In this document: positions 1-64,000 of the stretch, one piece after another | How the letters are laid out: each line of letters opens with the position of its first letter | Position numbering within the stretch: position 1 is the stretch's first letter | NCBI RefSeq assembly: GCF_900155605.1 | Contig: NZ_LT707420.1 | Location: 1,687,205-1,751,204 of the forward strand | Direction: 5' to 3' | Length of the DNA: 64,000 nt | From: Actinomyces marseillensis | Lineage (GTDB): Bacteria; Actinomycetota; Actinomycetes; Actinomycetales; Actinomycetaceae | Translations under genes and position numbers: made by a program | Notes under the pieces: generated by a model | What the model was told of the DNA's origin: nothing | Seen by the model: the letters and a program-made list of their open reading frames with translations, nothing else | The model's database searches: none

Positions 1-409
1 CGCGCTTAAGTCCCGGATCAAGTCGAGGCTCGCGACGAAGAGCCTCAGCGGGAGAAATCTCTTCTGCAGGAACGTGAGCGGCTCTCGCGCGAGCGATGAA
101 CTGATCGGCGTAGTCTTCATCGTCGACCGAGGTTGTCACGAAGAGGCCGCCGGTCTTCTCCACCGCATCAGCATTGATACGGGAAACGATTGCATTTTCT
201 TCTGCACATTCGGTTGCTGATTCAGGGTCGGATGCAATGTAACGTGCGCCTGAGTGGAGCAATCCGTGGTAGCGCCCAGAAGTTCCTTGAGCCATATCGG
301 CCCGGTCAAGAAGAATGGCACGGAATCCGCGCATTGCGACATCGCGGACAACGCCGGCACCGGTCGAGCCGCCACCGATGACTACGACATCAGTCTCCAT
401 CGTCCTCAT
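1..409 (-). CDS. glpA: Anaerobic-type glycerol-3-phosphate dehydrogenase subunit A (partial, N-terminus only)
   Basis: The gene runs off the left edge, so only about 136 N-terminal residues are present. They begin with the FAD dinucleotide-binding motif VVVIGGGSTGAGVVRD, followed by GTSGRYHGLLHSGARYI and the acidic stretch SDPESATECAEEN. That order is characteristic of GlpA-type flavoproteins, which oxidise sn-glycerol-3-phosphate to dihydroxyacetone phosphate and pass electrons to quinone through partner subunits (family knowledge). Two in-frame ATGs lie at 409 and 400. AAGGA sits about 13 bases upstream of the first, so 409 is a tentative choice. A related FAD-dependent oxidoreductase cannot be excluded without the C-terminus. 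The gene diverges from the M13 peptidase across about 200 bases. Confidence 0.8.
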   Translation of the reverse strand, partial: MRTMETDVVVIGGGSTGAGVVRDVAMRGFRAILLDRADMAQGTSGRYHGLLHSGARYIASDPESATECAEENAIVSRINADAVEKTGGLFVTTSVDDEDYADQFIARARAAHVPAEEISPAEALRREPRLDPGLKR

Positions 410-476
410 AGTGTTACGTTGTTCCTTAGAGAGTTTCTGATTGTTTCCTTATTAATCATGACCCTTTTAGAGACTT

Positions 477-515
477 TGCACATCTTCCCAAGGCGTGTTG
501 CACATATGTGCACAT
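477..515. promoter_or_regulatory. Operator-like cluster: three TGCACAT units, two forming a palindrome
   Basis: The divergent spacer between the glpA-like gene and the M13 peptidase holds TGCACAT at 477-483, 499-505 and 509-515. The last two overlap the perfect 14-base palindrome TGCACATATGTGCA at 499-512. A second small inverted repeat, CTTAGG-CCTT-CCTAAG, lies at 549-564. Repeated half-sites around a palindrome are typical of a dimeric regulator site, but I cannot name the regulator. Confidence 0.35.
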
Positions 516-609
516 TACTCACTTCAGCCTGTAATCATTCACAGCGAACTTAGGCCTTCCTAAGAAATCGGGCGTGCGCCACATACTAGCCGCAACGTAC
601 AGTGTCTTT

Positions 610-2574
610 ATGACTGAAGAGCAGACTTACCGTCCACAGGACGATTTCTACCGCTACACCAACGGCGAGTGGCTTGCAACCCACGAGATTCCCGCAGACC
701 GCCCCATGCACGGAACCTTCCATGAGCTTCTTGATCAATCTGAGCTGTGGGAAAAAGCGATCGCAGAAGACGCAGCCGCCAATAAAATCCCCGGTCACAA
801 CGCGGAATTGATCGCCCATTTATACGGAATATTTATGGATGAGGATGCTGCCAACGAGGCAGGTTTCTCCCCCATCTCCGACAAACTCACACGCCTTCGA
901 GCAGTAGCGAGCCACGACGAACTCGCGACGCTTATGGGAACCTTCCGCTACGAGGGAATCGCTGGCCTCTTTGGAAGTTACGTCGGTACCGATGCACACA
1001 ATTCCAGTCAGCACATGCTCGACTTGTACCAGGGCGGTCTCTCTCTTCCAGACGAGGCCTACTACCGCGAGGAACAGCATCGCGAAGTTCTCGAAGCATG
1101 GGAAGCCTACGTCGCCAAGCTTTTTACTCTGGTCGGATTCAATGAAGAAGATGCCGTTTCTCACGCGCGAGCCGTGCGTGAATTCGAAACACAAGTTGCT
1201 TCCTTCCACCGCGATGCGGTGTCGAACCGCGATCCTCTCTTAGCCGACCACCCCATGACTTGGGCTGAATTGTGCGAAAACTACCCTTCGTTCCCATGGG
1301 ACCTGTGGGCGAAGGCCGCAAAGCTTCCCTTGGAAAAGGTTGAGACGCTCAACGTGTCGCATCCGGAGTTTTTTGAGGGCGCAGCGCAGCTGTGGAAAAA
1401 CACTGATCTCGAAGTCCTCAAGATGTGGATGGAACACTCACTCGTCGACGAGTACGCTTCCTTGCTCTCCGAAGACTTCGTCAATGCCTCCTTCGAGTTC
1501 CACGGACGAACTCTTTCAGGAACTCAAGAGCTGCGCCCTCGATGGAAGCGCGGCCTTTCCTTGGTCTCTTCTCTCCTTGGCGAGGCCATGGGTGAAATTT
1601 GGGTTTCCCGCCATTTCCCGCCCGCCAATAAAGAGATCATGGATAGTCTCGTCCGCAGCCTTCTCGACGCCTATGAGCAGGCGCTCACCCACTGCGAGTG
1701 GATGGGCGAAGAAACCCGCGCTCAAGCACTGAAGAAGCTCAGCACCTTTACTCCCAAGATCGGCTACCCCGATCAATGGATCGACTATTCATCCTTACAC
1801 TTCGATTCAGACTCCCTGGTCGCAACCGTCGAGGCAGCAACGCGCTTCCACGTTCAACGTCGTTGGAATAAACTCGGCGGCCCCGTCGATCGAAGTGAAT
1901 GGCACATGACGCCTCAAACTGTCAATGCCTACTACGACCCGACGATGAACGAAATCGTCTTCCCCGCTGCGATCTTGCAAGCACCATTCTTCGATCCAGA
2001 GGCTGATGATGCCTCAAACTTCGGCGCTATCGGCGCAGTAATCGGACACGAAATCGGACACGGTTTTGACGATCAAGGTTCGCGCTTCGATGCGGAAGGC
2101 AACTTGGAGAATTGGTGGACCGAAGAAGATCGGGAACGTTTCGAGGAACGCACCAAGCGCCTCGTCGATCAATACGACGCACTGACCCCACGGGATCTCC
2201 AAGGGGAAGAACCCCCGCTCCATGTCAATGGAGCGCTCACCTTGGGCGAGAACATTGGTGACTTGGCGGGGCTTTCCATCGCGTGGCAGGCCTATGTTGC
2301 TCGACTTGCACAGAAGGGACTTACCCCACAATCGGCCACTGAAATCGACGGACAAAGCGCAGCACAGCGCTTCTTCACCGCGTGGGCTCGCGGATGGAGG
2401 ACGGCGATCCGCCGCGAGTACGCCAAACAGCTCCTGAGTATCGATCCTCACTCCCCCGCAGAATTCCGCTGCAATCAGATCGTTGCGAATATGGACCCCT
2501 TCGCCGAGGCCTACGATGTGGCCCCCGGGGACACTCTGTGGATTGCCCCCGAAGAGCGCGTCCATATCTGGTAG
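610..2574 (+). CDS. M13 family zinc endopeptidase (neprilysin/PepO type)
   Basis: The 654-residue protein is full length for the M13 family. It carries HEIGH at residues 480-484 (two zinc ligands and the catalytic Glu) and GENIGD, whose Glu547 is the third zinc ligand and Asp551 the supporting residue. NAYYDP and EIVFPAAILQAPFF, the usual substrate-binding block, come before them. There is no signal peptide, which suggests a cytosolic oligopeptidase like PepO; such enzymes cleave oligopeptides of limited size. The frame is open upstream to 574, but ATG 610 gives MTEEQTYRPQDDFYRYTNGEW, a normal family N-terminus. No clear ribosome-binding site is visible. It is followed by aminopeptidase N on the same strand, so both probably serve peptide breakdown. 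Confidence 0.93.
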   Translation: MTEEQTYRPQDDFYRYTNGEWLATHEIPADRPMHGTFHELLDQSELWEKAIAEDAAANKIPGHNAELIAHLYGIFMDEDAANEAGFSPISDKLTRLRAVASHDELATLMGTFRYEGIAGLFGSYVGTDAHNSSQHMLDLYQGGLSLPDEAYYREEQHREVLEAWEAYVAKLFTLVGFNEEDAVSHARAVREFETQVASFHRDAVSNRDPLLADHPMTWAELCENYPSFPWDLWAKAAKLPLEKVETLNVSHPEFFEGAAQLWKNTDLEVLKMWMEHSLVDEYASLLSEDFVNASFEFHGRTLSGTQELRPRWKRGLSLVSSLLGEAMGEIWVSRHFPPANKEIMDSLVRSLLDAYEQALTHCEWMGEETRAQALKKLSTFTPKIGYPDQWIDYSSLHFDSDSLVATVEAATRFHVQRRWNKLGGPVDRSEWHMTPQTVNAYYDPTMNEIVFPAAILQAPFFDPEADDASNFGAIGAVIGHEIGHGFDDQGSRFDAEGNLENWWTEEDRERFEERTKRLVDQYDALTPRDLQGEEPPLHVNGALTLGENIGDLAGLSIAWQAYVARLAQKGLTPQSATEIDGQSAAQRFFTAWARGWRTAIRREYAKQLLSIDPHSPAEFRCNQIVANMDPFAEAYDVAPGDTLWIAPEERVHIW

Positions 2575-2608
2575 CCACGACAACCAAGGTTTCAATTCGA
2601 TACAACAA

Positions 2609-2648
2609 TTGCCCTTGTGGCGCGGCAAGGTTCGCGCCACAAGGGCAA
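2609..2648 (+). terminator. 16-bp perfect stem-loop after the M13 peptidase gene
   Basis: TTGCCCTTGTGGCGCG at 2609-2624 pairs perfectly with 2633-2648 across an 8-base loop. No T-run follows, so it is a U-less actinobacterial-type hairpin. It probably ends transcription of the M13 gene, or limits transcription into pepN. Confidence 0.6.
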
Positions 2649-2717
2649 ACATGTAAAAATTAAGACGTTTACGCGCATCCGCGCGTCCTGATCGTCAACA
2701 CAATCGGAAGGTGAGCA

Positions 2718-5273
2718 ATGCCTGGCCTGAACCTGACGCGCGAGGAAGCCATCCAGCGTGCAGACGTGATCCGCGTGGATCACTATGACGTCGAACTCGA
2801 CCTCACGCGCGGAGACAAGGACTTCTTTTCGCGCACAACCGTGACATTCAGCGCAACCGAAGGAGAAACAACCTTCGCGGACTTGGTGTCGAACAATGTT
2901 CACTCGATCGTCCTCAACGGTGAGAGCTTGGATCCGTTCATCCACCAAGATCACCGCATTGCCCTTCCGCAACTTGCTGCACACAATACCCTGACGGTCG
3001 AGGCTGACTGCCAGTACATGCACACCGGTGAGGGTCTCCACCGTTTCGTCGATCCGGCCGACTCTCAGGCCTATTGCTACTCCCAGTTCGAAGTTCCGGA
3101 CGCGCGTCGCGTATTCACCACTTTCGAACAGCCCGATCTGAAGGCAACCTTCACCTTTACGGTGACGGTACCCGCCGGATGGAAGGTCTTCTCGAACTCG
3201 GCGACTCCCGAACCCGAGATGAACGACTCCTCGTGGACCTACCGTTTCGAAGAGACCGAACGTATCTCGACCTACATCACCGCGATTATCGCCGGACCCT
3301 ACCAGGGCGTGACCGACTCGCTGGTTTCCAGCGATGGTCGTACGATTCCTCTGGGTGTTTGGTGCCGCGCATCGCTGCTTGATTCTCTGGATTCCGATCG
3401 AATCTTGGATATCACACGCGCGGGATTCACTTTCTTTGAGGATGCTTACGGTATTCCTTACCCCTTCAAGACCTACGACCAGATCTTCGTTCCCGAGTAC
3501 AACGCTGGCGCAATGGAAAACGCAGGCTGCGTGACTTTCCGTGATCAGTACATCTTCCGTACTCGTCCCACAACCGCTGACCTTGAAGCTCGTGCGAATA
3601 CGATTCTCCACGAACTTGCTCATATGTGGTTCGGCGACTTGGTCACCATGAAGTGGTGGAATGACCTGTGGCTCAACGAATCCTTCGCTGAGTTCATGAG
3701 CCACTTGGCTCTTGCAGAGGCCACCGAATACACCGAAGGCTGGACCGGCTTCATGCTCCGCAAGGACTGGGGCATGAACCAGGATCAGCTTCCGACTACT
3801 CACCCGATCACCGCCGAGATCCGAGATCTTGCCGATGTTGAAGTGAACTTCGATGGCATTACCTATGCGAAGGGCGCCTCTGTCCTGCGTCAGTTGGTCA
3901 CATACGTCGGTCGTGAGCACTTCTTTGCCGGCCTGCATGAGTACCTGACGAAGCATTCCTACTCGAACGCAACTCTGGCAGACCTCTTGGGCGAGCTGGA
4001 AAAGGCATCGGGTCGAGATCTCAAGCAGTGGTCGCGCGTGTGGCTTGAAGAAGCCGGCATCACCTCGCTGCGTCCGCAGATCGACGTCTATGACAACGGC
4101 GCCATCACCCAGCTCAAGGTCATTCAGGAGCCCTTCTCCGAGGGTTCGTCACTGCGCCCCCACCGCCTCATTGTTTCGGGATACAGCCAGGCAGAGGATG
4201 GATCGATCGAGCGCGTCTTCAGCCAAGAACTCGACGTCGATGGTTCCTCGACCGTTGTCTCCGAGGCAACTGGCATCGCACGCCCCGATCTCATTCTGAT
4301 TAACGATCAGGACCTGGCATACGCGAAGGTTCGTCTGGATGCGCAGTCCTTGGACTTTGCAATCCGCAACATCGCTCGCTTTGAGGATTCTTTGACTCGC
4401 GGCGTGATCTTGGCGTCAGCTTGGGACATGACCCGCGATGGCGAAATGCCTGCGCGCGATTACCTGATGCTCCTCCTCAGTGCCCTGCCCGCAGAGCGCA
4501 ACGCAACCATGCTGCGACTGTACCTGCGCCACCTCGACCAGGCACTCGAAACCTACGTTGCACCCGCGCGTCGTCGTGCACTGCAAGAGCGCGTTGCCTC
4601 GGCGCTGCTGATCATGGCGCGCACCGCCAGTGCCCACTCCGACGAGCAACAGCTCTTCGTCCGCGAGCTCGCGCACTGCGCAATTCTCCCCGAGCACTTC
4701 GCGGCAGTGCACGGCCTGTACGAGGGTACCGAAACCCTCATGGGACTCGACCTCGACGTCGACCTGCGTTGGACACTGCTCACCGCGCTTGTCCGGGGTG
4801 GTTTTGCCGGCGAGGCAGAGATTGCAGCCCTTGAAGCGGAAGACGACACGATGACCGGTCATCAAAAGGCGGCGGCTGCGCGTGCCGCGGTCGGCGACGT
4901 TTCTGTCAAGCAGCAGGTCTGGGACGCGGTTCTTCGAGACACCTCAATCCCGAACGATACCCGTTGGGCAATGGTCTCCGGATTCTGGGCACAGGCTCGT
5001 ACGGCTCCCGAAATGTACGTTCCTGTCGTTGCCGATTACTTCGATTCCCTCCAGCAGATCTGGAGCGACCACACCTTCCACATTGCAGAGGACATCGTCA
5101 CTTTGATGTTCCCGAAGGCCCTCGCCGGCTACGTGGACGGCCTTGATTTGGTTGCGCAGGGAATGCGTTGGATTCAGTCGCACCAGGATGCATCCGCTGC
5201 TTTGATTCGACTCCTGCGTGAGCAGATTTCAACGACCGAGCGCATGCTCGGCGCCCAGGCGGCTGACGCCTGA
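2718..5273 (+). CDS. pepN: Aminopeptidase N (M1 family)
   Basis: An 851-residue cytosolic zinc metallo-aminopeptidase that removes N-terminal residues from peptides. The exopeptidase motif GAMEN is at residues 264-268. HELAH is at 298-302, with the third zinc ligand Glu321 18 residues further on in LWLNESFAEF, an exact M1 signature. The C-terminal half is the helical ERAP1-like domain. Length and start fit actinobacterial PepN, and GGAAGGTGAGC precedes ATG 2718. A strong intrinsic terminator follows. The neighbours suggest a peptide-use function: the M13 endopeptidase upstream supplies shorter peptides and an OPT peptide transporter lies about 1.5 kb downstream. Confidence 0.97.
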   Translation: MPGLNLTREEAIQRADVIRVDHYDVELDLTRGDKDFFSRTTVTFSATEGETTFADLVSNNVHSIVLNGESLDPFIHQDHRIALPQLAAHNTLTVEADCQYMHTGEGLHRFVDPADSQAYCYSQFEVPDARRVFTTFEQPDLKATFTFTVTVPAGWKVFSNSATPEPEMNDSSWTYRFEETERISTYITAIIAGPYQGVTDSLVSSDGRTIPLGVWCRASLLDSLDSDRILDITRAGFTFFEDAYGIPYPFKTYDQIFVPEYNAGAMENAGCVTFRDQYIFRTRPTTADLEARANTILHELAHMWFGDLVTMKWWNDLWLNESFAEFMSHLALAEATEYTEGWTGFMLRKDWGMNQDQLPTTHPITAEIRDLADVEVNFDGITYAKGASVLRQLVTYVGREHFFAGLHEYLTKHSYSNATLADLLGELEKASGRDLKQWSRVWLEEAGITSLRPQIDVYDNGAITQLKVIQEPFSEGSSLRPHRLIVSGYSQAEDGSIERVFSQELDVDGSSTVVSEATGIARPDLILINDQDLAYAKVRLDAQSLDFAIRNIARFEDSLTRGVILASAWDMTRDGEMPARDYLMLLLSALPAERNATMLRLYLRHLDQALETYVAPARRRALQERVASALLIMARTASAHSDEQQLFVRELAHCAILPEHFAAVHGLYEGTETLMGLDLDVDLRWTLLTALVRGGFAGEAEIAALEAEDDTMTGHQKAAAARAAVGDVSVKQQVWDAVLRDTSIPNDTRWAMVSGFWAQARTAPEMYVPVVADYFDSLQQIWSDHTFHIAEDIVTLMFPKALAGYVDGLDLVAQGMRWIQSHQDASAALIRLLREQISTTERMLGAQAADA

Positions 5274-5287
5274 TACAGGATTCATCG

Positions 5288-5322
5288 ATTGGGGGCTGCC
5301 ACTTCGGCAGCCCCCAATTTTT
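5288..5322 (+). terminator. Intrinsic terminator of pepN (bidirectional stem)
   Basis: ATTGGGGGCTGCC (5288-5300) and GGCAGCCCCCAAT (5306-5318) form a 13-bp perfect stem with loop ACTTC. TTTTT follows on the plus strand. The convergent MFS gene ends at 5370, so the same stem may also stop it, with a poorer tail. Confidence 0.9.
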
Positions 5323-5369
5323 GTATTCACAGGCGACGACGACGCCCACTCTTTGTTCGTGAAGTGAAT

Positions 5370-6620
5370 CTACTCGCCGACTACGGCAAGTTCATCATCG
5401 ATTATTCCCGTTCCAGATCCGACGTAGGTCGTCACTCCCATGAGTAGGCCCGTGAGCGCCATCGCCAACAAAGGAATAGTCTCACTTCCGAGGGATTGGA
5501 GGAGAATACCGAAACCGATAGGGCCAAGGGCAGCAATCAGGTAGCCAATGGGTTGCACCAAGGCTGAAAGTTCGGCCGTCACAGCTGCGTCGCGAGACCG
5601 GGCAGGAATGAGGGCGATGATGAGGGGAAAGGTGAATCCCCCGATTGCCAACAAGGACACCCAGAGAAATGCGAAAGACCCGGGCACCAGCACCAAACCG
5701 ATCCAGCCGACGAATGTCAGCAGACCGAAAATAATGGAAAGCCATGGGATATGCGTCCCCATGTGGTCAATCATGAAGGGAATGACCAGGCCACCAAGGA
5801 CTGCCCACAAATTCACAAGAGCTGTCATGATGGACGCAAATCCAGCAGAGTAGCCGGCATTCATCAAAATTTGCGGGAGAAATGCAAATTGAACATAAGC
5901 ATTCAATGCTTGAAGTCCGAATCCGAGGACCAAGGCAATTGCAGTCCTCGAGTGATAGATCGGGCGCCGCTTGGTCGCATTAGAGGAGGAAGTTTCCGTA
6001 CTTCGGGTGCCTCCATCGGGAGAATCTCGACGAACAAGACCGCTGATCTTGATCCAAATTGCCCCTGCGATAACAGCAAAAATCGCCCAACTCGCCAGTG
6101 AAGACCGCCAGAGCTGGCCATCATGACCAGAAAGCGGCACGGCGAACGCAGAACCTGCCGCTCCTCCGATCAGCAGGACCGTTCCGTATGTGGTGATGAG
6201 TAGCGTTCGTCGTCCGGCCTCGTGGAATTTAATCCATGCAGGGACAAGGACGTTCGCAAGGGCTGGGCCGATGAGCGCAATGACGCTCAGAAGACAAAAG
6301 AGCGTAAAGTTGCCCGCCCAGGGACGCACAAGCAAGCCGAGGCCACTGAGTGCAGTACCCGTAGTCAGCACAGCGCTCATCCCCCAACGCTTTGAGAGGG
6401 GAACAGCGAGAAGTCCAACACCAGCGAAGACAAGGCAGGGAAGAGCAGAGAGGACTCCAAGGGCCCCCTCTCGAGCCGAATAGGCCTGAGAGATCGTAGA
6501 CAGAAGCGGCCCGGTCGAGGTCGCTCCAGAGCGCATAGTTAAACTCATGGCAAGGATGCCGACGAATGCCAGGGAAGTTGAAACCGCGGCACGCGAATAT
6601 GATTTTTGCTGCGCTGTCAT
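5370..6620 (-). CDS. MFS transporter, CynX/NimT-like
   Basis: A 416-residue integral membrane protein with about 12 hydrophobic segments. The N-terminal block TMRSGATSTGPLL, followed by a long hydrophobic run and a charged cytoplasmic loop near residue 210, is typical of the CynX/NimT branch of the major facilitator superfamily. Known members include a cyanate carrier and a nitroimidazole-resistance protein, but the branch is mostly of unknown substrate and I do not assign one. The start at 6620 is supported by AGGAAAA about 4 bases upstream. It is divergent from the OPT transporter and convergent with pepN. The protein ends in a short acidic tail. Confidence 0.85.
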   Translation of the reverse strand: MTAQQKSYSRAAVSTSLAFVGILAMSLTMRSGATSTGPLLSTISQAYSAREGALGVLSALPCLVFAGVGLLAVPLSKRWGMSAVLTTGTALSGLGLLVRPWAGNFTLFCLLSVIALIGPALANVLVPAWIKFHEAGRRTLLITTYGTVLLIGGAAGSAFAVPLSGHDGQLWRSSLASWAIFAVIAGAIWIKISGLVRRDSPDGGTRSTETSSSNATKRRPIYHSRTAIALVLGFGLQALNAYVQFAFLPQILMNAGYSAGFASIMTALVNLWAVLGGLVIPFMIDHMGTHIPWLSIIFGLLTFVGWIGLVLVPGSFAFLWVSLLAIGGFTFPLIIALIPARSRDAAVTAELSALVQPIGYLIAALGPIGFGILLQSLGSETIPLLAMALTGLLMGVTTYVGSGTGIIDDELAVVGE

Positions 6621-6792
6621 TATTTTCCTGTGTTCTTCACTTCATTTTCGACTCTGGTCAGCAGATTTTCCCAAATTGCGACCATACATTGAACGGGATT
6701 TTCATAAGGCGCTTAGACTGTCAATCACTACAAGGACCGACACATATGACCGCAGGGTGCGGCCGATGCGTCAGCACACGGAAAGGATTCAC

Positions 6793-8814
6793 GTGTCTAC
6801 GCCCGCAACGAGCTCACGCTCGTCACTTAAGGAATTGACCTTCCGAGGAATTGTCATCGGTGGAATTATTACTTTGGTTTTCACCGCCGCGAACGTCTAC
6901 CTGGGATTGAAAGTTGGATTGACTTTCGCAACCTCCATCCCGGCAGCCGTCATTTCCATGGCAATTCTACGATTTTTCTCGGATCACACTATCCAAGAAA
7001 ACAACATTGTCCAAACAATTGCTTCCGCTGCCGGAACGCTTTCCGCAGTAATCTTCATCCTCCCCGGTCTGGTGATTGTCGGCTGGTGGAGCGGATTCCC
7101 CTACTGGACAACAATGGCTGTATGCGCGGTCGGCGGCATCTTGGGTGTTATGTACTCGATCCCCTTGCGCCGCGCATTGGTTACGGGTTCGGACCTTCCC
7201 TACCCCGAAGGTGTTGCCGGAGCAGAAATCCTCAAGGTTGGTGACTCCCACGAGAAGTCAGCCGATAACAGCCTTGGTTTACGCGCAATTATTTGGGGGG
7301 CAATCTGCTCTGCCGCAATGTCCTTGCTGTCCTACATGAAGGTTGCGGCCTCGTCCCTGTCAGCAACCTTCCGTGTAGGTGCAGGTGCAACCTCGATTGG
7401 TACCTCGCTCTCGCTGGCACTGATCGGCGTCGGTCACCTGGTGGGATTGACTGTCGGCATTGCCATGCTCATCGGCATGTTCGTCAGTTTCTTCATCTTG
7501 ATCCCCTACTTCAGTGTCGGGCAGCTTGACGGTTCACCACTGTCTGACGTTGTCGACACGGTCTTTTCTAGCCAGGTGCGTTACATCGGCGCCGGCGTCA
7601 TGGCCGTCGCGGCAATCTGGACTCTTGTCAAGATCATCTCCCCCATCATCAAGGGAATCCGTGACGCCATGCGTTCTTCTCGCACCCGTCACGCGGGCGG
7701 CGAACTCGACCAGACTGAACGCGATATTCCGATTACCATCGTCGCTCTGGTGATTGTTCTGTCGATGATTCCCGTGGGCGGTTTGCTGTGGATCTTCACC
7801 CACGGCACCGAGATTGCTCACAATACAGCGATGCTCATCGCTGTTTCTGTGATCTTCACTCTGCTCGCAGGACTCTTGGTCGCCGCAGTGTGCGGTTACA
7901 TGGCCGGCCTCATCGGCTCGTCAAATAGCCCCGTTTCAGGCGTGGGTATTTTGGTCGTAGTCTTGACCGCTCTGGCAATCGTTGCCGTTCACGGACACGG
8001 TTCTTCCAGCGCGGAAACCACTGCCCTCATCGCCTACACCCTCTTTACCGCCGCGATTGTCTTCTGTATTGCGACGATCTCGAATGATAACCTGCAGGAC
8101 CTCAAGACCGGTCAGCTCGTGGGTGCAACCCCCTGGAAGCAGCAGGTCGCGCTGGTCATCGGTGTTGTTTTTGGTGCTCTGATCATTCCCCCGGTCTTGA
8201 ACCTCATGCAGAACGCTTTCGGTTTCCAGGGAGCTCCTGGAGCAGGTCAAGATGCACTTGCAGCCCCGCAGGCCTCTCTGATTTCTTCGCTGGCTCAAGG
8301 CGTCGTGGGCGGCACTCAAGACTGGAGCCTCTTGGGTCTGGGAGCAATCATCGGCGTGGGTATCATCATCGTCGATGAGCTTCTCAAGCTGAGCTCGAAG
8401 GGCCGCTTTGCCCTTCCGCCTCTCGCGGTCGGCATGGGCATGTACCTCCCCGCTTCTTTGACGATTATGATCCCCGTTGGCGGCGTCATCGGTTTCTTCT
8501 ACGACCGTTGGTCCGCAAAGCGCAAGGATCCCGAGCGCGCACGTCGAATGGGTACGCTCTTGGCGACCGGTCTGATCGTCGGCGAAAGCCTTTTCGGCGT
8601 GATCTACGCAGGCATTGTTGGCGCCACAGGAAGCGAAGAACCGCTTGCCGTTGTGGGCGATTCCTTCGCAACGCCAGCGACCTTCATTGGTGCGGTCTTC
8701 TTCTTCGGTTCAATCTTTGCGCTGTACCGTTGGACAAGCGGCATGGTTTCGCGTACAGATAGTGCTCCTGCCACTGACGAGGCAGCGGCTGAGGAAGCAC
8801 TCGACGTGCACTAA
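6793..8814 (+). CDS. OPT family oligopeptide transporter
   Basis: A 673-residue polytopic protein with roughly 14-16 membrane segments. The N-terminal block GLKVGLTFATSIPAAVISM, then NNIVQTIASAAGTLSAVIF and DLPYPEGVAGAEILK, mark the bacterial branch of the OPT family (TC 2.A.67), proton-coupled carriers of oligopeptides or metal chelates. The frame is open from 6547, but the start is set at GTG 6793, which has GAAAGGA 5 bases upstream and gives a short polar N-terminus before the first helix. ATG 6766 is an alternative. Lying next to two peptidases, peptide import is the more likely role, with metal-siderophore or nicotianamine-like transport as the other option. Confidence 0.93.
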   Translation: MSTPATSSRSSLKELTFRGIVIGGIITLVFTAANVYLGLKVGLTFATSIPAAVISMAILRFFSDHTIQENNIVQTIASAAGTLSAVIFILPGLVIVGWWSGFPYWTTMAVCAVGGILGVMYSIPLRRALVTGSDLPYPEGVAGAEILKVGDSHEKSADNSLGLRAIIWGAICSAAMSLLSYMKVAASSLSATFRVGAGATSIGTSLSLALIGVGHLVGLTVGIAMLIGMFVSFFILIPYFSVGQLDGSPLSDVVDTVFSSQVRYIGAGVMAVAAIWTLVKIISPIIKGIRDAMRSSRTRHAGGELDQTERDIPITIVALVIVLSMIPVGGLLWIFTHGTEIAHNTAMLIAVSVIFTLLAGLLVAAVCGYMAGLIGSSNSPVSGVGILVVVLTALAIVAVHGHGSSSAETTALIAYTLFTAAIVFCIATISNDNLQDLKTGQLVGATPWKQQVALVIGVVFGALIIPPVLNLMQNAFGFQGAPGAGQDALAAPQASLISSLAQGVVGGTQDWSLLGLGAIIGVGIIIVDELLKLSSKGRFALPPLAVGMGMYLPASLTIMIPVGGVIGFFYDRWSAKRKDPERARRMGTLLATGLIVGESLFGVIYAGIVGATGSEEPLAVVGDSFATPATFIGAVFFFGSIFALYRWTSGMVSRTDSAPATDEAAAEEALDVH

Positions 8815-8832
8815 GTCCTCACCTACTTTCAG

Positions 8833-8859
8833 GGGGAGCCGGATCGAATCCGGCTCCCC
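8833..8859 (+). terminator. Stem-loop terminator of the OPT gene
   Basis: GGGGAGCCGGAT (8833-8844) pairs perfectly with 8848-8859 around the loop CGA. It starts 18 bases after the stop codon. No T-run follows, so it is probably a U-less terminator. Confidence 0.7.
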
Positions 8860-8946
8860 TCGGCTCTATCCGAACACGCTACTGCCTAAGATGACTTCTT
8901 ATCATCACCTGCGCGTGTTCAAGTTCCCTTCCTATATACAAAAATC

Positions 8947-8970
8947 CGCTGGATGATCAAACATCCAGCG
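8947..8970. other. 9-bp hairpin in the OPT-CBM spacer
   Basis: CGCTGGATG (8947-8955) and CATCCAGCG (8962-8970) form a perfect stem with a 6-base loop, 32 bases before the orphan CBM ORF. No T-tail follows. Its role is unknown; it may be a second terminator or an mRNA 5' structure. Confidence 0.4.
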
Positions 8971-9001
8971 AGTAACCTCACGGGACTCACTTGATCTGCG
9001 C

Positions 9002-9457
9002 ATGCTTCGTCATGGCGGTATCAGCATTCATATTTCCCGCACTCCTCTCCCCTGCGAAGATCACACGGGAACGTTATTTGAAGCCGAGTTGTCTCATACG
9101 TCTGGGCAGGCATCGATCTCCCCGTGCCCCGGCTGTTCAGGCGGTCGCAAAGTAGGAAATCTGGGAAGTAACGGCGCAATCACTTTTCCGAATATCTCGG
9201 TAGACCCGGCAGGAATTTACACACTGTCAGTCGGATACCTCTCTGAAGATCCTCGCTCTTTCCTGCTACGCGTCAACGACCGCAATATTGTGGTGACACC
9301 TCCACGTTCCGGAAAAGGAAATGACGGGCAGCCCAGCGGATGGGAAATCGTCCGAACCGTTGATATCCCAGTCGAACTCCACTCCGGTACAAATACTGTG
9401 ACCATCTCAGGGAACACCCCATGGGCTCCTGATATTGATCGAGTGATTGTTCGCTAG
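9002..9457 (+). CDS. Orphan carbohydrate-binding module (CBM35/CBM6-like), probable gene remnant
   Basis: A 151-residue ORF whose residues from about 25 to the end read as a galactose-binding-fold carbohydrate-binding module. The motif FEAE comes first, then CPGCSGGRKVGNLG with its paired cysteines, ITFPNISVDPAGIYTLSV, LHSGTNTVTISG, and WAPDIDRVIVR at the extreme C-terminus. This matches modules that end secreted glycosidases such as actinobacterial alpha-galactosidases (family knowledge). There is no signal peptide, no catalytic domain and no clear ribosome-binding site at ATG 9002, and the frame is closed by a stop at 8954. I infer a truncated remnant, but a small stand-alone binding protein is possible. 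It is convergent with the LacI regulator. Confidence 0.55.
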   Translation: MLRHGGISIHISRTPLPCEDHTGTLFEAELSHTSGQASISPCPGCSGGRKVGNLGSNGAITFPNISVDPAGIYTLSVGYLSEDPRSFLLRVNDRNIVVTPPRSGKGNDGQPSGWEIVRTVDIPVELHSGTNTVTISGNTPWAPDIDRVIVR

Positions 9458-9463
9458 CGACGT

Positions 9464-9513
9464 CTGTGGGTGGAGGAGAAAGCTATAGATCCCCTCCACC
9501 CACAGTCCGTTTT
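9464..9513. terminator. Shared terminator between convergent CBM ORF and lacI-type gene
   Basis: CTGTGGGTGGAGG (9464-9476) is the exact reverse complement of 9493-9505, giving a 13-bp stem with a 16-base loop. A CCGTTTT tail on the plus strand ends at 9513. It sits in the 71-base gap between two convergent stop codons. Confidence 0.75.
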
Positions 9514-9528
9514 CACGAGAAAAGATCC

Positions 9529-10539
9529 CTATTTGACCTCAGGAGGGCTCCCCAGAGTTCCTCCTTCGATGAACTCTCCGGGCACCAGGATCGAGGCGTT
9601 GCGCGCCTCGGAACCGGCTAGGCGTTCCTGCGCGAGCAGCACGGTCTGCCTCGCCAATTCACGCACCGGTTGTGCAACCGTCGTCAGGTTCAAAAGCGGT
9701 GAAGAATACGGACCGGTCGCGTCAAAGCCCGTCACCGACACCTGCTCCGGGCAGGCAATCCCTCGCGACGCCAAGTGTTCCAAAATTTTCACCGCAATCA
9801 GATCACTTCCCGCAATGACCGCAGTACACCCGGCATCAATCGCCCGGTCAATGCCATCGAAAAGATCCTCACCGTAGTCGCTGTGAGACGTCACGATATG
9901 TGGCTGGACGCCGTCGACAACCAGCTGGGTAATGAAGGTTGCGGTACGGGCATGCAGGGTGGCCGCGAGGGGGTGGCTGGTGGCGGTGACAGCAACTTTC
10001 CGGTGTCCACAGGCCACAACCTTTTGCGCCAGCATCGCTTCATACGCGGGATCGATGCGCACGGAATCAAATTCAGGGCGGGTTTCCCCACAGCCGATAG
10101 TAATGAGCGGGACGAAGGAAGCCGCATACTGCATGGCCTCGTTCGATACTCGACCAGAAGCAACGATAACCACGCCCACCCCGTGTCCCACGAGGTTGTT
10201 AATGGCCTGCATCTGGCCTTCTTCGCTGTCACCTCCGGCGGTAATCAGGAGTTCTAACCCGAGTTCGTCGGTGTGCGCTTGGAGTTCTTCTGCAACTTTC
10301 CCATAGAAGCTGTGTCCAACGTTGCGCACCAAAAGGCCGACAGTGGTGGTGCTGGAACTGGCGATCCCAGCAGCACCGAGGTTTCGCACATATCCGAGGC
10401 GGGCGGCAGCTTGGCGCACAGCGACGCGCGCTTGGGAACTGACGGCGGGATGCCCAGAAAGTGCGCGGCTGGCAGTCGCCTGCGACACTCCCGCTGCTTG
10501 AGCCACATCAATGATGCTGGCTCGTTTCTTTCTGGGCAT
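9529..10539 (-). CDS. LacI family transcriptional regulator
   Basis: A 336-residue repressor of standard length. Residues 8-27 (SIIDVAQAAGVSQATASRAL) form the LacI helix-turn-helix. The rest is the periplasmic-binding-protein-like sensor domain beginning TVGLLVRNVGHSFYGKV. It is the last gene of a minus-strand set, 45 bases after the 2'-5' RNA ligase-like gene. A LacI-type palindrome lies at the promoter of the ABC transporter at the head of that set (15219-15236), so autoregulation together with the transporter is likely by inference. The effector is unknown; most LacI regulators sense sugars or related small metabolites. Confidence 0.92.
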   Translation of the reverse strand: MPRKKRASIIDVAQAAGVSQATASRALSGHPAVSSQARVAVRQAAARLGYVRNLGAAGIASSSTTTVGLLVRNVGHSFYGKVAEELQAHTDELGLELLITAGGDSEEGQMQAINNLVGHGVGVVIVASGRVSNEAMQYAASFVPLITIGCGETRPEFDSVRIDPAYEAMLAQKVVACGHRKVAVTATSHPLAATLHARTATFITQLVVDGVQPHIVTSHSDYGEDLFDGIDRAIDAGCTAVIAGSDLIAVKILEHLASRGIACPEQVSVTGFDATGPYSSPLLNLTTVAQPVRELARQTVLLAQERLAGSEARNASILVPGEFIEGGTLGSPPEVK

Positions 10540-10584
10540 CCTCGAACATCCGTCTTTCAGTGAGTGGTGGGGTATTCCCCGACG

Positions 10585-11211
10585 TCAGCGCGGGGTTCCG
10601 ACCGTCCAAGTATATAGAGGACGGAAGGAAAAAACACCGGCCTCTTGGTCTTGATCGACTTCGACAAGAGCGATCTGTGAGCACTCCATCGAATTGTCGG
10701 TTTTCAGAGCATGAAGAGCATCAGCAAGCGCCCGATCCTCTTCGCTACTCGTCCCCGCAACCGCATAGGCCAGGCTGAAATGGGGGCCAAACGGCGGATC
10801 CGTGAGCGCCTCCCCCAGCCCCGCGTCAACGATGCTGTCACGCACAGCGTCGATCAGCCTCGTAAATGAGGGGTTCTCTGGGGAAATCACTTCCACTGCC
10901 CGTTCCTGGACGGCCGGCGGAGCGAAGGTCAACGTGAAGGGGTCGATCTGCGCCATGCGACGATCCATCTGCGAGCGCAGTTTCTCCCATTGGGCGTCAC
11001 TGATCTCGTCTCGATACAGATCGAGGCGTTGCACCGTCACGTGGATGCACTCCGGCGGTTGGATACCGATCTGTGGGAGCGCTGACAGGGGTTTTTCCGC
11101 CTCGCGCACCAAGTCCCACAGGGGGGAATCCTCGGGGGGCGCGAGGTAGAAGTGGAGCGCACCATTTCCTCGGCGCCACCGCGTATCCTCACGATCAAAA
11201 AAGCGTCGCAT
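10585..11211 (-). CDS. 2'-5' RNA ligase / cyclic phosphodiesterase superfamily (2H) protein
   Basis: A 208-residue protein with the two signature tetrapeptides of the 2H phosphoesterase superfamily: HVTV at residues 57-60 and HFSL at 144-147. These normally place two histidines in one active site for hydrolysis of 2',3'-cyclic phosphates or 2'-5' RNA linkages. The frame is open to 11256, but ATG 11211 is preferred: it follows the ATPase stop codon by 11 bases and has AAAGG about 8 bases upstream. Same strand and spacing as the ABC transporter genes suggest cotranscription. The biological substrate is unknown, and a link to transport is unproven. Confidence 0.8.
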   Translation of the reverse strand: MRRFFDREDTRWRRGNGALHFYLAPPEDSPLWDLVREAEKPLSALPQIGIQPPECIHVTVQRLDLYRDEISDAQWEKLRSQMDRRMAQIDPFTLTFAPPAVQERAVEVISPENPSFTRLIDAVRDSIVDAGLGEALTDPPFGPHFSLAYAVAGTSSEEDRALADALHALKTDNSMECSQIALVEVDQDQEAGVFSFRPLYTWTVGTPR

Positions 11212-11222
11212 GGTTCCGACCT

Positions 11223-12356
11223 TTATTTCTCCGAGGAATCCGCGGGAATCACCCACAGGGACTCGCGCGAGATCACACAGGTGACCTTCTCTCCGGCAGT
11301 ATGAAGTTCATTCATGCCGTGAGAACGGCCTTCGAGGGTGCCCGCCGCGGTGTCCAGGACGTAGGTGTTGACCGAGCCGTCGAAGGCTGCGGAGCGCACT
11401 GTGGCTTCCAGAGCCACGTCTCTGCCCTCCCCTGCCTGCTCGTTCCCGGGTGCATACAGGCCGACCTCGGTGTTTTCTGCTCGGACGACCAACTCCACGT
11501 GATCGCCAACACCAAGTCCGGGGACTCCCGCGGTGTCCAGATCACCCAGCGGGGTGGCCACCAGGTAGCGGTCGCCTCGTACCTCACTAACCGTGCCGGC
11601 CACGAAGGATGCAGTTCCCATGAAGGAGGCCACGAATCGGTTCACCGGGCGATGGTAGATTTCACGCGGCTCCCCGACCTGCTCGATGGTGCCCGCGCTC
11701 ATCACCACGATCATGTCGGACATGGTGAGAGCCTCGGACTGGTCGTGGGTCACGAAGATCGCGGTAAGTCCCAGACGCTGTTGGAGTGCACGGATTTCGC
11801 TGCGCATGCGCAGACGCAGGCGCGCATCCAGGTTCGAGAGGGGTTCGTCGAAGAGGATGATCTTCGGTTCCATGACGAGTGCTCGCGCCAGGGCAACGCG
11901 CTGCTGCTGGCCTCCGGACAGCTGATGCGGGTAGCGGTGAGCGTACTGTTCGATCCCCATGAGCGCCAGACCGTCAGCGATCCGCCGCTCACGTTCTGCG
12001 GCGGGGAGCTTCTGGTAGTTCAGACCGAATCCCACGTTGTCTTTCACCGTCAGGTGTGGGAAGAGCGCGTAGGACTGGAACACCATTGACATGGGGCGCT
12101 TTTCGGGCGGGACAGACACCAGGGACTGGCCGTCCAGGGTGATTTCGCCTTCTGTGACGTCCTCAAATCCGGCGATCATACGTAGGGTCGTGGTCTTCCC
12201 ACAGCCGGACGGTCCCAGGAAGGTCACGAATTTTCCGGCCTCAATGTCGAGGTTGATGCTGTCAACAGCTCGGTGCTGCCCCTGCTTGGCATCGTAGATT
12301 TTGGTGACAGAGCGCAGCTGGAGTGCGCCTGCCTGCGTGTGGTGTTCAGTCGTCAT
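11223..12356 (-). CDS. ABC transporter ATP-binding protein (iron(III)/polyamine type)
   Basis: A 377-residue ATPase. Walker A is GPSGCGKT (48-55), the Q-loop Gln is near 93, the signature LSGGQ is at 145-149, Walker B IILFDE is at 165-170 and the switch is VTHDQSEA. After the nucleotide-binding domain comes a TOBE-type C-terminal region of about 130 residues, usual in the FbpC/PotA group. It powers the adjacent permease: its ATG overlaps the permease stop by 4 bases (ATGA). Family resemblance points to ferric iron, polyamine or phosphonate uptake. The LacI-type operator upstream of the unit argues for caution in calling it an iron system. Confidence 0.93.
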   Translation of the reverse strand: MTTEHHTQAGALQLRSVTKIYDAKQGQHRAVDSINLDIEAGKFVTFLGPSGCGKTTTLRMIAGFEDVTEGEITLDGQSLVSVPPEKRPMSMVFQSYALFPHLTVKDNVGFGLNYQKLPAAERERRIADGLALMGIEQYAHRYPHQLSGGQQQRVALARALVMEPKIILFDEPLSNLDARLRLRMRSEIRALQQRLGLTAIFVTHDQSEALTMSDMIVVMSAGTIEQVGEPREIYHRPVNRFVASFMGTASFVAGTVSEVRGDRYLVATPLGDLDTAGVPGLGVGDHVELVVRAENTEVGLYAPGNEQAGEGRDVALEATVRSAAFDGSVNTYVLDTAAGTLEGRSHGMNELHTAGEKVTCVISRESLWVIPADSSEK

Positions 12357-14041
12357 TTCACTACCGTCCTGGTGGAGCGATTCAGTCGGTTAACAAGAAG
12401 GTTGGCGATCATCAAGATGATGAGCACGAGGCCGATGAGGAGGGTGCAGTAGGCGAAGGCGTGGCCGAAACGCCCGGCATCAACCTCGTCCAAGATCTGG
12501 GAGGTCATCACCTTGGTTTGAGGCGTCGTAATGAAGATGATCGCGGTGATCATGGTCATGGACTTGGTGATGCCGTAGGTGACGGCGGTGACGATGCCGG
12601 AACGCACCAGCGGAAGTGTCACTTTCACCAGGGTGGACACCTGGCTGGCTCCCAGGGATCGTGCGGCTTCTTCCACCTGCGGGTTGATCTGTTTGAGCGC
12701 GGAAATACAGGCCTGCTGGCCGGTGGGGATGGCGCGCGCAATGTAGACCAGGATGATGGCGATGGCACCGCTTCCGACGGCCAAGCCACCTGCCAGAGTG
12801 GGCAGAATCTGTTTGCCGAACAGCCACGTGGGGTTGGAGTAGGCCAGGGCGAATCCCAGACCGAGGACGGTGCCGGGGATTGCTATACCGAGCATGCCCC
12901 AGAAATCCAAGATTTTACCGATCTTCGGGAACTTGCGGACGACCAACCACGCAATAATCAGCGCCATGACGGCTGCGATCGGAGCGGCGACCAGGGTCAT
13001 CGACAGCGTTGTGACAATTGCGGAGGATCCCAGGCGCTGGACGTACCAGAAGTGTTCCATCGTGAAGGTGTTGTCAACGCCGAGGATCTTGACGAAGCTT
13101 CCCACGAAGAGCGTCGTGTAGACGACGATGACGAAGACGATCCACCCGTAGACGGGGATGAGCATGGGGATCTTGACGCTGGACGCAGTGACCTCTTTGA
13201 GGGAGCCCACGGGCTTACCGGTCACGGTGATCACAGACTTACGGTTCGACCAGTATTTCTGAACGGCGAACACCGTGAGTGCGGGCAGGAGCAGCACCAG
13301 GGCAACTCCTGCGGCACTTGCGATGTCACCGCTTCCTGCGACGGCAAAGTAAATCTGACTGGCCAGCACTCGGAAGTCACCGCCCAGTACCAGGGGGTTC
13401 GCCAGGTCAGCGATGCCTTCAACGAAAAGCACAAGGAAGGAGGCCAGCATTGCGGGAACCACCATGGGGATGGTGACTTTCACCAGCGTACTCAGCGGCT
13501 TCGCTCCGAGGGTGGCGGATGCTTCGAACAGGGAGTTGTCGAAGTTTTCCATCATGCCGCGGATATTAAGGTAGGCCACGGGCGCGAAGGTCAGGGAGAG
13601 CACGATGACCAGACCCACCAGGCCGTAGATGTTGTTCTCGATGCCGAAGATTCCGTAGGTGATGATGCCGCGCTTACCGAACAGGGTGATGATGGCGGTG
13701 GCCGTCGCAAAGGGCGGGGAAATCGTGGGCAGGAGGGTCACCCAGTGCAGGAGCTTCTTCCCGGGGAAGGTGAGGAACACTTGGGCGAATGCGGTGACGA
13801 ATCCGATGAAGGTTCCGACAATTCCGACGCACAGTCCCAGCACCAGGGTGTTCACCAGAGTGTCGACGTTGGCGCCGAAGGATTGGGTGATAGCTGCCAG
13901 CCCGCGTGCGGACACGCCGATACCGATGAGTTTGGCAACGGGGATTCCCAGGAGGAGAATCAGCCCGATAACGGTCACCGTGGTGATGAGGGCGACGGGG
14001 ATGTCGAGCTGCCGACCTTTACGCAGCTGTGGAATGCTCAT
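12353..14041 (-). CDS. ABC transporter permease, two fused membrane domains (FbpB/SfuB type)
   Basis: A 562-residue permease with about 12 transmembrane segments, built as two tandem binding-protein-dependent transport modules joined by a polar linker near residues 290-310. EAA-type loops are visible in both halves: EASATLGAKPLSTLVKV in the first and EEAARSLGASQVSTLVKV in the second. This layout is normal for iron(III)-type importers. The start is set at ATG 14041, preceded by GGAGA at 6 bases; the open frame continues upstream to 14077 without another good signal. It lies between the binding lipoprotein gene (with a strong hairpin in the gap) and the ATPase gene (4-base overlap). Confidence 0.92.
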   Translation of the reverse strand: MSIPQLRKGRQLDIPVALITTVTVIGLILLLGIPVAKLIGIGVSARGLAAITQSFGANVDTLVNTLVLGLCVGIVGTFIGFVTAFAQVFLTFPGKKLLHWVTLLPTISPPFATATAIITLFGKRGIITYGIFGIENNIYGLVGLVIVLSLTFAPVAYLNIRGMMENFDNSLFEASATLGAKPLSTLVKVTIPMVVPAMLASFLVLFVEGIADLANPLVLGGDFRVLASQIYFAVAGSGDIASAAGVALVLLLPALTVFAVQKYWSNRKSVITVTGKPVGSLKEVTASSVKIPMLIPVYGWIVFVIVVYTTLFVGSFVKILGVDNTFTMEHFWYVQRLGSSAIVTTLSMTLVAAPIAAVMALIIAWLVVRKFPKIGKILDFWGMLGIAIPGTVLGLGFALAYSNPTWLFGKQILPTLAGGLAVGSGAIAIILVYIARAIPTGQQACISALKQINPQVEEAARSLGASQVSTLVKVTLPLVRSGIVTAVTYGITKSMTMITAIIFITTPQTKVMTSQILDEVDAGRFGHAFAYCTLLIGLVLIILMIANLLVNRLNRSTRTVVK

Positions 14042-14076
14042 AGCTTGTCTCCAATGAAAACGGCAGGAGAGACGCA

Positions 14077-14120
14077 CACAGGGTGCGCGAGTTCCTCAGT
14101 GGGTTCTCGCGCACCCTGTG
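14077..14120 (-). terminator. 15-bp stem-loop between binding-protein and permease genes
   Basis: CACAGGGTGCGCGAG (14077-14091) pairs perfectly with 14106-14120 around a 14-base loop. It starts 3 bases beyond the lipoprotein stop codon and there is no T-run. Such a stem usually stabilises the upstream mRNA or partly terminates, giving more binding protein than permease. Confidence 0.65.
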
Positions 14121-14123
14121 GTC

Positions 14124-15176
14124 TCACTTGGCGGAGCTTGCTCCGGCGATCTGGCTTTCGAAGATGCCGATGTAGTTGGCGCGAGAGTCAGCTGCCTTGC
14201 GTACATCCCAGTCCACGTGCTTCACGACGTCCTGCTTGGGGACGTTCGGACCGACCTTGGCGTCGGGCAGGGTGGGTGCTGCGAAGGAGGGGACGTCCGC
14301 GTAGAGATCCTGAGCCTTGGTGGTCAGCAACCAGTCCATGTAGGCCTTGGCGCCTTCGGGGTTGCGTGCACCCGCGAGGACGGAGACTGCGCCCACTTCG
14401 TAGCCGGTGCCTTCCGAGGGGTAGGTGGTGACCAGGTCGGAATATCCGGCCTTGTTGGCCTTTTCGCAGTCGGAGTCGAGGGCGATGGCAACGGCCACCT
14501 CACCGCGTCCGGCCTGTTCGGTACCGGTTGCTGCGGACTTGGAGAACTGCATGATGTTGGGAACCAGTTCCTTGAAGTAGGAAACGGTCTTCTCCTGGTC
14601 GCCGTTATTCAGGGTGGCGACAGTGTACATGGCCATGTAGCCAACGCCTGCGGTGGCAGGGTGCGGCATGGCAATGCGCCCCTTGAATTCGGGCTTGAGC
14701 AGGTCCTGCCAGGAGGTGGGAGCCTGTGCGCCGATGCGTTCGAGTTCCTTCTTGTTGGAGCAGAACGCAATGGAGTCGGTATAGAAGCCGGACCAGATGC
14801 CTTCGGCGTTGTTGTACTGCGAGGGCAGTGCAGAGGCGTTCTTTGAGACGTACTTTTCGATCTTGCCCTTGTCGTTGGCGACGAGGTGGTTTTCGGCCTG
14901 GCCGCCGGACCAGACGTCGAATTCACCGGGGTTGGTTTCGAGGCGGGCGAGGACTTCGCCGGCACCCAGGCGAACGTAGGTGGCCTTCTGACCGGTTTCC
15001 CTGGTGTAGGCGGCGACGATCGCCTGGCAGAAATCTTCCTGCTGGGAGCAGGCAATGTTCAGGGTATCTGCCGAGGCGGAGCCTCCCTGGGTGCTCTGGC
15101 CTTCGGGGGCAGAGCAGGCGGCGAGAGAGAGTGCCAGGAGTGCGGCGGGGAGAGCAGCGTAGCGTGCGCGCATCAT
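14124..15176 (-). CDS. ABC transporter substrate-binding lipoprotein (iron(III)-type family)
   Basis: A 350-residue lipoprotein precursor. The signal sequence is MMRARYAALPAALLALSLAAC and the lipobox Cys is residue 21. The mature part has the layout of the Fe/thiamin/putrescine group of periplasmic binding folds, with DVWSGGQAENH near the N-lobe and MPHPATAGVGYMAMY in the middle. The characteristic FbpA double tyrosine is not obvious. The mature domain has four more cysteines (ACSQQEDFC, AFCSNK, DSDCEK), which is compatible with two disulfides outside the membrane. Tandem ATGs at 15176 and 15173 follow GGAAGG; the second has the better 7-base spacing. The substrate is unassigned: ferric iron, a phosphonate or a polyol-like compound are all possible. 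Confidence 0.88.
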   Translation of the reverse strand: MMRARYAALPAALLALSLAACSAPEGQSTQGGSASADTLNIACSQQEDFCQAIVAAYTRETGQKATYVRLGAGEVLARLETNPGEFDVWSGGQAENHLVANDKGKIEKYVSKNASALPSQYNNAEGIWSGFYTDSIAFCSNKKELERIGAQAPTSWQDLLKPEFKGRIAMPHPATAGVGYMAMYTVATLNNGDQEKTVSYFKELVPNIMQFSKSAATGTEQAGRGEVAVAIALDSDCEKANKAGYSDLVTTYPSEGTGYEVGAVSVLAGARNPEGAKAYMDWLLTTKAQDLYADVPSFAAPTLPDAKVGPNVPKQDVVKHVDWDVRKAADSRANYIGIFESQIAGASSAK

Positions 15177-15218
15177 TGAGCCTTCCGTTGCAATTGTTGT
15201 CTATGCACAGTTCGGAGT

Positions 15219-15236
15219 TGTGGATACGTTTCCACA
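15219..15236 (-). promoter_or_regulatory. LacI-type operator at the ABC operon promoter
   Basis: TGTGGATACGTTTCCACA matches its own reverse complement at 16 of 18 positions and has the central CG typical of LacI/GalR-family sites. It lies a few bases downstream of the predicted -10, over the expected transcription start, where a bound repressor would block initiation. The operon's own LacI protein (9529-10539) is the obvious candidate. Confidence 0.65.
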
Positions 15237-15242
15237 CCGGAG

Positions 15243-15272
15243 ATAGTAGAGCATTTGCGGCAATTTCGTCAA
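15243..15272 (-). promoter_or_regulatory. Sigma70-like promoter of the ABC transporter unit
   Basis: On the minus strand, TTGACG (15272-15267) and TACTAT (15248-15243) are 18 bases apart, reading toward the lipoprotein gene. The predicted start of transcription falls at the edge of the palindrome at 15219-15236. Confidence 0.6.
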
Positions 15273-15430
15273 CAAATAGGGACTTGTCCCCCAAAGCTTC
15301 ACCAAATCGTAATCTGCATACGTTTTCATACGGGAAGCAGATTTTCTGATGCCCTTTTCCGAAGAACTCTGGATTCATTCAGGACGCGTATATTCACGCG
15401 CGTATTCACACGCACATTGCGGCAACAAAA

Positions 15431-15470
15431 GAAAAGCGCCACAATCACTGAGATCCTCAGGATTGTGGCG
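15431..15470 (-). terminator. Intrinsic terminator of tRNA-Ala
   Basis: CGCCACAATC (15437-15446) pairs with 15461-15470, and CTGAG/CTCAG inside the loop extends the stem. On the minus strand the tail CTTTTC follows. It begins 8 bases past the 3' end of the tRNA. Confidence 0.85.
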
Positions 15471-15477
15471 GAGATTG

Positions 15478-15550
15478 TGGAGCTAAGGGGATTCGAACCC
15501 CTGACCTCTTCCATGCCATGGAAGCGCGCTACCAACTGCGCCATAGCCCC
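15478..15550 (-). tRNA. tRNA-Ala (anticodon GGC)
   Basis: Read on the minus strand, the acceptor GGGGCTA pairs with TAGCTCC with one G-U pair. The D-arm is GCGC-AGTTGGTA-GCGC. The anticodon arm is CTTCC-ATGGCAT-GGAAG with GGC at positions 34-36. The T-arm is AGGGG-TTCGAAT-CCCCT and the discriminator is A. The gene is 73 bases long and CCA is not encoded. It has its own promoter and terminator. Confidence 0.95.
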
Positions 15551-15583
15551 AAGGTCGTTGCGATCTCTCGCTCGGACCTGTTA

Positions 15584-15612
15584 AGAATAGCGGACGAAGT
15601 CGCTTGAGGCAA
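15584..15612 (-). promoter_or_regulatory. tRNA-Ala promoter
   Basis: On the minus strand, TTGCCT (15612-15607) and TATTCT (15589-15584) are separated by 17 bases. The expected start is about 27 bases before the mature tRNA 5' end. Confidence 0.7.
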
Positions 15613-15653
15613 AATTAAGAAGCTGTGCGAGCTGACACATTTGTCCCGTTCAG

Positions 15654-16433
15654 TTAAGCTCCAAAGACCTCCGGGGCAGCCCCGACGTTGTGCGATGCCA
15701 GGCGCCAACGTGCAGCACCCGATGCCCCCGAACCGCCTCCTCCAGCAAGGACAAGTTCAGACCAGTGCACATTATCGACACCGCGAATACAGTCGAAGTC
15801 TCGAGGATCCAAACCGATCGTGGACATCACACCACGGGCAATAGCCGCACCGTGAGAAACCGCAACCAAAGTACCGCCTTGAGGAACAGACTCAGCGTGT
15901 TCAAGCACGGCCTCACGAACGCGATCTCCCACGACGCCGCCGGGTTCAACCCCAGCGCCCGCGCTCTCCCCCGTCTGGCGCCATTCAAGCAGCCACTGCG
16001 GGTATTGCTCTGCAATCTGGTCGAAATCTAGTCCTTCGAAAACACCGTAGGAGCGCTCAAGAAGCCGCTTATCGATCGCGATCTCCCCCACCTCAACACC
16101 GAGAGCATCAAGTTCGCGTGCCAAGGCTTGAGCGGTATTCAACGCGCGTTCCAAGGGAGAGGACACAATCCTTACTTCCGAGGCCGACACATAATCGGCG
16201 TTCAAACCACCGATACGACCGCCTCCAGCGAGGCGCTTTGCCAAAACTCGCCCACCTTCGAGCGCCTGCTCATGCCCAACACTATTGAGCGGGATATCAA
16301 TGATCCCCTGAAATCGGTGCTCGACGTTGTAATCGGTTTGTCCGTGACGAAGGAAGACGATCCGACGGGCACCAGTGATGTGCGAATAGCCGGCCACGGC
16401 CTCGGCAGAAACTTCAGTTTCCTTGGTGCTCAC
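15654..16433 (-). CDS. Histidine phosphatase family protein (phosphoglycerate mutase-like)
   Basis: A 259-residue protein of the branch-1 histidine phosphatase superfamily. The catalytic motif FLRHGQTDYN lies around residues 28-37. The second part of the site is SSPLERALNTAQAL, the acid is in LLERSYGVFEGLDFDQI, and the second His is in VAVSHGAAI. These enzymes act on small phospho-compounds; the residues here do not separate a mutase from a phosphatase. The ATG overlaps the rsfS stop by 4 bases, so it is cotranslated with rsfS and forms the end of the obgE-proBA-nadD-rsfS string, an order common in actinobacteria. The C-terminus has an Ala/Gly-rich stretch. Confidence 0.9.
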   Translation of the reverse strand: MSTKETEVSAEAVAGYSHITGARRIVFLRHGQTDYNVEHRFQGIIDIPLNSVGHEQALEGGRVLAKRLAGGGRIGGLNADYVSASEVRIVSSPLERALNTAQALARELDALGVEVGEIAIDKRLLERSYGVFEGLDFDQIAEQYPQWLLEWRQTGESAGAGVEPGGVVGDRVREAVLEHAESVPQGGTLVAVSHGAAIARGVMSTIGLDPRDFDCIRGVDNVHWSELVLAGGGGSGASGAARWRLASHNVGAAPEVFGA

Positions 16434-16852
16434 TCTTCAATCCCCTCAATCACTTGTGCGGGAGTCATGAGCGGCCGCACTGCCCCGGGAGCCACATCGG
16501 GAAGTTCAAGACGAGTGATGGTTTGATCCGCCCACAGCCTCTCAAGGGCGTAGAACTCCCGATCTTCTTGGCTCATCACGTGGATCACAACATCGCCATA
16601 ATCGGCCAGAACCCACGTTCCCTCGCTGCGTCCTTCAATACGTTTGGGAACGACGTGCCAGTCGCGCCCGATCTCATCCATGATTTCTTCAGCAATCGCG
16701 CGAACTTGACGCGATGAAGGAGCAGAGACCACCAAGAACGACTCTGCGATCCCGAGACGCTGAGAGACATCAATCAACACAGGATCCTGGGCAAGCTTAT
16801 TGGCAGCGCCTCGAAGCGCACTTGTGATGAGATCGTCGCTTTGAACGTCCAC
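16430..16852 (-). CDS. rsfS: Ribosomal silencing factor
   Basis: A 140-residue Iojap/RsfS protein. It binds ribosomal protein L14 on the large subunit and blocks subunit joining when nutrients are short (family knowledge). Visible family blocks are DVSQRLGIAESFLVVSA, RQVRAIAEEIMDEIG, EGTWVLADYGDVVIHVMSQE and REFYALERLWAD. It lies 83 bases after nadD and overlaps the histidine phosphatase start. Its C-terminal tail is about 20 residues longer than the core fold and proline-rich. Confidence 0.95.
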   Translation of the reverse strand: MDVQSDDLITSALRGAANKLAQDPVLIDVSQRLGIAESFLVVSAPSSRQVRAIAEEIMDEIGRDWHVVPKRIEGRSEGTWVLADYGDVVIHVMSQEDREFYALERLWADQTITRLELPDVAPGAVRPLMTPAQVIEGIEE

Positions 16853-16935
16853 AGTTATCCTTTCGTTTCTTTCAGTCTGCCATTATCTGGTCCCGCGAGC
16901 CACCGAGAGTGCCGGCGGGGCTGGCGCATCACACT

Positions 16936-17556
16936 TTAGTGCTCGGCGCGATACAGACGGTACTTATTGATGTATTGAACGACGCCATCGGGTACGAGGT
17001 ACCACACCGGTTTATTCCGCTCGACGCGCCTTCTACAGTCTGTCGAGGAGATCGCCATTGCCGGAACTTCCAGCAAAGATACGGAGGATGCGGGGAGTTT
17101 CTTCGCATCAAGGACGTGCCCGGGCCGCGTCACCCCAATGAAATGGGCCATTTCGAAGAGGGAATCAACGTCTTTCCACTGAACGATCTGCGTCAGAGCA
17201 TCGGCTCCCGTAATGAAGTAGAAATCTGCATCCGGATAGATGCCTTTGAGATCACGCAGAGTATCGATCGTGTAGGTCGTTCCACCGCGGTCGATATCGA
17301 CCCGGGAGACCGAGAAACGCGGGTTCGATGCAGTTGCAATCACCGTCATCAAATAGCGATGTTCCGCGGGAGTAACCCTCCTACCCGCTTTGAAGGGCTG
17401 CATTGCGGTGGGAACGAAAATAACCTCATCGAGTTGGAAGACATCCATAACCTCGGATGCAGCTACGAGGTGCCCGTGGTGGATGGGGTCAAAGGTGCCG
17501 CCCATGATCCCGATTGAGCGTCGGATTTTTCCCGAGGCCGCGTCCAGAGTAGGCAT
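16936..17556 (-). CDS. nadD: Nicotinate-nucleotide adenylyltransferase
   Basis: A 206-residue enzyme that converts nicotinate mononucleotide and ATP to deamido-NAD. The nucleotidyltransferase motif [12 protein letters not shown] is near the N-terminus and the [10 protein letters not shown] (ISSTxxR-type) ATP-binding motif is near residue 175. The N-terminus carries a 15-residue polar extension before IGIMGG. It starts 11 bases after proA and is followed by rsfS, the standard neighbour in many bacteria. Confidence 0.96.
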
Positions 17557-17567
17557 ACTCCCCTCCC

Positions 17568-18848
17568 TTACTTTCGTACCGCGCCGTCGCCTTCAATAAT
17601 CCACTGGCTGGTTGTCAGTTCAGCCAATCCCATTGGGCCTCGCGCGTGAAGCTTTTGGGTCGAGATGCCAATCTCGGCACCCAAGCCCAGCTGGCCGCCA
17701 TCGGTGAAACGTGTCGAGGCGTTGATCGCGACAGCCGCGCTATCAATGTTGGAGCGGAAGAAGTGTGCTGCCTTCAGAGAGGGAGTGCAGATCGCCTCGG
17801 TATGACCAGAAGAGTATGTGCGGATATGCTCAACTGCTTCTTCGATTGAGTCAACAACGCGCACGGCCAAGTCCATCGAGAGGTACTCTGTTGCCCAGTC
17901 TTCTTCCGTTGCCGCGCAGATCAACTGTGAACTGACTAAATCGCCCACAGCAGCGCACTCACGGGTCGCTTCATCGGCGTGAATCGTCACTCCCGCGGCA
18001 GTGAGTTGTTCAAGAGCAAGGGGGAGGAAAGAAGCGACCATATCACGGTGAACCAGAAGGGTTTCTGCAGCGTTACAGACGCCGACCCTTTGGGTCTTCG
18101 CGTTCATGATGATGGCCAGCGCAGCTTGAACATCAGCACCGCTATCAACATAGACGTGGCAGTTTCCAGTTCCCGTTTCAATAACCGGGACGGTGGATTC
18201 TTCGACGACAGCGCGGATCAGGCCCGCGCCGCCTCGGGGAATAAGAACGTCGATGCCACCGCGTGCGCGCATCATCGCACGTGCACCCTCACGTCCCCAA
18301 GAATCAACAGTCTGGACCAAGTCTGCCGAGAATCCACACGATTCAATCGCGCGACGAATAACCTTGACAAGAGTCTCATTTGTCGAAAGAGCGGCGCTTC
18401 CACCGCGAAGAATCACGGCATTACCCGATTTAAGAGCAAGGATAGAAGCATCAACAGTCACGTTGGGACGCGCCTCGTAGATCATACCGACAACGCCCAT
18501 CGGAACGCGGATCTGGGAAACACGCAAACCATCCTCGGTGCAGCCCCCACGAATGATTGTCCCAACCGGATCTTCAAGGCCAACCACGTCGAGAACGGAC
18601 TGCGCGATAGAGCGCACGCGGCAGTCATCAAGACGCAGACGATCGACGAGGCCAGCAGCCATCCCCTTGTCGAGTGCGCGCTCACAATCGCGTGCATTCG
18701 ATTCAAGAATCTCTTCCGAGTCAGCGATCAGAGCGGCAGATATGGCACGCAATAGAGCGTTACGCTGCGCACTCGAAGAAGTGGCAAGTTTACGCTGAGC
18801 GCGGCGCGCATGGTCGGTCAGCTCAAAAATATCCAGTTCGTTACTCAC
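17568..18848 (-). CDS. proA: Gamma-glutamyl phosphate reductase
   Basis: A 426-residue NADPH-dependent aldehyde dehydrogenase-fold enzyme, the second step of proline synthesis from glutamate. Characteristic blocks are [33 protein letters not shown], the catalytic Cys region [17 protein letters not shown], and [21 protein letters not shown] near the end. The gene begins 2 bases after the proB stop codon, so the two enzymes are made together and can pass on the unstable glutamyl phosphate. Confidence 0.97.
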
Positions 18849-18850
18849 GT

Positions 18851-19960
18851 TTACTCCTGAACAAGAACGGCAAGATCGTCGCGGTGAACAGCCGGACGCA
18901 TATGTTCCTTCTGTTTGTCTTCCTGCTTATGGCCCATGAGCTTGGCCAAGCTATCTGAGTCGTAGCGGGAGATCCCTCGAGCAATCAATCCACTGTCATC
19001 CACAATATCGATGACTTCTCCCGCCGAAAAGACCCCGAGGACGTCAGTAATACCCGCAGGAAGAAGAGACTTCTTTCCCCGAGTAATCGCGCGGCGTGCG
19101 CCGGCATCGATGAGTATCTGTCCCGCTGAGGGAGCAACGTGGGCGATCCATAAGGTTCGCGAGGCCGGTCGGTTTCTCGTGGGTTCAAACCACGTTCCGA
19201 CCGGTTGTCCGTCAAGAACCTCGTTCAAACGATCTGCGCTGGTGAGGATCACGCCGATTCCCCCGTGCTGGGCCATGGAGGCTGCATGGAGCTTTGTTGC
19301 CATTCCGCCTGTCCCCACGCTGGAACCAGCTCCGCGCACGTCGATTCCACCAAGTTCATCGGTTGCATAAACCTCGGTGATCAAACGAGCCCCGGGCTGC
19401 GAGGGAGGCGCCGTATACAGTCCATCAACGTCTGTCAGCAAGACCAAGACATCCGCGCCAACCATCTGTGCAACGTATGCCGCAAGCCGATCATTATCAC
19501 CAAAACGCACTTCCCGAGTCGTCACCGCGTCATTTTCATTGATGATCGGCACGACCCCAAAAGCAAGGAGTTTATCGAGCGCAGACATTGCATTCGTATA
19601 GTGCTCGCGCTGCATGACGTCGGCTGCGGTGAGCAAAATCTGCGCGACGTGGAGGTGGTGAGCTTGGAAAGCGGATGACCAACGCGCCATGAGATAACCC
19701 TGGCCCATTGCCGCGGCTGCCTGGACGCTTGCTAAATCCTTAGGACGCGAGGAGAGTCCAAGAGGCTCAAGGCCCGCTGCAACGGCGCCCGAAGAGACGA
19801 TCAGGATCTCGCAGCCTCGCCGCGCTTTGGCAGAAACGAGTCTGGCGACAGAATCGATTCGATTGAGGTCAAGTCCGCCATCTTCACGGGTGAGTGAAGA
19901 AGAACCGATTTTGACAACAATTCGGCGCGCCTGCTGCACCGCGATGTGCCTTGGAGTCAT
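18851..19960 (-). CDS. proB: Glutamate 5-kinase
   Basis: A 369-residue enzyme for the first, feedback-inhibited step of proline synthesis. The amino acid kinase domain starts RRIVVKIGSSSLTREDGG and contains IVSSGAVAAGLEPLG, PIINENDAV and FGDNDRLAAYVA. Residues from about 275 onward form the PUA domain. The ATG starts immediately after the obgE stop with no gap. The order obgE-proB-proA-nadD is well conserved in actinobacteria. Confidence 0.97.
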   Translation of the reverse strand: MTPRHIAVQQARRIVVKIGSSSLTREDGGLDLNRIDSVARLVSAKARRGCEILIVSSGAVAAGLEPLGLSSRPKDLASVQAAAAMGQGYLMARWSSAFQAHHLHVAQILLTAADVMQREHYTNAMSALDKLLAFGVVPIINENDAVTTREVRFGDNDRLAAYVAQMVGADVLVLLTDVDGLYTAPPSQPGARLITEVYATDELGGIDVRGAGSSVGTGGMATKLHAASMAQHGGIGVILTSADRLNEVLDGQPVGTWFEPTRNRPASRTLWIAHVAPSAGQILIDAGARRAITRGKKSLLPAGITDVLGVFSAGEVIDIVDDSGLIARGISRYDSDSLAKLMGHKQEDKQKEHMRPAVHRDDLAVLVQE

Positions 19961-21484
19961 TTAGCGCTCATCCTCCGGATCAGTCCATACGCCGGTCGAA
20001 CGCTCGGTCCACAGTTCTTCTCGTGCCGCAGACTTCGCGTCCATCATTTCGCGATAACGCTCACGACGCTGAGCCGTTGTCCGGCGCTCGTTGCGATCAA
20101 GCCTGAGATCAGTGCCTCGCTGTCCGAGTAGTTCCGGTCCGGTCGTCAGCGTGGGTTCCCAATCAAAGATCACTCCCCCGTCGAGGCGACCGATGACGAC
20201 GGTATCGCCGGCGTGAGCACCCGCCTTCATCAGCTGATCTTCGACCCCTGCTCCCGCGAGGCGATCGGCAAGGTAGCCCACGGCCTCGTCGTTGGAGAAG
20301 TCGGTTTGCAACACCCAGCGTTCAGGCTTGGTTCCACGAATCTGGTAGACGAGCTCACCGGCATGTTCGACCGCGCGCACCGTGATTTCGTCCTTGCTTC
20401 CCACCGGACGAGGCCGCAGAACCTGACGTGCGGATTCAATCTGGGGTAGCTTGGAGCGGTGCTCGTCAACAAGGGATGCGAGCGCAAAAGAAAGCTCTTT
20501 GAGGCCCTCGTGGGTCACTGCAGAAACTGCGAAAATCGGCCAGCCGAAGACCTCGAGATCCGGGCGAACGATATCGACAAGATCGCGACCATCGGGAATA
20601 TCGATCTTGTTGAGGACAATGACGCGGGGGCGCTGCATGAGGGGAACATAGCCTTCAATTTCGCCCAGATCGCCCTCATATGCGGCCAATTCGGCTTCGA
20701 TTGTTCGAAGGTCAGAAACGGGATCACGATCGACTTCGAAAGTTGCGGTATCGAGAATGTGCACAATGACAGCGCAGCGTTCGATATGACGCAAGAAGTC
20801 CAATCCCAGCCCCTTACCGCTGGAAGCCCCGGGAATGAGTCCTGGAACATCGGCAACGGTGTAGCGAGAATCCCCTGCTTGGACAACCCCAAGATTGGGC
20901 ACAAGCGTCGTGAAAGGATAGTCGGCAATCTTGGGGCGCGCGGCAGACATCGCCGCAATCAGTGAGGATTTACCAGCCGAGGGGTAGCCGACGAGGGCGA
21001 CATCGGCAACAGACTTGAGTTCAAGAACAACATTGTGTTCTTCCCCGGGCTCTCCAAGGAGAGCAAAACCCGGAGCCTTACGCTTTTTCGAGGCGAGCGC
21101 CGCGTTGCCTAGGCCTCCTCGGCCTCCTTCGGCAATAACGAATCGACTTCCAGCGCCGGTGAGGTCAGCAAGCAGCTCACCGCGCTTTGACTTGACGACA
21201 GTGCCGTCTGGAACCGGGAGGATTGTGTCCGCGCCGTTCCTTCCTTGGCGGAAGTCTCCCATGCCTTGAGTGCCGTTTTCCGCTCTCTGGTGGGGATTAC
21301 GGTGATAGGTCAGAAGAGTGGTCACCTGTGGGTCTACTTCGAGGATCACGGAACCGCCGTTACCGCCGTTACCGCCATCAGGCCCGCCCAGTGGCTTAAA
21401 TTTCTCGCGCTTAACCGAGGCGACACCGTGGCCGCCGTTGCCTCCTTGGGCGAAAATCGTTACTCGATCGACAAAGCTTGCCAC
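19961..21484 (-). CDS. obgE: GTPase Obg/CgtA
   Basis: A 507-residue ribosome-associated GTPase needed for 50S maturation and stress signalling (family knowledge). It has the glycine-rich Obg fold at residues 1-160 with [16 protein letters not shown] and [14 protein letters not shown]. The G domain has G1 [12 protein letters not shown]3 DVPGLI and G4 NKID. An OCT domain follows at about 340-430. The start is GTG 21484, with GGGGGA 7 bases upstream, giving an N-terminus [14 protein letters not shown]. The frame is open further upstream but has no family similarity there. The C-terminal tail is charged and Arg-rich. A strong terminator separates it from rpmA, so it has its own promoter or depends on read-through. 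Confidence 0.96.
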
Positions 21485-21535
21485 TGTGGTGTCCCCCGTC
21501 TTGACCAGTGCGCACCAGCGCGAATCAGGATAGTG

Positions 21536-21568
21536 AAAAGGGGCATCCGGCCTTGTGCCGGACGCCCC
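21536..21568 (-). terminator. Intrinsic terminator after rpmA
   Basis: Minus-strand stem: 21568-21557 pairs with 21551-21540 (GGGGCGTCCGGC with GCCGGATGCCCC, one mismatch), loop ACAAG, followed by TTTT at 21539-21536. It lies between rpmA and obgE. Confidence 0.9.
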
Positions 21569-21584
21569 CAATCAGCGGTCGGTC

Positions 21585-21845
21585 TCAGGCAGAGACCGGC
21601 TCAACGATGTTGACAACCCTACGGTCACGACGGGTTGCGAACTCAACCGCACCCGCGCGCAGCGCGAAGAGGGTGTCGTCCTTGCCACGACCAACGCCCT
21701 CACCGGGGTGGAAGTGGGTGCCGCGCTGACGAACGATGATTTCGCCGGCGTTGACCAGCTGGCCGCCGTAACGCTTGACGCCCAGTCGCTGGGCGTTCGA
21801 GTCGCGGCCGTTGCGGGAGGAGCCAAGGCCCTTCTTATGTGCCAT
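21585..21845 (-). CDS. rpmA: 50S ribosomal protein L27
   Basis: An 86-residue L27 starting [24 protein letters not shown]. The N-terminal tail reaches the peptidyl transferase centre, and no cleavable extension of the Firmicutes kind is present. Conserved [22 protein letters not shown] and KDDTLFAL blocks follow. It lies 29 bases after rplU, the universal rplU-rpmA pair, and ends at a strong terminator. Confidence 0.98.
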
Positions 21846-21874
21846 CTCGACGTCTACTTTCTATATCGAACGGT

Positions 21875-22195
21875 TCAGGCGATCTCAGTGATCTTAATAA
21901 CCGAGAGCTTCTGGCGGTGGCCCTGACGCTTACGGTAACCGGTCTTGTTCTTGTACTTAATAATGGAGATCTTCGGGCCCTTAGCAGAGTCAACAACCTC
22001 TGCCTTGACCGTGACCTTCTCCAGTGCGCTGGGCTCGACGGTGATTGCATCGCCATCGACCAGCATCAAAGGCTGGAGTTCGATGCTGGCACCAATTTCA
22101 TCTGCCAGCTTGTCGACGACGACGACGTCACCGACGGACACCTTTTCCTGCCGGCCGCCGGCCTTGACGATCGCGTAGACCACGTTGAAGCTCAT
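21875..22195 (-). CDS. rplU: 50S ribosomal protein L21
   Basis: A 106-residue L21 with the typical start VYAIVKAGGRQEKVSVGD and the C-terminal KYKNKTGYRKRQGHRQKLS, the rRNA-binding segment. ATG 22195 gives MSFNVVYAIV and follows AGAAGAG. GTG codons at 22183 and 22180, which would give the bare family N-terminus, have no ribosome-binding site. It is probably transcribed from a promoter in the 175-base gap after rne, and with rpmA. Confidence 0.96.
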   Translation of the reverse strand: MSFNVVYAIVKAGGRQEKVSVGDVVVVDKLADEIGASIELQPLMLVDGDAITVEPSALEKVTVKAEVVDSAKGPKISIIKYKNKTGYRKRQGHRQKLSVIKITEIA

Positions 22196-22293
22196 CTCTT
22201 CTCGAAAACTTGGACGGACTTGGCTTCCACGTTCGAACAACGTTCCTCTTCAAGAAACACTAAGCCCGTTGGCGCTCGTTGCGCCGACGATCA

Positions 22294-22323
22294 AATTTAG
22301 CTGAAAATCGACTCTCAAGCAAA
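22294..22323 (-). promoter_or_regulatory. Possible rplU-rpmA promoter
   Basis: On the minus strand, TTTGCT (22323-22318) and TAAATT (22299-22294) are 18 bases apart. A small GGCGC-AACGA-GCGCC hairpin (22285-22271) would lie at the start of the transcript. This is a weak match read by eye. Confidence 0.35.
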
Positions 22324-22370
22324 CCGCTAGAGCGAAAACTTTCAGAATTTGGGTGTGTGCTTGGGCACTG

Positions 22371-24863
22371 TTACTGTTCTTCGCCCGGCGCAGCGGGTGC
22401 ACTGACAGCGACCCGACGCCGCCGATAGCGCTTGATGGGGGCGCTGTCTTCGGAGCGTGCAGGTACATCGATCACAATGTCTTGGACACTGTGGACTGCA
22501 GCAACAGGGGCAGCCGGCTCAGGAAGATCAAGATGAACCGTGACTGGTTCACTTGCCTCGATCACTGCACGACGCCTGCGGCTTCGCCCCGGACGTGCTG
22601 GTTTTTCCCTAGTCCGCGACGAGGCAGTCGGCGGCTGCACACTTCCGCTTTCTTCCGTGCGCTCGGAGTCGCTTGCGAACTGGTCGGGAGTATTCTGCGC
22701 TACAGGTGCCACCTCAGGCTTTTCTTCAGGCGTAGAGACCTCGGCACTTTCTTCCGTTTGAGGACGCGTTGCCCGGCGAGAGCGGCGTGGGCGCTTTACC
22801 GACGCGGCGTTTACCCCAGACTGCTCATCCGCTGAAGAGTCCGCCTTCGGCGTGGATACTTCAGCCTCGTGAGCGCCGGAATCAGAGTCCTTTGCCAAAG
22901 GTTGTTCGCTGTGAGCACCTGATTCCTGGTGGGATGAGGAATCATCGCGCACAGTCGCCGCAGCGATCGCAGTGAGCGCTTCTCGAGCGCGTTCATGTTC
23001 GGGAGATTCCTCGACCCGGGCGCGGGCTTGCGCCTTCTTCGAGCGCTTCGGCGCCTCCTCAACGGCACCTTGGATTTCAACGGGGTGCTGGTGAACAATG
23101 AAACCGCGACCTTCACACGCCTCGCAGGTGGTCGAGAAGGCCTCAACGAGCCCCTCCCCCACACGCTTACGCGTCATCTGCACCAAACCAAGAGAAGTAA
23201 TCTCGGTGACCTGGTGACGAGTTCGATCACGTCCCAAGCATTCAACCAAGCGACGCAGAACCAAATCTCGGTTAGATTCCAAGACCATATCAACGAAGTC
23301 GATGATGACGATGCCACCGATATCGCGCAGCCGCAGCTGACGGACGATCTCTTCTGCGGCCTCGAGATTGTTGCGCGTAACGGTTTCTTCCAAAGTTCCG
23401 CCAGCACCGATGAACTTACCGGTATTGACATCGATAACCGTCATTGCCTCGGTTCGGTCAATGATCAAGGTACCGCCACTGGGCAGCCACACCTTGCGAT
23501 CCATTCCCTTGGCAAGTTGCTCATCCACGCGGTAGGCATGGAAAGCGTCCTCGGTTCCGACCCACTTGTGAACTCGGTCAGAAAGCTCGGGCGAAAGCTC
23601 ATCAACGTAAGATTTCACCGTCTCATAGGTCTCATGACCTTCAATAATGAGTTCGGAGAAGTCCTCATTGAAGATGTCACGAACAACGCGGACAGCAAGC
23701 TCCGGTTCGCCGCGCAGAAGGACCGGCGCGTTCTTCGTCGAGGAAAGCTTGGACTCAATATCGTCCCACTGCTTGCTCAGACGACGAACGTCATCGCGGA
23801 TCTGTTCTTCACTTGCACCTTCGGCAGCCGTTCGCACAATCACGCCCGCAGAGTCAGGGACGACCTGCTTGAGGATCTTCTTCAAGCGAATACGCTCGCG
23901 TTCCGGGAGCTTGCGGGAAATACCCATCATGGAACCACCGGGGATCAAAACCAGGTAGCGCCCCGCCAAGGTGATCTGACTGGTCAGACGCGCGCCCTTG
24001 TGCCCGATGGGATCCTTCGTCACCTGAACAAGGACAGGATCGCCTGGTTTAAGAGCAGATTCAATGCGGCGAGGCTTTCCTTCCAAGCCAACAGCATCCC
24101 AATTGACTTCGCCTGCATACAGGACCGCATTGCGCCCCTTGCCAATGTCAACGAAGGCAGCTTCCATTGAGGGAAGAACGTTTTGAACGCGTCCCATATA
24201 GATATTGCCGACAGCAGTCTTTTGGGTACGGCGCGCAACATAGTGCTCAACCAAGAGGTCGTCTTCGATGATTGCGATCTGATCGAGTCCACCTTGGTCA
24301 CGAATGACCATCTTCCGGTTCACGGACTCGCGTCGAGCCAAAAACTCAGACTCGGTGATGCGATGATGACGACGCCCTTCGCGGCGCCCTTCTTTACGGC
24401 GCTGCTTCTTTGCTTCCAGACGCGTCGAGCCCTTAAGGGCTTGAACTTCATCGTTAACGTCTTGAGCTTCGGATGCGCGTACGCGGCGACGACGGCGACG
24501 ACGGCTTGTTTCTTCGCCGCCTTCTGCATTTTCTTCGCTTTCCGAAGATTGAGCGTCCTGCGTTACCGCTTCTTTTTCCGAGGCCGGAGCTTCTTCTTCT
24601 GTTTCCTTGCGCTTGGTACGACGACGCTTCGTCTGCGCGGGTTCGGCGGAAGCTTCTTCCTCAGCTACCTTCTTGCGCGTACGCGTACGCTTCTTCGGCG
24701 TCGCTTCCTCAGTGCTTTCTTCGCTTCGCGCGACGCGGGTGCGCGAACGACGCTGAGATTTTTCTTCACTTTCTTGCTGGGGCACACTTGGCGGTGCGGA
24801 AAAAGTCGGTTCCTGGAATGTCGGAGCCTGGAAAAGCAGGGTTGCTGCTGGCGTTTCAGGCAT
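22371..24863 (-). CDS. rne: Ribonuclease E/G family endoribonuclease
   Basis: An 830-residue RNase E/G, the main mRNA-decay and rRNA-processing endonuclease. The catalytic core begins near residue 190 (IRDQGGLDQIAIIEDD), with an S1 domain up to about 300. The DNase I-like metal site has Asp in TVIDVNTGKF and IVIIDFVDM. The zinc-link CEACEGRG joins dimers. On both sides are low-complexity arms: an N-terminal arm of about 185 residues mixing Arg/Lys-rich and Glu-rich blocks (seven consecutive Arg at 121-127), and a C-terminal arm of about 210 residues rich in Ser, Glu, Pro and Arg. This arrangement is usual for actinobacterial RNase E. ATG 24863 or GTG 24878 could be the start; neither has ideal spacing. 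Confidence 0.95.
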   Translation of the reverse strand: MPETPAATLLFQAPTFQEPTFSAPPSVPQQESEEKSQRRSRTRVARSEESTEEATPKKRTRTRKKVAEEEASAEPAQTKRRRTKRKETEEEAPASEKEAVTQDAQSSESEENAEGGEETSRRRRRRRVRASEAQDVNDEVQALKGSTRLEAKKQRRKEGRREGRRHHRITESEFLARRESVNRKMVIRDQGGLDQIAIIEDDLLVEHYVARRTQKTAVGNIYMGRVQNVLPSMEAAFVDIGKGRNAVLYAGEVNWDAVGLEGKPRRIESALKPGDPVLVQVTKDPIGHKGARLTSQITLAGRYLVLIPGGSMMGISRKLPERERIRLKKILKQVVPDSAGVIVRTAAEGASEEQIRDDVRRLSKQWDDIESKLSSTKNAPVLLRGEPELAVRVVRDIFNEDFSELIIEGHETYETVKSYVDELSPELSDRVHKWVGTEDAFHAYRVDEQLAKGMDRKVWLPSGGTLIIDRTEAMTVIDVNTGKFIGAGGTLEETVTRNNLEAAEEIVRQLRLRDIGGIVIIDFVDMVLESNRDLVLRRLVECLGRDRTRHQVTEITSLGLVQMTRKRVGEGLVEAFSTTCEACEGRGFIVHQHPVEIQGAVEEAPKRSKKAQARARVEESPEHERAREALTAIAAATVRDDSSSHQESGAHSEQPLAKDSDSGAHEAEVSTPKADSSADEQSGVNAASVKRPRRSRRATRPQTEESAEVSTPEEKPEVAPVAQNTPDQFASDSERTEESGSVQPPTASSRTREKPARPGRSRRRRAVIEASEPVTVHLDLPEPAAPVAAVHSVQDIVIDVPARSEDSAPIKRYRRRRVAVSAPAAPGEEQ

Positions 24864-24878
24864 GGCCTCTTCTTTCAC

Positions 24879-25274
24879 AATGTCAGTATGTTGACCGAGC
24901 TCGCACTGCTGGGTCTGTATTTACACGCGTTTAAGCGGAAGTCTCTTCGAAGTCGCATGAGGCGACCACAGGCATGCGCGTTCTCATAGAAACATGCGCT
25001 GTGATGGTCAGAGAGTGCGCTCCAACCATTTCGTCTCCCCTATTGTCTCATAGGGTGCGCAGGCATGCTTGAGCTGCCATTCGGCGGTTCGCGCCGAGCT
25101 CAATGCGTCACCCACGGAGCCGCTGAAGAAAACGACACAGTGCCCTGATTATTCAGAAAAGCAGCATTTTAGACGGTTGCGTTCTATATTTGTTGACACA
25201 ACGTCGTTAAAGTTTTGCCACATCTGTGACGAACTTATGACACACCCTGAACACAATTTCCCTGAGACAGGACT
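24879..25274. other. Divergent intergenic region between rne and cydA
   Basis: This 396-base spacer carries no convincing gene. It holds small inverted repeats: CCCTAT/ATAGGG at 25038-25055 and CGGCG/CGCCG at 25082-25096. A perfect -35 hexamer TTGACA is at 25193-25198, without a convincing -10 at the right distance. An imperfect dyad with TGTG and CACA ends lies at 25225-25244, just before cydA. Both divergent genes need promoters here, and regulated cyd expression would fit the long leader. Confidence 0.4.
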
Positions 25275-26831
25275 ATGACCATGACCTTTGCTCCAGCTGC
25301 ACTCGATGCGCTGACACTGGGACGATGGCAATTCGGTATCCTGACCGTTTACCACTTCGTCTTGGTTCCTCTCACCATCGGTCTGTCGCTCCTGGTCGCA
25401 ATTATGCAGACCGTGTGGCACAAGACAGGTAAAGAGGAATGGCTTCAGGCAACCCGTTTCTTCGGCAAGTTGCTCTTGATCAACTTCGCCCTCGGTGTTG
25501 CCACCGGTATCGTGCAGGAATTCCAATTCGGCATGAACTGGTCGGAGTATTCCCGCTACGTTGGCGACATCTTCGGTGCTCCGCTCGCTGTCGAGGCCCT
25601 TTTGGCCTTCTTCCTTGAATCAACCTTCCTGGGATTGTGGATCTTCGGTTGGGGACGCCTCTCCAAGGGCTGGCACCTTGCCTGCATTTGGTTGGCATCG
25701 ATCGGAACCATGATCTCCGCCCTGTGGATCCTCGGAGCAAACTCCTGGATGCAACACCCCGTAGGCGCACGATTCAACCCCGAAACCGGTCGCGCAGAAC
25801 TGGATGGAGCCGCAGGCTTCCTCAAGGTCGTTGCCAACCCGGTTCTTGTGTGGGAATACACCCACGTCATTACCTCCGCATGGCTCGTTGCCGGTACCTT
25901 CGTTGCAGGTCTTTCCGTGTGGTGGATGACTCGCGCAAAGCGCCTCGGCGGTGAAGAAGGCGCAAAGGAAGCCGCACGCATGTGGCGCCCGATCGCGCGC
26001 TTCGGCCTCGCCGTCATCCTGATCGGTGGAATCGGAACTGCAGCAACCGGCCACTTCCAAGGCCAGGAGCTGGTCGAGATTCAGCCCATGAAGATGGCAG
26101 CTGCAGAAGGTGTCTGTGTCGATACTCAGGGCGCAGCATTCACCGTTGCACAGTTCGGCGAATGCCCGCTGGGTGAGGATGGTGCTCAGCCCACCAAGTT
26201 CATCGAAGTTCCCGGCGTTGCCGCCTTCATGTCGCACAATTCTTTCTCGGCCAACGTCAAGGGCGTTGCCGACGAGCAAAAGCGCATGGTCGAACTCCTG
26301 AACTCGAATGCAGACTTCGTCAAGACCTATGGCGATGCATCCCAATATGATTTCCGTCCCCCGCAGATGGTGACCTTCTGGTCCTTCCGAATCATGATCG
26401 GCCTGGGTGCCTTCTCTGCTCTCTTGGCGCTGTGGGGCCTGTGGGCAACGCGCAAGGGACAGGTTTCTGCATCGAAGGCGTTGGGAACTTTCGCGCTTGT
26501 CTCCATCCCGATGCCCTTCCTAGCTGCGTCCTTCGGTTGGATCTTCACTGAAATGGGACGTCAGCCTTGGGTTGTTGTTCCTAACCTCGCAGGACTTGAA
26601 AGCGGCGATCCCATCGGCTCGGTCATGATGATGACTTCCGCTGGTATCTCCAGCGCTGTCCCTGCTTGGCAGGTTCTCTTCTCGATGGTTATCTTCACGA
26701 TCGTTTACGCAGTCCTCGGCGTCATTTGGTTCATCCTCATGAAGCGCTACGCCGCCGAAGGCCTCCACTCCCGCTCCAAGGACGCATCCGATGAGGAAGC
26801 GACCGCTGGCGCACTCTCCTTCGGGTACTGA
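25275..26831 (+). CDS. cydA: Cytochrome bd oxidase subunit I
   Basis: A 518-residue membrane subunit that carries the three hemes and oxidises quinol. The N-terminal LGRWQFGILTVYHFVLVPLT places His27 as the heme b595/d-side ligand. EALLAFFLESTFLGLWIFGW carries the two conserved glutamates. The short form of the Q-loop lies around residues 265-300 (ECPLGEDG), as in most Gram-positive CydA. GRQPWVV is present near the C-terminus. The start is ATG 25275 after CAGGAC; a second ATG at 25281 is possible. cydB follows after 14 bases. High-affinity terminal oxidases of this kind work under low oxygen. Confidence 0.97.
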   Translation: MTMTFAPAALDALTLGRWQFGILTVYHFVLVPLTIGLSLLVAIMQTVWHKTGKEEWLQATRFFGKLLLINFALGVATGIVQEFQFGMNWSEYSRYVGDIFGAPLAVEALLAFFLESTFLGLWIFGWGRLSKGWHLACIWLASIGTMISALWILGANSWMQHPVGARFNPETGRAELDGAAGFLKVVANPVLVWEYTHVITSAWLVAGTFVAGLSVWWMTRAKRLGGEEGAKEAARMWRPIARFGLAVILIGGIGTAATGHFQGQELVEIQPMKMAAAEGVCVDTQGAAFTVAQFGECPLGEDGAQPTKFIEVPGVAAFMSHNSFSANVKGVADEQKRMVELLNSNADFVKTYGDASQYDFRPPQMVTFWSFRIMIGLGAFSALLALWGLWATRKGQVSASKALGTFALVSIPMPFLAASFGWIFTEMGRQPWVVVPNLAGLESGDPIGSVMMMTSAGISSAVPAWQVLFSMVIFTIVYAVLGVIWFILMKRYAAEGLHSRSKDASDEEATAGALSFGY

Positions 26832-26845
26832 GGAAAGGAAGACCC

Positions 26846-27967
26846 ATGACACTAAGTATTTTGTGGTTTATCCTCATCGCCGTCCTGTGGACCATGTACC
26901 TGGTTCTCGAGGGCTTCGACTATGGCGTTGGAATGCTCCAAGGATTCCTCGCCCGCGACGATCGCGAGCGCACTCAGGCGCTGCGCACCATCGGCCCCCA
27001 CTGGGATGGCAATGAAGTGTGGCTTCTCACCGCCGGTGGAGCGACCTTCGCAGCATTCCCCGAGTGGTACGCCACGATGTTCTCCGGAATGTACTTGGCA
27101 CTCTTCCTGATCCTCCTCGCCCTGATCGTGCGCGTGTGCGCAGTTGAATGGCGTTCGAAGATCAAGTCCGAGAAGTGGCGCAGCATCTGGGATCGCACCC
27201 ACGCTGTATCGGCTCTCCTCGTTCCGCTCCTCTTCGGTGTTGCCTTCGCCAACCTGGTGCAGGGAATGAAGATCGAAGTTGTCACCCACGGCACCAATAC
27301 GGTGGTTGCCCCCGAGGATGTTCCCGCATCTTTGGCAACGGCTGTTCACCAGCTCACCGGCGGGTTCTTCTCTCTTCTCACCCCCTACACGCTCCTTGGC
27401 GGAGTCGTCCTGGTTGCCCTGTGCTTGGCACACGGTGCACAGTTCCTCGCGCTCAAGACCGAGGGCGACTTGCGCGAGCGAGCAAATACATTTGCTGCTC
27501 CCGCTTCTGTCGCGGCCACTGCTCTGGCAGCAATCTGGGTGATCTGGGGACAATTCGCATACTCGACGAATGTCTTCGCGTGGCTCCCGTTGCTCGTTGC
27601 AGCCCTGTGCTTGATCGCCCAGGCAGCCTTCTCCCAGAAGGCTCTGCGTCGTGAAGGATTGGCATTCCTCTTCTCCTGCATCGCAATGGCAGGCGCTGTC
27701 GCATGGATCTTCTCCGCGATGGCTCCCGCAGTGATGAAGTCGAGTATCAACCCCGCTTACTCACTGACCATTGAGCAGGCATCCTCGACCCAGGGAACGC
27801 TGATCGTCATGTCGATCGTGGCCTTGTGCCTCGTCCCCGTGGTTCTCGCCTACACTGTGTGGTCCTACTGGAAGTTCCGTTCTCGCGTTTCAACAAAGGA
27901 CGTGTCAACGGACACCGGTTTGATCTTCGACAAGATCAGACTGGATCAGAATTTCCTCGCGGGCTGA
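26846..27967 (+). CDS. cydB: Cytochrome bd oxidase subunit II
   Basis: A 373-residue partner of CydA with about 8-9 membrane helices. Conserved blocks are YLVLEGFDYGVGML near the N-terminus, the GPHWDGNEVWLLTAGGATFAAFP segment (both split across the family signature), and TPYTLLGGVVLVALCLAHGA. GGAAAGGAAG precedes the ATG. It is followed by a very strong terminator hairpin, then cydD 86 bases further on. Confidence 0.97.
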   Translation: MTLSILWFILIAVLWTMYLVLEGFDYGVGMLQGFLARDDRERTQALRTIGPHWDGNEVWLLTAGGATFAAFPEWYATMFSGMYLALFLILLALIVRVCAVEWRSKIKSEKWRSIWDRTHAVSALLVPLLFGVAFANLVQGMKIEVVTHGTNTVVAPEDVPASLATAVHQLTGGFFSLLTPYTLLGGVVLVALCLAHGAQFLALKTEGDLRERANTFAAPASVAATALAAIWVIWGQFAYSTNVFAWLPLLVAALCLIAQAAFSQKALRREGLAFLFSCIAMAGAVAWIFSAMAPAVMKSSINPAYSLTIEQASSTQGTLIVMSIVALCLVPVVLAYTVWSYWKFRSRVSTKDVSTDTGLIFDKIRLDQNFLAG

Positions 27968-27978
27968 TCCCCGCAGAG

Positions 27979-28014
27979 CTGGTGGCCTCGGGAAACCGGG
28001 GCCACCAGTTTTTT
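27979..28014 (+). terminator. Strong intrinsic terminator between cydAB and cydDC
   Basis: CTGGTGGCCTCGG (27979-27991) pairs with 27996-28008 through 13 bp including one G-U pair, capped by a GAAA tetraloop and followed by TTTTTT (28009-28014). It lies inside what would otherwise be a cydABDC operon, 40 bases before cydD. Confidence 0.9.
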
Positions 28015-28053
28015 CAGCGAGCATCTCCCCCTCAAAGGAAAGAAAATAGAGGA

Positions 28054-29754
28054 ATGCGCCCCCTGGACCCTCGACTGCTCAAATACGCACGAAGCGCCCG
28101 TCGCCACATCATCGTCATTTCGATCCTTGGCATTTTGACGGCGCTCCTTGTGATCGCACAGACTCTTGCGCTTTCTGCAGCTCTCTCCCCCGCGGTCACC
28201 TCTGGGGCAACTCTTGCACAACTGCGCATGCCCTTGTGCGTCCTTGCCGTGATCGTTGCGCTCCGGGCGGCCGTCATCGGGATTCGCGAGGCCCTTGGCC
28301 ACCGCGCTGCAGACCGAACGATCCGCGAGTTACGTGCACACGTCATCGACCACATCGCGCAATTGGGTCCGCGCTGGCGAGCAACAAACGGCAGCGAGGC
28401 CTCGACACTTCTTACGCGCGGCTTAAGTGATCTCTCTCCCTACTTCGTCGACTACCTACCCCAGCTTGTCCTTACTGCGACCGTCACTCCCCTTGCTTTG
28501 GCGACGATTCTCTATCTGGATTTTTGGTCGGCATTCATCGCAGCGATCGTCGTTCCTTTAATTCCTATTTTCATGGCGCTAATCGGCCGTTTCACGCAGG
28601 ATGCGTCCTCAGCAAAGCTTGAATCAATGCAACAGCTCGGTGCGCAGATGCTTGATCTCATTGCCGGATTACCCACCCTTCGAGCACTCGGTCGCGAAGG
28701 TGCCCCTCGAAAGCATCTTGCCGCGCTGTCCGCCTCGAACACGCGAGCAACTATGGGGACTTTGCGCGTTGCTTTCCTCTCGGGCGCTGTTCTTGAATTC
28801 CTCTCCACCTTATGCGTCGCGCTGGTCGCCGTTGAAGTCGGTATGCGCATGGTTTTCGGTAACGTCGATCTCTTCACTGGCCTCGCGGTCATCATGCTAG
28901 CCCCAGAGGTATTCGAGCCTCTTCGCCAGGTTGGTGCGCAATTTCATGCATCCGCGAACGGTGTCGCAGCAGCCGAGCGAGCCTTTGACATCCTCGAAAC
29001 GTCCGCAGTCACTGATGAAGATTCACTGTCTCCCTCTACTCTCGACTCAATTGACTGGTCGAGGACACAGATCGTCATCCGCGATCTTTCGATTGCTGCT
29101 CGCGGTGTGTGGGCGCCTGCCTGTGCCAATGCCGTTGTCCTTCCGGGTAAGCTCAATGTTCTCATCGGGCCTTCGGGCGCAGGAAAGACCAGTACGATTT
29201 ATGCGTTGATGCAGCTCATCGATCCAGATCACGGCGAAATTTGCTTGCGCAACCAGGACTCAGCCACAGATATCAATGTGCGTGAGCTTGCTCGTGAGCA
29301 ATGGTGGAAGACCATCACCTGGGTGCCGCAACACCCCACTTTGATCCCTGGAACTTTGCGCGAGCAGCTTCCCCCGGCCTCGAATGATGATCTCGAGGCC
29401 GCAGCCTCCCTGTGTGCTTTCAGCGACGTTCTCGATTCGCTTCCTCTTCGGTGGGATACTCCCATTGGCCAGGGAGGGATTGGCCTATCCGTTGGGCAAA
29501 GACAACGTTTTGCCCTGACTCGCGCGCTTGTAGCAACCACGCCCATCGTGATTTTGGATGAGCCAACCGCGCACCTCGATGCCGCCAGTGAAGAAGTTGT
29601 TCTCCGCGCGATTGAAACCCTGCGCGGGCAAGGCCGAACGGTCATCGCTATCGCGCACAGGCAGGCGTTAATCGAGGCAGCAGATCAGATTATTCAGATC
29701 CACAGCATGCAGATGAACGAAGAAGAACTCGAAGAAGTGGAAGGAGGCAAGTAG
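28054..29754 (+). CDS. cydD: Thiol reductant ABC exporter subunit CydD
   Basis: A 566-residue half-transporter: an exporter-type membrane domain with six helices (residues about 10-310), then an ATPase domain with Walker A GPSGAGKTS, signature LSVGQRQR and Walker B IVILDEP. With CydC it exports glutathione/cysteine-type thiols or heme-related compounds needed to assemble cytochrome bd (family knowledge). The frame is open far upstream into cydB, but ATG 28054, after AAAGGAAAGAAAATAGAGGA, gives the usual short N-terminus. The signature LSVGQ is a natural variant of LSGGQ. The stop precedes cydC by 2 bases. Confidence 0.93.
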   Translation: MRPLDPRLLKYARSARRHIIVISILGILTALLVIAQTLALSAALSPAVTSGATLAQLRMPLCVLAVIVALRAAVIGIREALGHRAADRTIRELRAHVIDHIAQLGPRWRATNGSEASTLLTRGLSDLSPYFVDYLPQLVLTATVTPLALATILYLDFWSAFIAAIVVPLIPIFMALIGRFTQDASSAKLESMQQLGAQMLDLIAGLPTLRALGREGAPRKHLAALSASNTRATMGTLRVAFLSGAVLEFLSTLCVALVAVEVGMRMVFGNVDLFTGLAVIMLAPEVFEPLRQVGAQFHASANGVAAAERAFDILETSAVTDEDSLSPSTLDSIDWSRTQIVIRDLSIAARGVWAPACANAVVLPGKLNVLIGPSGAGKTSTIYALMQLIDPDHGEICLRNQDSATDINVRELAREQWWKTITWVPQHPTLIPGTLREQLPPASNDDLEAAASLCAFSDVLDSLPLRWDTPIGQGGIGLSVGQRQRFALTRALVATTPIVILDEPTAHLDAASEEVVLRAIETLRGQGRTVIAIAHRQALIEAADQIIQIHSMQMNEEELEEVEGGK

Positions 29755-29756
29755 TT

Positions 29757-31592
29757 ATGCGGATCCTCACTCCTCAAGAACGTTCCTCCCTGCGCTGGGC
29801 TATTTCTTTGCTGCGCGTTGACAAATGGCGTTTTGTCTCTGCTCTCCTTCTTGCAAGTCTGGGCATTGGGTCCTCGATTGCACTTGGTGCCACTTCTGCT
29901 TGGCTTATTGCGCGTGCTTCCCAGATGCCCCCTGTTCTGGTTCTTTCTGTTGCCGCTACATCGGTGCGCCTCTTCGGTGTCTCACGTGCACTCCTGCGTT
30001 ACATTCAACGCCTTGTCTCCCATCGAGTCGCTCTCGAGGGAATGGATCACCTTCGTCTGCACCTCTATGACCAAATTGCGCAGGCAGATCTGAGCCACGT
30101 CACTTCCCTGCGTCGCGGAGACCTTCTTGCACGCATCGGTTCCGATGTTGATGAAGTCGGCGACTTTATCGTGAAATCGGCTCTTCCGGCCGGGGTCGCA
30201 GCCATTGTTGGCTGTGGAACCGTCGGGGCCCTGGCGCTCTTATCACCGGGGGCGGCAGTGATCTTGGCACTGTGTCTTATCGCTTCGGGTGTGCTCGCTC
30301 CTCTTGTCACCGCTCGCGCACAACGAGCTGCCCAAGTCGAAGGTATTGAGGCACGTAGCTCTTTGAGTTCTGCCCTTGTCACACTTATTGACGGTTATGA
30401 CGAGTTGGCGATCAATGGATTGGTCGGCCGCGCTCAGGCAGAGCTTGAACGCGCTGAGGACCGTATTGAGTCCTCACGAAAGGGCGCAGCGCGCGCCTCC
30501 GCTTGGGCTCAGTTCATTGATCGAGCAGCAATGGGATGCGCCGTTGTCGGAGCCTTGCTCGTAGGGATCCCCAGCGTCAACGCTCAGATCCTCAGTGCGG
30601 TGGCTTTAGCCGTTATTGCACTCACTCCCCTGTCTTCTTTCGAAGCATCCTCTCAAATGAATTCCGCTGTCGCCCAGCTCGTGCGTTCTGCACAGGCAGC
30701 AGCGCGCATTGATGAACTCATCGGGCCCAGGGCTCTTCTATCTGCAAAGAATGCTGGCCAAGAAACAGCTGACTCCACGCAAGGCGCCCACGCGGCCTCG
30801 GGAAAGCACAAGGAAACGATCACGCCAGAAATGGTGAGCTCGCCGCTTCTGCGTGCTGAAAACCTCTCGATCGCGTGGCCGAATAGCCCCGAGCTTGTTG
30901 AAGGACTCGACCTCGAAGTCGAGCGTGGACGGTCCATAGCAATTGTCGGCCCCTCGGGGATCGGGAAAACAACACTTCTCTACACTCTTGCGGGTCTCAT
31001 TCCGCCGCGAGAGGGAAGCCTTACCCTCAACGATGTCAGTCTCATGGACATTCCCCACCAGGAGAGCTCATCAGTTCTCCAAGTGACCGCTGAAGATGCC
31101 CATATTTTCGCGACAAGCATTTTTGAGAACCTCCGCGTCGCAAACCCAGATCTGGACAAACAACAGGCCCTCGACTTACTCAGCGCAGTCGGCCTCGAGC
31201 AGTGGTGCGCTTCTTTGCCGGAGGGAATCGATACCCTCATCGGCGCCGGCGCGACTGGAGTTTCCGGTGGAGAGCGCCGCAGACTCTTGGTCGCACGAGC
31301 TCTTGCTTCCCCGGCGCCTATCATTCTCATTGACGAGGCCAGTGAGCATTTGGATCCCCAATCAGCCGACGCGCTCATGCGCACTTTGGCGCAACGTACC
31401 CGTCAGCGTGGTTTGCTCATTGTCACGCACCGCTTGAGTGCTCTTCAACTGGCCGATGAGATTATCCTGATGGGGTATCCCGATGGAGATCCTCGCAAGC
31501 GCCCAGCACAGATCATTGCGCGAGGAACTTTCGAGCAGCTCGCCCAAAACAACGAGCACTTCCGTTGGGCACTGAGTCAGGAGGACCAATGA
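29757..31592 (+). CDS. cydC: Thiol reductant ABC exporter subunit CydC
   Basis: A 611-residue half-transporter partner of CydD. The membrane domain contains LGIGSSIALGATSAWLIARASQMPP, a CydC hallmark, then VRLFGVSRALLRYIQRLVSH. A charged linker of about 50 residues near 325-375 (GQETADSTQGAHAASGKHKE) precedes the ATPase domain, which has Walker A GPSGIGKTT, signature VSGGERRR and Walker B IILIDEASEHLD. It overlaps the histidine kinase start by 4 bases (ATGA), giving translational coupling. Confidence 0.94.
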   Translation: MRILTPQERSSLRWAISLLRVDKWRFVSALLLASLGIGSSIALGATSAWLIARASQMPPVLVLSVAATSVRLFGVSRALLRYIQRLVSHRVALEGMDHLRLHLYDQIAQADLSHVTSLRRGDLLARIGSDVDEVGDFIVKSALPAGVAAIVGCGTVGALALLSPGAAVILALCLIASGVLAPLVTARAQRAAQVEGIEARSSLSSALVTLIDGYDELAINGLVGRAQAELERAEDRIESSRKGAARASAWAQFIDRAAMGCAVVGALLVGIPSVNAQILSAVALAVIALTPLSSFEASSQMNSAVAQLVRSAQAAARIDELIGPRALLSAKNAGQETADSTQGAHAASGKHKETITPEMVSSPLLRAENLSIAWPNSPELVEGLDLEVERGRSIAIVGPSGIGKTTLLYTLAGLIPPREGSLTLNDVSLMDIPHQESSSVLQVTAEDAHIFATSIFENLRVANPDLDKQQALDLLSAVGLEQWCASLPEGIDTLIGAGATGVSGGERRRLLVARALASPAPIILIDEASEHLDPQSADALMRTLAQRTRQRGLLIVTHRLSALQLADEIILMGYPDGDPRKRPAQIIARGTFEQLAQNNEHFRWALSQEDQ

Positions 31593-33235
31593 GCCCGGAG
31601 AGGACCGACTCTCGACTTCTTGAGGCTGCACTCGATGTGACCTCAAGCCTCGACCTCCAGCGAATTCTGGAAAACTTCGTCGAACGCGCATGCGCATTAA
31701 CCGGTGCACGCTACGCAGGATTGTCGGTTCTCGACACGTGGGGTGATACGACAATGTCCGTCGAATTCGGCGATGCCCCCGCAGGAAACGCCTCGCCGGA
31801 CCAGCTTCCCGGTGAGCTCGTCGAGCGTATTACCGACGAGGGCTACGTTATTTTGAACGATCCGAGCCTGCTTGAAAACCTCCCGGGTTTCGAGAATTTC
31901 CTCGGCGTTTCAGTGACTTTCCAAGGCCAGGTCTACGCCCGCCTGTATTTGGTTAATCGCCTGGGAGGATTTGGACTGAGCGCGCTACGCATTGTCCAGA
32001 CGCTAGCCTCGGCCGCGGGAATTGCTGTTGAAAACGCTCACCTGTATGCAGATGCTCGACGACGCGCCAGGTGGATCCGCGCTTCCCAACAGCTCACGAC
32101 TTCGATGCTTGAGGGCGCGGATGAAGAAGAAGGCCTTACTCTGATTGCCCAGACCGTTCGCGAGGTTTCGCAAGCAGATACGGCGATTATCGTTCTGCCT
32201 TCGGTCAAAGACACGTGGGCTGCGGAAATTACCGATGGGCATCACGCGGATCGTCTTCTCGGCGTAATGTTCCCACCCGAGGGCCGCGCAATGTCGGTGC
32301 TTAATGAGGGAACCGGCATGATCGTTGATTCCCTCGCCCGCGCTCAGACTATGCGTATCCCTGAGTTCACTGAATTCGGCCCTGCGCTTTATGCTCCTCT
32401 ACGCGGGAGAGGAAAGCCTGCGGGAGTCCTCATTTTGCTCCGCTTACCAGGCAAACCAGAATTCGACTACTCCGAACTTGCCCTCGCTGAGTCCCTCGCT
32501 GCTCAAGCTGCTCTTGCTTTGGAACTTGCTTCAGCGCGTCACGCGGAAGACGTCGCTTCCCTTCTGGATGAGCGCGACCGTATCGGTCGGGATCTTCACG
32601 ATTTCGCAATTCAACAGCTCTTTGCTGCGGGAATGCAGTTGGACGCTACCAAGCAAAAAGTTAGCGAAGAGCAGCTTGAGGTCAGCGAAGTCATTCACGC
32701 CCTTGACCTCTCCTTGGCGTCCATTGACGAGGCCGTGCGCCAGATCCGCGCAATCGTCCACAACCTGCGTGAACCAGATTCCAATGTGGGTCTAGTGGAG
32801 CGTATTCGTCGAGAGTCCTCGCTCTCGCGTTCTTTCTTGGGTTTTGCCCCCTCGCTGTTGATATCCGTTGATGGTCAAGCCGTCAACGAGCAAGCAGAGA
32901 GCGAAGACTGCCTCGTGGAATTGGTGGATTCCAGGGTCGATGACTCACGAAGTGATGACGCGGTCGCCGTCGTTCGAGAGGGACTGTCAAACATTGCCCG
33001 TCATGCTCACGCAACGGCTGGCGCTGTCAGTGTTGACCTTCACGGAGACACGAACTCAGGTAGCCTCACGGTGTCCATCGCAGACGACGGGGTTGGAATC
33101 GACCCTGAACACACGAGAAATTCAGGGCTTGCGAATATGGCAGAACGCGCGCGTCTGAACGGTGGAACATTCACGTTGGGGACAGGTTTAGAGGGGAAAG
33201 GCACCAGGATCACCTGGCGCGTCCCCCTGTCCTAA
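31589..33235 (+). CDS. GAF-domain sensor histidine kinase (DevS/NarX-like, HisKA_3)
   Basis: A 548-residue soluble kinase. Two GAF domains (residues about 15-165 and 175-320) are followed by a HisKA_3 dimerisation domain with phospho-acceptor His337 in DRIGRDLHDFAIQQL, and a GHKL ATPase domain with EGLSNIARHAHA and ADDGVGI. The layout is that of DevS/DosS, whose GAF domains sense oxygen, NO or redox through heme; whether heme binds here cannot be seen. No membrane helix is present. The ribosome-binding site GGAGG sits inside cydC and the start codon overlaps the cydC stop. The likely partner regulator is the convergent gene at 33245-33901. Confidence 0.9.
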   Translation: MSPERTDSRLLEAALDVTSSLDLQRILENFVERACALTGARYAGLSVLDTWGDTTMSVEFGDAPAGNASPDQLPGELVERITDEGYVILNDPSLLENLPGFENFLGVSVTFQGQVYARLYLVNRLGGFGLSALRIVQTLASAAGIAVENAHLYADARRRARWIRASQQLTTSMLEGADEEEGLTLIAQTVREVSQADTAIIVLPSVKDTWAAEITDGHHADRLLGVMFPPEGRAMSVLNEGTGMIVDSLARAQTMRIPEFTEFGPALYAPLRGRGKPAGVLILLRLPGKPEFDYSELALAESLAAQAALALELASARHAEDVASLLDERDRIGRDLHDFAIQQLFAAGMQLDATKQKVSEEQLEVSEVIHALDLSLASIDEAVRQIRAIVHNLREPDSNVGLVERIRRESSLSRSFLGFAPSLLISVDGQAVNEQAESEDCLVELVDSRVDDSRSDDAVAVVREGLSNIARHAHATAGAVSVDLHGDTNSGSLTVSIADDGVGIDPEHTRNSGLANMAERARLNGGTFTLGTGLEGKGTRITWRVPLS

Positions 33236-33244
33236 ACAAGGCTT

Positions 33245-33901
33245 TCAATTACGCCAAGCGGCGGCGCGCTGGCCGGCAACCCACGCTGCTACTTGGGTTC
33301 GGCGTTGCAACCCCATCTTCGAGAGCAGCGACGTGATGTGGTTCTTGACGGTCTTTTCAGCGACGCCAAGCTTTGCGCCGATCTCTCGGTTCGACAGTCC
33401 GTCCCCGATCAGTTCCAAAACTTTGCGTTCCGAAGGAGTCAGATCAGCCGTCGGATCGTCGTGATCTGCGCGCCGACGCGTCAGCGTGCGCTCATCCAGA
33501 AGAATACGCCCCTGTGCCACGGCCTTAATGACATCGGTGATTTCCGCACCTCGAACGGTCTTCAGGACGTAGGCACGTGCCCCCTTGGCAAGGGATTCAG
33601 CCAAGGCCTCGTCATCATCAAAGGAAGTCAGAACGATCGGACGGATCTCGGGGTTTGTCTGCCCGAGGGATTCCATGATGTCGATCCCCGTCCCGTCGGG
33701 GAGTTGAAGATCAACAAGGATGACATCAGGACTGACCAATTGCGCTCGACGCAAGGCGTCTTGGACCGTTCCAGCTTCTGCAACAACTTCAAGGTCATCT
33801 GCACGATCGACGATTTCCGCGATACCTCGGCGGACAATCTCATGATCATCGACGATCATGACGCGGATGGGAGTTTCAAATGCTTCTTCTGTTTCAGCCA
33901 C
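33245..33901 (-). CDS. NarL/DevR-type response regulator
   Basis: A 218-residue regulator. The receiver domain has acidic pair DD18-19, phospho-acceptor Asp64 in VILVDLQLPDG, a Ser/Thr switch in VLTSFDDDE and Lys in AYVLKT. The LuxR-type helix-turn-helix spans about 150-205 (LTPSERKVLELIGDGLSNREIG). It is the last gene of the minus-strand operon that runs from the DAK2 protein to rnc, overlapping rnc by 8 bases. Its stop is 9 bases from the stop of the GAF kinase on the other strand, so the two-component pair is convergent rather than cotranscribed. Confidence 0.93.
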   Translation of the reverse strand: MAETEEAFETPIRVMIVDDHEIVRRGIAEIVDRADDLEVVAEAGTVQDALRRAQLVSPDVILVDLQLPDGTGIDIMESLGQTNPEIRPIVLTSFDDDEALAESLAKGARAYVLKTVRGAEITDVIKAVAQGRILLDERTLTRRRADHDDPTADLTPSERKVLELIGDGLSNREIGAKLGVAEKTVKNHITSLLSKMGLQRRTQVAAWVAGQRAAAWRN

Positions 33902-34649
33902 GGGCTTCTCCTTCTGTTTTCTTCCGCGAGCGCTGCCTGGTCAGACGGGCAACAGCGTCCGCAGCAGCAGCATTTTCAGCATGTTTCTTTGAGGATCCGA
34001 CGCCCTGGCCAACCTGCTCAGTTCTCGAGGCGACGTGCGCATGCGCGGTAAACACCCTCTGGTGGTCGGGGCCTTCGCCCTCCACCTCGTAGGTGACTGC
34101 CCCCATATCGTGGGTGAAAGCAAACTCGGTGAGAGTCGTCTTCCAATCCTGCTCTGCAGCGCGTTCGACCGCGTGTACGAGAAGGAAACCAAGGTGACGC
34201 AAAATCGTCTCTCTGGCACCTTCAAGCCCAACACTTAAATAGGTTGCTCCAACGAGAGCCTCAAAGGTATCGGAAAGAATCGAGTCCTTGTCGCGTCCTC
34301 CGTGCGTGCTTTCCCCACGGCCAAGGTAAATGTACTCCCCCAGTTCGATGTGCCTTGCAGCTTGCGCAAGAGGCTCCTGAGACACGGTTGCGGCACGCAT
34401 CCGTGACAGCTCAGATTCAGGTACGTCGACGTGGCGATGGAAGAGTTCATCGGCAATAACGATGGAAAGAACAGAGTCTCCCAAGAACTCCAAACGCTCG
34501 TTATGCGCGATGCCCCCTGCCTCGTTTGCGTAGGAGCGGTGAATGAGCGCAAGGTCCAAGAGATCTTGGCGTACCGGGGTCCCCCATGCTTCAAGCAGGG
34601 TATCGGTTTGAGGGCGCGGCGGAACCGGGAGTTTCGATCGGCGAGCCAT
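33894..34649 (-). CDS. rnc: Ribonuclease III
   Basis: A 251-residue double-strand-specific endoribonuclease that processes rRNA and structured mRNAs. The signature ERLEFLGDSVLSIVIADEL is near residue 50. The second metal site is in KDSILSDTFEALVGA, and a C-terminal dsRNA-binding domain ends SSKKHAENAAAADAVARL. It starts by a TGATG overlap with the DUF177 gene and overlaps the response regulator gene downstream. Confidence 0.96.
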   Translation of the reverse strand: MARRSKLPVPPRPQTDTLLEAWGTPVRQDLLDLALIHRSYANEAGGIAHNERLEFLGDSVLSIVIADELFHRHVDVPESELSRMRAATVSQEPLAQAARHIELGEYIYLGRGESTHGGRDKDSILSDTFEALVGATYLSVGLEGARETILRHLGFLLVHAVERAAEQDWKTTLTEFAFTHDMGAVTYEVEGEGPDHQRVFTAHAHVASRTEQVGQGVGSSKKHAENAAAADAVARLTRQRSRKKTEGEARG

Positions 34650-35215
34650 CAGTTCTCATCCTGGTGCGAGAGCTGATCAAAAAGCCCCGCGAGCCCTGCA
34701 AGGCGCGGATCAATCACGACGTGCTCGTGGTCTTCGGGCAGATCCTCCCACTTTTCTCCGCACCCCGGGCACAGTCCCTGGCAATCGGGCTTGCACAGTG
34801 GCCGGTCTTCCATCAAAGTGACGATCCCATCGCGCACAATCGACTCGATATCGATCGTATCTTTTGCCGAGATCGTCAGGAAGTCATCGGCTTCTTCATC
34901 GTTTTCCTGGCGAAGGCGCTGGGCAGCTTTGGGCTCGAAGAATAGCTCATCAATATCGACGCTGTGGTGACGATGCACCTCGTCAAGGCAACGTACGCAT
35001 TCACCTTCAAGGTCGACGTCAGCGTGTACACGCACCAAAACACCATCATCAACCGAGGTGATTGCAACATCAATAGGAAGCTCACTGCCCGGAGCAACAC
35101 GCATGATGGAGGTCCCCAGGTCCTCGGGGACTTCCCACATCAGCTCATAGTCGCGCATTGATCCCGGCGAGCGAGAAAGATCGCGCAGGGAAATTTCTAG
35201 AGGACGTTCATTCAT
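34649..35215 (-). CDS. DUF177 (YceD-like) protein
   Basis: A 188-residue protein of the YceD/DUF177 family, associated with 23S rRNA accumulation and large-subunit assembly. Family features visible are VHADVDLEGECVRCLDEV in the middle and CKPDCQGLCPGCGEKWED near the C-terminus, with zinc-finger-like cysteine pairs. In most bacteria the L32 gene rpmF lies directly downstream, but here the stop codon overlaps the rnc start, so rpmF is absent from this place. The start overlaps the SepIVA-like gene by 8 bases. Confidence 0.9.
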   Translation of the reverse strand: MNERPLEISLRDLSRSPGSMRDYELMWEVPEDLGTSIMRVAPGSELPIDVAITSVDDGVLVRVHADVDLEGECVRCLDEVHRHHSVDIDELFFEPKAAQRLRQENDEEADDFLTISAKDTIDIESIVRDGIVTLMEDRPLCKPDCQGLCPGCGEKWEDLPEDHEHVVIDPRLAGLAGLFDQLSHQDEN

Positions 35216-35924
35216 GTTCTAAAGTCACATTCGTCAAATCACGACCATTGCGCTCGGCAATGGCGCGCCGACCGGCATCGGTGCGGCGTTGGAGTTCTTG
35301 GAGCAGCGAGGACAACTCGCTGAGCGAAGCCGAGGCGTACTCATCAGCGCCGGTACGCATCTGCTTTTCCTGGGCACGAGCCTGCGAAACGATCTCACGC
35401 GCACGTTCCTCGGCCATCTGCTTGATGTTTTCGCTTGAGATCAAGCGCTCCGCTTGGGCGTTCGCATCGGCCAGCGTATTTTCTGCATCCGATTGTGCCT
35501 GCGCGCGAACTCGAGCTGCTTCTTCCTCGGCCTTTTCACGGGTACGCTGCGCTTGCTCTTCAGCCTCGGCGACCAGCTGGTCCGCCTTCTCACGGGCCTC
35601 GTCGATTGTCGAACGAGCACGCGCGTTCGCCTCGGCAATAGTTGTTTCCGCAGCTGAGTCAGCACGCACCAGCACGGCGTCGGCATCGGCCACAACCGCA
35701 TCCGCAGCCTTCAAATCATCGGGAAGAGCTTCACGTGCTTGGTCAAGAAGATCCAATAGCTCAGCTCGGTTAACCATAACGGACGCCGAAAGCGGGACTG
35801 CACGCGCAGCTTCAAGGAGATCTTCAATTCGATCCAAAGCAGCAATGACGGTCGAGGGACCGTAGACTGTCTGGTCCTCCCACTGCTGCGCCGAATCCGC
35901 CTGCTCGTCGTGGGTCTCAGTCAT
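35208..35924 (-). CDS. SepIVA-like coiled-coil septation protein
   Basis: A 238-residue protein. The N-terminal 80 residues (TVYGPSTVIAALDRIEDLLEAA, SVMVNRAELLDLLDQAREALP) precede a long Ala/Glu/Arg coiled coil from about 85 to 195 without a membrane segment. The same kind of protein sits next to DUF177 and rnc in mycobacteria, where it is the DivIVA-related cell-envelope and septation factor SepIVA. That gene order is the main basis for the name. It overlaps coaD (8 bases) and the DUF177 gene (8 bases). Confidence 0.75.
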   Translation of the reverse strand: MTETHDEQADSAQQWEDQTVYGPSTVIAALDRIEDLLEAARAVPLSASVMVNRAELLDLLDQAREALPDDLKAADAVVADADAVLVRADSAAETTIAEANARARSTIDEAREKADQLVAEAEEQAQRTREKAEEEAARVRAQAQSDAENTLADANAQAERLISSENIKQMAEERAREIVSQARAQEKQMRTGADEYASASLSELSSLLQELQRRTDAGRRAIAERNGRDLTNVTLEHE

Positions 35925-36426
35925 TGTGTCCTCCTGTTGCTCGATGCGCGTACACTACGTCTCTATTTTCTCCCCACAGAGTCAAAACTGAGGAAGGAAC
36001 ATACCGAGAAACATCCATTCCCCAGCCAAAAAGTTCACGCACCAATGACGAGGAGACATGCTGATAGCGCGGATCGGTAGGAATCCACAGTGTTTCTACC
36101 CCACCGATTTCCCTATTCGTTACGGCCTGAGTCATCTCGGAGTCCATATCCGCGCTGGTGCGAATCCCCTTCACGACTACGTCGACATCATTTTCAGCGC
36201 AAAAATCAACAAGCAGTCCGCGCATCGGGAGAACCTCAACATTGGGCAGATGAGCAACCCCCGCTCTAGCGCTTTCAAGCCGGCATTTCATTTCGCTTGC
36301 CGAGGCCTTGGCCGGGTTCACCCCGACCGCAACGATCACGTGATCCGCAATGCGCGAAGCGCGCGTAATGATGTCGAGGTGTCCCACTGTAAGGGGGTCA
36401 AAACTCCCTGGAATAACGGCTTTCAT
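35917..36426 (-). CDS. coaD: Phosphopantetheine adenylyltransferase
   Basis: A 169-residue enzyme for the fourth step of coenzyme A synthesis. The nucleotidyltransferase motif is GSFDPLTVGHLDII at residues 7-20. The family block VDVVVKGIRTSADMDSEM follows, and SSSLVRELFGWGMDVS matches the conserved C-terminal site. It overlaps rsmD by 4 bases, a pairing seen across bacteria. Confidence 0.97.
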   Translation of the reverse strand: MKAVIPGSFDPLTVGHLDIITRASRIADHVIVAVGVNPAKASASEMKCRLESARAGVAHLPNVEVLPMRGLLVDFCAENDVDVVVKGIRTSADMDSEMTQAVTNREIGGVETLWIPTDPRYQHVSSSLVRELFGWGMDVSRYVPSSVLTLWGENRDVVYAHRATGGHND

Positions 36427-36992
36427 TCGCTCTCGTGGTCCTGTTCGTCAAGTGGAGGCGCAAGGAAAAAGACTCGTGTTTCTCCCCAGTCCCTGCGGTC
36501 TTCACACATCAATCCCTCTGGAATCTCAACTTCGGGAGAACGCGTCGATCGTTCTACAACGATGGAGGCATCTGGAGAACATAAAGGAAGCAGGGCTTTG
36601 AGGAGTTCAGTGACGTCCTGGCTTGCCTCGTCATAGGGTGGATCGATAAAGACTAGGTCAAATGAACCGCTCAGGCGATTGGAGACCGCAGAAAGAGCAT
36701 CTGCGCCAATGATCAGCGCTTCGGGCGCAAGTGGAAGGTTCTTCTTTAAAGTGCGAATTGCTGCCGCAGATGAGTCCACTAAGGTTAGGGACGCTGCTCC
36801 CCGCGAGATGGCCTCGAAACCCAAAGCGCCGCTTCCCGCATACAGATCAAGGACTCTTGCATCTTCAATGACACCCATGTGCTCGAGACGCGAAAAAATT
36901 GCCTCACGCACACGTTCGGAGGTCGGCCGAGTCCCTGAAGGAGGAACCTGGAGGATTCGTCCTTTCAAAGTGCCAGCAATAATTCGAGTCAT
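36423..36992 (-). CDS. rsmD: 16S rRNA (guanine(966)-N(2))-methyltransferase
   Basis: A 189-residue SAM-dependent methyltransferase. The start MTRIIAGTLKGRILQVPPSGTRPTSERVREAIFSRL is typical. VLDLYAGSGALGFEAISRGA forms motif I, and VFIDPPYDEA contains the catalytic DPPY. It modifies G966 of 16S rRNA in assembling 30S subunits. It lies 14 bases after recG and overlaps coaD. Confidence 0.96.
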   Translation of the reverse strand: MTRIIAGTLKGRILQVPPSGTRPTSERVREAIFSRLEHMGVIEDARVLDLYAGSGALGFEAISRGAASLTLVDSSAAAIRTLKKNLPLAPEALIIGADALSAVSNRLSGSFDLVFIDPPYDEASQDVTELLKALLPLCSPDASIVVERSTRSPEVEIPEGLMCEDRRDWGETRVFFLAPPLDEQDHESE

Positions 36993-37006
36993 GGTTTAAG
37001 ACTACG

Positions 37007-39166
37007 TTAGCTACGCTCCATCCACACGAGCTCTTCGCTTGAAGCGTCATTGAGAGCTTGTCGCAACGCGGCGTGTTCACTCAGCTCGGGATCAGCGGCA
37101 AGAAGCTCCTGCGCACACGAACGTGCCTCCTCAATAATCTCTCCGTCGCGAACGACGCTTAAGAAACGCAGGCGAGAAGATTTTCCAGACTGAGCCGATC
37201 CCAAAACATCCCCTTCCCTACGCAGCGCAAGATCGGCCTCGGCAAGGACAAAGCCATCTGTCGTTGAAGCGAAGGCATCGAGGCGTTTGGCAGAAGTATC
37301 GGTGATCGCACTGGGGTGAACTGCCATGCACACACTTGCTCGAGCGGAGCGCCCAACGCGCCCGCGCAATTGATGGAGCTGAGAAAGGCCGAACTGTTGC
37401 GCGTCCAAGATGATCATCATGGTCGCCTCCGGAACGTCGACTCCGACCTCGATGACGGTAGTAGCCACAAGAATCGGGCATTCACCGCTAGCGAAGGCAC
37501 TCATGATGGCTTCTTTATCCTCGCTACTGTCGCGCCCCGTCAAAGCTGCCGTACCAATCCCGCGCAGGGCATCGTTCGTGGAGAGGGAGAGCAAGGTTTG
37601 GGAAACTGAGGCAAGGGGAACAGAAGACTCAGAATCGAGCAGCGCATCGCTCGTATCAGAGTCATCAATGCGGGGACAGACGATATATACACGTCCGCCT
37701 CCGTCGATCTCCTCACGAGCGCGCTGCCACATTCGTCTCATCCACGACTCATTGCCCGCGTCAACAACGTAGGTGGCTACAGGCTGACGGCCCTTGGGCA
37801 GTTCCTTCATGACGGTCACATCTAGGTCGCCGAAAATCGTCATGGCGACGCTTCTTGGGATCGGAGTAGCAGTCATGACTAGCTGATGGACTAGGAGCCC
37901 ATCATTTCGGCTGTCTCGAAGTGCATCGCGTTGGCGCACACCGAAACGGTGCTGTTCATCAATCACTGCAAGGGCTAGGTCCGCAAAGAGATTACGAGCA
38001 AAAAGCAAGGCGTGGGTGCCGACGACAATGAGCGGAGTCCCAGAGGCAAGTAAGCGTTCAATTTCGCGTCTAGCCGGAGCAGGTGTCGAGGATGTCAGAA
38101 GGCGCAGGTCGATTGAAAAACCTGCCTTTTCAAGAGGTGCAAGCAGTGCACGCAAAGAATCCACGTGCTGCTTCGCTAAAACTTCGGTGGGAGCAAGAAG
38201 AGCACCCTGATGCCCGGCGGCGACGACTTGGATAAGTGCGGCCAATGCGACGACAGTTTTCCCAGAACCGACGTCTCCTTCAAGGAGACGCTGCATGGGG
38301 TGAGAATCTGCCAATCCCGCACTGATCTGCTCAATCGCATGCTTTTGGGAATCGGTCAAAGTAAAGGGAAGAGAGGACAAGAAGGCAGTCAATTCAGGCG
38401 ACGAGTGCGGCGAGACGCAAGCCTGTATCGCGTTGTTGCCTAGACGTCTGTGCGCGAGAAAAGCCTGGAGGATAAAGGCTTCCCTCCACCGCAAGTTCTT
38501 CTTCGCTCGTGCCACTTCTTCGTCACTTGTTCCTTGGTGAAGAAGGAGGAGTGAACGGCCAAGGGGATCGATATCGTAGCGCGTGCGGATACTATCCGGA
38601 ATAGGGTCTGGGATTGAATCGAGCTCAATCGATTCAAGGAGAACAGCAATCGCTCGGGCGATCACCCACGAGGTGATACCACCTTTAGAGGAATAAATGG
38701 GGATCGGGCGATGGGATCTCTCGCGAAGGGAACGATCATCTTGATCGTCTTCGACTCCCTCGAATTCGGGATGCACCAGCTGCAGATTCCCCCGATATGA
38801 TCCGACCTTCCCGGCGAAAAGAAAGTATTCTCCCGGTTGAAGCAGGCGTTCATGAACGCTGAGCTTGTAGGGATTTGCAGCAAAGAAGGTGGCACTCATC
38901 TGGCTTGTGCCATCCGTGAGGAGCACTTCAAGGCGCACTCCTGCCCGCGAGCGATTCGGGATCAGGCGAGTACTGACGACTTCCGCCAAGATTGTGACGT
39001 CTTCACCGCTGCGCAAAATATGCATGGGGGTCAGCGCACCCCAGTGGTAGTACCGCCTCGGCGCTTCAAGAAGCAGGTCTCCGACAGTATTGATCCCTGC
39101 CTTCTCAAGTTTCTTCGCGAGCTTGGCAGGAAGGCGCAGATTCAGCGGGGCATCAAGCGGATTCAC
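37007..39166 (-). CDS. recG: ATP-dependent DNA helicase RecG
   Basis: A 719-residue branch-migrating helicase that remodels stalled forks and Holliday junctions. The N-terminal wedge (OB) domain covers about 60-160. The helicase motifs are Walker A GDVGSGKTVVA, VIDEQHRFGVRQR (motif II), VMTATPIPRS (III), ATTVIEVGVDVPEATMMI (V) and QLHQLRGRVGRS (VI). It overlaps the DAK2 gene by 4 bases. Length and motif order are normal. Confidence 0.97.
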   Translation of the reverse strand: MNPLDAPLNLRLPAKLAKKLEKAGINTVGDLLLEAPRRYYHWGALTPMHILRSGEDVTILAEVVSTRLIPNRSRAGVRLEVLLTDGTSQMSATFFAANPYKLSVHERLLQPGEYFLFAGKVGSYRGNLQLVHPEFEGVEDDQDDRSLRERSHRPIPIYSSKGGITSWVIARAIAVLLESIELDSIPDPIPDSIRTRYDIDPLGRSLLLLHQGTSDEEVARAKKNLRWREAFILQAFLAHRRLGNNAIQACVSPHSSPELTAFLSSLPFTLTDSQKHAIEQISAGLADSHPMQRLLEGDVGSGKTVVALAALIQVVAAGHQGALLAPTEVLAKQHVDSLRALLAPLEKAGFSIDLRLLTSSTPAPARREIERLLASGTPLIVVGTHALLFARNLFADLALAVIDEQHRFGVRQRDALRDSRNDGLLVHQLVMTATPIPRSVAMTIFGDLDVTVMKELPKGRQPVATYVVDAGNESWMRRMWQRAREEIDGGGRVYIVCPRIDDSDTSDALLDSESSVPLASVSQTLLSLSTNDALRGIGTAALTGRDSSEDKEAIMSAFASGECPILVATTVIEVGVDVPEATMMIILDAQQFGLSQLHQLRGRVGRSARASVCMAVHPSAITDTSAKRLDAFASTTDGFVLAEADLALRREGDVLGSAQSGKSSRLRFLSVVRDGEIIEEARSCAQELLAADPELSEHAALRQALNDASSEELVWMERS

Positions 39167-40776
39167 GACAGGGCCTGCACAAGAGAATGCACCTGGGGAG
39201 AAGCGTCGATAACCTCAAGATCCGCACCGCTCACTTCGAGGTTTAATCCGTCTAAGAGCTGACGCAGCACGGCGATAAGAGTGCCCGAGTCTTCACTACC
39301 GGCTAGGAGAGCCCACCGAGAAGGAGCGTAGGTGATAAGTTCTTGAACAGCACGTGAGATGTCCTCGACTTGCCAATCCGCTTCGATCGGCCTGGAATGC
39401 TGGGCGAGTAATGCGCTTTGCGCGTTTTCTTCAACAAGCGCGCAAAGCCTTGGAGCCACTTGCCGTCCCCCGGGCTGGGGAACGAAAAGGGGTGCGCAGG
39501 CGCGACTGACCGCGAGCGCTTCCAATTCATTGTGCGACGAGGCGATGAGAACGCTCAGTTCCGGCTCTGCGCCCAGGCGCTCGTAAGACACGCTGATCCT
39601 CTGCGCCAAAGCAAGACAGTCACGATCACTAGGAACGATCAATTCCACACCACTGGAGGCACAGCGGGCGGGCTGGACTAAGGCTTCGAGGTCTTCAAGC
39701 TGAGGGTCGAGGAACACGTGCGCACCGCACAGTGCAAGGTCTTCAACCATTCCGGGGATGCGAGTGCAAGCCACTACTGCAGCGCGTTCTACTCGGCGGA
39801 TCGGCTGGCGCTCGAGGAGTCGGATCCCGCGGTGCGTCACGCCATCGGCCAAAGTATCGATACCGATTGTTTCGTCAGGCCGCGCATCGGCGACATGGAA
39901 ACGCAGGGTACGTCCTCGGTGCGGGCGAACAGAAAGAGGTGCGGCAGTATCAATATGGAAGCGCCACTCCCCCAGCCCGAAGAGATCAGACTGACCGATC
40001 CACGAGTAGCGGGCGTTTAAAGCATCGAGGTGACGACAGTGCGCCTCACAATCGTCTTGAGTTCCTTGAAGAATCACGTCAACGGTGAAGGCACGATCGG
40101 GAGCGGGAGCGCTGGGACGCACGCGGCTCGCAGTTTGTCCGGCAAGTTCAGCAAGCATCGCGGCAAGAGACTCGAGCATTCCGAGATCATCGCGACATGC
40201 TGCGTCAAGAGCGCTGAGCATGAGTGCGACGACAGCGGCTCCTGCATCGATTGTTCCGGTCGAAGCACTGGTGGCCTCGACGAGGCCAAATTGCGCAGCG
40301 GCACAGAAGGCGGAGAGCTCCTCGGGAATTTCTGGCAGAGTATCTCCAAGTCCCATGAGCTCTGAGGAAGCTTCAGCGATCATCGCATCGAAGGCCGCGG
40401 TGTGACCGTTGATAGTTGAGGAGGCAGATGCGGTTGCGACGAGCATACGTCGCAGGCGAATGGGGGTGAGTTCTTGTTCTCCAAGAGCCACACGCCAAGA
40501 CTGCAAGATGGAGACGATCAGTATTCCGCAGTGTCCCAAGGAAGCACGTACTCCGGCTTGGAGTGCGACATCCAGCCCGATAGATAAAGGATCGTCTTCG
40601 GGAAATCCACTGAGGGAATGGGCGAGGGCTTCAAAAGTGACTCGGGCGTTTGTTCCCGTATCGCAATCGCCACCGCCGACACCATCGAGGTCATCGATAA
40701 AAGGCGCAAGCTTTGTCATCTCGTCTGCTGCAATGCGAAAGCTGCGTGCGAGCACTCCAGAGTCTAAAGACACCAC
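39163..40776 (-). CDS. DAK2-domain protein, FakA-like fatty acid kinase family (diverged)
   Basis: A 537-residue protein in the place where actinobacteria carry a DAK2/FakA-like gene, between rpmB and recG. The N-terminal metal-binding motif is readable as LDGVGGGDCDTGTNARVT (residues 30-47) and keeps Asp37 and Asp39 of the usual D-x-DTGTN. The next block, normally GARGNSG, reads ASLGHCGIL here, and the usual EGT motif of the nucleotide site is not evident. FakA phosphorylates fatty acids held by DegV/FakB proteins, none of which is in this window. The altered motifs leave activity open. It heads an eight-gene operon and is divergent from rpmB. Confidence 0.75.
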   Translation of the reverse strand: MVSLDSGVLARSFRIAADEMTKLAPFIDDLDGVGGGDCDTGTNARVTFEALAHSLSGFPEDDPLSIGLDVALQAGVRASLGHCGILIVSILQSWRVALGEQELTPIRLRRMLVATASASSTINGHTAAFDAMIAEASSELMGLGDTLPEIPEELSAFCAAAQFGLVEATSASTGTIDAGAAVVALMLSALDAACRDDLGMLESLAAMLAELAGQTASRVRPSAPAPDRAFTVDVILQGTQDDCEAHCRHLDALNARYSWIGQSDLFGLGEWRFHIDTAAPLSVRPHRGRTLRFHVADARPDETIGIDTLADGVTHRGIRLLERQPIRRVERAAVVACTRIPGMVEDLALCGAHVFLDPQLEDLEALVQPARCASSGVELIVPSDRDCLALAQRISVSYERLGAEPELSVLIASSHNELEALAVSRACAPLFVPQPGGRQVAPRLCALVEENAQSALLAQHSRPIEADWQVEDISRAVQELITYAPSRWALLAGSEDSGTLIAVLRQLLDGLNLEVSGADLEVIDASPQVHSLVQALS

Positions 40777-40889
40777 TTATCCTTTGATCGACGTCTTGTA
40801 ACGTACTGTTGCCGGTTGAAGGGGATGATGACATTGTTTCGCGCCCACACACATGTGTGCCACCTGACACGCATATTTCCCCCGTGGAC

Positions 40890-40919
40890 TTGGTTATTTG
40901 AGGCGAAATCAGATAAGGT
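40890..40919 (+). promoter_or_regulatory. Possible rpmB promoter
   Basis: TTGGTT (40890-40895) and TAAGGT (40914-40919) are 18 bases apart, reading toward rpmB. The transcript would begin near GGTGAC-CT-GTCACC, a palindrome at 40935-40948. Confidence 0.4.
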
Positions 40920-41011
40920 GTCATAGTTGCCTGCGGTGACCTGTCACCAATGGCCTCTTGATCTTCAAGGTCAAGACAACTAATCGTGTAAGAAAAACCG
41001 AGGAGAACATC

Positions 41012-41203
41012 GTGGCTGCCGTTTGTGACGTGTGCGGTAAGGGACCCGGCTTCGGCAAGAGCGTGTCGCACTCGCACGTTCGTACCAACCGCCGGTGGAA
41101 TCCGAACATTCAGCGCGTTCGCGCCCTGGTCGATGGGACGCCCAAGCGCCTGAACGTGTGCACCAAGTGCCTGAAGTCTGATCGAGTCGTTCGCGCTGCC
41201 TGA
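41012..41203 (+). CDS. rpmB: 50S ribosomal protein L28
   Basis: A 63-residue L28 beginning [21 protein letters not shown]. The two cysteine pairs (CDVC and CTKC near the C-terminus) mark the zinc-binding form. The start is GTG 41012, with GAGGAG about 5 bases upstream; the frame is open from 40958 but the extra residues do not belong to the family. It is a single-gene unit with its own terminator, divergent from the DAK2-recG operon. Confidence 0.97.
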
Positions 41204-41217
41204 TTCAGACTGAGATC

Positions 41218-41249
41218 GGCCGAGCTCGCTTTGCGAGTTCGGCCTTTTT
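41218..41249 (+). terminator. Intrinsic terminator of rpmB
   Basis: GGCCGAGCTCGC (41218-41229) and GCGAGTTCGGCC (41233-41244) form a 12-bp stem with one G-U pair, a TTT loop and a TTTTT tail. Confidence 0.92.
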
Positions 41250-41542
41250 CTTTACCTCTCCTACGACCGCCCCGCCTTTGGTCCCAGCCGCCATAGAATC
41301 AACCTGAGCAACCCCATTCCCTGAAAGTGCAGGTCAAAGACGGTTTGAGAGACAGAGGGACATTCTTCCCAGACGTTTTCCAGTAAATATGCATTTATTT
41401 GCTTGCTGCAGACCATGGACTCCACGAAGCATTTAGATAACGAGCCGCTATTCTAAAAGTGTTCACAGATGTTATATGTTTGGGAACACCATTTTGAGGG
41501 GGCATGTGCACTGATCGCACACCACCGGAATAGGGGGAAACC
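41250..41542. other. Intergenic region upstream of the sucrose phosphorylase gene
   Basis: Almost 300 bases without a gene and distinctly AT-richer than its surroundings, including a run of A/T at about 41383-41402. GTGTTC (41459-41464) and GAACAC (41484-41489) form a spaced inverted repeat that brackets TTATAT, a possible operator and -10. No regulator gene adjoins it. Confidence 0.4.
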
Positions 41543-43045
41543 ATGCAAAATAAGGTCCAGCTCATCACCTACGCCGACCGTTTCGGTGGTGACACGATTT
41601 CCTCGCTGACGGAAACACTGCGTCGGCATTTCTCGGGGGTATACGAAGGCGTTCACATTCTTCCCTTCTTCACCCCCTTCGATGGCGCCGATGCAGGATT
41701 TGACCCCGTCGATCACACCAAGGTTGATCCGAGGCTCGGATCTTGGGATGACGTTGCAGAACTGTCAAAGAGCCACGAAATCATGGTTGACACCATTGTC
41801 AATCACGTTTCCTGGGAATCAGAGCAGTTCCAAGACGTCATGAAGAACGGTGAAGACAGCCCCTTCGCCCCGATGTTCCTGACCTTGTCCAGCGTCTTCC
41901 CTGAAGGCGTGACCGAAGAAGAACTTGCTGGTATCTACCGTCCTCGTCCAGGTCTTCCCCTCACCCACTACACCTGGGGCAATAAGACACGACTGGTTTG
42001 GACGACTTTCACTCCACAGCAGGTTGACATCGATACCGATTCTGACCAGGGCTGGGGATACCTGATGTCAATCCTCGATCAACTCGGGGCAAGCCATGTT
42101 TCCTCAATCCGCCTCGACGCTGTCGGATACGGGGCGAAGGAAGCGCGTACATCCTGCTTCATGATTCCTAAGACCTTCAGGCTGATCGAACGGATCAAGG
42201 AAGAGGGCGCGAAGAGGGGCCTCGAAACACTTATCGAAGTCCACTCCTACTACAAGAAGCAAATCGACATTGCCAGCAAGGTCGATCGCGTCTACGATTT
42301 TGCCCTTCCTCCGCTCTTGCTCCACTCAATCTTCTCGGGCAGCGTCGATGCTCTTGAGCACTGGATCAACGTGCGTCCGAATAACGCCGTGACCGTTTTG
42401 GATACTCACGATGGAATCGGCGTCATCGACATTGGTTCAGACCAGCTGGATCGCTCCCTCAAAGGTCTGGTTCCCGATCCCGATGTTGATCGCCTCGTCG
42501 AAACGATCCACGCAAATACCCAAGGAGAATCTCGCGAAGCAACGGGGGCTGCGGCCTCGAATCTGGATCTCTACCAGGTCAATTCGACCTACTACTCGGC
42601 ATTGGGCTGCAATGACCAGCATTACCTGGCAACTCGCGCGGTTCAGTTCTTCCTCCCGGGAATTCCCCAGGTCTACTACGTGGGTGCAATGGCCGGCGCC
42701 AATGACATGGAACTGCTCAAGCGCACCAATGTCGGGCGCGACATCAACCGCCACTACTACACGGCACAAGAGGTTGAAGAAAACCTCAAGCGTCCTGTCG
42801 TTCAGGCACTCAACGCTCTGTGCGCGTTCCGTAACACTCTTGCGGCCTTTGACGGAGACTTCTCCTACCAGCGAGATGGCGAAGTGCTGACGCTGGCGTG
42901 GGAAGGCGCCGGCACGAGTGCAAAGCTCACTTTCAATCCGGCCGCCCCGTCGGAAACCGGTTCTATTGCTTCGCTGTCGTGGACTGATGGCCAAGGCGAG
43001 CACACGACCGATGATCTTCTTGCCAATCCTCCCGTCGCTAACTAG
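41543..43045 (+). CDS. Sucrose phosphorylase (GH13_18)
   Basis: A 500-residue enzyme that splits sucrose with phosphate into alpha-D-glucose-1-phosphate and fructose. It starts MQNKVQLITYADRFGGDTI and is readable throughout as the Bifidobacterium enzyme. The nucleophile Asp192 (IRLDAVGYG), acid/base Glu232 (LIEVHSYYKKQ) and stabiliser Asp290 (DTHDGIG) fall at the same residue numbers as in the B. adolescentis protein. GGGGGA lies about 5 bases before the ATG. It is followed 21 bases later by a sugar transporter, matching the bifidobacterial arrangement. Intracellular phosphorolysis saves one ATP per sucrose. Confidence 0.95.
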   Translation: MQNKVQLITYADRFGGDTISSLTETLRRHFSGVYEGVHILPFFTPFDGADAGFDPVDHTKVDPRLGSWDDVAELSKSHEIMVDTIVNHVSWESEQFQDVMKNGEDSPFAPMFLTLSSVFPEGVTEEELAGIYRPRPGLPLTHYTWGNKTRLVWTTFTPQQVDIDTDSDQGWGYLMSILDQLGASHVSSIRLDAVGYGAKEARTSCFMIPKTFRLIERIKEEGAKRGLETLIEVHSYYKKQIDIASKVDRVYDFALPPLLLHSIFSGSVDALEHWINVRPNNAVTVLDTHDGIGVIDIGSDQLDRSLKGLVPDPDVDRLVETIHANTQGESREATGAAASNLDLYQVNSTYYSALGCNDQHYLATRAVQFFLPGIPQVYYVGAMAGANDMELLKRTNVGRDINRHYYTAQEVEENLKRPVVQALNALCAFRNTLAAFDGDFSYQRDGEVLTLAWEGAGTSAKLTFNPAAPSETGSIASLSWTDGQGEHTTDDLLANPPVAN

Positions 43046-43066
43046 TCATCCCCGAAGGAACTCATC

Positions 43067-44368
43067 ATGGCTACAAGCACTCCTCAATCGAGGACAAAGC
43101 GAATCAAGCTCATTCGCTTGAGCATTGGTTTTACCTTGAGCGCGGTTGCCTGCGCGATCCCCTGGGTTGCCTTGACCTCCGTGATTTTACCGGCCGTTCT
43201 TGAGAACATTAACGCCGCTGGCAAAGAGTCGATGCTGGGTACGATCAACGCTGTTGGTTCCGTAGTCGCACTTCTTGCGAACGTTATTTTCGGTACTTTC
43301 TCTGATCTGACGCGTTCTCGCTTCGGTAAGCGCACTCCGTGGATCATTCTGGGCGGTTTGATTGCTGGTGGTGCAATGGCCCTGCTTGCACTGAACCAGA
43401 ACTCCTTCCCGATGATCCTATTGCTGTGGTGCACCGCCCAGCTGGGATACAACGTCATGCTTGCTCCCTTTGTGGCAACAATGTCTGACCGCATCCCCGA
43501 CGAGGTTCGAGGCACGATCTCGGGCTTCTACGGTGCAGGCATCGCCGCTGGACAGACCATTGGTAACCTTGTTGGCGCGCGCCTACTGAAAGTCGATAAC
43601 GGGCTGACACACGGATGGCTCCTCGGTGCAGCCGTCTTCGCTGCTATCGGTATTGTCACCGTCATTATCTGGCCACGAGAAGGCGATAATCGGGGCGAAT
43701 CTGATGAGAGCTTCTCAGCAAAGCGCATCCTCGAATCCTTCCGCCCGCCGAAGAACGCACCTGATTTCTACTACGCACTTGTTGGCCGCACCTTGATGAT
43801 GGGCGGCTACTGGATGATCAACACCTACCTGCTCTACATTGCGCAGGATTACATCTTCGCTGGCCAGTCGAATGCAACCACGCTTGCAGCAGAGCTTATT
43901 GCCTCGATGGCACTGATCACTCTGGCTGTCTCACTGGTTGCAGCGCTGGGCGCTGGACCAATCACCGACCTCATCGGCCGCCGAAAACTCCCAGTTGCCC
44001 TGGCCAGTGTCATGTTCGCGATTGGCTCTGCAATGCCGCTGATCTTCCACTCTGCACTGGGTATGTACCTCTTTGCGGGAATCGCGGGCCTTGGCTACGG
44101 CGTGTACAACGCGATCGATCAGGCGCTCAATGTTTCGGTCCTTCCCAACCCCGACGAGGCCGGTAAGGACCTGGGAATTTTGAATCTGGCGAACACGCTA
44201 TCGATGGTCGTTGGTTCTTTGATGACCTCTGCAATCGTCGTGATCGTCAAGAAGGTCACCAATACAACGACAACGCCAACCTCGGCCTACACGATCGTCT
44301 TCGTTGTTGCGATCGTTATCGTCTTGATTGCCGCATGGCTCATCATGCGAATCAAGAAGGTTAAGTAA
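43067..44368 (+). CDS. MFS sugar transporter, probable sucrose permease
   Basis: A 433-residue carrier with 12 predicted helices. FSDLTRSRFGKRTPWIILGG is the conserved MFS loop 2-3 motif of sugar symporters, and DLIGRRKLP is its counterpart in the second half. RGTISGFYGAGIAAGQTIGNLVG lies between helices 4 and 5. The preceding gene is sucrose phosphorylase, so sucrose is the likely substrate by inference; family resemblance is to the GPH/sucrose-type MFS carriers. GAAGGAACTCATC precedes the ATG. A strong terminator ends the two-gene unit. Confidence 0.88.
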   Translation: MATSTPQSRTKRIKLIRLSIGFTLSAVACAIPWVALTSVILPAVLENINAAGKESMLGTINAVGSVVALLANVIFGTFSDLTRSRFGKRTPWIILGGLIAGGAMALLALNQNSFPMILLLWCTAQLGYNVMLAPFVATMSDRIPDEVRGTISGFYGAGIAAGQTIGNLVGARLLKVDNGLTHGWLLGAAVFAAIGIVTVIIWPREGDNRGESDESFSAKRILESFRPPKNAPDFYYALVGRTLMMGGYWMINTYLLYIAQDYIFAGQSNATTLAAELIASMALITLAVSLVAALGAGPITDLIGRRKLPVALASVMFAIGSAMPLIFHSALGMYLFAGIAGLGYGVYNAIDQALNVSVLPNPDEAGKDLGILNLANTLSMVVGSLMTSAIVVIVKKVTNTTTTPTSAYTIVFVVAIVIVLIAAWLIMRIKKVK

Positions 44369-44383
44369 GCCATAAACACAAAT

Positions 44384-44431
44384 GCCCGGTGCGTCAGTTG
44401 CCTATTGAGCAACCGATGCGCCGGGCTTTTT
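44384..44431 (+). terminator. Intrinsic terminator of the sucrose cassette
   Basis: GCCCGG...TTGC at 44384-44401 pairs with GCAA...CCGGGC at 44409-44426 through a long stem with a few bulges, followed by TTTTT (44427-44431). It also separates the convergent rRNA methyltransferase gene. Confidence 0.85.
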
Positions 44432-44466
44432 ATCGAGGCAGCAGCTGCTGAAGAACCCCTACTCCC

Positions 44467-45309
44467 CTACACGCGCGCGCTCTGCGACGCAAAGAGGCAC
44501 ATCGCAGCGGCGCTTGCAACGTTGAGGGACTCTGCCCGGCCGCTCATCGGAATCATCACCAGAGCATCGCATGCGGCCATTTCATCATCGCTCATTCCCT
44601 GTGCCTCGTTTCCGAAGACCCATGCATGGGTTTGAGCAAGCCAGCCGCGTCTTTCCCAGGCGGCATACGACATTAATGAGGTCAGGCTGTAGGCACCTTG
44701 CGCACCGGAAGTCCCGAGGATTGCAGCATTCATGCCGCGCAAAGTCTGGCAGGCCTCGCCAAAAGACGCAGCGGGGACGATGGGAAGATGGAAAACCGAG
44801 CCAGCAGAGGAGCGAATAACCTTTGGACTGGAAGAATCAACACTTCCCTTGACGCTGATAATTGCCCGAGCCCCCATCGCATCTGCGGTACGCATGATGG
44901 TGCCGACATTACCCGGGTCTCTCCCCTGAGCAATGACGACGAGGGTATCCCCACTTTGGATTTCGGGAAGGGACGTCTCAATTGCCTCTGTACGTGCAAC
45001 TGCGCAAATTCCCTGGCTATCGCGGCTCAACGCTTCAGAGACCTCGTCACTGACTTCATGAACCCAGCGGCAGGCCTGCGTTGCCTCGGAAATAAGCTCG
45101 CTGTGTAGGCGCGCTGCAGATGCAGAGTAATACACGTCCTCAATGAAGGAGGAACGATGCCGGATTAGTTCACGAACTGCCTGCGGCCCCTCAACCAGAA
45201 TTTTCCCGTGCTTGAAACGCGCCGAACGCCCGGCCAGAGCCGCGACTTTCTTCACGCGTTCAGCATGAGGATTATCGAGGATGGACGGGCGTTCAGAAAA
45301 GTTATTCAC
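44467..45309 (-). CDS. TrmH/SpoU family RNA 2'-O-methyltransferase
   Basis: A 280-residue protein with an N-terminal substrate-binding domain (residues 10-105; KHGKILVEGPQAVRELI) and a SPOUT domain. Motif 1 is VVIAQGRDPGNVGTIMRTADAMGA, motif 2 is WVFGNEAQGMSD and motif 3 is IPMSGRAESLNVASAAAM. It probably methylates a ribose of 23S rRNA or tRNA. It begins 7 bases after rplT, the usual place of this gene in actinobacteria, so it belongs to the infC-rpmI-rplT unit. The exact target nucleotide cannot be read from sequence. Confidence 0.92.
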   Translation of the reverse strand: MNNFSERPSILDNPHAERVKKVAALAGRSARFKHGKILVEGPQAVRELIRHRSSFIEDVYYSASAARLHSELISEATQACRWVHEVSDEVSEALSRDSQGICAVARTEAIETSLPEIQSGDTLVVIAQGRDPGNVGTIMRTADAMGARAIISVKGSVDSSSPKVIRSSAGSVFHLPIVPAASFGEACQTLRGMNAAILGTSGAQGAYSLTSLMSYAAWERRGWLAQTHAWVFGNEAQGMSDDEMAACDALVMIPMSGRAESLNVASAAAMCLFASQSARV

Positions 45310-45316
45310 CGAAAGC

Positions 45317-45697
45317 TCAGGCCTTGGGGGCGTTCACGTCTGCCGGCAGAGCCTTCTTGGCGACCTCAACGAGAGCATTGAAGGTGGCAATGTCGTTGAC
45401 GGCCAGTTCGGCCAGCATGCGGCGATCGACCTCAACGCCTGCCAGGTTCAGGCCCTGGATGAAACGGTTGTAGGTCATGCCCTGTGCGCGGGAAGCAGCG
45501 TTGATGCGCTGGATCCACAGGCGACGGAAATCGCCCTTCTTGGCCTTGCGGTCACGGTACGAGTACACGAATGAGTGCGTGACCTGTTCCTTGGCCTTGC
45601 GGTACATGCGCGAACGCTGGCCACGGTAGCCGGATGCCTGGTCAAGTACGGTGCGACGCTTCTTCTTGGCGTTAACAGAACGCTTAACACGTGCCAT
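45317..45697 (-). CDS. rplT: 50S ribosomal protein L20
   Basis: A 126-residue L20 beginning [20 protein letters not shown], with the conserved [17 protein letters not shown] and [15 protein letters not shown] blocks. L20 binds 23S rRNA early in assembly and in some bacteria represses its own operon through an mRNA mimic (family knowledge). It lies 29 bases after rpmI. The C-terminal tail is slightly longer than in E. coli. Confidence 0.98.
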
Positions 45698-45726
45698 TTT
45701 CTAAATCTCCTTGTCGAAGGTGCGGG

Positions 45727-45921
45727 TCACTTGCCCAGCATGGAACGGACGCGCTTGACATCGGCGGTGGCCAGAACCTGATCGGTGGCCAGACGACGGG
45801 TCTTGCGGGAGGACTTGTGCTCGAGGAGGTGGCGTGCGCCTGCCTGCTCGCGCATGATCTTGCCCTTTCCGGTCAAGCGGAAACGCTTCTTTGCACCGGA
45901 ATGCGTCTTATTCTTCGGCAT
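45727..45921 (-). CDS. rpmI: 50S ribosomal protein L35
   Basis: A 64-residue basic protein starting [22 protein letters not shown], with [13 protein letters not shown] in the middle. The frame is open upstream to 45969 but the family N-terminus and the AGAAGAAGGATC site support ATG 45921. It lies between infC and rplT as is universal. Confidence 0.98.
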
Positions 45922-45968
45922 TATTTTGATCCTTCTTCTTCCGGACGGGGGCTGAGCCCCTGCCTTCA

Positions 45969-46607
45969 CTACTTCTGTGCATCAGCCTCTTGCGAGGCCG
46001 CACGAGCTTGGTCCTTACTGGCGCGTTCGGCGCGCTTACCGCGGCGTTCTTCACGCTCGGCTTCACGGCGCTTACGCTGCTCGTTCACCGCATCGGACTT
46101 GCGCTTCGTAGGCGCAAGAACCATGGTCATGTTGCGGCCATCTTGACGAGGCATAGATTCGACGGTGGCGAGTTCTCCCACTTCTTCAGCCAGACGCTGC
46201 AAGAGTCGGACGCCCGCTTCGGGTCGTGACTGCTCACGACCGCGGAACATGATCATGACCTTGACTTTGTCGCCGGCAGAAAGGAAACGCTCAACGTGTC
46301 CCTTCTTCACCGAGAAATCGTGGTCATCAATCTTCAGTCGGAAACGGATTTCCTTCAGCTGGGTGTTCGCCTGGTTACGGCGAGCATCACGGGCCTTCTG
46401 GGCCGCTTCGTACTTGTACTTTCCGTAGTCCATGAGTTTTGCAACCGGCGGCTTAGCGTCGGGTGCAACCTCGACCAGGTCGAGGCCCGCTTCTTCGGCA
46501 AGACGCAGTGCGTCTTCCACGCGGACAACACCAACCTGTTCTCCTCCGGGTCCCACGAGACGTACCTCGGGAACTCGAATCCGCTCATTGATGCGAGGCT
46601 CGCTAAT
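45969..46607 (-). CDS. infC: Translation initiation factor IF-3
   Basis: A 212-residue IF-3. The N-domain begins [20 protein letters not shown] and the C-domain is [25 protein letters not shown]; a charged linker and a 35-residue basic tail complete it. The best start is ATT at 46605-46607: it gives the family N-terminus exactly and has a perfect AAGGAG six bases upstream. A GTG at 46640 would add 11 residues ([10 protein letters not shown]) with no ribosome-binding site and no family similarity. AUU starts on infC are known in other bacteria, where IF-3 rejects its own start codon and so represses itself. Confidence 0.95.
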
Positions 46608-46619
46608 GAGTGGCTCCTT
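46605..46619 (-). promoter_or_regulatory. infC ribosome-binding site and AUU start codon
   Basis: On the minus strand, AAGGAG (46619-46614), then CCACTC, then ATT (46607-46605). The six-base spacing is ideal. The same AAGGAG lies inside the reading frame from GTG 46640, which is odd if that GTG were the start. Confidence 0.7.
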
Positions 46620-46641
46620 CCACAGTCGTATCCGTGACACG

Positions 46642-46675
46642 AAAAATGCCTCCGTGCCACTGTGCGCACGAAGGC
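46642..46675 (-). terminator. Leader attenuator before infC-rpmI-rplT
   Basis: On the minus strand, GCCTTCGTGC (46675-46666) pairs with GCACGGAGGC (46657-46648) through 10 bp including one G-U, with an 8-base loop, then ATTTTTC. It has the form of an intrinsic terminator yet lies about 35 bases upstream of the infC start, inside the 5' leader. A further hairpin-prone stretch extends to about 46815 (AATCGGGG with CCCCGATC). Confidence 0.6.
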
Positions 46676-46906
46676 TTATCCCGGCAACAACATCCGTCCG
46701 GATGCTACCGTTTAACCCGATCCCCTGGCTCTACGTGGGCAACCCGGTCACCCGGGCGGGAATCAAGGTGGGAGAAACTCCGCTTGCACGATCGGGGCGA
46801 AATCCCCGATTGGTCGAAACAATCTTAGCAAAAGATTCCATTCAACGCGAAGGCCCTCCATAAGCCACAGCGATGGAATCTCTCACATGCTCGCCCTGTG
46901 ATGCCC
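46676..46906. other. infC leader and spacer to the SseB-like gene
   Basis: Together with the infC start region this makes about 300 bases without a gene. It contains several GC-rich inverted repeats, for example CATCCG-GA-CGGATG around 46690-46703, ACCCGG/CCGGGT-type pairs near 46740-46760, and a stem near 46793-46815. A TAAGAT (-10-like) lies near 46826-46831 on the minus strand with no clear -35. It is consistent with a structured regulatory leader. Confidence 0.4.
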
Positions 46907-47665
46907 CTATCCGGCTAGTGTCCCCCAGCGCGGAACCCACTGAATATCATCAGCAACGGCTCTCAGACGCTTATTCGAATTCAGAACGTCGATCGTGTGC
47001 AAGACTCTTTCGCGCAACTGCGCACGATCCGCTTCTTCCACTGCTTGCGGATCAATGACGAGGCTGACCCTACATACACCCATTCCCGCATACTCGACGC
47101 TCAGATCAATAATCGATGAGCATTCATCCTGTGCCTGCCGGAAAAGAAGGTCCCGTAGTTCCTGATCTTTCCATGCTGGGAGCCAATGATCTCCCTGAGC
47201 AAGCGCGCTCGTTGCACTGCGAGGGATGAGAATATCGCGGCTGCTAGGATCCACGATAACCTTGCCTGCGCTCTCAACTAATGCAGCCAATGCGAGGCGG
47301 CGAAAGCTCAGCGCCATGGGACGAGCATTCGGGTCATACGCGCCCAGTGACTGCGCGGAGGTAAAGGCAGCAATCGCTGGCCCTGCCACCGTTTCAACGC
47401 GAAGAAATCCGACGGGATCATGTCCGGCCTCCCCCGCGTGAATCCCTGTCACCCGAGGATCTTCTTCAACGCGGATCGGGACAATTACGCGTTCGTTTTC
47501 GAAGGCATGAACCAGTGCCTCAAGCTGAGACGCACTACCGTCTTCACCGCTTTGAAGAGCCCGCGCGGTTGCTTCCAAGAGCTGACCAGAATCCTCACGG
47601 TTGTGAGAAGCCATCGCTAAGCGCTGAGCCAAACGGTTCTTCTGCGCCTCTCCGATATCCACCAT
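46907..47665 (-). CDS. SseB-like (SseB N-terminal domain) protein
   Basis: A 252-residue protein. The block RALQSGEDGSASQLEALVHAFENERVIVPIRVE, then SAQSLGAYDPNARPMALSFRRLALAAL and VIVDPSSRDILIPRSATSALAQG, matches the SseB N-terminal domain family, whose molecular function is poorly defined. The start is ATG 47665, sharing its A with the upstream stop (TGATG), with AGGAAG five bases upstream. It is translationally coupled to the unknown gene at 47665-48333. No membrane segment or signal peptide is present. Confidence 0.75.
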   Translation of the reverse strand: MVDIGEAQKNRLAQRLAMASHNREDSGQLLEATARALQSGEDGSASQLEALVHAFENERVIVPIRVEEDPRVTGIHAGEAGHDPVGFLRVETVAGPAIAAFTSAQSLGAYDPNARPMALSFRRLALAALVESAGKVIVDPSSRDILIPRSATSALAQGDHWLPAWKDQELRDLLFRQAQDECSSIIDLSVEYAGMGVCRVSLVIDPQAVEEADRAQLRERVLHTIDVLNSNKRLRAVADDIQWVPRWGTLAG

Positions 47666-48333
47666 CAACGCTTCCTGAACCACATGAAACGGCCTCGTTT
47701 GCCGCCTTTACCATCGGCTTGAATCGAATCGGGATAGTCTTCGGGAACCGTACGCCCAAGAAGTAAATCCTCGGTTGCCTGAGGCATTGCTCCAAGCAAA
47801 AGCCCCGCTGGAATATCGTCTTCACTATGGCCATTGACGTAGCGTTGAGCGGTAATTTGCCCCGAGACTCCCGGTTCGATTCCATCGCCCTCAACGAGCC
47901 AGGACATGATCGCAACTGCTCCATACTTCGAAAGTCGCGAGATCACAGAAGCAACCTTGTCGACCTCGGCGGGCATCGCTCGACGCCCAGTGAGCAGGAC
48001 GTTCAGTTCGTCTTCTTGCGTCGTCTGGGTCTGCACGCGAAGCCAAACTCCCGTCCACGGTTTCAGACGGACCACGGCCTCGTGAATTCCGGAAAGGGCA
48101 AGAAGGGAATGCAAGGCCTCAGCGGAAGGAATCGGCGCGAGGATCAATGCGACGGAGAGCTTTCCCCCCTCAAGGTGAAGAGCCTCATCAACGGGAGTAT
48201 CAAGATCATCAGTGGCTGGGTTCTGGCTGGCCGCCGCATCTTCCGGCATACCGCCCGCGTCCAAATCGGTTTCCATGCCTGCGACTAGATCGCGAAATTG
48301 TGCATCGAGATCCCGATTCTGGTCTTCAGACAC
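47665..48333 (-). CDS. Conserved-looking protein of unknown function, coupled to SseB-like gene
   Basis: I do not recognise this 222-residue protein. GTG 48333, with GGAGGG 4 bases upstream, starts it as MSEDQNRDLDAQFRDLVAGM. Residues 1-55 are acidic and probably flexible. Residues about 55-175 look globular, with alternating beta and helix (GKLSVALILAPIPSAEALHS, GIHEAVVRLKPWTGVWLRVQT, VDKVASVISRLSKYGAVAIMSWLVEG). The basic tail is GKGGKRGRFMWFRKR. There is no signal peptide or membrane helix. Overlap with the SseB-like gene implies a joint role. It is divergent from the S4 gene. Confidence 0.7.
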   Translation of the reverse strand: MSEDQNRDLDAQFRDLVAGMETDLDAGGMPEDAAASQNPATDDLDTPVDEALHLEGGKLSVALILAPIPSAEALHSLLALSGIHEAVVRLKPWTGVWLRVQTQTTQEDELNVLLTGRRAMPAEVDKVASVISRLSKYGAVAIMSWLVEGDGIEPGVSGQITAQRYVNGHSEDDIPAGLLLGAMPQATEDLLLGRTVPEDYPDSIQADGKGGKRGRFMWFRKR

Positions 48334-48437
48334 AGGGCCCTCCCACTTCGTGTTGATTACTTGGCCTATCGTATCGCGTGCGCGGCGCGTGTGATAATAC
48401 GAAGCAAAGAGAAGACTTTGGAAACGTAGGAGTCTAT

Positions 48438-48671
48438 ATGTCATCGGTCCCCACAATCGAGGTTCGCGGGGCTATCCGCCTTGGACAGTTCCTGAAACTT
48501 TCTGGCCTTGTTGAAGATGGGGCCGAGGCACGCGAACTCATCCAAAGTGGTGATGTGTGCGTCAATGGCGAGGTAGAGACTAGGCGCGGACATGCCCTTG
48601 AGGATGGAGAACTCGTCGAGCTTCACACTGCCATGGGGACCTACGCGGCGCGCGTGAGCGTCGTCGATTAA
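48438..48671 (+). CDS. S4-domain RNA-binding protein (YbcJ/RlbA-like)
   Basis: A 77-residue protein that is essentially a single S4 RNA-binding domain: IRLGQFLKLSGLVEDGAEARELIQSGDVCVNGEVETRRGHAL in split form covers the alpha-L motif. Small stand-alone S4 proteins of this kind bind structured RNA, often ribosomal. The start is ATG 48438, with GTAGGAG upstream; the frame extends to 48378 but without a site. It is convergent with dnaE. Confidence 0.88.
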   Translation: MSSVPTIEVRGAIRLGQFLKLSGLVEDGAEARELIQSGDVCVNGEVETRRGHALEDGELVELHTAMGTYAARVSVVD

Positions 48672-48702
48672 GCGACGAGGCCACCGGCCACCACGCAAAG
48701 AT

Positions 48703-48729
48703 GCCGCACTCCCCCATTGGCGGCGTTTT
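48703..48729 (+). terminator. Weak terminator after the S4 gene
   Basis: GCCGC (48703-48707) and GCGGC (48720-48724) form a short stem with a 12-base loop, followed by GTTTT. It falls in the 76-base gap between convergent stop codons. Confidence 0.4.
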
Positions 48730-48747
48730 CTACCGGGTTTCGTACGA

Positions 48748-51700
48748 TCAGTGCGAGGTCAGCACGCCATCTGCTCCGACAACCGCCTTCACGTGGCTAA
48801 AGAAGGGGCCTGATTGCGTCACTCGAAGTGAAGAGTCCAGCTCAACGATGGTGACGCGTCCGGGTTCACGCAGGTGTAGTCGCACGGGTGACGACCCGGG
48901 GAAAGTCTCTAGGACTTCCTTGAGTTCACGCAAAAGCTCAGGTGTGCAGCGCGATGCTGCCAGTTCCAGGTCAAGGGGAACATTACCGTCCTCGCGCAAT
49001 TCCAGAATATTCATGGACTGCCCGTAGATCGATACCTGTTCGTCACGCGTATTGACGCGTCCCTCAATCTGAACAACCAAGTCGGGAGCAAGGAAAGTCT
49101 GGACAGTTTCATAGGCGCGGGGGAAGAAGAGTACTTCCACTGAACCGCTCAGGTCTTCAATCGTTGCAATTGCCCAAGGATTGCCCTGCTTCGTGACCTT
49201 TGTTTGGACCGCGGAAACCAATCCCGCGATCTTCACCGTTCGGTCGACCATGGATTCTTCCCCACCGACGATCTGCGCAATTTCGACGTCTTGGTGTCTC
49301 TCCAGCGCGCCTTCGAGGCCTCGCAGCGGGTGGTCTGAAACGTACAATCCCAGCATCTCACGTTCTTCGGCGAGCTTTTGGCGGCGGTCGAATTCAGGCA
49401 GATTCGGGATTTCGATGGCCAGTGAAGAACCCGGCTCATCTCCCATCCCCATGCCGCCGAAAAGATCAAACTGCCCGATTGCCTCGTTGCGCTTGAGGTC
49501 GATCACTGCATCCACGGCCTCGTCGCAGCGGGCGAGAAGCGAACGGCGGGTGTAGCCAAGCGAGTCGAAAGCTCCCGCACGAATCAAGGACTGAATGGTG
49601 CGCTTATTACACACAACCTGGGGAACCTTGTCGAGGAAGTCTTGGAAGTTGGTGAACTTTCCCTTTTCCTTTCGGGTCTCCACGATGGCATCAACGACGT
49701 TGGCTCCAACGTTTTGGATAGCGTTCAAACCGAAACGAATATTCTGCCCATCAGGAGCAAAGGTTCCCATCGAATGATTGACATCCGGAGGAAGCACCGT
49801 GATGCCCATGTGACGGCATTCCGCCAAATAGAGAGCACGACGGTCCTTGTTGTCCTTCGTTGAGGTCAGCAGGGCTGCCATGTATTCGGTCGGATAATTC
49901 GCTTTCAGGTAAGCAGTCCAGTAGGACACCAAACCGTATGCCGCAGAGTGTGCCTTGTTAAAAGCGTAGGCAGAGAAAGGAACAACGACGTCCCACAGAG
50001 CTTGAATCGATTCCTCGGAGTACCCGTTATCGATCATTCCTTGGCGGAAGCCCTTGAACTGTTGGTCCAGAACTTCCTTCTTCTTCTTACCCATGGCCTT
50101 ACGCAGAATATCTGCCTGGCCCAGAGAGTAGCCTGCCAGCTTCTGGGCAATCTGCATGACCTGTTCCTGGTAGACGATCAGACCGAAAGTCGTTCCAAGA
50201 ATGTCTTCGAGTGGCTCCGCAAGCTCGGGGTGAATAGGGGTGATCTCTTGACGCCCGTTCTTACGCAGCGCGTAATTCGTATGGGAATTCGCGCCCATGG
50301 GCCCCGGGCGATACAGCGCACCGACAGCCGAGATATCTTCGAAGTTGTCGGGTTTCATGAGCTTGAGAAGATCGCGCATACCACCGCCATCAAGCTGGAA
50401 AACACCCAGAGTGTCTCCGCGTCCCAATAGCTCGTAGGTTGCCGGGTCATCCAGCGCCACATGGTCTAGATCTGGATCTTCTTTCCCATTGAGCTTGATG
50501 TTCTCCAAAGCATCTGAGATGACAGTGAGGTTTCTCAGGCCCAAGAAGTCCATCTTGAGCAGGCCGAGCCCTTCACAGGTCGGATAGTCAAACTGCGTAA
50601 TGATTGCGCCGTCTTGCGGACGTTTCATGATCGGGATGATGTCCGTCAGCGTATGCGAAGACATAATGACAGCACAGGCGTGCACACCCCACTGACGCGT
50701 CAGTCCTTCAAGGCCCAGGGCATATTGGACGACCTCGTGAATATCCGGGTTCTCTTCGTAATACTTACGGAACTCCGCCGCCTCGGCGTAGCGCTTGTCA
50801 TTCTCGTCGAAGATGCCCGCAACAGAAATGTCCTTGCCCATGACCGATGGCGGCAGGGCCTTCGTCAGCTGCTCCCCCACTTTGAAGTCACGCCCCAAAA
50901 TACGCGCGGAGTCCTTCAAAGCCTGCTTCGTCTTGATTCGACCGTAGGTAACGACCTGAGAAATACGGTCTTCGCCGTACTTTTGCTTGACGTACTCGAT
51001 GACTTCATCGCGACGACGTTCGTCAAAGTCAACGTCGAAGTCGGGCATCGAAATACGTTCGGGGTTCAAGAAGCGTTCGAAGATGAGCCCGTGGTTGAGG
51101 GGGTTGAGCTCCGTGATCTTCATCGCGTAGGCGACCATGGATCCTGCACCGGAACCACGGCCCGGCCCCACGCGGATTCCTTGGCTCTTCGCCCAGTTGA
51201 TGTAGTCCGCAACCGTCAGGAAGTAACCGGGGAACCCCATCTTGATGATGACGTCTTCCTCGTATTCAGCTTGCTTACGCACAGCATCCGGAATTCCCTT
51301 CGGGAATCGCTCCTGAAGTCCCTTTTCAACTTCCTTGATGAACCACGAGGTCTTGTCTTCCCCTTCGGGCACCGGGAAGTCAGGCATATACGAGGCGCCT
51401 TCCGCGGTGGTACGGAAGTGAACCTCGCATCTTTCGGCAATCTCAAGCGTCGAATCACAGGCTTGGGGCAGCTCTTTCCAGATCGAGCGCATTTCTTCGG
51501 AGGGACGGATGTAGTAGCCATCGCCGTCAAATTTGAAGCGATCAGGGTCAGAGATTCGCGACCCCGAGTTAATACACAAGAGCGCGTCTTGGATCCCGCG
51601 GTCTTCTTTCTTCACATAGTGCGCATCGTTGGTCGCTACCAGCGGAGCATCCATGAGCTTGGCTAGTTCGAGGAGCTGCTTTTGGGTACGGCGTTCAAAC

Positions 51701-52296
51701 TCAATCCCGTGATCCATGACTTCGACGTAGAAGTTCTCGGGTCCGAAAATATCGCGTAGTTCCGCGGCCTCCGCCACGGCCTCGTCCCATTGCCCCAAAC
51801 GCATGCGGGTCTGCACAGCTCCGGAGGGGCAGCCGGTGAAGACAATCAATCCTTTGTGGAAGCGCTCGAGGAGTTCTTTATCTGCGCGCGGCCACTTACC
51901 GAATTGTCCGTCTACCGAGGCATAGGATCCCAAGCGGAAAAGATTGTGCATTCCCTCGGTTGAGTAGGCGATCAACGTGAGGTGATTGTAGGACCCCGAG
52001 GCCGATACGTCGTCCGAGCGCTGCCAGGGCTCACCCCAGGTGACTTTTTGGCGATCAAAACGAGAGGTCCCGGGGGTCACATAGGCTTCGAGTCCGATGA
52101 TGGGCTTAATGCCGGCTTTCGTTGCTGCGTCGTAGAACTCATAGGCACCAAAGAGGTATCCGTGGTCGGTCAGACCAATTGCGGGCTGCCCCAAACGTAC
52201 GGCTTCTGCCACCATCGGTTTGATTCGCGCAGCTCCATCGAGCATCGAGTATTCCGAGTGATTGTGCAGGTGCACGAACGAGTCCACAGGTGCCAT
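48748..52296 (-). CDS. dnaE: DNA polymerase III alpha subunit
   Basis: A 1182-residue replicative polymerase of the DnaE type. The N-terminal PHP domain begins FVHLHNHSEYSMLDGAARI. The polymerase active site has the PDFDVDFDE aspartates in the palm. FQLDGGGMRDLLKLMKPDNF and YRPGPMGANSH are conserved finger elements. Tandem helix-hairpin-helix and OB-fold domains fill about 870-1120. The length is standard for DnaE1 of actinobacteria. It follows the RluA-type gene by 56 bases on the same strand. Confidence 0.98.
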   Translation of the reverse strand: MAPVDSFVHLHNHSEYSMLDGAARIKPMVAEAVRLGQPAIGLTDHGYLFGAYEFYDAATKAGIKPIIGLEAYVTPGTSRFDRQKVTWGEPWQRSDDVSASGSYNHLTLIAYSTEGMHNLFRLGSYASVDGQFGKWPRADKELLERFHKGLIVFTGCPSGAVQTRMRLGQWDEAVAEAAELRDIFGPENFYVEVMDHGIEFERRTQKQLLELAKLMDAPLVATNDAHYVKKEDRGIQDALLCINSGSRISDPDRFKFDGDGYYIRPSEEMRSIWKELPQACDSTLEIAERCEVHFRTTAEGASYMPDFPVPEGEDKTSWFIKEVEKGLQERFPKGIPDAVRKQAEYEEDVIIKMGFPGYFLTVADYINWAKSQGIRVGPGRGSGAGSMVAYAMKITELNPLNHGLIFERFLNPERISMPDFDVDFDERRRDEVIEYVKQKYGEDRISQVVTYGRIKTKQALKDSARILGRDFKVGEQLTKALPPSVMGKDISVAGIFDENDKRYAEAAEFRKYYEENPDIHEVVQYALGLEGLTRQWGVHACAVIMSSHTLTDIIPIMKRPQDGAIITQFDYPTCEGLGLLKMDFLGLRNLTVISDALENIKLNGKEDPDLDHVALDDPATYELLGRGDTLGVFQLDGGGMRDLLKLMKPDNFEDISAVGALYRPGPMGANSHTNYALRKNGRQEITPIHPELAEPLEDILGTTFGLIVYQEQVMQIAQKLAGYSLGQADILRKAMGKKKKEVLDQQFKGFRQGMIDNGYSEESIQALWDVVVPFSAYAFNKAHSAAYGLVSYWTAYLKANYPTEYMAALLTSTKDNKDRRALYLAECRHMGITVLPPDVNHSMGTFAPDGQNIRFGLNAIQNVGANVVDAIVETRKEKGKFTNFQDFLDKVPQVVCNKRTIQSLIRAGAFDSLGYTRRSLLARCDEAVDAVIDLKRNEAIGQFDLFGGMGMGDEPGSSLAIEIPNLPEFDRRQKLAEEREMLGLYVSDHPLRGLEGALERHQDVEIAQIVGGEESMVDRTVKIAGLVSAVQTKVTKQGNPWAIATIEDLSGSVEVLFFPRAYETVQTFLAPDLVVQIEGRVNTRDEQVSIYGQSMNILELREDGNVPLDLELAASRCTPELLRELKEVLETFPGSSPVRLHLREPGRVTIVELDSSLRVTQSGPFFSHVKAVVGADGVLTSH

Positions 52297-52352
52297 GTTT
52301 CCAGTCTAGTGTTTCTCTTCAGGCCGTACTGATTGAATCGAGAGTTCAAGCC

Positions 52353-53267
52353 TTAGGCTTCACGCAAAGTATCAAGAGCTCTTTGAAGGTCATCCGGGTA
52401 AGGCGCGCGGACCGTTACGGGAAGTTGAGTGCGCGGATGGGTGAAGCCGAGTTCAACGGCATGAAGCCATTGGCGTTCCAAGCCAAGTTCTTCCGCCTTC
52501 GTCGGATCCGCCCCGTAAAAAACATCTCCGACGCAAGGATGCCCGACAGCCGCCATGTGAACACGAATCTGATGGGTACGTCCGGTTTCCAAGTGGACTT
52601 CGAGCAGGGCCGCCCCCGCCATCAACTCGAGGGTGTCATAGTGCGTGACTGCGTGTTTCCCCCCGTCGATCACGGCCATCCGCCACTCACGTGAAGGATG
52701 GCGGCCAATGGGAGCATCGATCGTTCCCGAGGCCGGATCGGGATGCCCGGCAACGACCGCGTGGTAGATCTTTCGGACTGTGCGCTCTTTGAATGCGCGC
52801 TTCATGACCGAGTAGGCGAGTTCCGATTTAGCCACCATCATCGCACCTGAGGTTCCCACATCGAGTCGGTGAACGATTCCCTGACGTTCAACAGGACCGT
52901 GTGTCGTGATGCGATATCCCGCTGCTGCAAGGTTGCCTACAACGGTCGGGCCCGTCCAGCCGGGACCAGAATGAGCAGCAACCCCGACGGGTTTATTCAC
53001 AACGACGATGTCATCGTCGTCATAGAGAATATCCATGCCAACAACGGGAGTTACGGGAACTTCCGGATCTGGGATGGTGATTTCGAGGAGGTCATTTTCG
53101 CCGAGCTTGAGCGACTTCGAGGCTGGATTCCCATTGACTCGAATATGTCCTTCAAGGATCAGGTCACTGCATCGCGAGCGTGAGAGTCCAAGAATTCGCG
53201 AAAGAGCTGCGTCAATACGCTCTCCCACGAGAGCGTCAGGAACAGGCATGAGGCGGGTTTCAGGCAT
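52353..53267 (-). CDS. RluA family pseudouridine synthase
   Basis: A 304-residue enzyme that isomerises specific uridines in 23S rRNA. An N-terminal S4 domain (residues 10-75; [24 protein letters not shown] in part) is followed by the catalytic domain with the Asp in [17 protein letters not shown] and the block [19 protein letters not shown]. It resembles RluD. The start is ATG 53267, overlapping the lspA stop by 8 bases; ATG 53249 is an alternative. The lspA-rluD pairing is common in actinobacteria. Confidence 0.93.
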
Positions 53268-53757
53268 GATCAGTGAGCGCGCTACGTTTGGGTCCGACAA
53301 AGCTACCGATAAAGAGAAGGATGACAGCGCAGACAATCCAAATATCGGCAACGTTCCCGATGAACCAGTTCCCGTAACCAATGAAATCAACAACGTGTCC
53401 GTTACCCCAGCCTGGGTTTTGGATAAATCGATCGATGAGGTTACCCGCTGCCCCGCCCAGGAGAAGAGCGCAACCGAAGGCAAGGAAGCGCGAGCGAACG
53501 CGGGGAAGATACATGATGATTGCAGTAACGACGACGCAGGCAATGCATGTGAAGATGATCGTCGTGTGAGATCCCAGTGAAAACGCAGCGCCCGGATTGG
53601 CGGTCAGTTCAAGGCGGAGAAAAGATCCCAGAAGCGGACGAACAGTGCCGTCTCCTAGATTCTTCTGTGCCCAAAACTTCGAGGCTTGATCGAGTGCGAT
53701 TGCAAGGATTGCAATGACGTATGCCCAGATGAGTATCGCGCGGTTATTTTTCTTCAC
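53260..53757 (-). CDS. lspA: Lipoprotein signal peptidase (signal peptidase II)
   Basis: A 165-residue inner-membrane aspartic peptidase that cuts prolipoproteins before the lipid-modified Cys. Four helices are visible. The family block [16 protein letters not shown] is present, and the two catalytic Asp residues are in [11 protein letters not shown] and NVADIWIV. The frame is open to ATG 53799, which would add 14 residues, but that ATG lies inside the stem of a terminator-like hairpin. GTG 53757 gives the normal N-terminus [16 protein letters not shown]. Neither has a clear ribosome-binding site. It lies downstream of divIVA and overlaps the pseudouridine synthase gene. Confidence 0.9.
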
Positions 53758-53765
53758 ATAAAGAT

Positions 53766-53800
53766 TATGACGGTGACGCCGCTCAGGCGCCACCGTCATA
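53766..53800 (-). terminator. Hairpin after divIVA
   Basis: A 15-bp stem with one mismatch: 53766-53780 pairs with 53786-53800 around GCTCA. On the minus strand it is followed by ATCTTTATG, a weak T-tract. It begins 28 bases past the divIVA stop codon and includes the alternative lspA ATG. Confidence 0.6.
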
Positions 53801-53828
53801 GAGAAGATAACGGATGTCTAAAAGACAA

Positions 53829-54443
53829 TCAGTTCTGCGTACCGGCGTTTACTTCCTTGAGCAGGCCCTCGAGGTGGTCACGCAGGTTCGCACGGTATTC
53901 GGCTTCGAAGGAACGAAGCTCGTTGATCTTTCCTTCGAGCAGCGAACGCTCCTGATCCAGCTGGGAGAGGATGTTCTGGTGCTGGTTCTGAGCATCAGCG
54001 ATGATCTCATCGCGCTTAGCGTTGGCGTCAGCAATGATTCGGTCGGACTCTTCGCGACCATCGCGCACGTATTCGTCGTGGACGCGCTGAGCCAAAGCGA
54101 GCATCGAGGTTGCAGACTCTGCGCTCTCCGGGGTCGCGGGAGCGACAGGAGCGGCAACAACAGTCTCGGTGACAGACGCTGCGGGGGCAGGTGCCTCTTC
54201 GACGACGGGTTCGGGTTCTTCGGGTGCCGTGAAGGTGGTGGCTTGGCCGTTCGACAGCTCGGCTACGCGACGTTCAGCTGCTTCGAGCTCTTCGCGCAGG
54301 TTCTGATTCTCAGCCTGGAGGGTGTAGATCGTGGAGACGACTTCATCAAGGAAATCGTCGACCTCGACCTGGTCGTATCCTTCACGGAACTTAACGATGT
54401 TGAAGGTTTTGTTCAAAACATCTTCGGTTGTGAGCAGAGCCAT
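53829..54443 (-). CDS. divIVA: DivIVA/Wag31-type polar growth and division protein
   Basis: A 204-residue coiled-coil protein. The N-terminal DivIVA domain (TTEDVLNKTFNIVKFREGYD, VDDFLDEVVSTIYTL) binds curved membrane through its first 50 residues. A Pro/Ala/Glu-rich linker spans about 70-110, and a second coiled coil runs to the end. In actinobacteria DivIVA marks poles and septa and directs wall synthesis. It is the last gene of the dcw run sepF-yggT-divIVA and is shorter than mycobacterial Wag31. About 195 bases separate it from yggT. Confidence 0.95.
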   Translation of the reverse strand: MALLTTEDVLNKTFNIVKFREGYDQVEVDDFLDEVVSTIYTLQAENQNLREELEAAERRVAELSNGQATTFTAPEEPEPVVEEAPAPAASVTETVVAAPVAPATPESAESATSMLALAQRVHDEYVRDGREESDRIIADANAKRDEIIADAQNQHQNILSQLDQERSLLEGKINELRSFEAEYRANLRDHLEGLLKEVNAGTQN

Positions 54444-54638
54444 TTGTTTACCTCTCGGTACTTGTTACGTGATGTAAGTGCACTCACACCACCGGATCAC
54501 CGATGAGGATGACCCGAACTACACACTGGAATAATAGCGGAACTAGCGTCACAATAACACCAATTTCCCCATATTTCACTTATTACTCGGGTGACACGCA
54601 AGCGCGACGGGATCGAGAGCGCGCGTCAGCTGCACAGA

Positions 54639-54947
54639 TCAAACACCGAAGCTCCGAATGAAAACACCAAGGTTTTCACACAGGATCGTCACCAAGAAGA
54701 CGATCAGGAAGGCCGTGTCGATGGCGACATTTCCTCCCAAACGAACCGGTGGGATCATCTTGCGCAGAAATTTTAGCGGAGGGTCCGTGAAAAAGTAGAT
54801 CACATTTGCGAGCAGCAGAATGATTCCCCGTGGGCGCCATAACGGCGAGAGGATGCGGATCCAGTCAAAGATCATGCGTGCGATCAGCACGAGCATGTAA
54901 AGACCGGCAAGAAGAGCAATCGCTCCTCCCAACCACAGGAATACCAT
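54639..54947 (-). CDS. YggT family membrane protein
   Basis: A 102-residue protein with two hydrophobic regions (residues about 5-30 and 75-100) around a basic amphipathic middle, ending in the YggT domain's FLRKMIPPVRLGGNVAIDTAF block. Family members lie between sepF and divIVA in most actinobacteria and help osmotic tolerance or division; the precise role is not known. The start is 2 bases after the sepF stop. Confidence 0.9.
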   Translation of the reverse strand: MVFLWLGGAIALLAGLYMLVLIARMIFDWIRILSPLWRPRGIILLLANVIYFFTDPPLKFLRKMIPPVRLGGNVAIDTAFLIVFLVTILCENLGVFIRSFGV

Positions 54948-54949
54948 TG

Positions 54950-55417
54950 TCAGCGCCCGAAGAGTGCGGTAGCCGAACGATTGGAGCCGGTGACGTCGCC
55001 AGTAACTTCGACGCTGTGAGGTGACAGGAGGAAGACGCGATCGGTCACGCGCTCAAAAACACCCTGGAGTCCGTAGGTCAGACCGACAGCGAAATCAATG
55101 AAGCGCTGCGCATCCTTATCGGAAACCTCCGAGAGGTTCATAATCACCGGAATGCCGTCACGGTAGGGTTCAGCAATGGCGGGAGCATCGTTGTAGTTCA
55201 GCGGGCGAACTGTCACGATCCGAGAAAGATCGGCCTGCTGAGAGCTACGACGCTCCTCGCGGTGGATCGGAGTGACATTCGATGCGGGAGTGGGCGTAAT
55301 GTGAGCCACCTCTGTCTCCTCAAACTCTTCGGGAAGGAAGTCCAAAGTGCTCTCATCGACCTCTTCCGGGGTGTACCAACCCATGAATTGGCGTGCTTTC
55401 GCTCCGAAGCCTGACAT
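54950..55417 (-). CDS. sepF: Cell division protein SepF
   Basis: A 155-residue protein that tethers FtsZ to the membrane, the main such tether in bacteria lacking ftsA. It has an N-terminal amphipathic helix (SGFGAKARQFMGWYT), an acidic linker, and a C-terminal FtsZ-binding domain, with VRPLNYNDAPAIAEPYRDGIPVIMNLSEV and AVGLTYGLQGVFERVTDRVFLLSP. Tandem ATGs at 55420 and 55417 follow AAGGAG; 55417 has the better 6-base spacing. It lies 62 bases after pgeF. Confidence 0.95.
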   Translation of the reverse strand: MSGFGAKARQFMGWYTPEEVDESTLDFLPEEFEETEVAHITPTPASNVTPIHREERRSSQQADLSRIVTVRPLNYNDAPAIAEPYRDGIPVIMNLSEVSDKDAQRFIDFAVGLTYGLQGVFERVTDRVFLLSPHSVEVTGDVTGSNRSATALFGR

Positions 55418-55479
55418 CATGCTCTCCTTGAAATAATGGGACCTGTGCACAAGGTAATGCCCCGGAGCATCGCTTCAGC

Positions 55480-56226
55480 TTAAGAGTGTCGGCATGTCGC
55501 AATTACCGACGCAAAACGCCCACATTCGGGGGAACGACGGTAGGAATGGTAAGCCGGGTTCTCGAGCGTACACTCGCCCACCCAAGACGCGCTAATTCCA
55601 CGTTCGCGGGCCCACTGCAAGGCAGCACCCGGCAAATCTAAGGCCTCGGTGCCCCATGATGTTTGCGAGGCAATGGCGGAGCAGCTGGCAGCGCTCTCTT
55701 CTCTCATCTGCGGCGAAACTTCATAGCACTTACCGCAGATACACGGTCCAATGAGCATAGAGATTTCTTCATTTTGCACGCCGCAGCAACGAAAAGCATC
55801 AAGGGCATGCGACAAGATTCCATGAAGGAAGCCGACCCGACCAGCGTGAACCGCACCGATGACTCCCTGGCGCGAACTCAACAATACCGGCATGCAATCT
55901 GCTGTCATTACCGCAAGGGCTGGCGGGGTTTCCCATTGACGAGAATCGACGACGATTCCGTCAGACTCGATAGGACCCCACTCCCCCATGCGCCCAGAGT
56001 CATAAGAAGAGATCTTCGCAGGATCAAGAATCTCAACAGTGGCCGAGTGAGTCTGGTTCATCCAAACGATTGGTGCCCCGATCTGAGTAAAAAGTCCGAA
56101 ACGCCGTTCTTCAACAAGCCGAGGGTCATCGGGAACATGCGCGCCATAGTTGTCCCGGTATGGGTCGGTGCCCGCGCCAACTTCAGTGAAGAAGACGCGG
56201 GCACCGGGCAGGTCAGTATGCTTCAT
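55480..56226 (-). CDS. pgeF: Peptidoglycan editing factor PgeF (laccase-domain/YfiH family)
   Basis: A 248-residue protein of the YfiH/DUF152 family, a metal-dependent hydrolase that prevents L-Ser replacing L-Ala in the stem peptide and also acts on purine nucleosides (family knowledge). Metal-site blocks are MNQTHSATV, TADCMPVLL, IGAVHAGRVGFLHG and IGPCICGKCYEVS. It begins by TGATG overlap with ftsZ, so it is coupled to it, a placement common in actinobacteria. Confidence 0.93.
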   Translation of the reverse strand: MKHTDLPGARVFFTEVGAGTDPYRDNYGAHVPDDPRLVEERRFGLFTQIGAPIVWMNQTHSATVEILDPAKISSYDSGRMGEWGPIESDGIVVDSRQWETPPALAVMTADCMPVLLSSRQGVIGAVHAGRVGFLHGILSHALDAFRCCGVQNEEISMLIGPCICGKCYEVSPQMREESAASCSAIASQTSWGTEALDLPGAALQWARERGISASWVGECTLENPAYHSYRRSPECGRFASVIATCRHS

Positions 56227-57467
56227 CAGCGCAGGAAGTCCGGAATGTCCAAGACATCCGAATGCTGTTCCTCTTCGAAGACGCGAGGAACTTCGAGGGA
56301 AGAAGGAACTTCCTTCGATCCGTCTTCTTCGGTCGGACGCGCGATCGGAATCTGGTTGGTACGAGTCGGCAGTTCCGGATCTGCGCGGTGTGCAGCGGTA
56401 TGAGTCGAGGCAACCTCACCGAGGCGGCGCTGCGGTGCTGGCTGCTGTTCGCTCTTTTCCGGGCGAGCCTGGACGGGGCGAGGCGCGATGACGGGCTCGC
56501 TGACCGGACCCGCCTGCGTCGCAACCTCATCAAAGCCTGCAGCGATAACTGTCACGCGGATCTCGTCGCCCAGCGAATCGTCGATAACCGAACCGAAGAT
56601 GATATTCGCCTCGGGGTGCGCGGCCTCGCGAACAAGGAGCGAGGACTGGTAGATCTCCTGCAGACCAAGGTCGGAACCGCCCTGGAAGAACATGAGGACG
56701 CCGTGCGCGCCATCGATCGAGGCCTCGAGAAGGGGCGAAGAAATTGCGGACTCAACCGCGCGCAGAGCGCGATCTTCACCGGTTGCAGAGCCGATCCCCA
56801 TGAGGGCAGAACCGGCATCCTTCATCACGGACTTCACATCGTTGAAGTCAACGTTGATCAGACCAGGAGTCGTGATCAGTTCGGTGATGCCCTGGACACC
56901 TGAAAGGAGGACTTGGTCAGCAGCGCGGAAAGCTTCAAGAACCGAAATATTCGCGTCAGAAATCTGCAGGAGGCGATCGTTGGGGATCACGATGAGGGTG
57001 TCGACTTCTTCGCGCAGCTTTTCCACACCTGCATCCGCCTGAGAGGCACGGCGATTTCCTTCGAAGGAGAAGGGACGAGTGACGACACCGACGGTCAGTG
57101 CACCCGCGGTGCGCGCAATCTTTGCAACGACGGGGGCAGCGCCGGTACCGGTACCGCCGCCTTCACCCGCGGTCACGAAGACCATGTCTGCACCCTCGAG
57201 GGCTTCGGTGATTTCGTCAATGTGGTCTTCGGCGGCCTGGCGACCGACTGCGGGATCTGCGCCGGCGCCGAGGCCGTGCGTGAGATCGCGACCGATATCA
57301 AGCTTGGTTTCTGCATCGGACATGAGCAGAGCCTGCGCGTCCGTGTTCACGGCGATAAATTCAACGCCCTTCAAGCCCACTTCAATCATTCGATTGACGG
57401 CGTTCACACCGCCACCACCGACTCCGACGACCTTAATAACCGCCAGATGATTCTGCGGTGCGACCAT
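56226..57467 (-). CDS. ftsZ: Cell division protein FtsZ
   Basis: A 413-residue tubulin-like GTPase that forms the Z-ring. GTP site: [17 protein letters not shown] near the N-terminus, the tubulin signature [12 protein letters not shown] near residue 105, and the T7 synergy loop [16 protein letters not shown] variable linker (about 320-400) ends in the C-terminal peptide [10 protein letters not shown], the binding site for SepF and other partners. The start is ATG 57467 after GAGGGCAGGGTT; the open frame extends to 57506. It has its own predicted promoter in the gap after ftsQ. Confidence 0.98.
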
Positions 57468-57490
57468 AACCCTGCCCTCTTTCTGCGCAC

Positions 57491-57517
57491 CAACCTTAAA
57501 CCTCAAGTGGAAGGTTG
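57491..57517 (-). other. Inverted repeat in the ftsZ 5' leader
   Basis: CAACCTT (57491-57497) and AAGGTTG (57511-57517) form a 7-bp arm pair with a 13-base loop, 24 bases before the ftsZ start codon. It may be a leader stem-loop; no function can be assigned. Confidence 0.35.
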
Positions 57518-57544
57518 ATGTTTGACCTGCTTTTAGACGGAAAG

Positions 57545-57573
57545 ACGGTAGGGGTAGGACACCTCTTCTTCAA
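57545..57573 (-). promoter_or_regulatory. Probable ftsZ promoter
   Basis: On the minus strand, TTGAAG (57573-57568) and TACCGT (57550-57545) are 17 bases apart. The predicted start lies about 70 bases before the ftsZ ATG. A dedicated ftsZ promoter between ftsQ and ftsZ is usual in actinobacteria. Confidence 0.5.
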
Positions 57574-57603
57574 GGTCATTTGTGGGCGTGTCGCTTCTCG
57601 AAC

Positions 57604-58731
57604 TTAAGAAGTGACAGGATGCACGGGAGAAGACACGTCGTAGGTGCGCGCCTGACGCTGCGAAATCAAAACCTGAGCCACTTTCGCTTTCAGATCATTC
57701 TCGCTAGCGACTCCCCAATTTAAGGTCCGCGAGTTCGACAATGTCATCGATACGGTCTGACCGTCATGAGTGATCATCGTGATTTGAGAACGCAATTCGT
57801 CTCCCATTGCTGCCCAAATTGCAGCAACCTCACCGGCAGCGCGTGAGCGCTCGTCTCCATCAGGCAGCGTGGTCGGTGCCATTCCTTCGGGCATGGAAGG
57901 AGAGGAGGACAAACTCACGCCTTGATCGTCAACCAAGGACCAAGCGTTCCCCTCTTTTACCGCAAGAACCGCCTGACGCGGGCGCACAGTAACCCTTAGG
58001 CCTCGAGGCCACGTGCGCTCAACCTGAGCCTCGCGAACTAAGCGCACTCCACCAACAGCGGCGCTCACTTTTGAGGTCGAAAGGCGTGGGAGCGGAGTAG
58101 AAGCAAAAGGCTCAACAGCAGCTTGTACCTCAGAGGTTGTGGCGCTATCGTCTCCCAAGCCTTCGATCGACACTTTGGACATGTCCAGCGCGAATAGAGG
58201 AGAAAAGAAGATCCCCCACACGAGTACAATAGCCACGACACACGCCGCAGATACCGTCGCGATCCGAGTGAGCACTAGTCGACGCTGCGCTAACTGACGT
58301 TCTTTTCGGCGCTCGCTCAAGTCTGCAGTCGCGCTCTCTTCACTCGAGCCTAAAACTGTCGCAGCATCCGACTGACCGATAGGACGGCGAAGAAGGTCGC
58401 CACTGGTTGGACGAGCTGCTGCTTCGCGTCGCGAACGACGCAACTCACGATTGCGTTCACGCCTCGCCGCGCGCTCATCACGCGCTTCGCTCCCCCGACG
58501 AATCCGCGAAGCACGTGCGCCCGTTGAAAAATGATCCTCGCGTTCGCTTCCACTTTCTTCCCCCCGTATCGAGGCCGAAGCGGTGCGCGAGTTATCCTCC
58601 ACCGAGGCCTGCGGGGCCTCGACCTCCTCAGCTGCGCCTCGGCGATCGTCTTCGGGGGCGGATTCTGGGGCGCTCGCTGGTTCTTGAGGAGGAAAGGCGC
58701 GGCTGCGACGAGGACGAGGGGGTTGTTTCAC
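57604..58731 (-). CDS. ftsQ: Cell division protein FtsQ (long N-terminal extension)
   Basis: A 375-residue bitopic divisome protein. Residues 1-156 are a cytoplasmic, low-complexity, Arg/Glu/Ser-rich tail. One membrane helix is at about 157-178. Outside, a POTRA domain (VSIEGLGDDSATTSEVQ) is followed by the FtsQ domain (VERTWPRGLRVTVRPRQAVLAV). The start is GTG 58731, overlapping the murC stop as GTGA, with GGGGAG 6 bases upstream; ATG 58761 is possible but lacks a site. The cytoplasmic tail is well above the usual FtsQ length, as in some other actinobacteria. Confidence 0.92.
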   Translation of the reverse strand: MKQPPRPRRSRAFPPQEPASAPESAPEDDRRGAAEEVEAPQASVEDNSRTASASIRGEESGSEREDHFSTGARASRIRRGSEARDERAARRERNRELRRSRREAAARPTSGDLLRRPIGQSDAATVLGSSEESATADLSERRKERQLAQRRLVLTRIATVSAACVVAIVLVWGIFFSPLFALDMSKVSIEGLGDDSATTSEVQAAVEPFASTPLPRLSTSKVSAAVGGVRLVREAQVERTWPRGLRVTVRPRQAVLAVKEGNAWSLVDDQGVSLSSSPSMPEGMAPTTLPDGDERSRAAGEVAAIWAAMGDELRSQITMITHDGQTVSMTLSNSRTLNWGVASENDLKAKVAQVLISQRQARTYDVSSPVHPVTS

Positions 58732-60134
58732 TGAGCGCTCCCCGCGCCGTCGTGTTCCCATTCATCGAGCACATCCTGATCGCATTGGGTAATCGATCCG
58801 GCACCCATGGTCAGGAGAATCCCACCTTCGCTGACCTCGCGAGCAGCCAAACGAGCGGCCTCATGCATGTCAGGGACGTAGCGTGCCTTCGGCAGGTGCG
58901 AAGTGATGAGAGTCGAGTCAACGCCCGGAACGGGGTCTTCACGTGCTCCGTAGATATCACAGACATAGACGTGATCAGCATGCGAAAGCGCATCAGCAAA
59001 ACGCTCCGCGAAAGACTGGGTCCGCGAATACAAGTGAGGCTGGAAGACAACGCTTACTTCCCCATTCCCGGCTGCACTGCGGGCTTGGGTAATGGCTGCT
59101 GCGACCTCAGTGGGATGATGCGCATAGTCATCGTAAAGCCGACGTCCGCCGTTTTCCCCCTTGAATTCAAAACGACGAGAAGTCCCGCTGAAAGCAGTGA
59201 GCGAGGAAGCCATGAGATGCCCCTCGATACCCAAACGAACGCCAGAAATCCACGCGGCCACAGCATTCACAATGTTGTGCAGCCCAGGGACGCGCAGGTT
59301 AATCTCGACCGTTTCTGTGTTCCACAAAACTTGAGCCGATGCGATGTGTCCATCGGTTGTCGCGTCTTTGATGACGACATCGCAGGGCGCACCAAGTTCA
59401 GGGCTTTCCTGTCCTTCACGCCCGTAGGTCACGGTATCAATACCGCGTCCTTTCGCGTAACGAGCAAGGCGAGCACTCCCCGCGTCCTCACCGCAGCACA
59501 CAAGCGTTCCGCCCTCACGAAGACACCCAACGAAGTCAACGAAAACTTGTTCAAAGGCCTCGCGACTTCCATAGCGGTCCAAGTGATCGGGCTCGACATT
59601 GGTAACGATTTCGATCCACGGCGTGTAGTTCAGGAAAGAGCCGTCGGATTCATCGGCCTCGGCAACGAAAATATCTCCACTGCCCAAGTGAGCTCCCGAA
59701 CCAAGTTCAGGGATGACAGACCCAACCGCAATCGAAGGATCAGCGCCCGCCTGACGCAGGGCCATTGAGAGCATTCCCGAGGTCGTCGTTTTTCCATGAG
59801 CGCCTGCAACCGCAACGAAACGCATTCCGCTAGCGGCCAGAGCAAGAGCTTGAGATCGATGGATAACCCTCAGCCCTTCTTTGCGGGCATAAGCAAGTTC
59901 TGGATTTGTCTCTCGCACAGCGGTTGAAACGACAACAACGCTATCTGCGGGAACATGCGAAGCATCGTGGCCGACGAAAACCTTCACACCCACGCTTCGT
60001 AGGTGGTCCAAGACCGGTGAATCCTTTTGATCGGATCCCGAGACCTCAAGGCCTCGATCTTTCAAAAGCTCTGCGACGACTGACATTCCAGCGCCGCCGA
60101 TACCGATCAGGTGGAAGCGATGTGAGGTACTCAC
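58728..60134 (-). CDS. murC: UDP-N-acetylmuramate-L-alanine ligase
   Basis: A 468-residue ATP-dependent ligase that adds the first amino acid of the stem peptide. The N-terminal UDP-binding domain has IGIGGAGMSVVAELLKDRG. The ATP loop is GAHGKTTTSGML, the central domain has FVAEADESDGSFLNY, and DDYAHHPTEV is in the C-terminal domain. It overlaps murG by 4 bases and ftsQ by 4. Confidence 0.97.
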   Translation of the reverse strand: MSTSHRFHLIGIGGAGMSVVAELLKDRGLEVSGSDQKDSPVLDHLRSVGVKVFVGHDASHVPADSVVVVSTAVRETNPELAYARKEGLRVIHRSQALALAASGMRFVAVAGAHGKTTTSGMLSMALRQAGADPSIAVGSVIPELGSGAHLGSGDIFVAEADESDGSFLNYTPWIEIVTNVEPDHLDRYGSREAFEQVFVDFVGCLREGGTLVCCGEDAGSARLARYAKGRGIDTVTYGREGQESPELGAPCDVVIKDATTDGHIASAQVLWNTETVEINLRVPGLHNIVNAVAAWISGVRLGIEGHLMASSLTAFSGTSRRFEFKGENGGRRLYDDYAHHPTEVAAAITQARSAAGNGEVSVVFQPHLYSRTQSFAERFADALSHADHVYVCDIYGAREDPVPGVDSTLITSHLPKARYVPDMHEAARLAAREVSEGGILLTMGAGSITQCDQDVLDEWEHDGAGSAQ

Positions 60135-61261
60135 TTTTCAGCCTTCTTCCCATGAAGAGTCGATTCGATCAGGTCGGCAAGTTTAAGCGCGCCATCGGGT
60201 TGAGCCAGAGCTCGCGACGCCTGCGCCATCTGCTGCAATTCTGCGCTTCCGAGCAGGGGGAAGATCTTCTCACAAACGTAGTGGGCATTCAGATCCGAGT
60301 CCGCCACGAGAAGAGCACCACCGTGAGCAACGTGGTCAGCGGCATTAAGCTTCTGCTCTCCATTACCGATAGGAAGCGGAACATACACACACGGCAATCC
60401 CAGCGCGGTCATCTCGGCGACAGTGCCTGCTCCTGAACGGCAGACAACAAGGTCAGCGACAGCTAGCGCGTCTTCCATTGTTGAGAGGTAATCAATCACG
60501 TGCCAGCGTTGTGCAACGCCAGCTGCAGACACCGCCTGAGAAACTTCCTGATCCTTGCCCTTCCCAGTCAAGTGAAGTACTTGCACGTTTGGCGGAAGCT
60601 GCGCGGCCGCGGCAATCATCGCACGATTAACGTTAAGAGCGCCGAGAGATCCTCCGGTGATGAGGAGAGTCTCCATCTTCGGATCAATTCCCAGCCTCGA
60701 GGCCGCCTGCTCGCGTGCAGCGAGGCGTCCTTCCTCACTGGAGCGAGTAGCAGCCAGCTCCTGGATGGCAGGGCGAAGCGGCAAGCCCGTCACTTCCGTA
60801 ATTCCCTGCTTGGCAACCAGCGGTGTCGAGGGGAAAGTCAGTCCCAAAGCCGAGGCCCAGCGAGCACCCACGCGATTAGCCAAACCCGGCCGCGCATTTT
60901 GCTCGTGGATGATGATCGGAATGCCCATTTTACGGGCGGCAAGATAAGCAGGCGTGGACACATATCCGCCAAAACCAACAAGTGCCTGCGCTCCCTGGAG
61001 GACCGAGCGACACTGAGCAATGGCTTGCTTCATGCGACGCGGCAATGAGAAGAACTGCAGGGAAGGCTTCCGGGGAAGCGGAACGCGTTCAATTGTCACA
61101 AGTTCGATGCCCGCTGCCGGAACAAGGGTCGTTTCCAAGCCCTGTTTCGTTCCAAGCGCGACAACCTCGTACCCGCGTGAACGCAGTTCAAGGGCCGTTG
61201 CGAGCAGGGGGTTCACATGCCCCGCTGTTCCACCGCCAGCAAGAACGATCTTCTCACTCAT
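60131..61261 (-). CDS. murG: Undecaprenyl-PP-MurNAc-pentapeptide GlcNAc transferase
   Basis: A 376-residue GT-B glycosyltransferase that makes lipid II at the inner face of the membrane. The N-terminal glycine loop is LAGGGTAGHVNPLLA. GFGGYVSTPAYLAARKMGIPIIIHEQNARPGL is the acceptor-side block, here in two parts. The donor site is VVCRSGAGTVAEMTALGLPCVYVPLP, again in split form. Four-base overlaps join it to ftsW and murC. Confidence 0.97.
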   Translation of the reverse strand: MSEKIVLAGGGTAGHVNPLLATALELRSRGYEVVALGTKQGLETTLVPAAGIELVTIERVPLPRKPSLQFFSLPRRMKQAIAQCRSVLQGAQALVGFGGYVSTPAYLAARKMGIPIIIHEQNARPGLANRVGARWASALGLTFPSTPLVAKQGITEVTGLPLRPAIQELAATRSSEEGRLAAREQAASRLGIDPKMETLLITGGSLGALNVNRAMIAAAAQLPPNVQVLHLTGKGKDQEVSQAVSAAGVAQRWHVIDYLSTMEDALAVADLVVCRSGAGTVAEMTALGLPCVYVPLPIGNGEQKLNAADHVAHGGALLVADSDLNAHYVCEKIFPLLGSAELQQMAQASRALAQPDGALKLADLIESTLHGKKAEK

Positions 61262-62535
61262 CGTGTTCCTTCCGTCGAGCGTTGACGTTTCTTTCCGGGA
61301 TGACGACGCCGCGACGAGACGCGGGGGTCACGCAAACTCGAGAATTTCAGGCCCATTGTCATCCCTGCATTCTCGCGTGCGCAGGCAGCAACGACGGCAA
61401 TCGCAGAGACCGTAAAGAGATATGAGGATCCGCCATATGAAACAAGGGGAAGAGGAACACCAATAACGGGCCCCATCCCTGTCACAGAAGCGATATTAAT
61501 GAAGGCCTGGATCCCAATCCACGTCGCAACGCCACCGGTGATGATGGCGGCGAAGAATGAGTTCGTGGTGCGAATGAGCCGAAGCATTCCCCAAATCATC
61601 AGGCACAGGCACGTAATAACGGTGAGGGACCCCAAAAGGCCAAACTCTTCGCCGATAATCGCCAAGATAAAGTCTGTGTGCGCGGCCTGGAGGTAATTCC
61701 ATTTCTCGCGCGATGCCCCCGGTCCAAGACCGGTTAGGCCGCCCGATCCCAATGCCCACAGCGCGTGGTCAATCTGTTCGGGAGCAGACAGGTTCCGTGC
61801 GGGACGATTCCACGGCATGACCGCAGCAATACGCTTCAAACGCGTTGGGTTTTGGAAGACAAGGAATACTCCCAAAGGAATCACAGCTGCTGCGATGGTG
61901 AGGAACCACCGCTTGGGCAATCCTGCAACCCACACTGCTCCGGCAGCTCCCGCTGCCATGACCATTGCGGTTCCCATGTCCTTGCCCAGCATGACGTCAA
62001 CAAGAGCGAGAAATGCAGTGCCGCCCACCGTGACCGCCATTTGCTTCCAGTCTTGGCGCCTTGCGCCTTCTCGAGTCAGTACCCTTCCAAGGGCGATGAT
62101 CAGAGCAAGCTTGAGGAACTCAGATGGCTGGAATGTTCCCAGCCCTGGGAGAGACACCCAGTTGGTATTGCCGCCTTGAGAAGCAGCCAATGGAGTCAAG
62201 ACAAGGCCTTGAAAACCGAGTGCGATCAGGAAAACCAGAGGTGCCGCTCGGTACCACAGCGATGAGGGAATACGTTGAATGATGATCGCTGCGACTAAGA
62301 ATGAGATTCCGGTAATTGCGAGCTGACGAGCGAAGGTACTGTATGGGCTACCACCTTGGGAGATCGTCGTAACTGCTGATGCAGAAAAGCCCATGACCAA
62401 GCCGAATAGCGTCAAAATCAGTGCAGGTAGAGCAATGAGATAGTAGGTCGCTACAGGCGAGTAGACCTTATCTTCCTCATTTCGCCGTGCAAATTCGAAG
62501 CGAGGAATGTGGAGACGCTCAAGAAGAGAGGTCAT
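61258..62535 (-). CDS. ftsW: FtsW (SEDS glycosyltransferase)
   Basis: A 425-residue membrane protein with about 10 helices, the SEDS septal peptidoglycan polymerase. PSEFLKLALIIALG, MLGKDMGTAMVMAAG, the extracellular loop ending GLGPGASREKWNYLQAAHTDFILAIIGEE (given in parts) and PLVSYGGSSY are signatures. It starts at ATG 62535, overlapping the murD stop by 4 bases. A Lys/Arg-rich C-terminal tail follows the last helix. Confidence 0.96.
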   Translation of the reverse strand: MTSLLERLHIPRFEFARRNEEDKVYSPVATYYLIALPALILTLFGLVMGFSASAVTTISQGGSPYSTFARQLAITGISFLVAAIIIQRIPSSLWYRAAPLVFLIALGFQGLVLTPLAASQGGNTNWVSLPGLGTFQPSEFLKLALIIALGRVLTREGARRQDWKQMAVTVGGTAFLALVDVMLGKDMGTAMVMAAGAAGAVWVAGLPKRWFLTIAAAVIPLGVFLVFQNPTRLKRIAAVMPWNRPARNLSAPEQIDHALWALGSGGLTGLGPGASREKWNYLQAAHTDFILAIIGEEFGLLGSLTVITCLCLMIWGMLRLIRTTNSFFAAIITGGVATWIGIQAFINIASVTGMGPVIGVPLPLVSYGGSSYLFTVSAIAVVAACARENAGMTMGLKFSSLRDPRVSSRRRHPGKKRQRSTEGTR

Positions 62536-63998
62536 TGCGCAGCCCAATGAGCTTCAAGGCGCGCAACTGCCTCGCGGAAAACCTCCCCGCGCTGGGCGTA
62601 AGAACGGAATTGATCCCACGACGCGCAGGCCGGTGCAAGCACAACAGTATCTCCGGGGCGCGAGAGAGCAACGGCCTCGTTCACAACGGAGAACATCCAG
62701 TCTTCGTGTCCGTCAACTTCAACAAAGGGAACTGTCGGCGCATATTGCGCGAGCGCACGAAGAATCGCGCTGCGGTCTTCCCCAATGACAACGACTCCGC
62801 GCAGCTGAGGGGCAATTTTTGCGACTAGCTCGCCGAATTCTTGGCCCTTCGTATCTCCCCCGGCAATCCAGATAGCTGTTCCTGGAGCAATTCCACGCAG
62901 CGAGGCCGCAGCAGCATGAGCATTTGTTGCCTTGGAATCATCAATCCACGTAACGTCCGCGGCGTGAGAGATCACCGCACGTCGATGATCGGCAGGATGG
63001 AAGTCACGCAGACCCTGTGCAACTGCCTCCGGGTTCACTCCATAAGCTCGAGCGAGGCCCGCGGCGGCAGTGGCATCCATGCGCGCAGCATCGGTAACCC
63101 CATCGTGATAAGCAATGCGCAGGTCATCAACTTCGGCGAGGAATTGCGCCTGCATATGGCGCCTCTCCACGAAAGCGCGTTCAACCAGCGCGTCTTCAAC
63201 CCATCCAACTTGAGAAATCGACGGAATTCCGAGGGTCAGACCAATAGCTCGAGCACCTTCAATGACGTCTGCCTCGGCAACCATGTGCTCGATCTCGATA
63301 TCAGAAGAGGGATAGAAGCAGGCAACTTGCGTTGCGTGGTAAACCTTAGCTTTGTCCGCTGCGTAGGCTTCTGCACTACCGTGCCAATCAAGGTGATCAG
63401 CGTCGACATTGAGGCAGACCGAGGCCAAAGGAGAAACCGTAGAAACCGTGTGCAACTGGAAGGAGGAAAGCTCGACGGCGAAAACCTCCGCGTCGGTATC
63501 AACGGCCTCGCAAATCGGCAAACCAATGTTGCCAACTTCAGCGACACTAGCTCCGGAGGCACGCAAAATAGATCCCAGCATTCCAACGGTCGTAGTCTTG
63601 CCGTTCGTCCCCGTCACGCACAGCCATGGCCGTCCCGCATGAGACGAATCTTCTTGTAGTCGCCACGCAAGTTCAACTTCACCGATGACGGGGATACCTG
63701 CATCTTGAGAGGCAGAAAAAATCGGGTGGTGTGCGGGAATTCCTGGCGAGACAACAATACAGTCAGGGTTCCATGCAATTGCCTCGCATGAGAGGGCATG
63801 AGCATCCGCGTCGTAAACAACCTCAACATCAGCGAGTTCGTCTGGCGGAGCGGGAGCCTGTGCTTTGCCTTGCGAGGAGGTATCGGGGCTACGCCCGTCA
63901 AACGCACGCAGCTGCGCACCACGTGCACGCAGCGCGCGAGCAGATGCCTTTCCTGATACTCCCCACCCTAGGATTGCGAAGCGGCCCTGCCAATTCAC
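62532..63998 (-). CDS. murD: UDP-N-acetylmuramoyl-L-alanine-D-glutamate ligase (start near window edge)
   Basis: A 488-residue ligase that adds D-Glu to the stem peptide. It has ILGWGVSGKASARALRARG (UDP site), the ATP loop GTNGKTTTVGML, VELSSFQLH, and DSKATNAHAAAASLRG near the C-terminal domain. The GTG at 63998 gives a plausible N-terminus (NWQGRFAILGWG), but with 2 bases to spare its ribosome-binding site cannot be seen and the true start may lie outside. It is the first dcw gene visible here; mraY and murF would be expected beyond the edge. Confidence 0.95.
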   Translation of the reverse strand: MNWQGRFAILGWGVSGKASARALRARGAQLRAFDGRSPDTSSQGKAQAPAPPDELADVEVVYDADAHALSCEAIAWNPDCIVVSPGIPAHHPIFSASQDAGIPVIGEVELAWRLQEDSSHAGRPWLCVTGTNGKTTTVGMLGSILRASGASVAEVGNIGLPICEAVDTDAEVFAVELSSFQLHTVSTVSPLASVCLNVDADHLDWHGSAEAYAADKAKVYHATQVACFYPSSDIEIEHMVAEADVIEGARAIGLTLGIPSISQVGWVEDALVERAFVERRHMQAQFLAEVDDLRIAYHDGVTDAARMDATAAAGLARAYGVNPEAVAQGLRDFHPADHRRAVISHAADVTWIDDSKATNAHAAAASLRGIAPGTAIWIAGGDTKGQEFGELVAKIAPQLRGVVVIGEDRSAILRALAQYAPTVPFVEVDGHEDWMFSVVNEAVALSRPGDTVVLAPACASWDQFRSYAQRGEVFREAVARLEAHWAAQ

Positions 63999-64000
63999 AG

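What the first reader, a model, noticed from the sequence alone, without database searches (positions are those of the whole stretch)
15219..15272. LacI-type operator overlapping the start site of an 'iron-type' ABC operon
The TTGACG-18-TACTAT promoter is directly followed by an 18-base near-palindrome with a central CG, and the operon ends in a LacI gene. LacI regulators usually answer sugars, polyols or nucleosides, so the transporter may import an organic solute rather than ferric iron despite its family.
Basis: partly seen in the sequence, partly recalled or inferred. Interest (0 to 1): 0.5.

Follow-up and report, generated by a model that had tools for sequence, protein, structure and literature searches.

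The report
LacI-controlled phosphodiester-type solute importer
A transporter that looks like an iron importer is, on present evidence, switched by a sugar-type LacI repressor and probably imports a phosphate-linked sugar or alcohol, not iron.

Summary
In detail: TTGACG-18-TACTAT is followed 6 bases later by TGTGGAAACGTATCCACA (8 of 9 symmetric pairs, central CG), and the five-gene operon ends in lacI. Neither part is rare alone. The composite occurs at one place in the window and, of 81 related loci scanned, only in 6, all orthologues with lacI in the operon. Operator letters and LacI recognition helix change together between lineages.

"Organic solute, not iron" is supported: the nearest structures bind sugar phosphate or pyridoxal phosphate. 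But it is not AfuA: 9 of 9 orthologues have Ser at AfuA His205, while 68 of 71 paralogues keep His. Seven of nine orthologous loci carry a 2H phosphoesterase and LacI; the other two carry a GDPD-family gene. Paralogues mostly sit beside a two-component system (60 of 71). Best explanation: a LacI-repressed importer of a phosphodiester-linked sugar or polyol that the 2H enzyme opens inside the cell. Regulation is well supported by comparison; the substrate is inferred. New variant of a known kind.

The parts
15315..15328 (-). second operator-like site O2 (TGAAAACGTATGCA), 94 bp upstream of O1 centre to centre
   Evidence: unchanged in the window and 4 near-identical loci
15267..15272 (-). -35 box TTGACG
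15243..15248 (-). -10 box TACTAT, 18-nt spacer
15219..15236 (-). operator O1 TGTGGAAACGTATCCACA, overlapping the expected start site
   Evidence: counterparts in L054, L055, L059 and in the near-identical L052, L053, L060
14124..15176 (-). substrate-binding lipoprotein (SBP_bac_6), AfuA-like fold with a changed pocket
12353..14077 (-). two-domain ABC permease
11223..12356 (-). ABC ATPase with TOBE domain
10585..11211 (-). 2H phosphoesterase (PF13563), HxT and HxS motifs present; the listed ORF starts at 11256, but three of four distant homologues were taken from a Met that matches codon 16
9529..10539 (-). LacI-family regulator, last gene of the operon
8957..9457 (+). short frame, convergent with lacI, homologous to the end of a longer L053 frame that carries GH97 domains; the window piece itself has no Pfam hit

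Best explanation
The operon encodes an ABC importer of the AfuA/P5PA branch of the 'ferric' binding-protein family. It probably imports a phosphodiester-linked sugar or polyol (a sugar phosphodiester, a cyclic phosphate or a glycerophosphodiester). The 2H phosphoesterase of the same operon opens the phosphodiester in the cytoplasm. The LacI protein, last gene of the operon, represses it by binding O1 over the transcription start, perhaps with help of O2 94 bp upstream, and is released by the substrate or its cleavage product. Supported by comparison: operator position, operator/LacI covariation, pocket change, gene associations. Inferred: that this LacI binds O1 and O2, looping, the effector, the exact substrate, 2H activity.
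For: The composite promoter+operator occurs at one place in the window and in 6 of 81 other loci, all orthologues with lacI in the operon. Operators: TGGAAACGTATCCA (window core), TGAAAGCGTTTCCA (L054), perfect palindrome TGCGGGAGCGCTCCCGCA (L055, L059); the first two residues of the recognition helix are Q-A, N-S and R-S respectively. Upstream regions of 71 paralogues: 0 match TGNAAACGTNTNCA at up to 1 mismatch. Pocket: the window and 9 of 9 orthologues have Ser at AfuA His205, Val/Leu at Thr150, Ala at Ser148, Gln at Thr60, and keep Asp206 and Glu229. Profile search of the flanks, with profiles built from the cluster genes: 2H in 7 of 9 orthologous and 0 of 71 paralogous loci; LacI 7 of 9 against 3 of 71, those three more than 6.5 kb away; GDPD 3 of 9 against 2 of 71. 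The sister system L142 (48%) has a LacI gene, a GDPD gene and a 2H-like gene in two frames. The 2H gene was found once in each of 4 genomes that have it in the cluster and not in the 2 genomes with the GDPD-only cluster (E up to 1e-5). The 2H model (pLDDT 76.6) matches LigT and cyclic phosphodiesterases.
Against: No ligand, binding or expression data. 2H proteins act on many phosphodiesters, including RNA ends (recalled), so this one could be a repair enzyme; one relative, G032, has a 29%-identical 2H gene but no binding-protein match at E up to 1e-20. L056 and L058 have neither 2H nor LacI. L057 and L142 have LacI but no composite of this form. The L054 site has only 5 of 7 symmetric pairs and was caught by letters, not symmetry; the L055 operator lies 300 bp before the start codon. 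Of 71 paralogous upstream regions 8 also have CG-centred palindromes. A secreted GDPD could equally make a monoester that is then imported. O2 has only a weak possible counterpart in L054 (102 bp away) and no second exact copy in L055 or L059.
Confidence: 0.6

Rival explanations
1. [quoted passage not shown]
For: Best structural matches are AfuA with G6P or F6P, VcA0625 (a G6P binder) and P5PA; Asp206 and Glu229 are kept.
Against: His205, needed for G6P binding in AfuA (PMC4546632, passages), is Ser in the window and 9 of 9 orthologues; Thr150 is Val/Leu and Ser148 is Ala. The same genome holds a paralogue with the AfuA pocket residues next to a histidine kinase and response regulator.
Confidence: 0.15
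2. A phosphonate importer whose 2H enzyme opens a cyclic phosphate from phosphonate breakdown.
For: The nearest named NCBIfam models of the binding protein and permease are 2-aminoethylphosphonate transport families.
Against: Scores are far below the curated cut-offs (binding protein 140.6 against 392.75 bits). I recognised no phosphonate enzyme by eye among the ORFs listed beside 6 of the 9 orthologous loci. GDPD genes in 3 of 9 loci point to phosphodiesters.
Confidence: 0.08
3. A ferric iron importer, as the family label suggests.
For: Family membership: SBP_bac_6 and structural similarity to FbpA-like proteins.
Against: Ferric binders rank after the ligand-bound phosphate binders (Z 34.3 and below against 40.3-42.6), although open apo AfuA itself scores only 35.3, so part of the gap is open against closed form. 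The tyrosine-rich stretch of KfuA and YfuA aligns with ALDSDC, which has no tyrosine. LacI and 2H have no known iron link.
Confidence: 0.02
4. The palindrome is a coincidence or serves another regulator; the operon's LacI acts elsewhere.
For: 18-mers of this symmetry occur 7 times in 64 kb; the genome has 9 LacI genes; 8 of 71 paralogous upstream regions have CG-centred palindromes.
Against: Same place after the promoter in three other lineages with lacI in the operon, with covarying letters; the only exact sites in the genome are the two in this promoter.
Confidence: 0.06

Closest known systems
AfuABC hexose-phosphate importer (PMC4546632) and P5PA (PMC8427247)
   Same: Binding-protein fold and pocket position; AfuA too was first labelled as iron transport
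   Different: Residues at AfuA His205, Thr150, Ser148 and Gly185 replaced; LacI and a 2H phosphoesterase gene in the operon
Agrocinopine acc system of Agrobacterium (AccA and its ABC transporter, phosphodiesterase AccF, repressor AccR; PMC4526662, passages)
   Same: Logic: ABC import of a sugar phosphodiester, cleavage inside the cell, repressor that answers the cleavage product
   Different: AccR is a DeoR-family protein per that paper; here 2H and LacI; no sequence comparison was made
Xanthosan system of Xanthomonas (PMC12807533, abstract, two sections, passages)
   Same: A 2H phosphoesterase (XanP) beside an uptake gene, with a GDPD-derived synthetase in the cluster; here GDPD-family genes lie in 3 of 9 orthologous loci
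   Different: XanT is a predicted TonB-dependent outer-membrane transporter and the regulator a putative ROK protein; no sequence comparison was made; the window genome has no GDPD gene near the operon
Local LacI-family regulons (PMC4052901, passages)
   Same: Even palindrome with central CG, in the usual distance range before the start codon, regulator gene probably autoregulated
   Different: Ordinary in kind; effector unknown

Membership tests
LacI-family operator | Even palindrome of 16-22 bp with central CG | tested here: met
   18-mer, 8/9 pairs, CG centre; definition from PMC4052901 passages
LacI-family operator | Conserved with orthologous regulators (footprint) | tested here: met
   Composite found in L054, L055, L059 and the near-identical L052, L053, L060; not in L057 (LacI 30% identical, convergent) or L142
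LacI-family operator | Binding by the regulator | not testable with these tools
   needs purified protein
AfuA sugar-phosphate binding protein | His205-Asp206-Glu229 sugar-binding motif | tested here: not met
   Ser-Asp-Glu in the window and 9 of 9 orthologues
AfuA sugar-phosphate binding protein | Overall fold | tested here: met
   Z 42.6, rmsd 1.6 over 307 residues to 4r73_B; predicted model, pLDDT 88.6
Ferric-binding protein (FbpA) | Tyrosine pair that binds iron (recalled) | tested here: not met
   aligned stretch has no tyrosine (sequence alignment to KfuA and YfuA)
2-aminoethylphosphonate binding protein (TIGR03261) | NCBIfam curated cut-off | tested here: not met
   140.6 against 392.75 bits
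2H phosphoesterase | Two HxT/S motifs | tested here: met
   HVT and HFS; both histidines invariant in the 6 sequences aligned, one of them near-identical to the window's
2H phosphoesterase | Phosphodiesterase activity | not testable with these tools
   needs enzyme assay
Xanthosan-type nutrition system | GDPD-derived synthetase in the same cluster | tested here: not met
   the window genome has 3 GDPD genes, none near the operon; a GDPD-family gene of unknown activity lies in the clusters of L056, L057, L058

The most novel reading that the evidence does not exclude
An actinobacterial counterpart of the xanthosan and agrocinopine nutrition systems: GDPD-family enzymes that look secreted, encoded in some clusters (Corynebacterium, Rothia, Curtobacterium records and the sister genome G463), make or release a special sugar phosphodiester outside the cell. 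A dedicated ABC importer with a rebuilt AfuA-type pocket takes it up and a 2H phosphoesterase opens it. The Actinomyces-type lineage of the window keeps only uptake and cleavage and so would feed on what a host or neighbours produce.
Probability: 0.2. Interest if true: 0.8.

Novelty: new variant of a known kind. Interest (0 to 1): 0.5.

Why it matters
Another 'iron' transporter group is probably misnamed, and here a defined candidate substrate class can be tested. The pairing of a rebuilt sugar-phosphate pocket with a 2H phosphoesterase and, in relatives, a GDPD-family gene gives a direct test of whether sugar phosphodiesters are nutrients outside plant pathogens.

Tried and rejected
A 15-base pattern in a wrong register gave 23 hits against 21 for the reversed control and was dropped for the 14-base pattern. 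Curated family names: no NCBIfam model reached its cut-off among the rows shown for the binding protein, permease, ATPase and LacI (permease and ATPase lists were cut at 25), and the 2H protein had no hit. phmmer of the 2H protein against the PDB found nothing at E up to 1. tblastn against plasmids gave only matches under 60% identity: 619 records for the binding protein, 15 for the 2H protein, all Streptomyces. Sampling for more orthologues at E up to 1e-100: 1 of 396 genomes of the phylum (the window's own), 3 of 198, 1 of 401 and 2 of 395 in the families of three carriers; all but G463 were already known, so the system looks sparse. Paper searches: AfuABC with LacI (2 listed, none opened), 2H phosphoesterase with ABC transporter and operon (3 listed, 1 opened), glycerophosphodiester with binding protein (7 listed, none opened), LacI with Actinomyces and operator (none). 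In these listings I saw no title or abstract that describes this operon; that is not a proof of absence. Looping by O1 and O2 is only a suggestion: within the near-identical group the lack of variable columns in 32 site positions has a probability of about 0.02.

Full report
What is there. On the minus strand a promoter TTGACG-18-TACTAT (15272-15243) is followed 6 nt later by TGTGGAAACGTATCCACA (15236-15219), 8 of 9 symmetric pairs around a central CG. Five genes follow: a binding lipoprotein, a two-domain permease, an ATPase, a 2H phosphoesterase and a LacI regulator. The listed 2H frame overlaps the ATPase gene, but its homologues suggest a start at codon 16, at 11211, just after the ATPase stop.

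Is it more than chance? The promoter alone is not (2 found, shuffles mean 1.8), nor the palindrome alone (7 such 18-mers in 64 kb). The composite is. I scanned both strands of 81 other loci for TTGAC[AG], 16-18 nt, TANNNT, then within 10 nt either a CG-centred 18-mer of at least 8/9 pairs or a 14-mer within one mismatch of TGNAAACGTNTNCA. One search took 75 loci (2.34 Mb of strand-bases: L054, L055, L057, L059 and 71 paralogous loci); one search took the other 6 (L052, L053, L056, L058, L060, L142). Six loci have it, each upstream of the orthologous binding-protein gene: L052, L053 and L060, near-identical copies of this operon, and the more distant L054 Actinomyces massiliensis, L055 and L059 (Propionibacteriaceae genomes). 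L056, L057, L058, L142 and the 71 paralogous loci have none. The 14-mer pattern was written from O1 and O2 before the DNA upstream of L054 had been shown; the L054 site passes by letters only, with 5 of 7 symmetric pairs. In L055 the operator lies 300 bp before the start codon, in the others 40-60 bp. Of the 71 paralogous upstream regions 0 match the 14-mer and 8 have a CG-centred palindrome, none behind a promoter of this form.

The operator follows its regulator. LacI identity to the window protein is 56% (L054), 42% (L055, L059) and 30% (L057). The first two residues of the recognition helix are Q-A in the window, N-S in L054 and R-S in L055 and L059, where the half-site changes from GGAAACG to GGGAGCG. 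That these positions set specificity is recalled from LacI work. The passages I read of PMC4052901 say that 1251 of 1303 LacI regulators have even palindromes, 1173 with a central CG, that over 75% of sites lie 30-140 bp before the start codon, and that carbohydrates are the effectors of 103 of 107 groups with assigned effectors.

A second site. TGAAAACGTATGCA at 15328-15315 lies 94 bp from O1 centre to centre. In the whole genome the shared pattern matches exactly only at these two places, so the regulator looks local. In the window and 4 near-identical loci neither site has a variable position (probability about 0.02 given 33 variable positions in 300), which is weak evidence. L054 has a possible second site 102 bp from its operator.

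What the transporter is. By sequence and fold the binding protein is nearest to AfuA, VcA0625 and P5PA, which bind phosphorylated organic molecules (E 2e-40 to 1e-38; Z 40.3-42.6 for ligand-bound forms against 34.3 and lower for ferric binders, though open apo AfuA also scores only 35.3; model pLDDT 88.6). In the alignment with ferric KfuA and YfuA, their tyrosine-rich stretch faces ALDSDC. But it does not meet the AfuA definition. In AfuA, H205A, D206A and E229A each abolish G6P binding, and Ser37 and Thr150 bind the phosphate (PMC4546632 passages). At 205, 206, 229, 37 and 150 the window and 9 of 9 orthologues have S, D, E, A (S in L058) and V or L. Of 71 paralogous loci 68 keep His205, and all 71 keep Asp206, Glu229 and Thr150. 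The tree puts the window and its 9 orthologues in one clade (support 0.983), with L142 as sister (support 1.0); L142 has A at 205, V at 148 and A at 150. The same genome carries a paralogue with the AfuA motif beside a histidine kinase and a response regulator.

What travels with it. Of the 71 paralogous loci 60 have both a histidine-kinase and a response-regulator hit beside the transporter, some of the rest being cut short; of 9 orthologous loci none has either. A profile search of the flanks, with profiles built from the cluster genes themselves, found 2H in 7 of 9 orthologous loci and 0 of 71; LacI in 7 of 9 and 3 of 71, all three more than 6.5 kb away; GDPD in 3 of 9 (L056, L057, L058) and 2 of 71 (L094, L115). 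L052, L053 and L060 are near-identical to the window, so the 9 loci stand for about 7 lineages. L057 has both 2H and GDPD. The sister locus L142 has LacI, a GDPD gene and a 2H-like gene in two frames: one frame matches PF13563 below its cut-off (19.6 against 27 bits), the other has no Pfam hit but an HLT motif. Signal peptides on the GDPD proteins were judged by eye. So each of the 9 orthologous clusters carries at least one gene of a phosphodiester-cleaving type. 2H was found once in each of 4 genomes that have it in the cluster and in neither of the 2 GDPD-only genomes. Against this, one relative (G032) has a 29%-identical 2H gene without the transporter.

How it probably works. Without substrate, LacI sits on O1 over the start site and shuts the operon, itself included. 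A phosphodiester solute enters through the low-level transporter, is opened by the 2H enzyme, and it or its product releases LacI. Loss of phosphate-holding hydroxyls in the pocket would suit a phosphodiester better than a phosphate monoester; that is inference. The passages of PMC4526662 show the same logic for agrocinopine: ABC import, AccF cleavage, and the product as effector of AccR. PMC12807533 (abstract, two sections and passages) shows a 2H enzyme, XanP, cleaving a cyclic sugar phosphodiester made by a GDPD-derived enzyme, and reports relatives of that enzyme in Corynebacterium and Trueperella pyogenes. Whether the GDPD proteins of these clusters are among them was not tested.

Limits. 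No binding, expression or ligand data. The substrate class rests on gene company and pocket changes.

Noticed in passing
window 9258-15550; L040, L053, L039, L041: The operon block lies at different chromosomal places in near-identical form: beside tRNA-Ala(GGC) in the window, L039 and L041, beside tRNA-Ala(TGC) in L053 and beside tmRNA in L040. The promoter-side junction is at the 3' end of the RNA gene (CTCCACA) each time; I recognised no integrase in the block.
   Followed up: partly
window 8957-9457; L053:13720-14820: Next to lacI, convergent, lies what looks like the tail of a GH97-family glycosidase gene; L053 holds a longer piece with GH97 domains.
   Followed up: partly
L042:7960-12706: A more distant relative of the transporter is followed by an inositol-monophosphatase family gene (PF00459), another hint of phosphorylated substrates in this family.
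   Followed up: no
L034, L035; L074, L075, L082: A third pocket type among the paralogues has Gln at AfuA His205 and Gly at Ser37, which suggests a further change of substrate.
   Followed up: no
L142:5598-6428 (-): A 2H-like gene just after the ATPase lies in two reading frames, one with an HVT and one with an HLT motif.
   Followed up: partly
L094, L115: Two Bowdeniella nasicola loci have a GDPD gene 2.4 kb upstream of an AfuA-type transporter.
   Followed up: no
G032:C4:187554-188183: A relative without the transporter has a 29%-identical 2H gene; its neighbours were not looked at.
   Followed up: no
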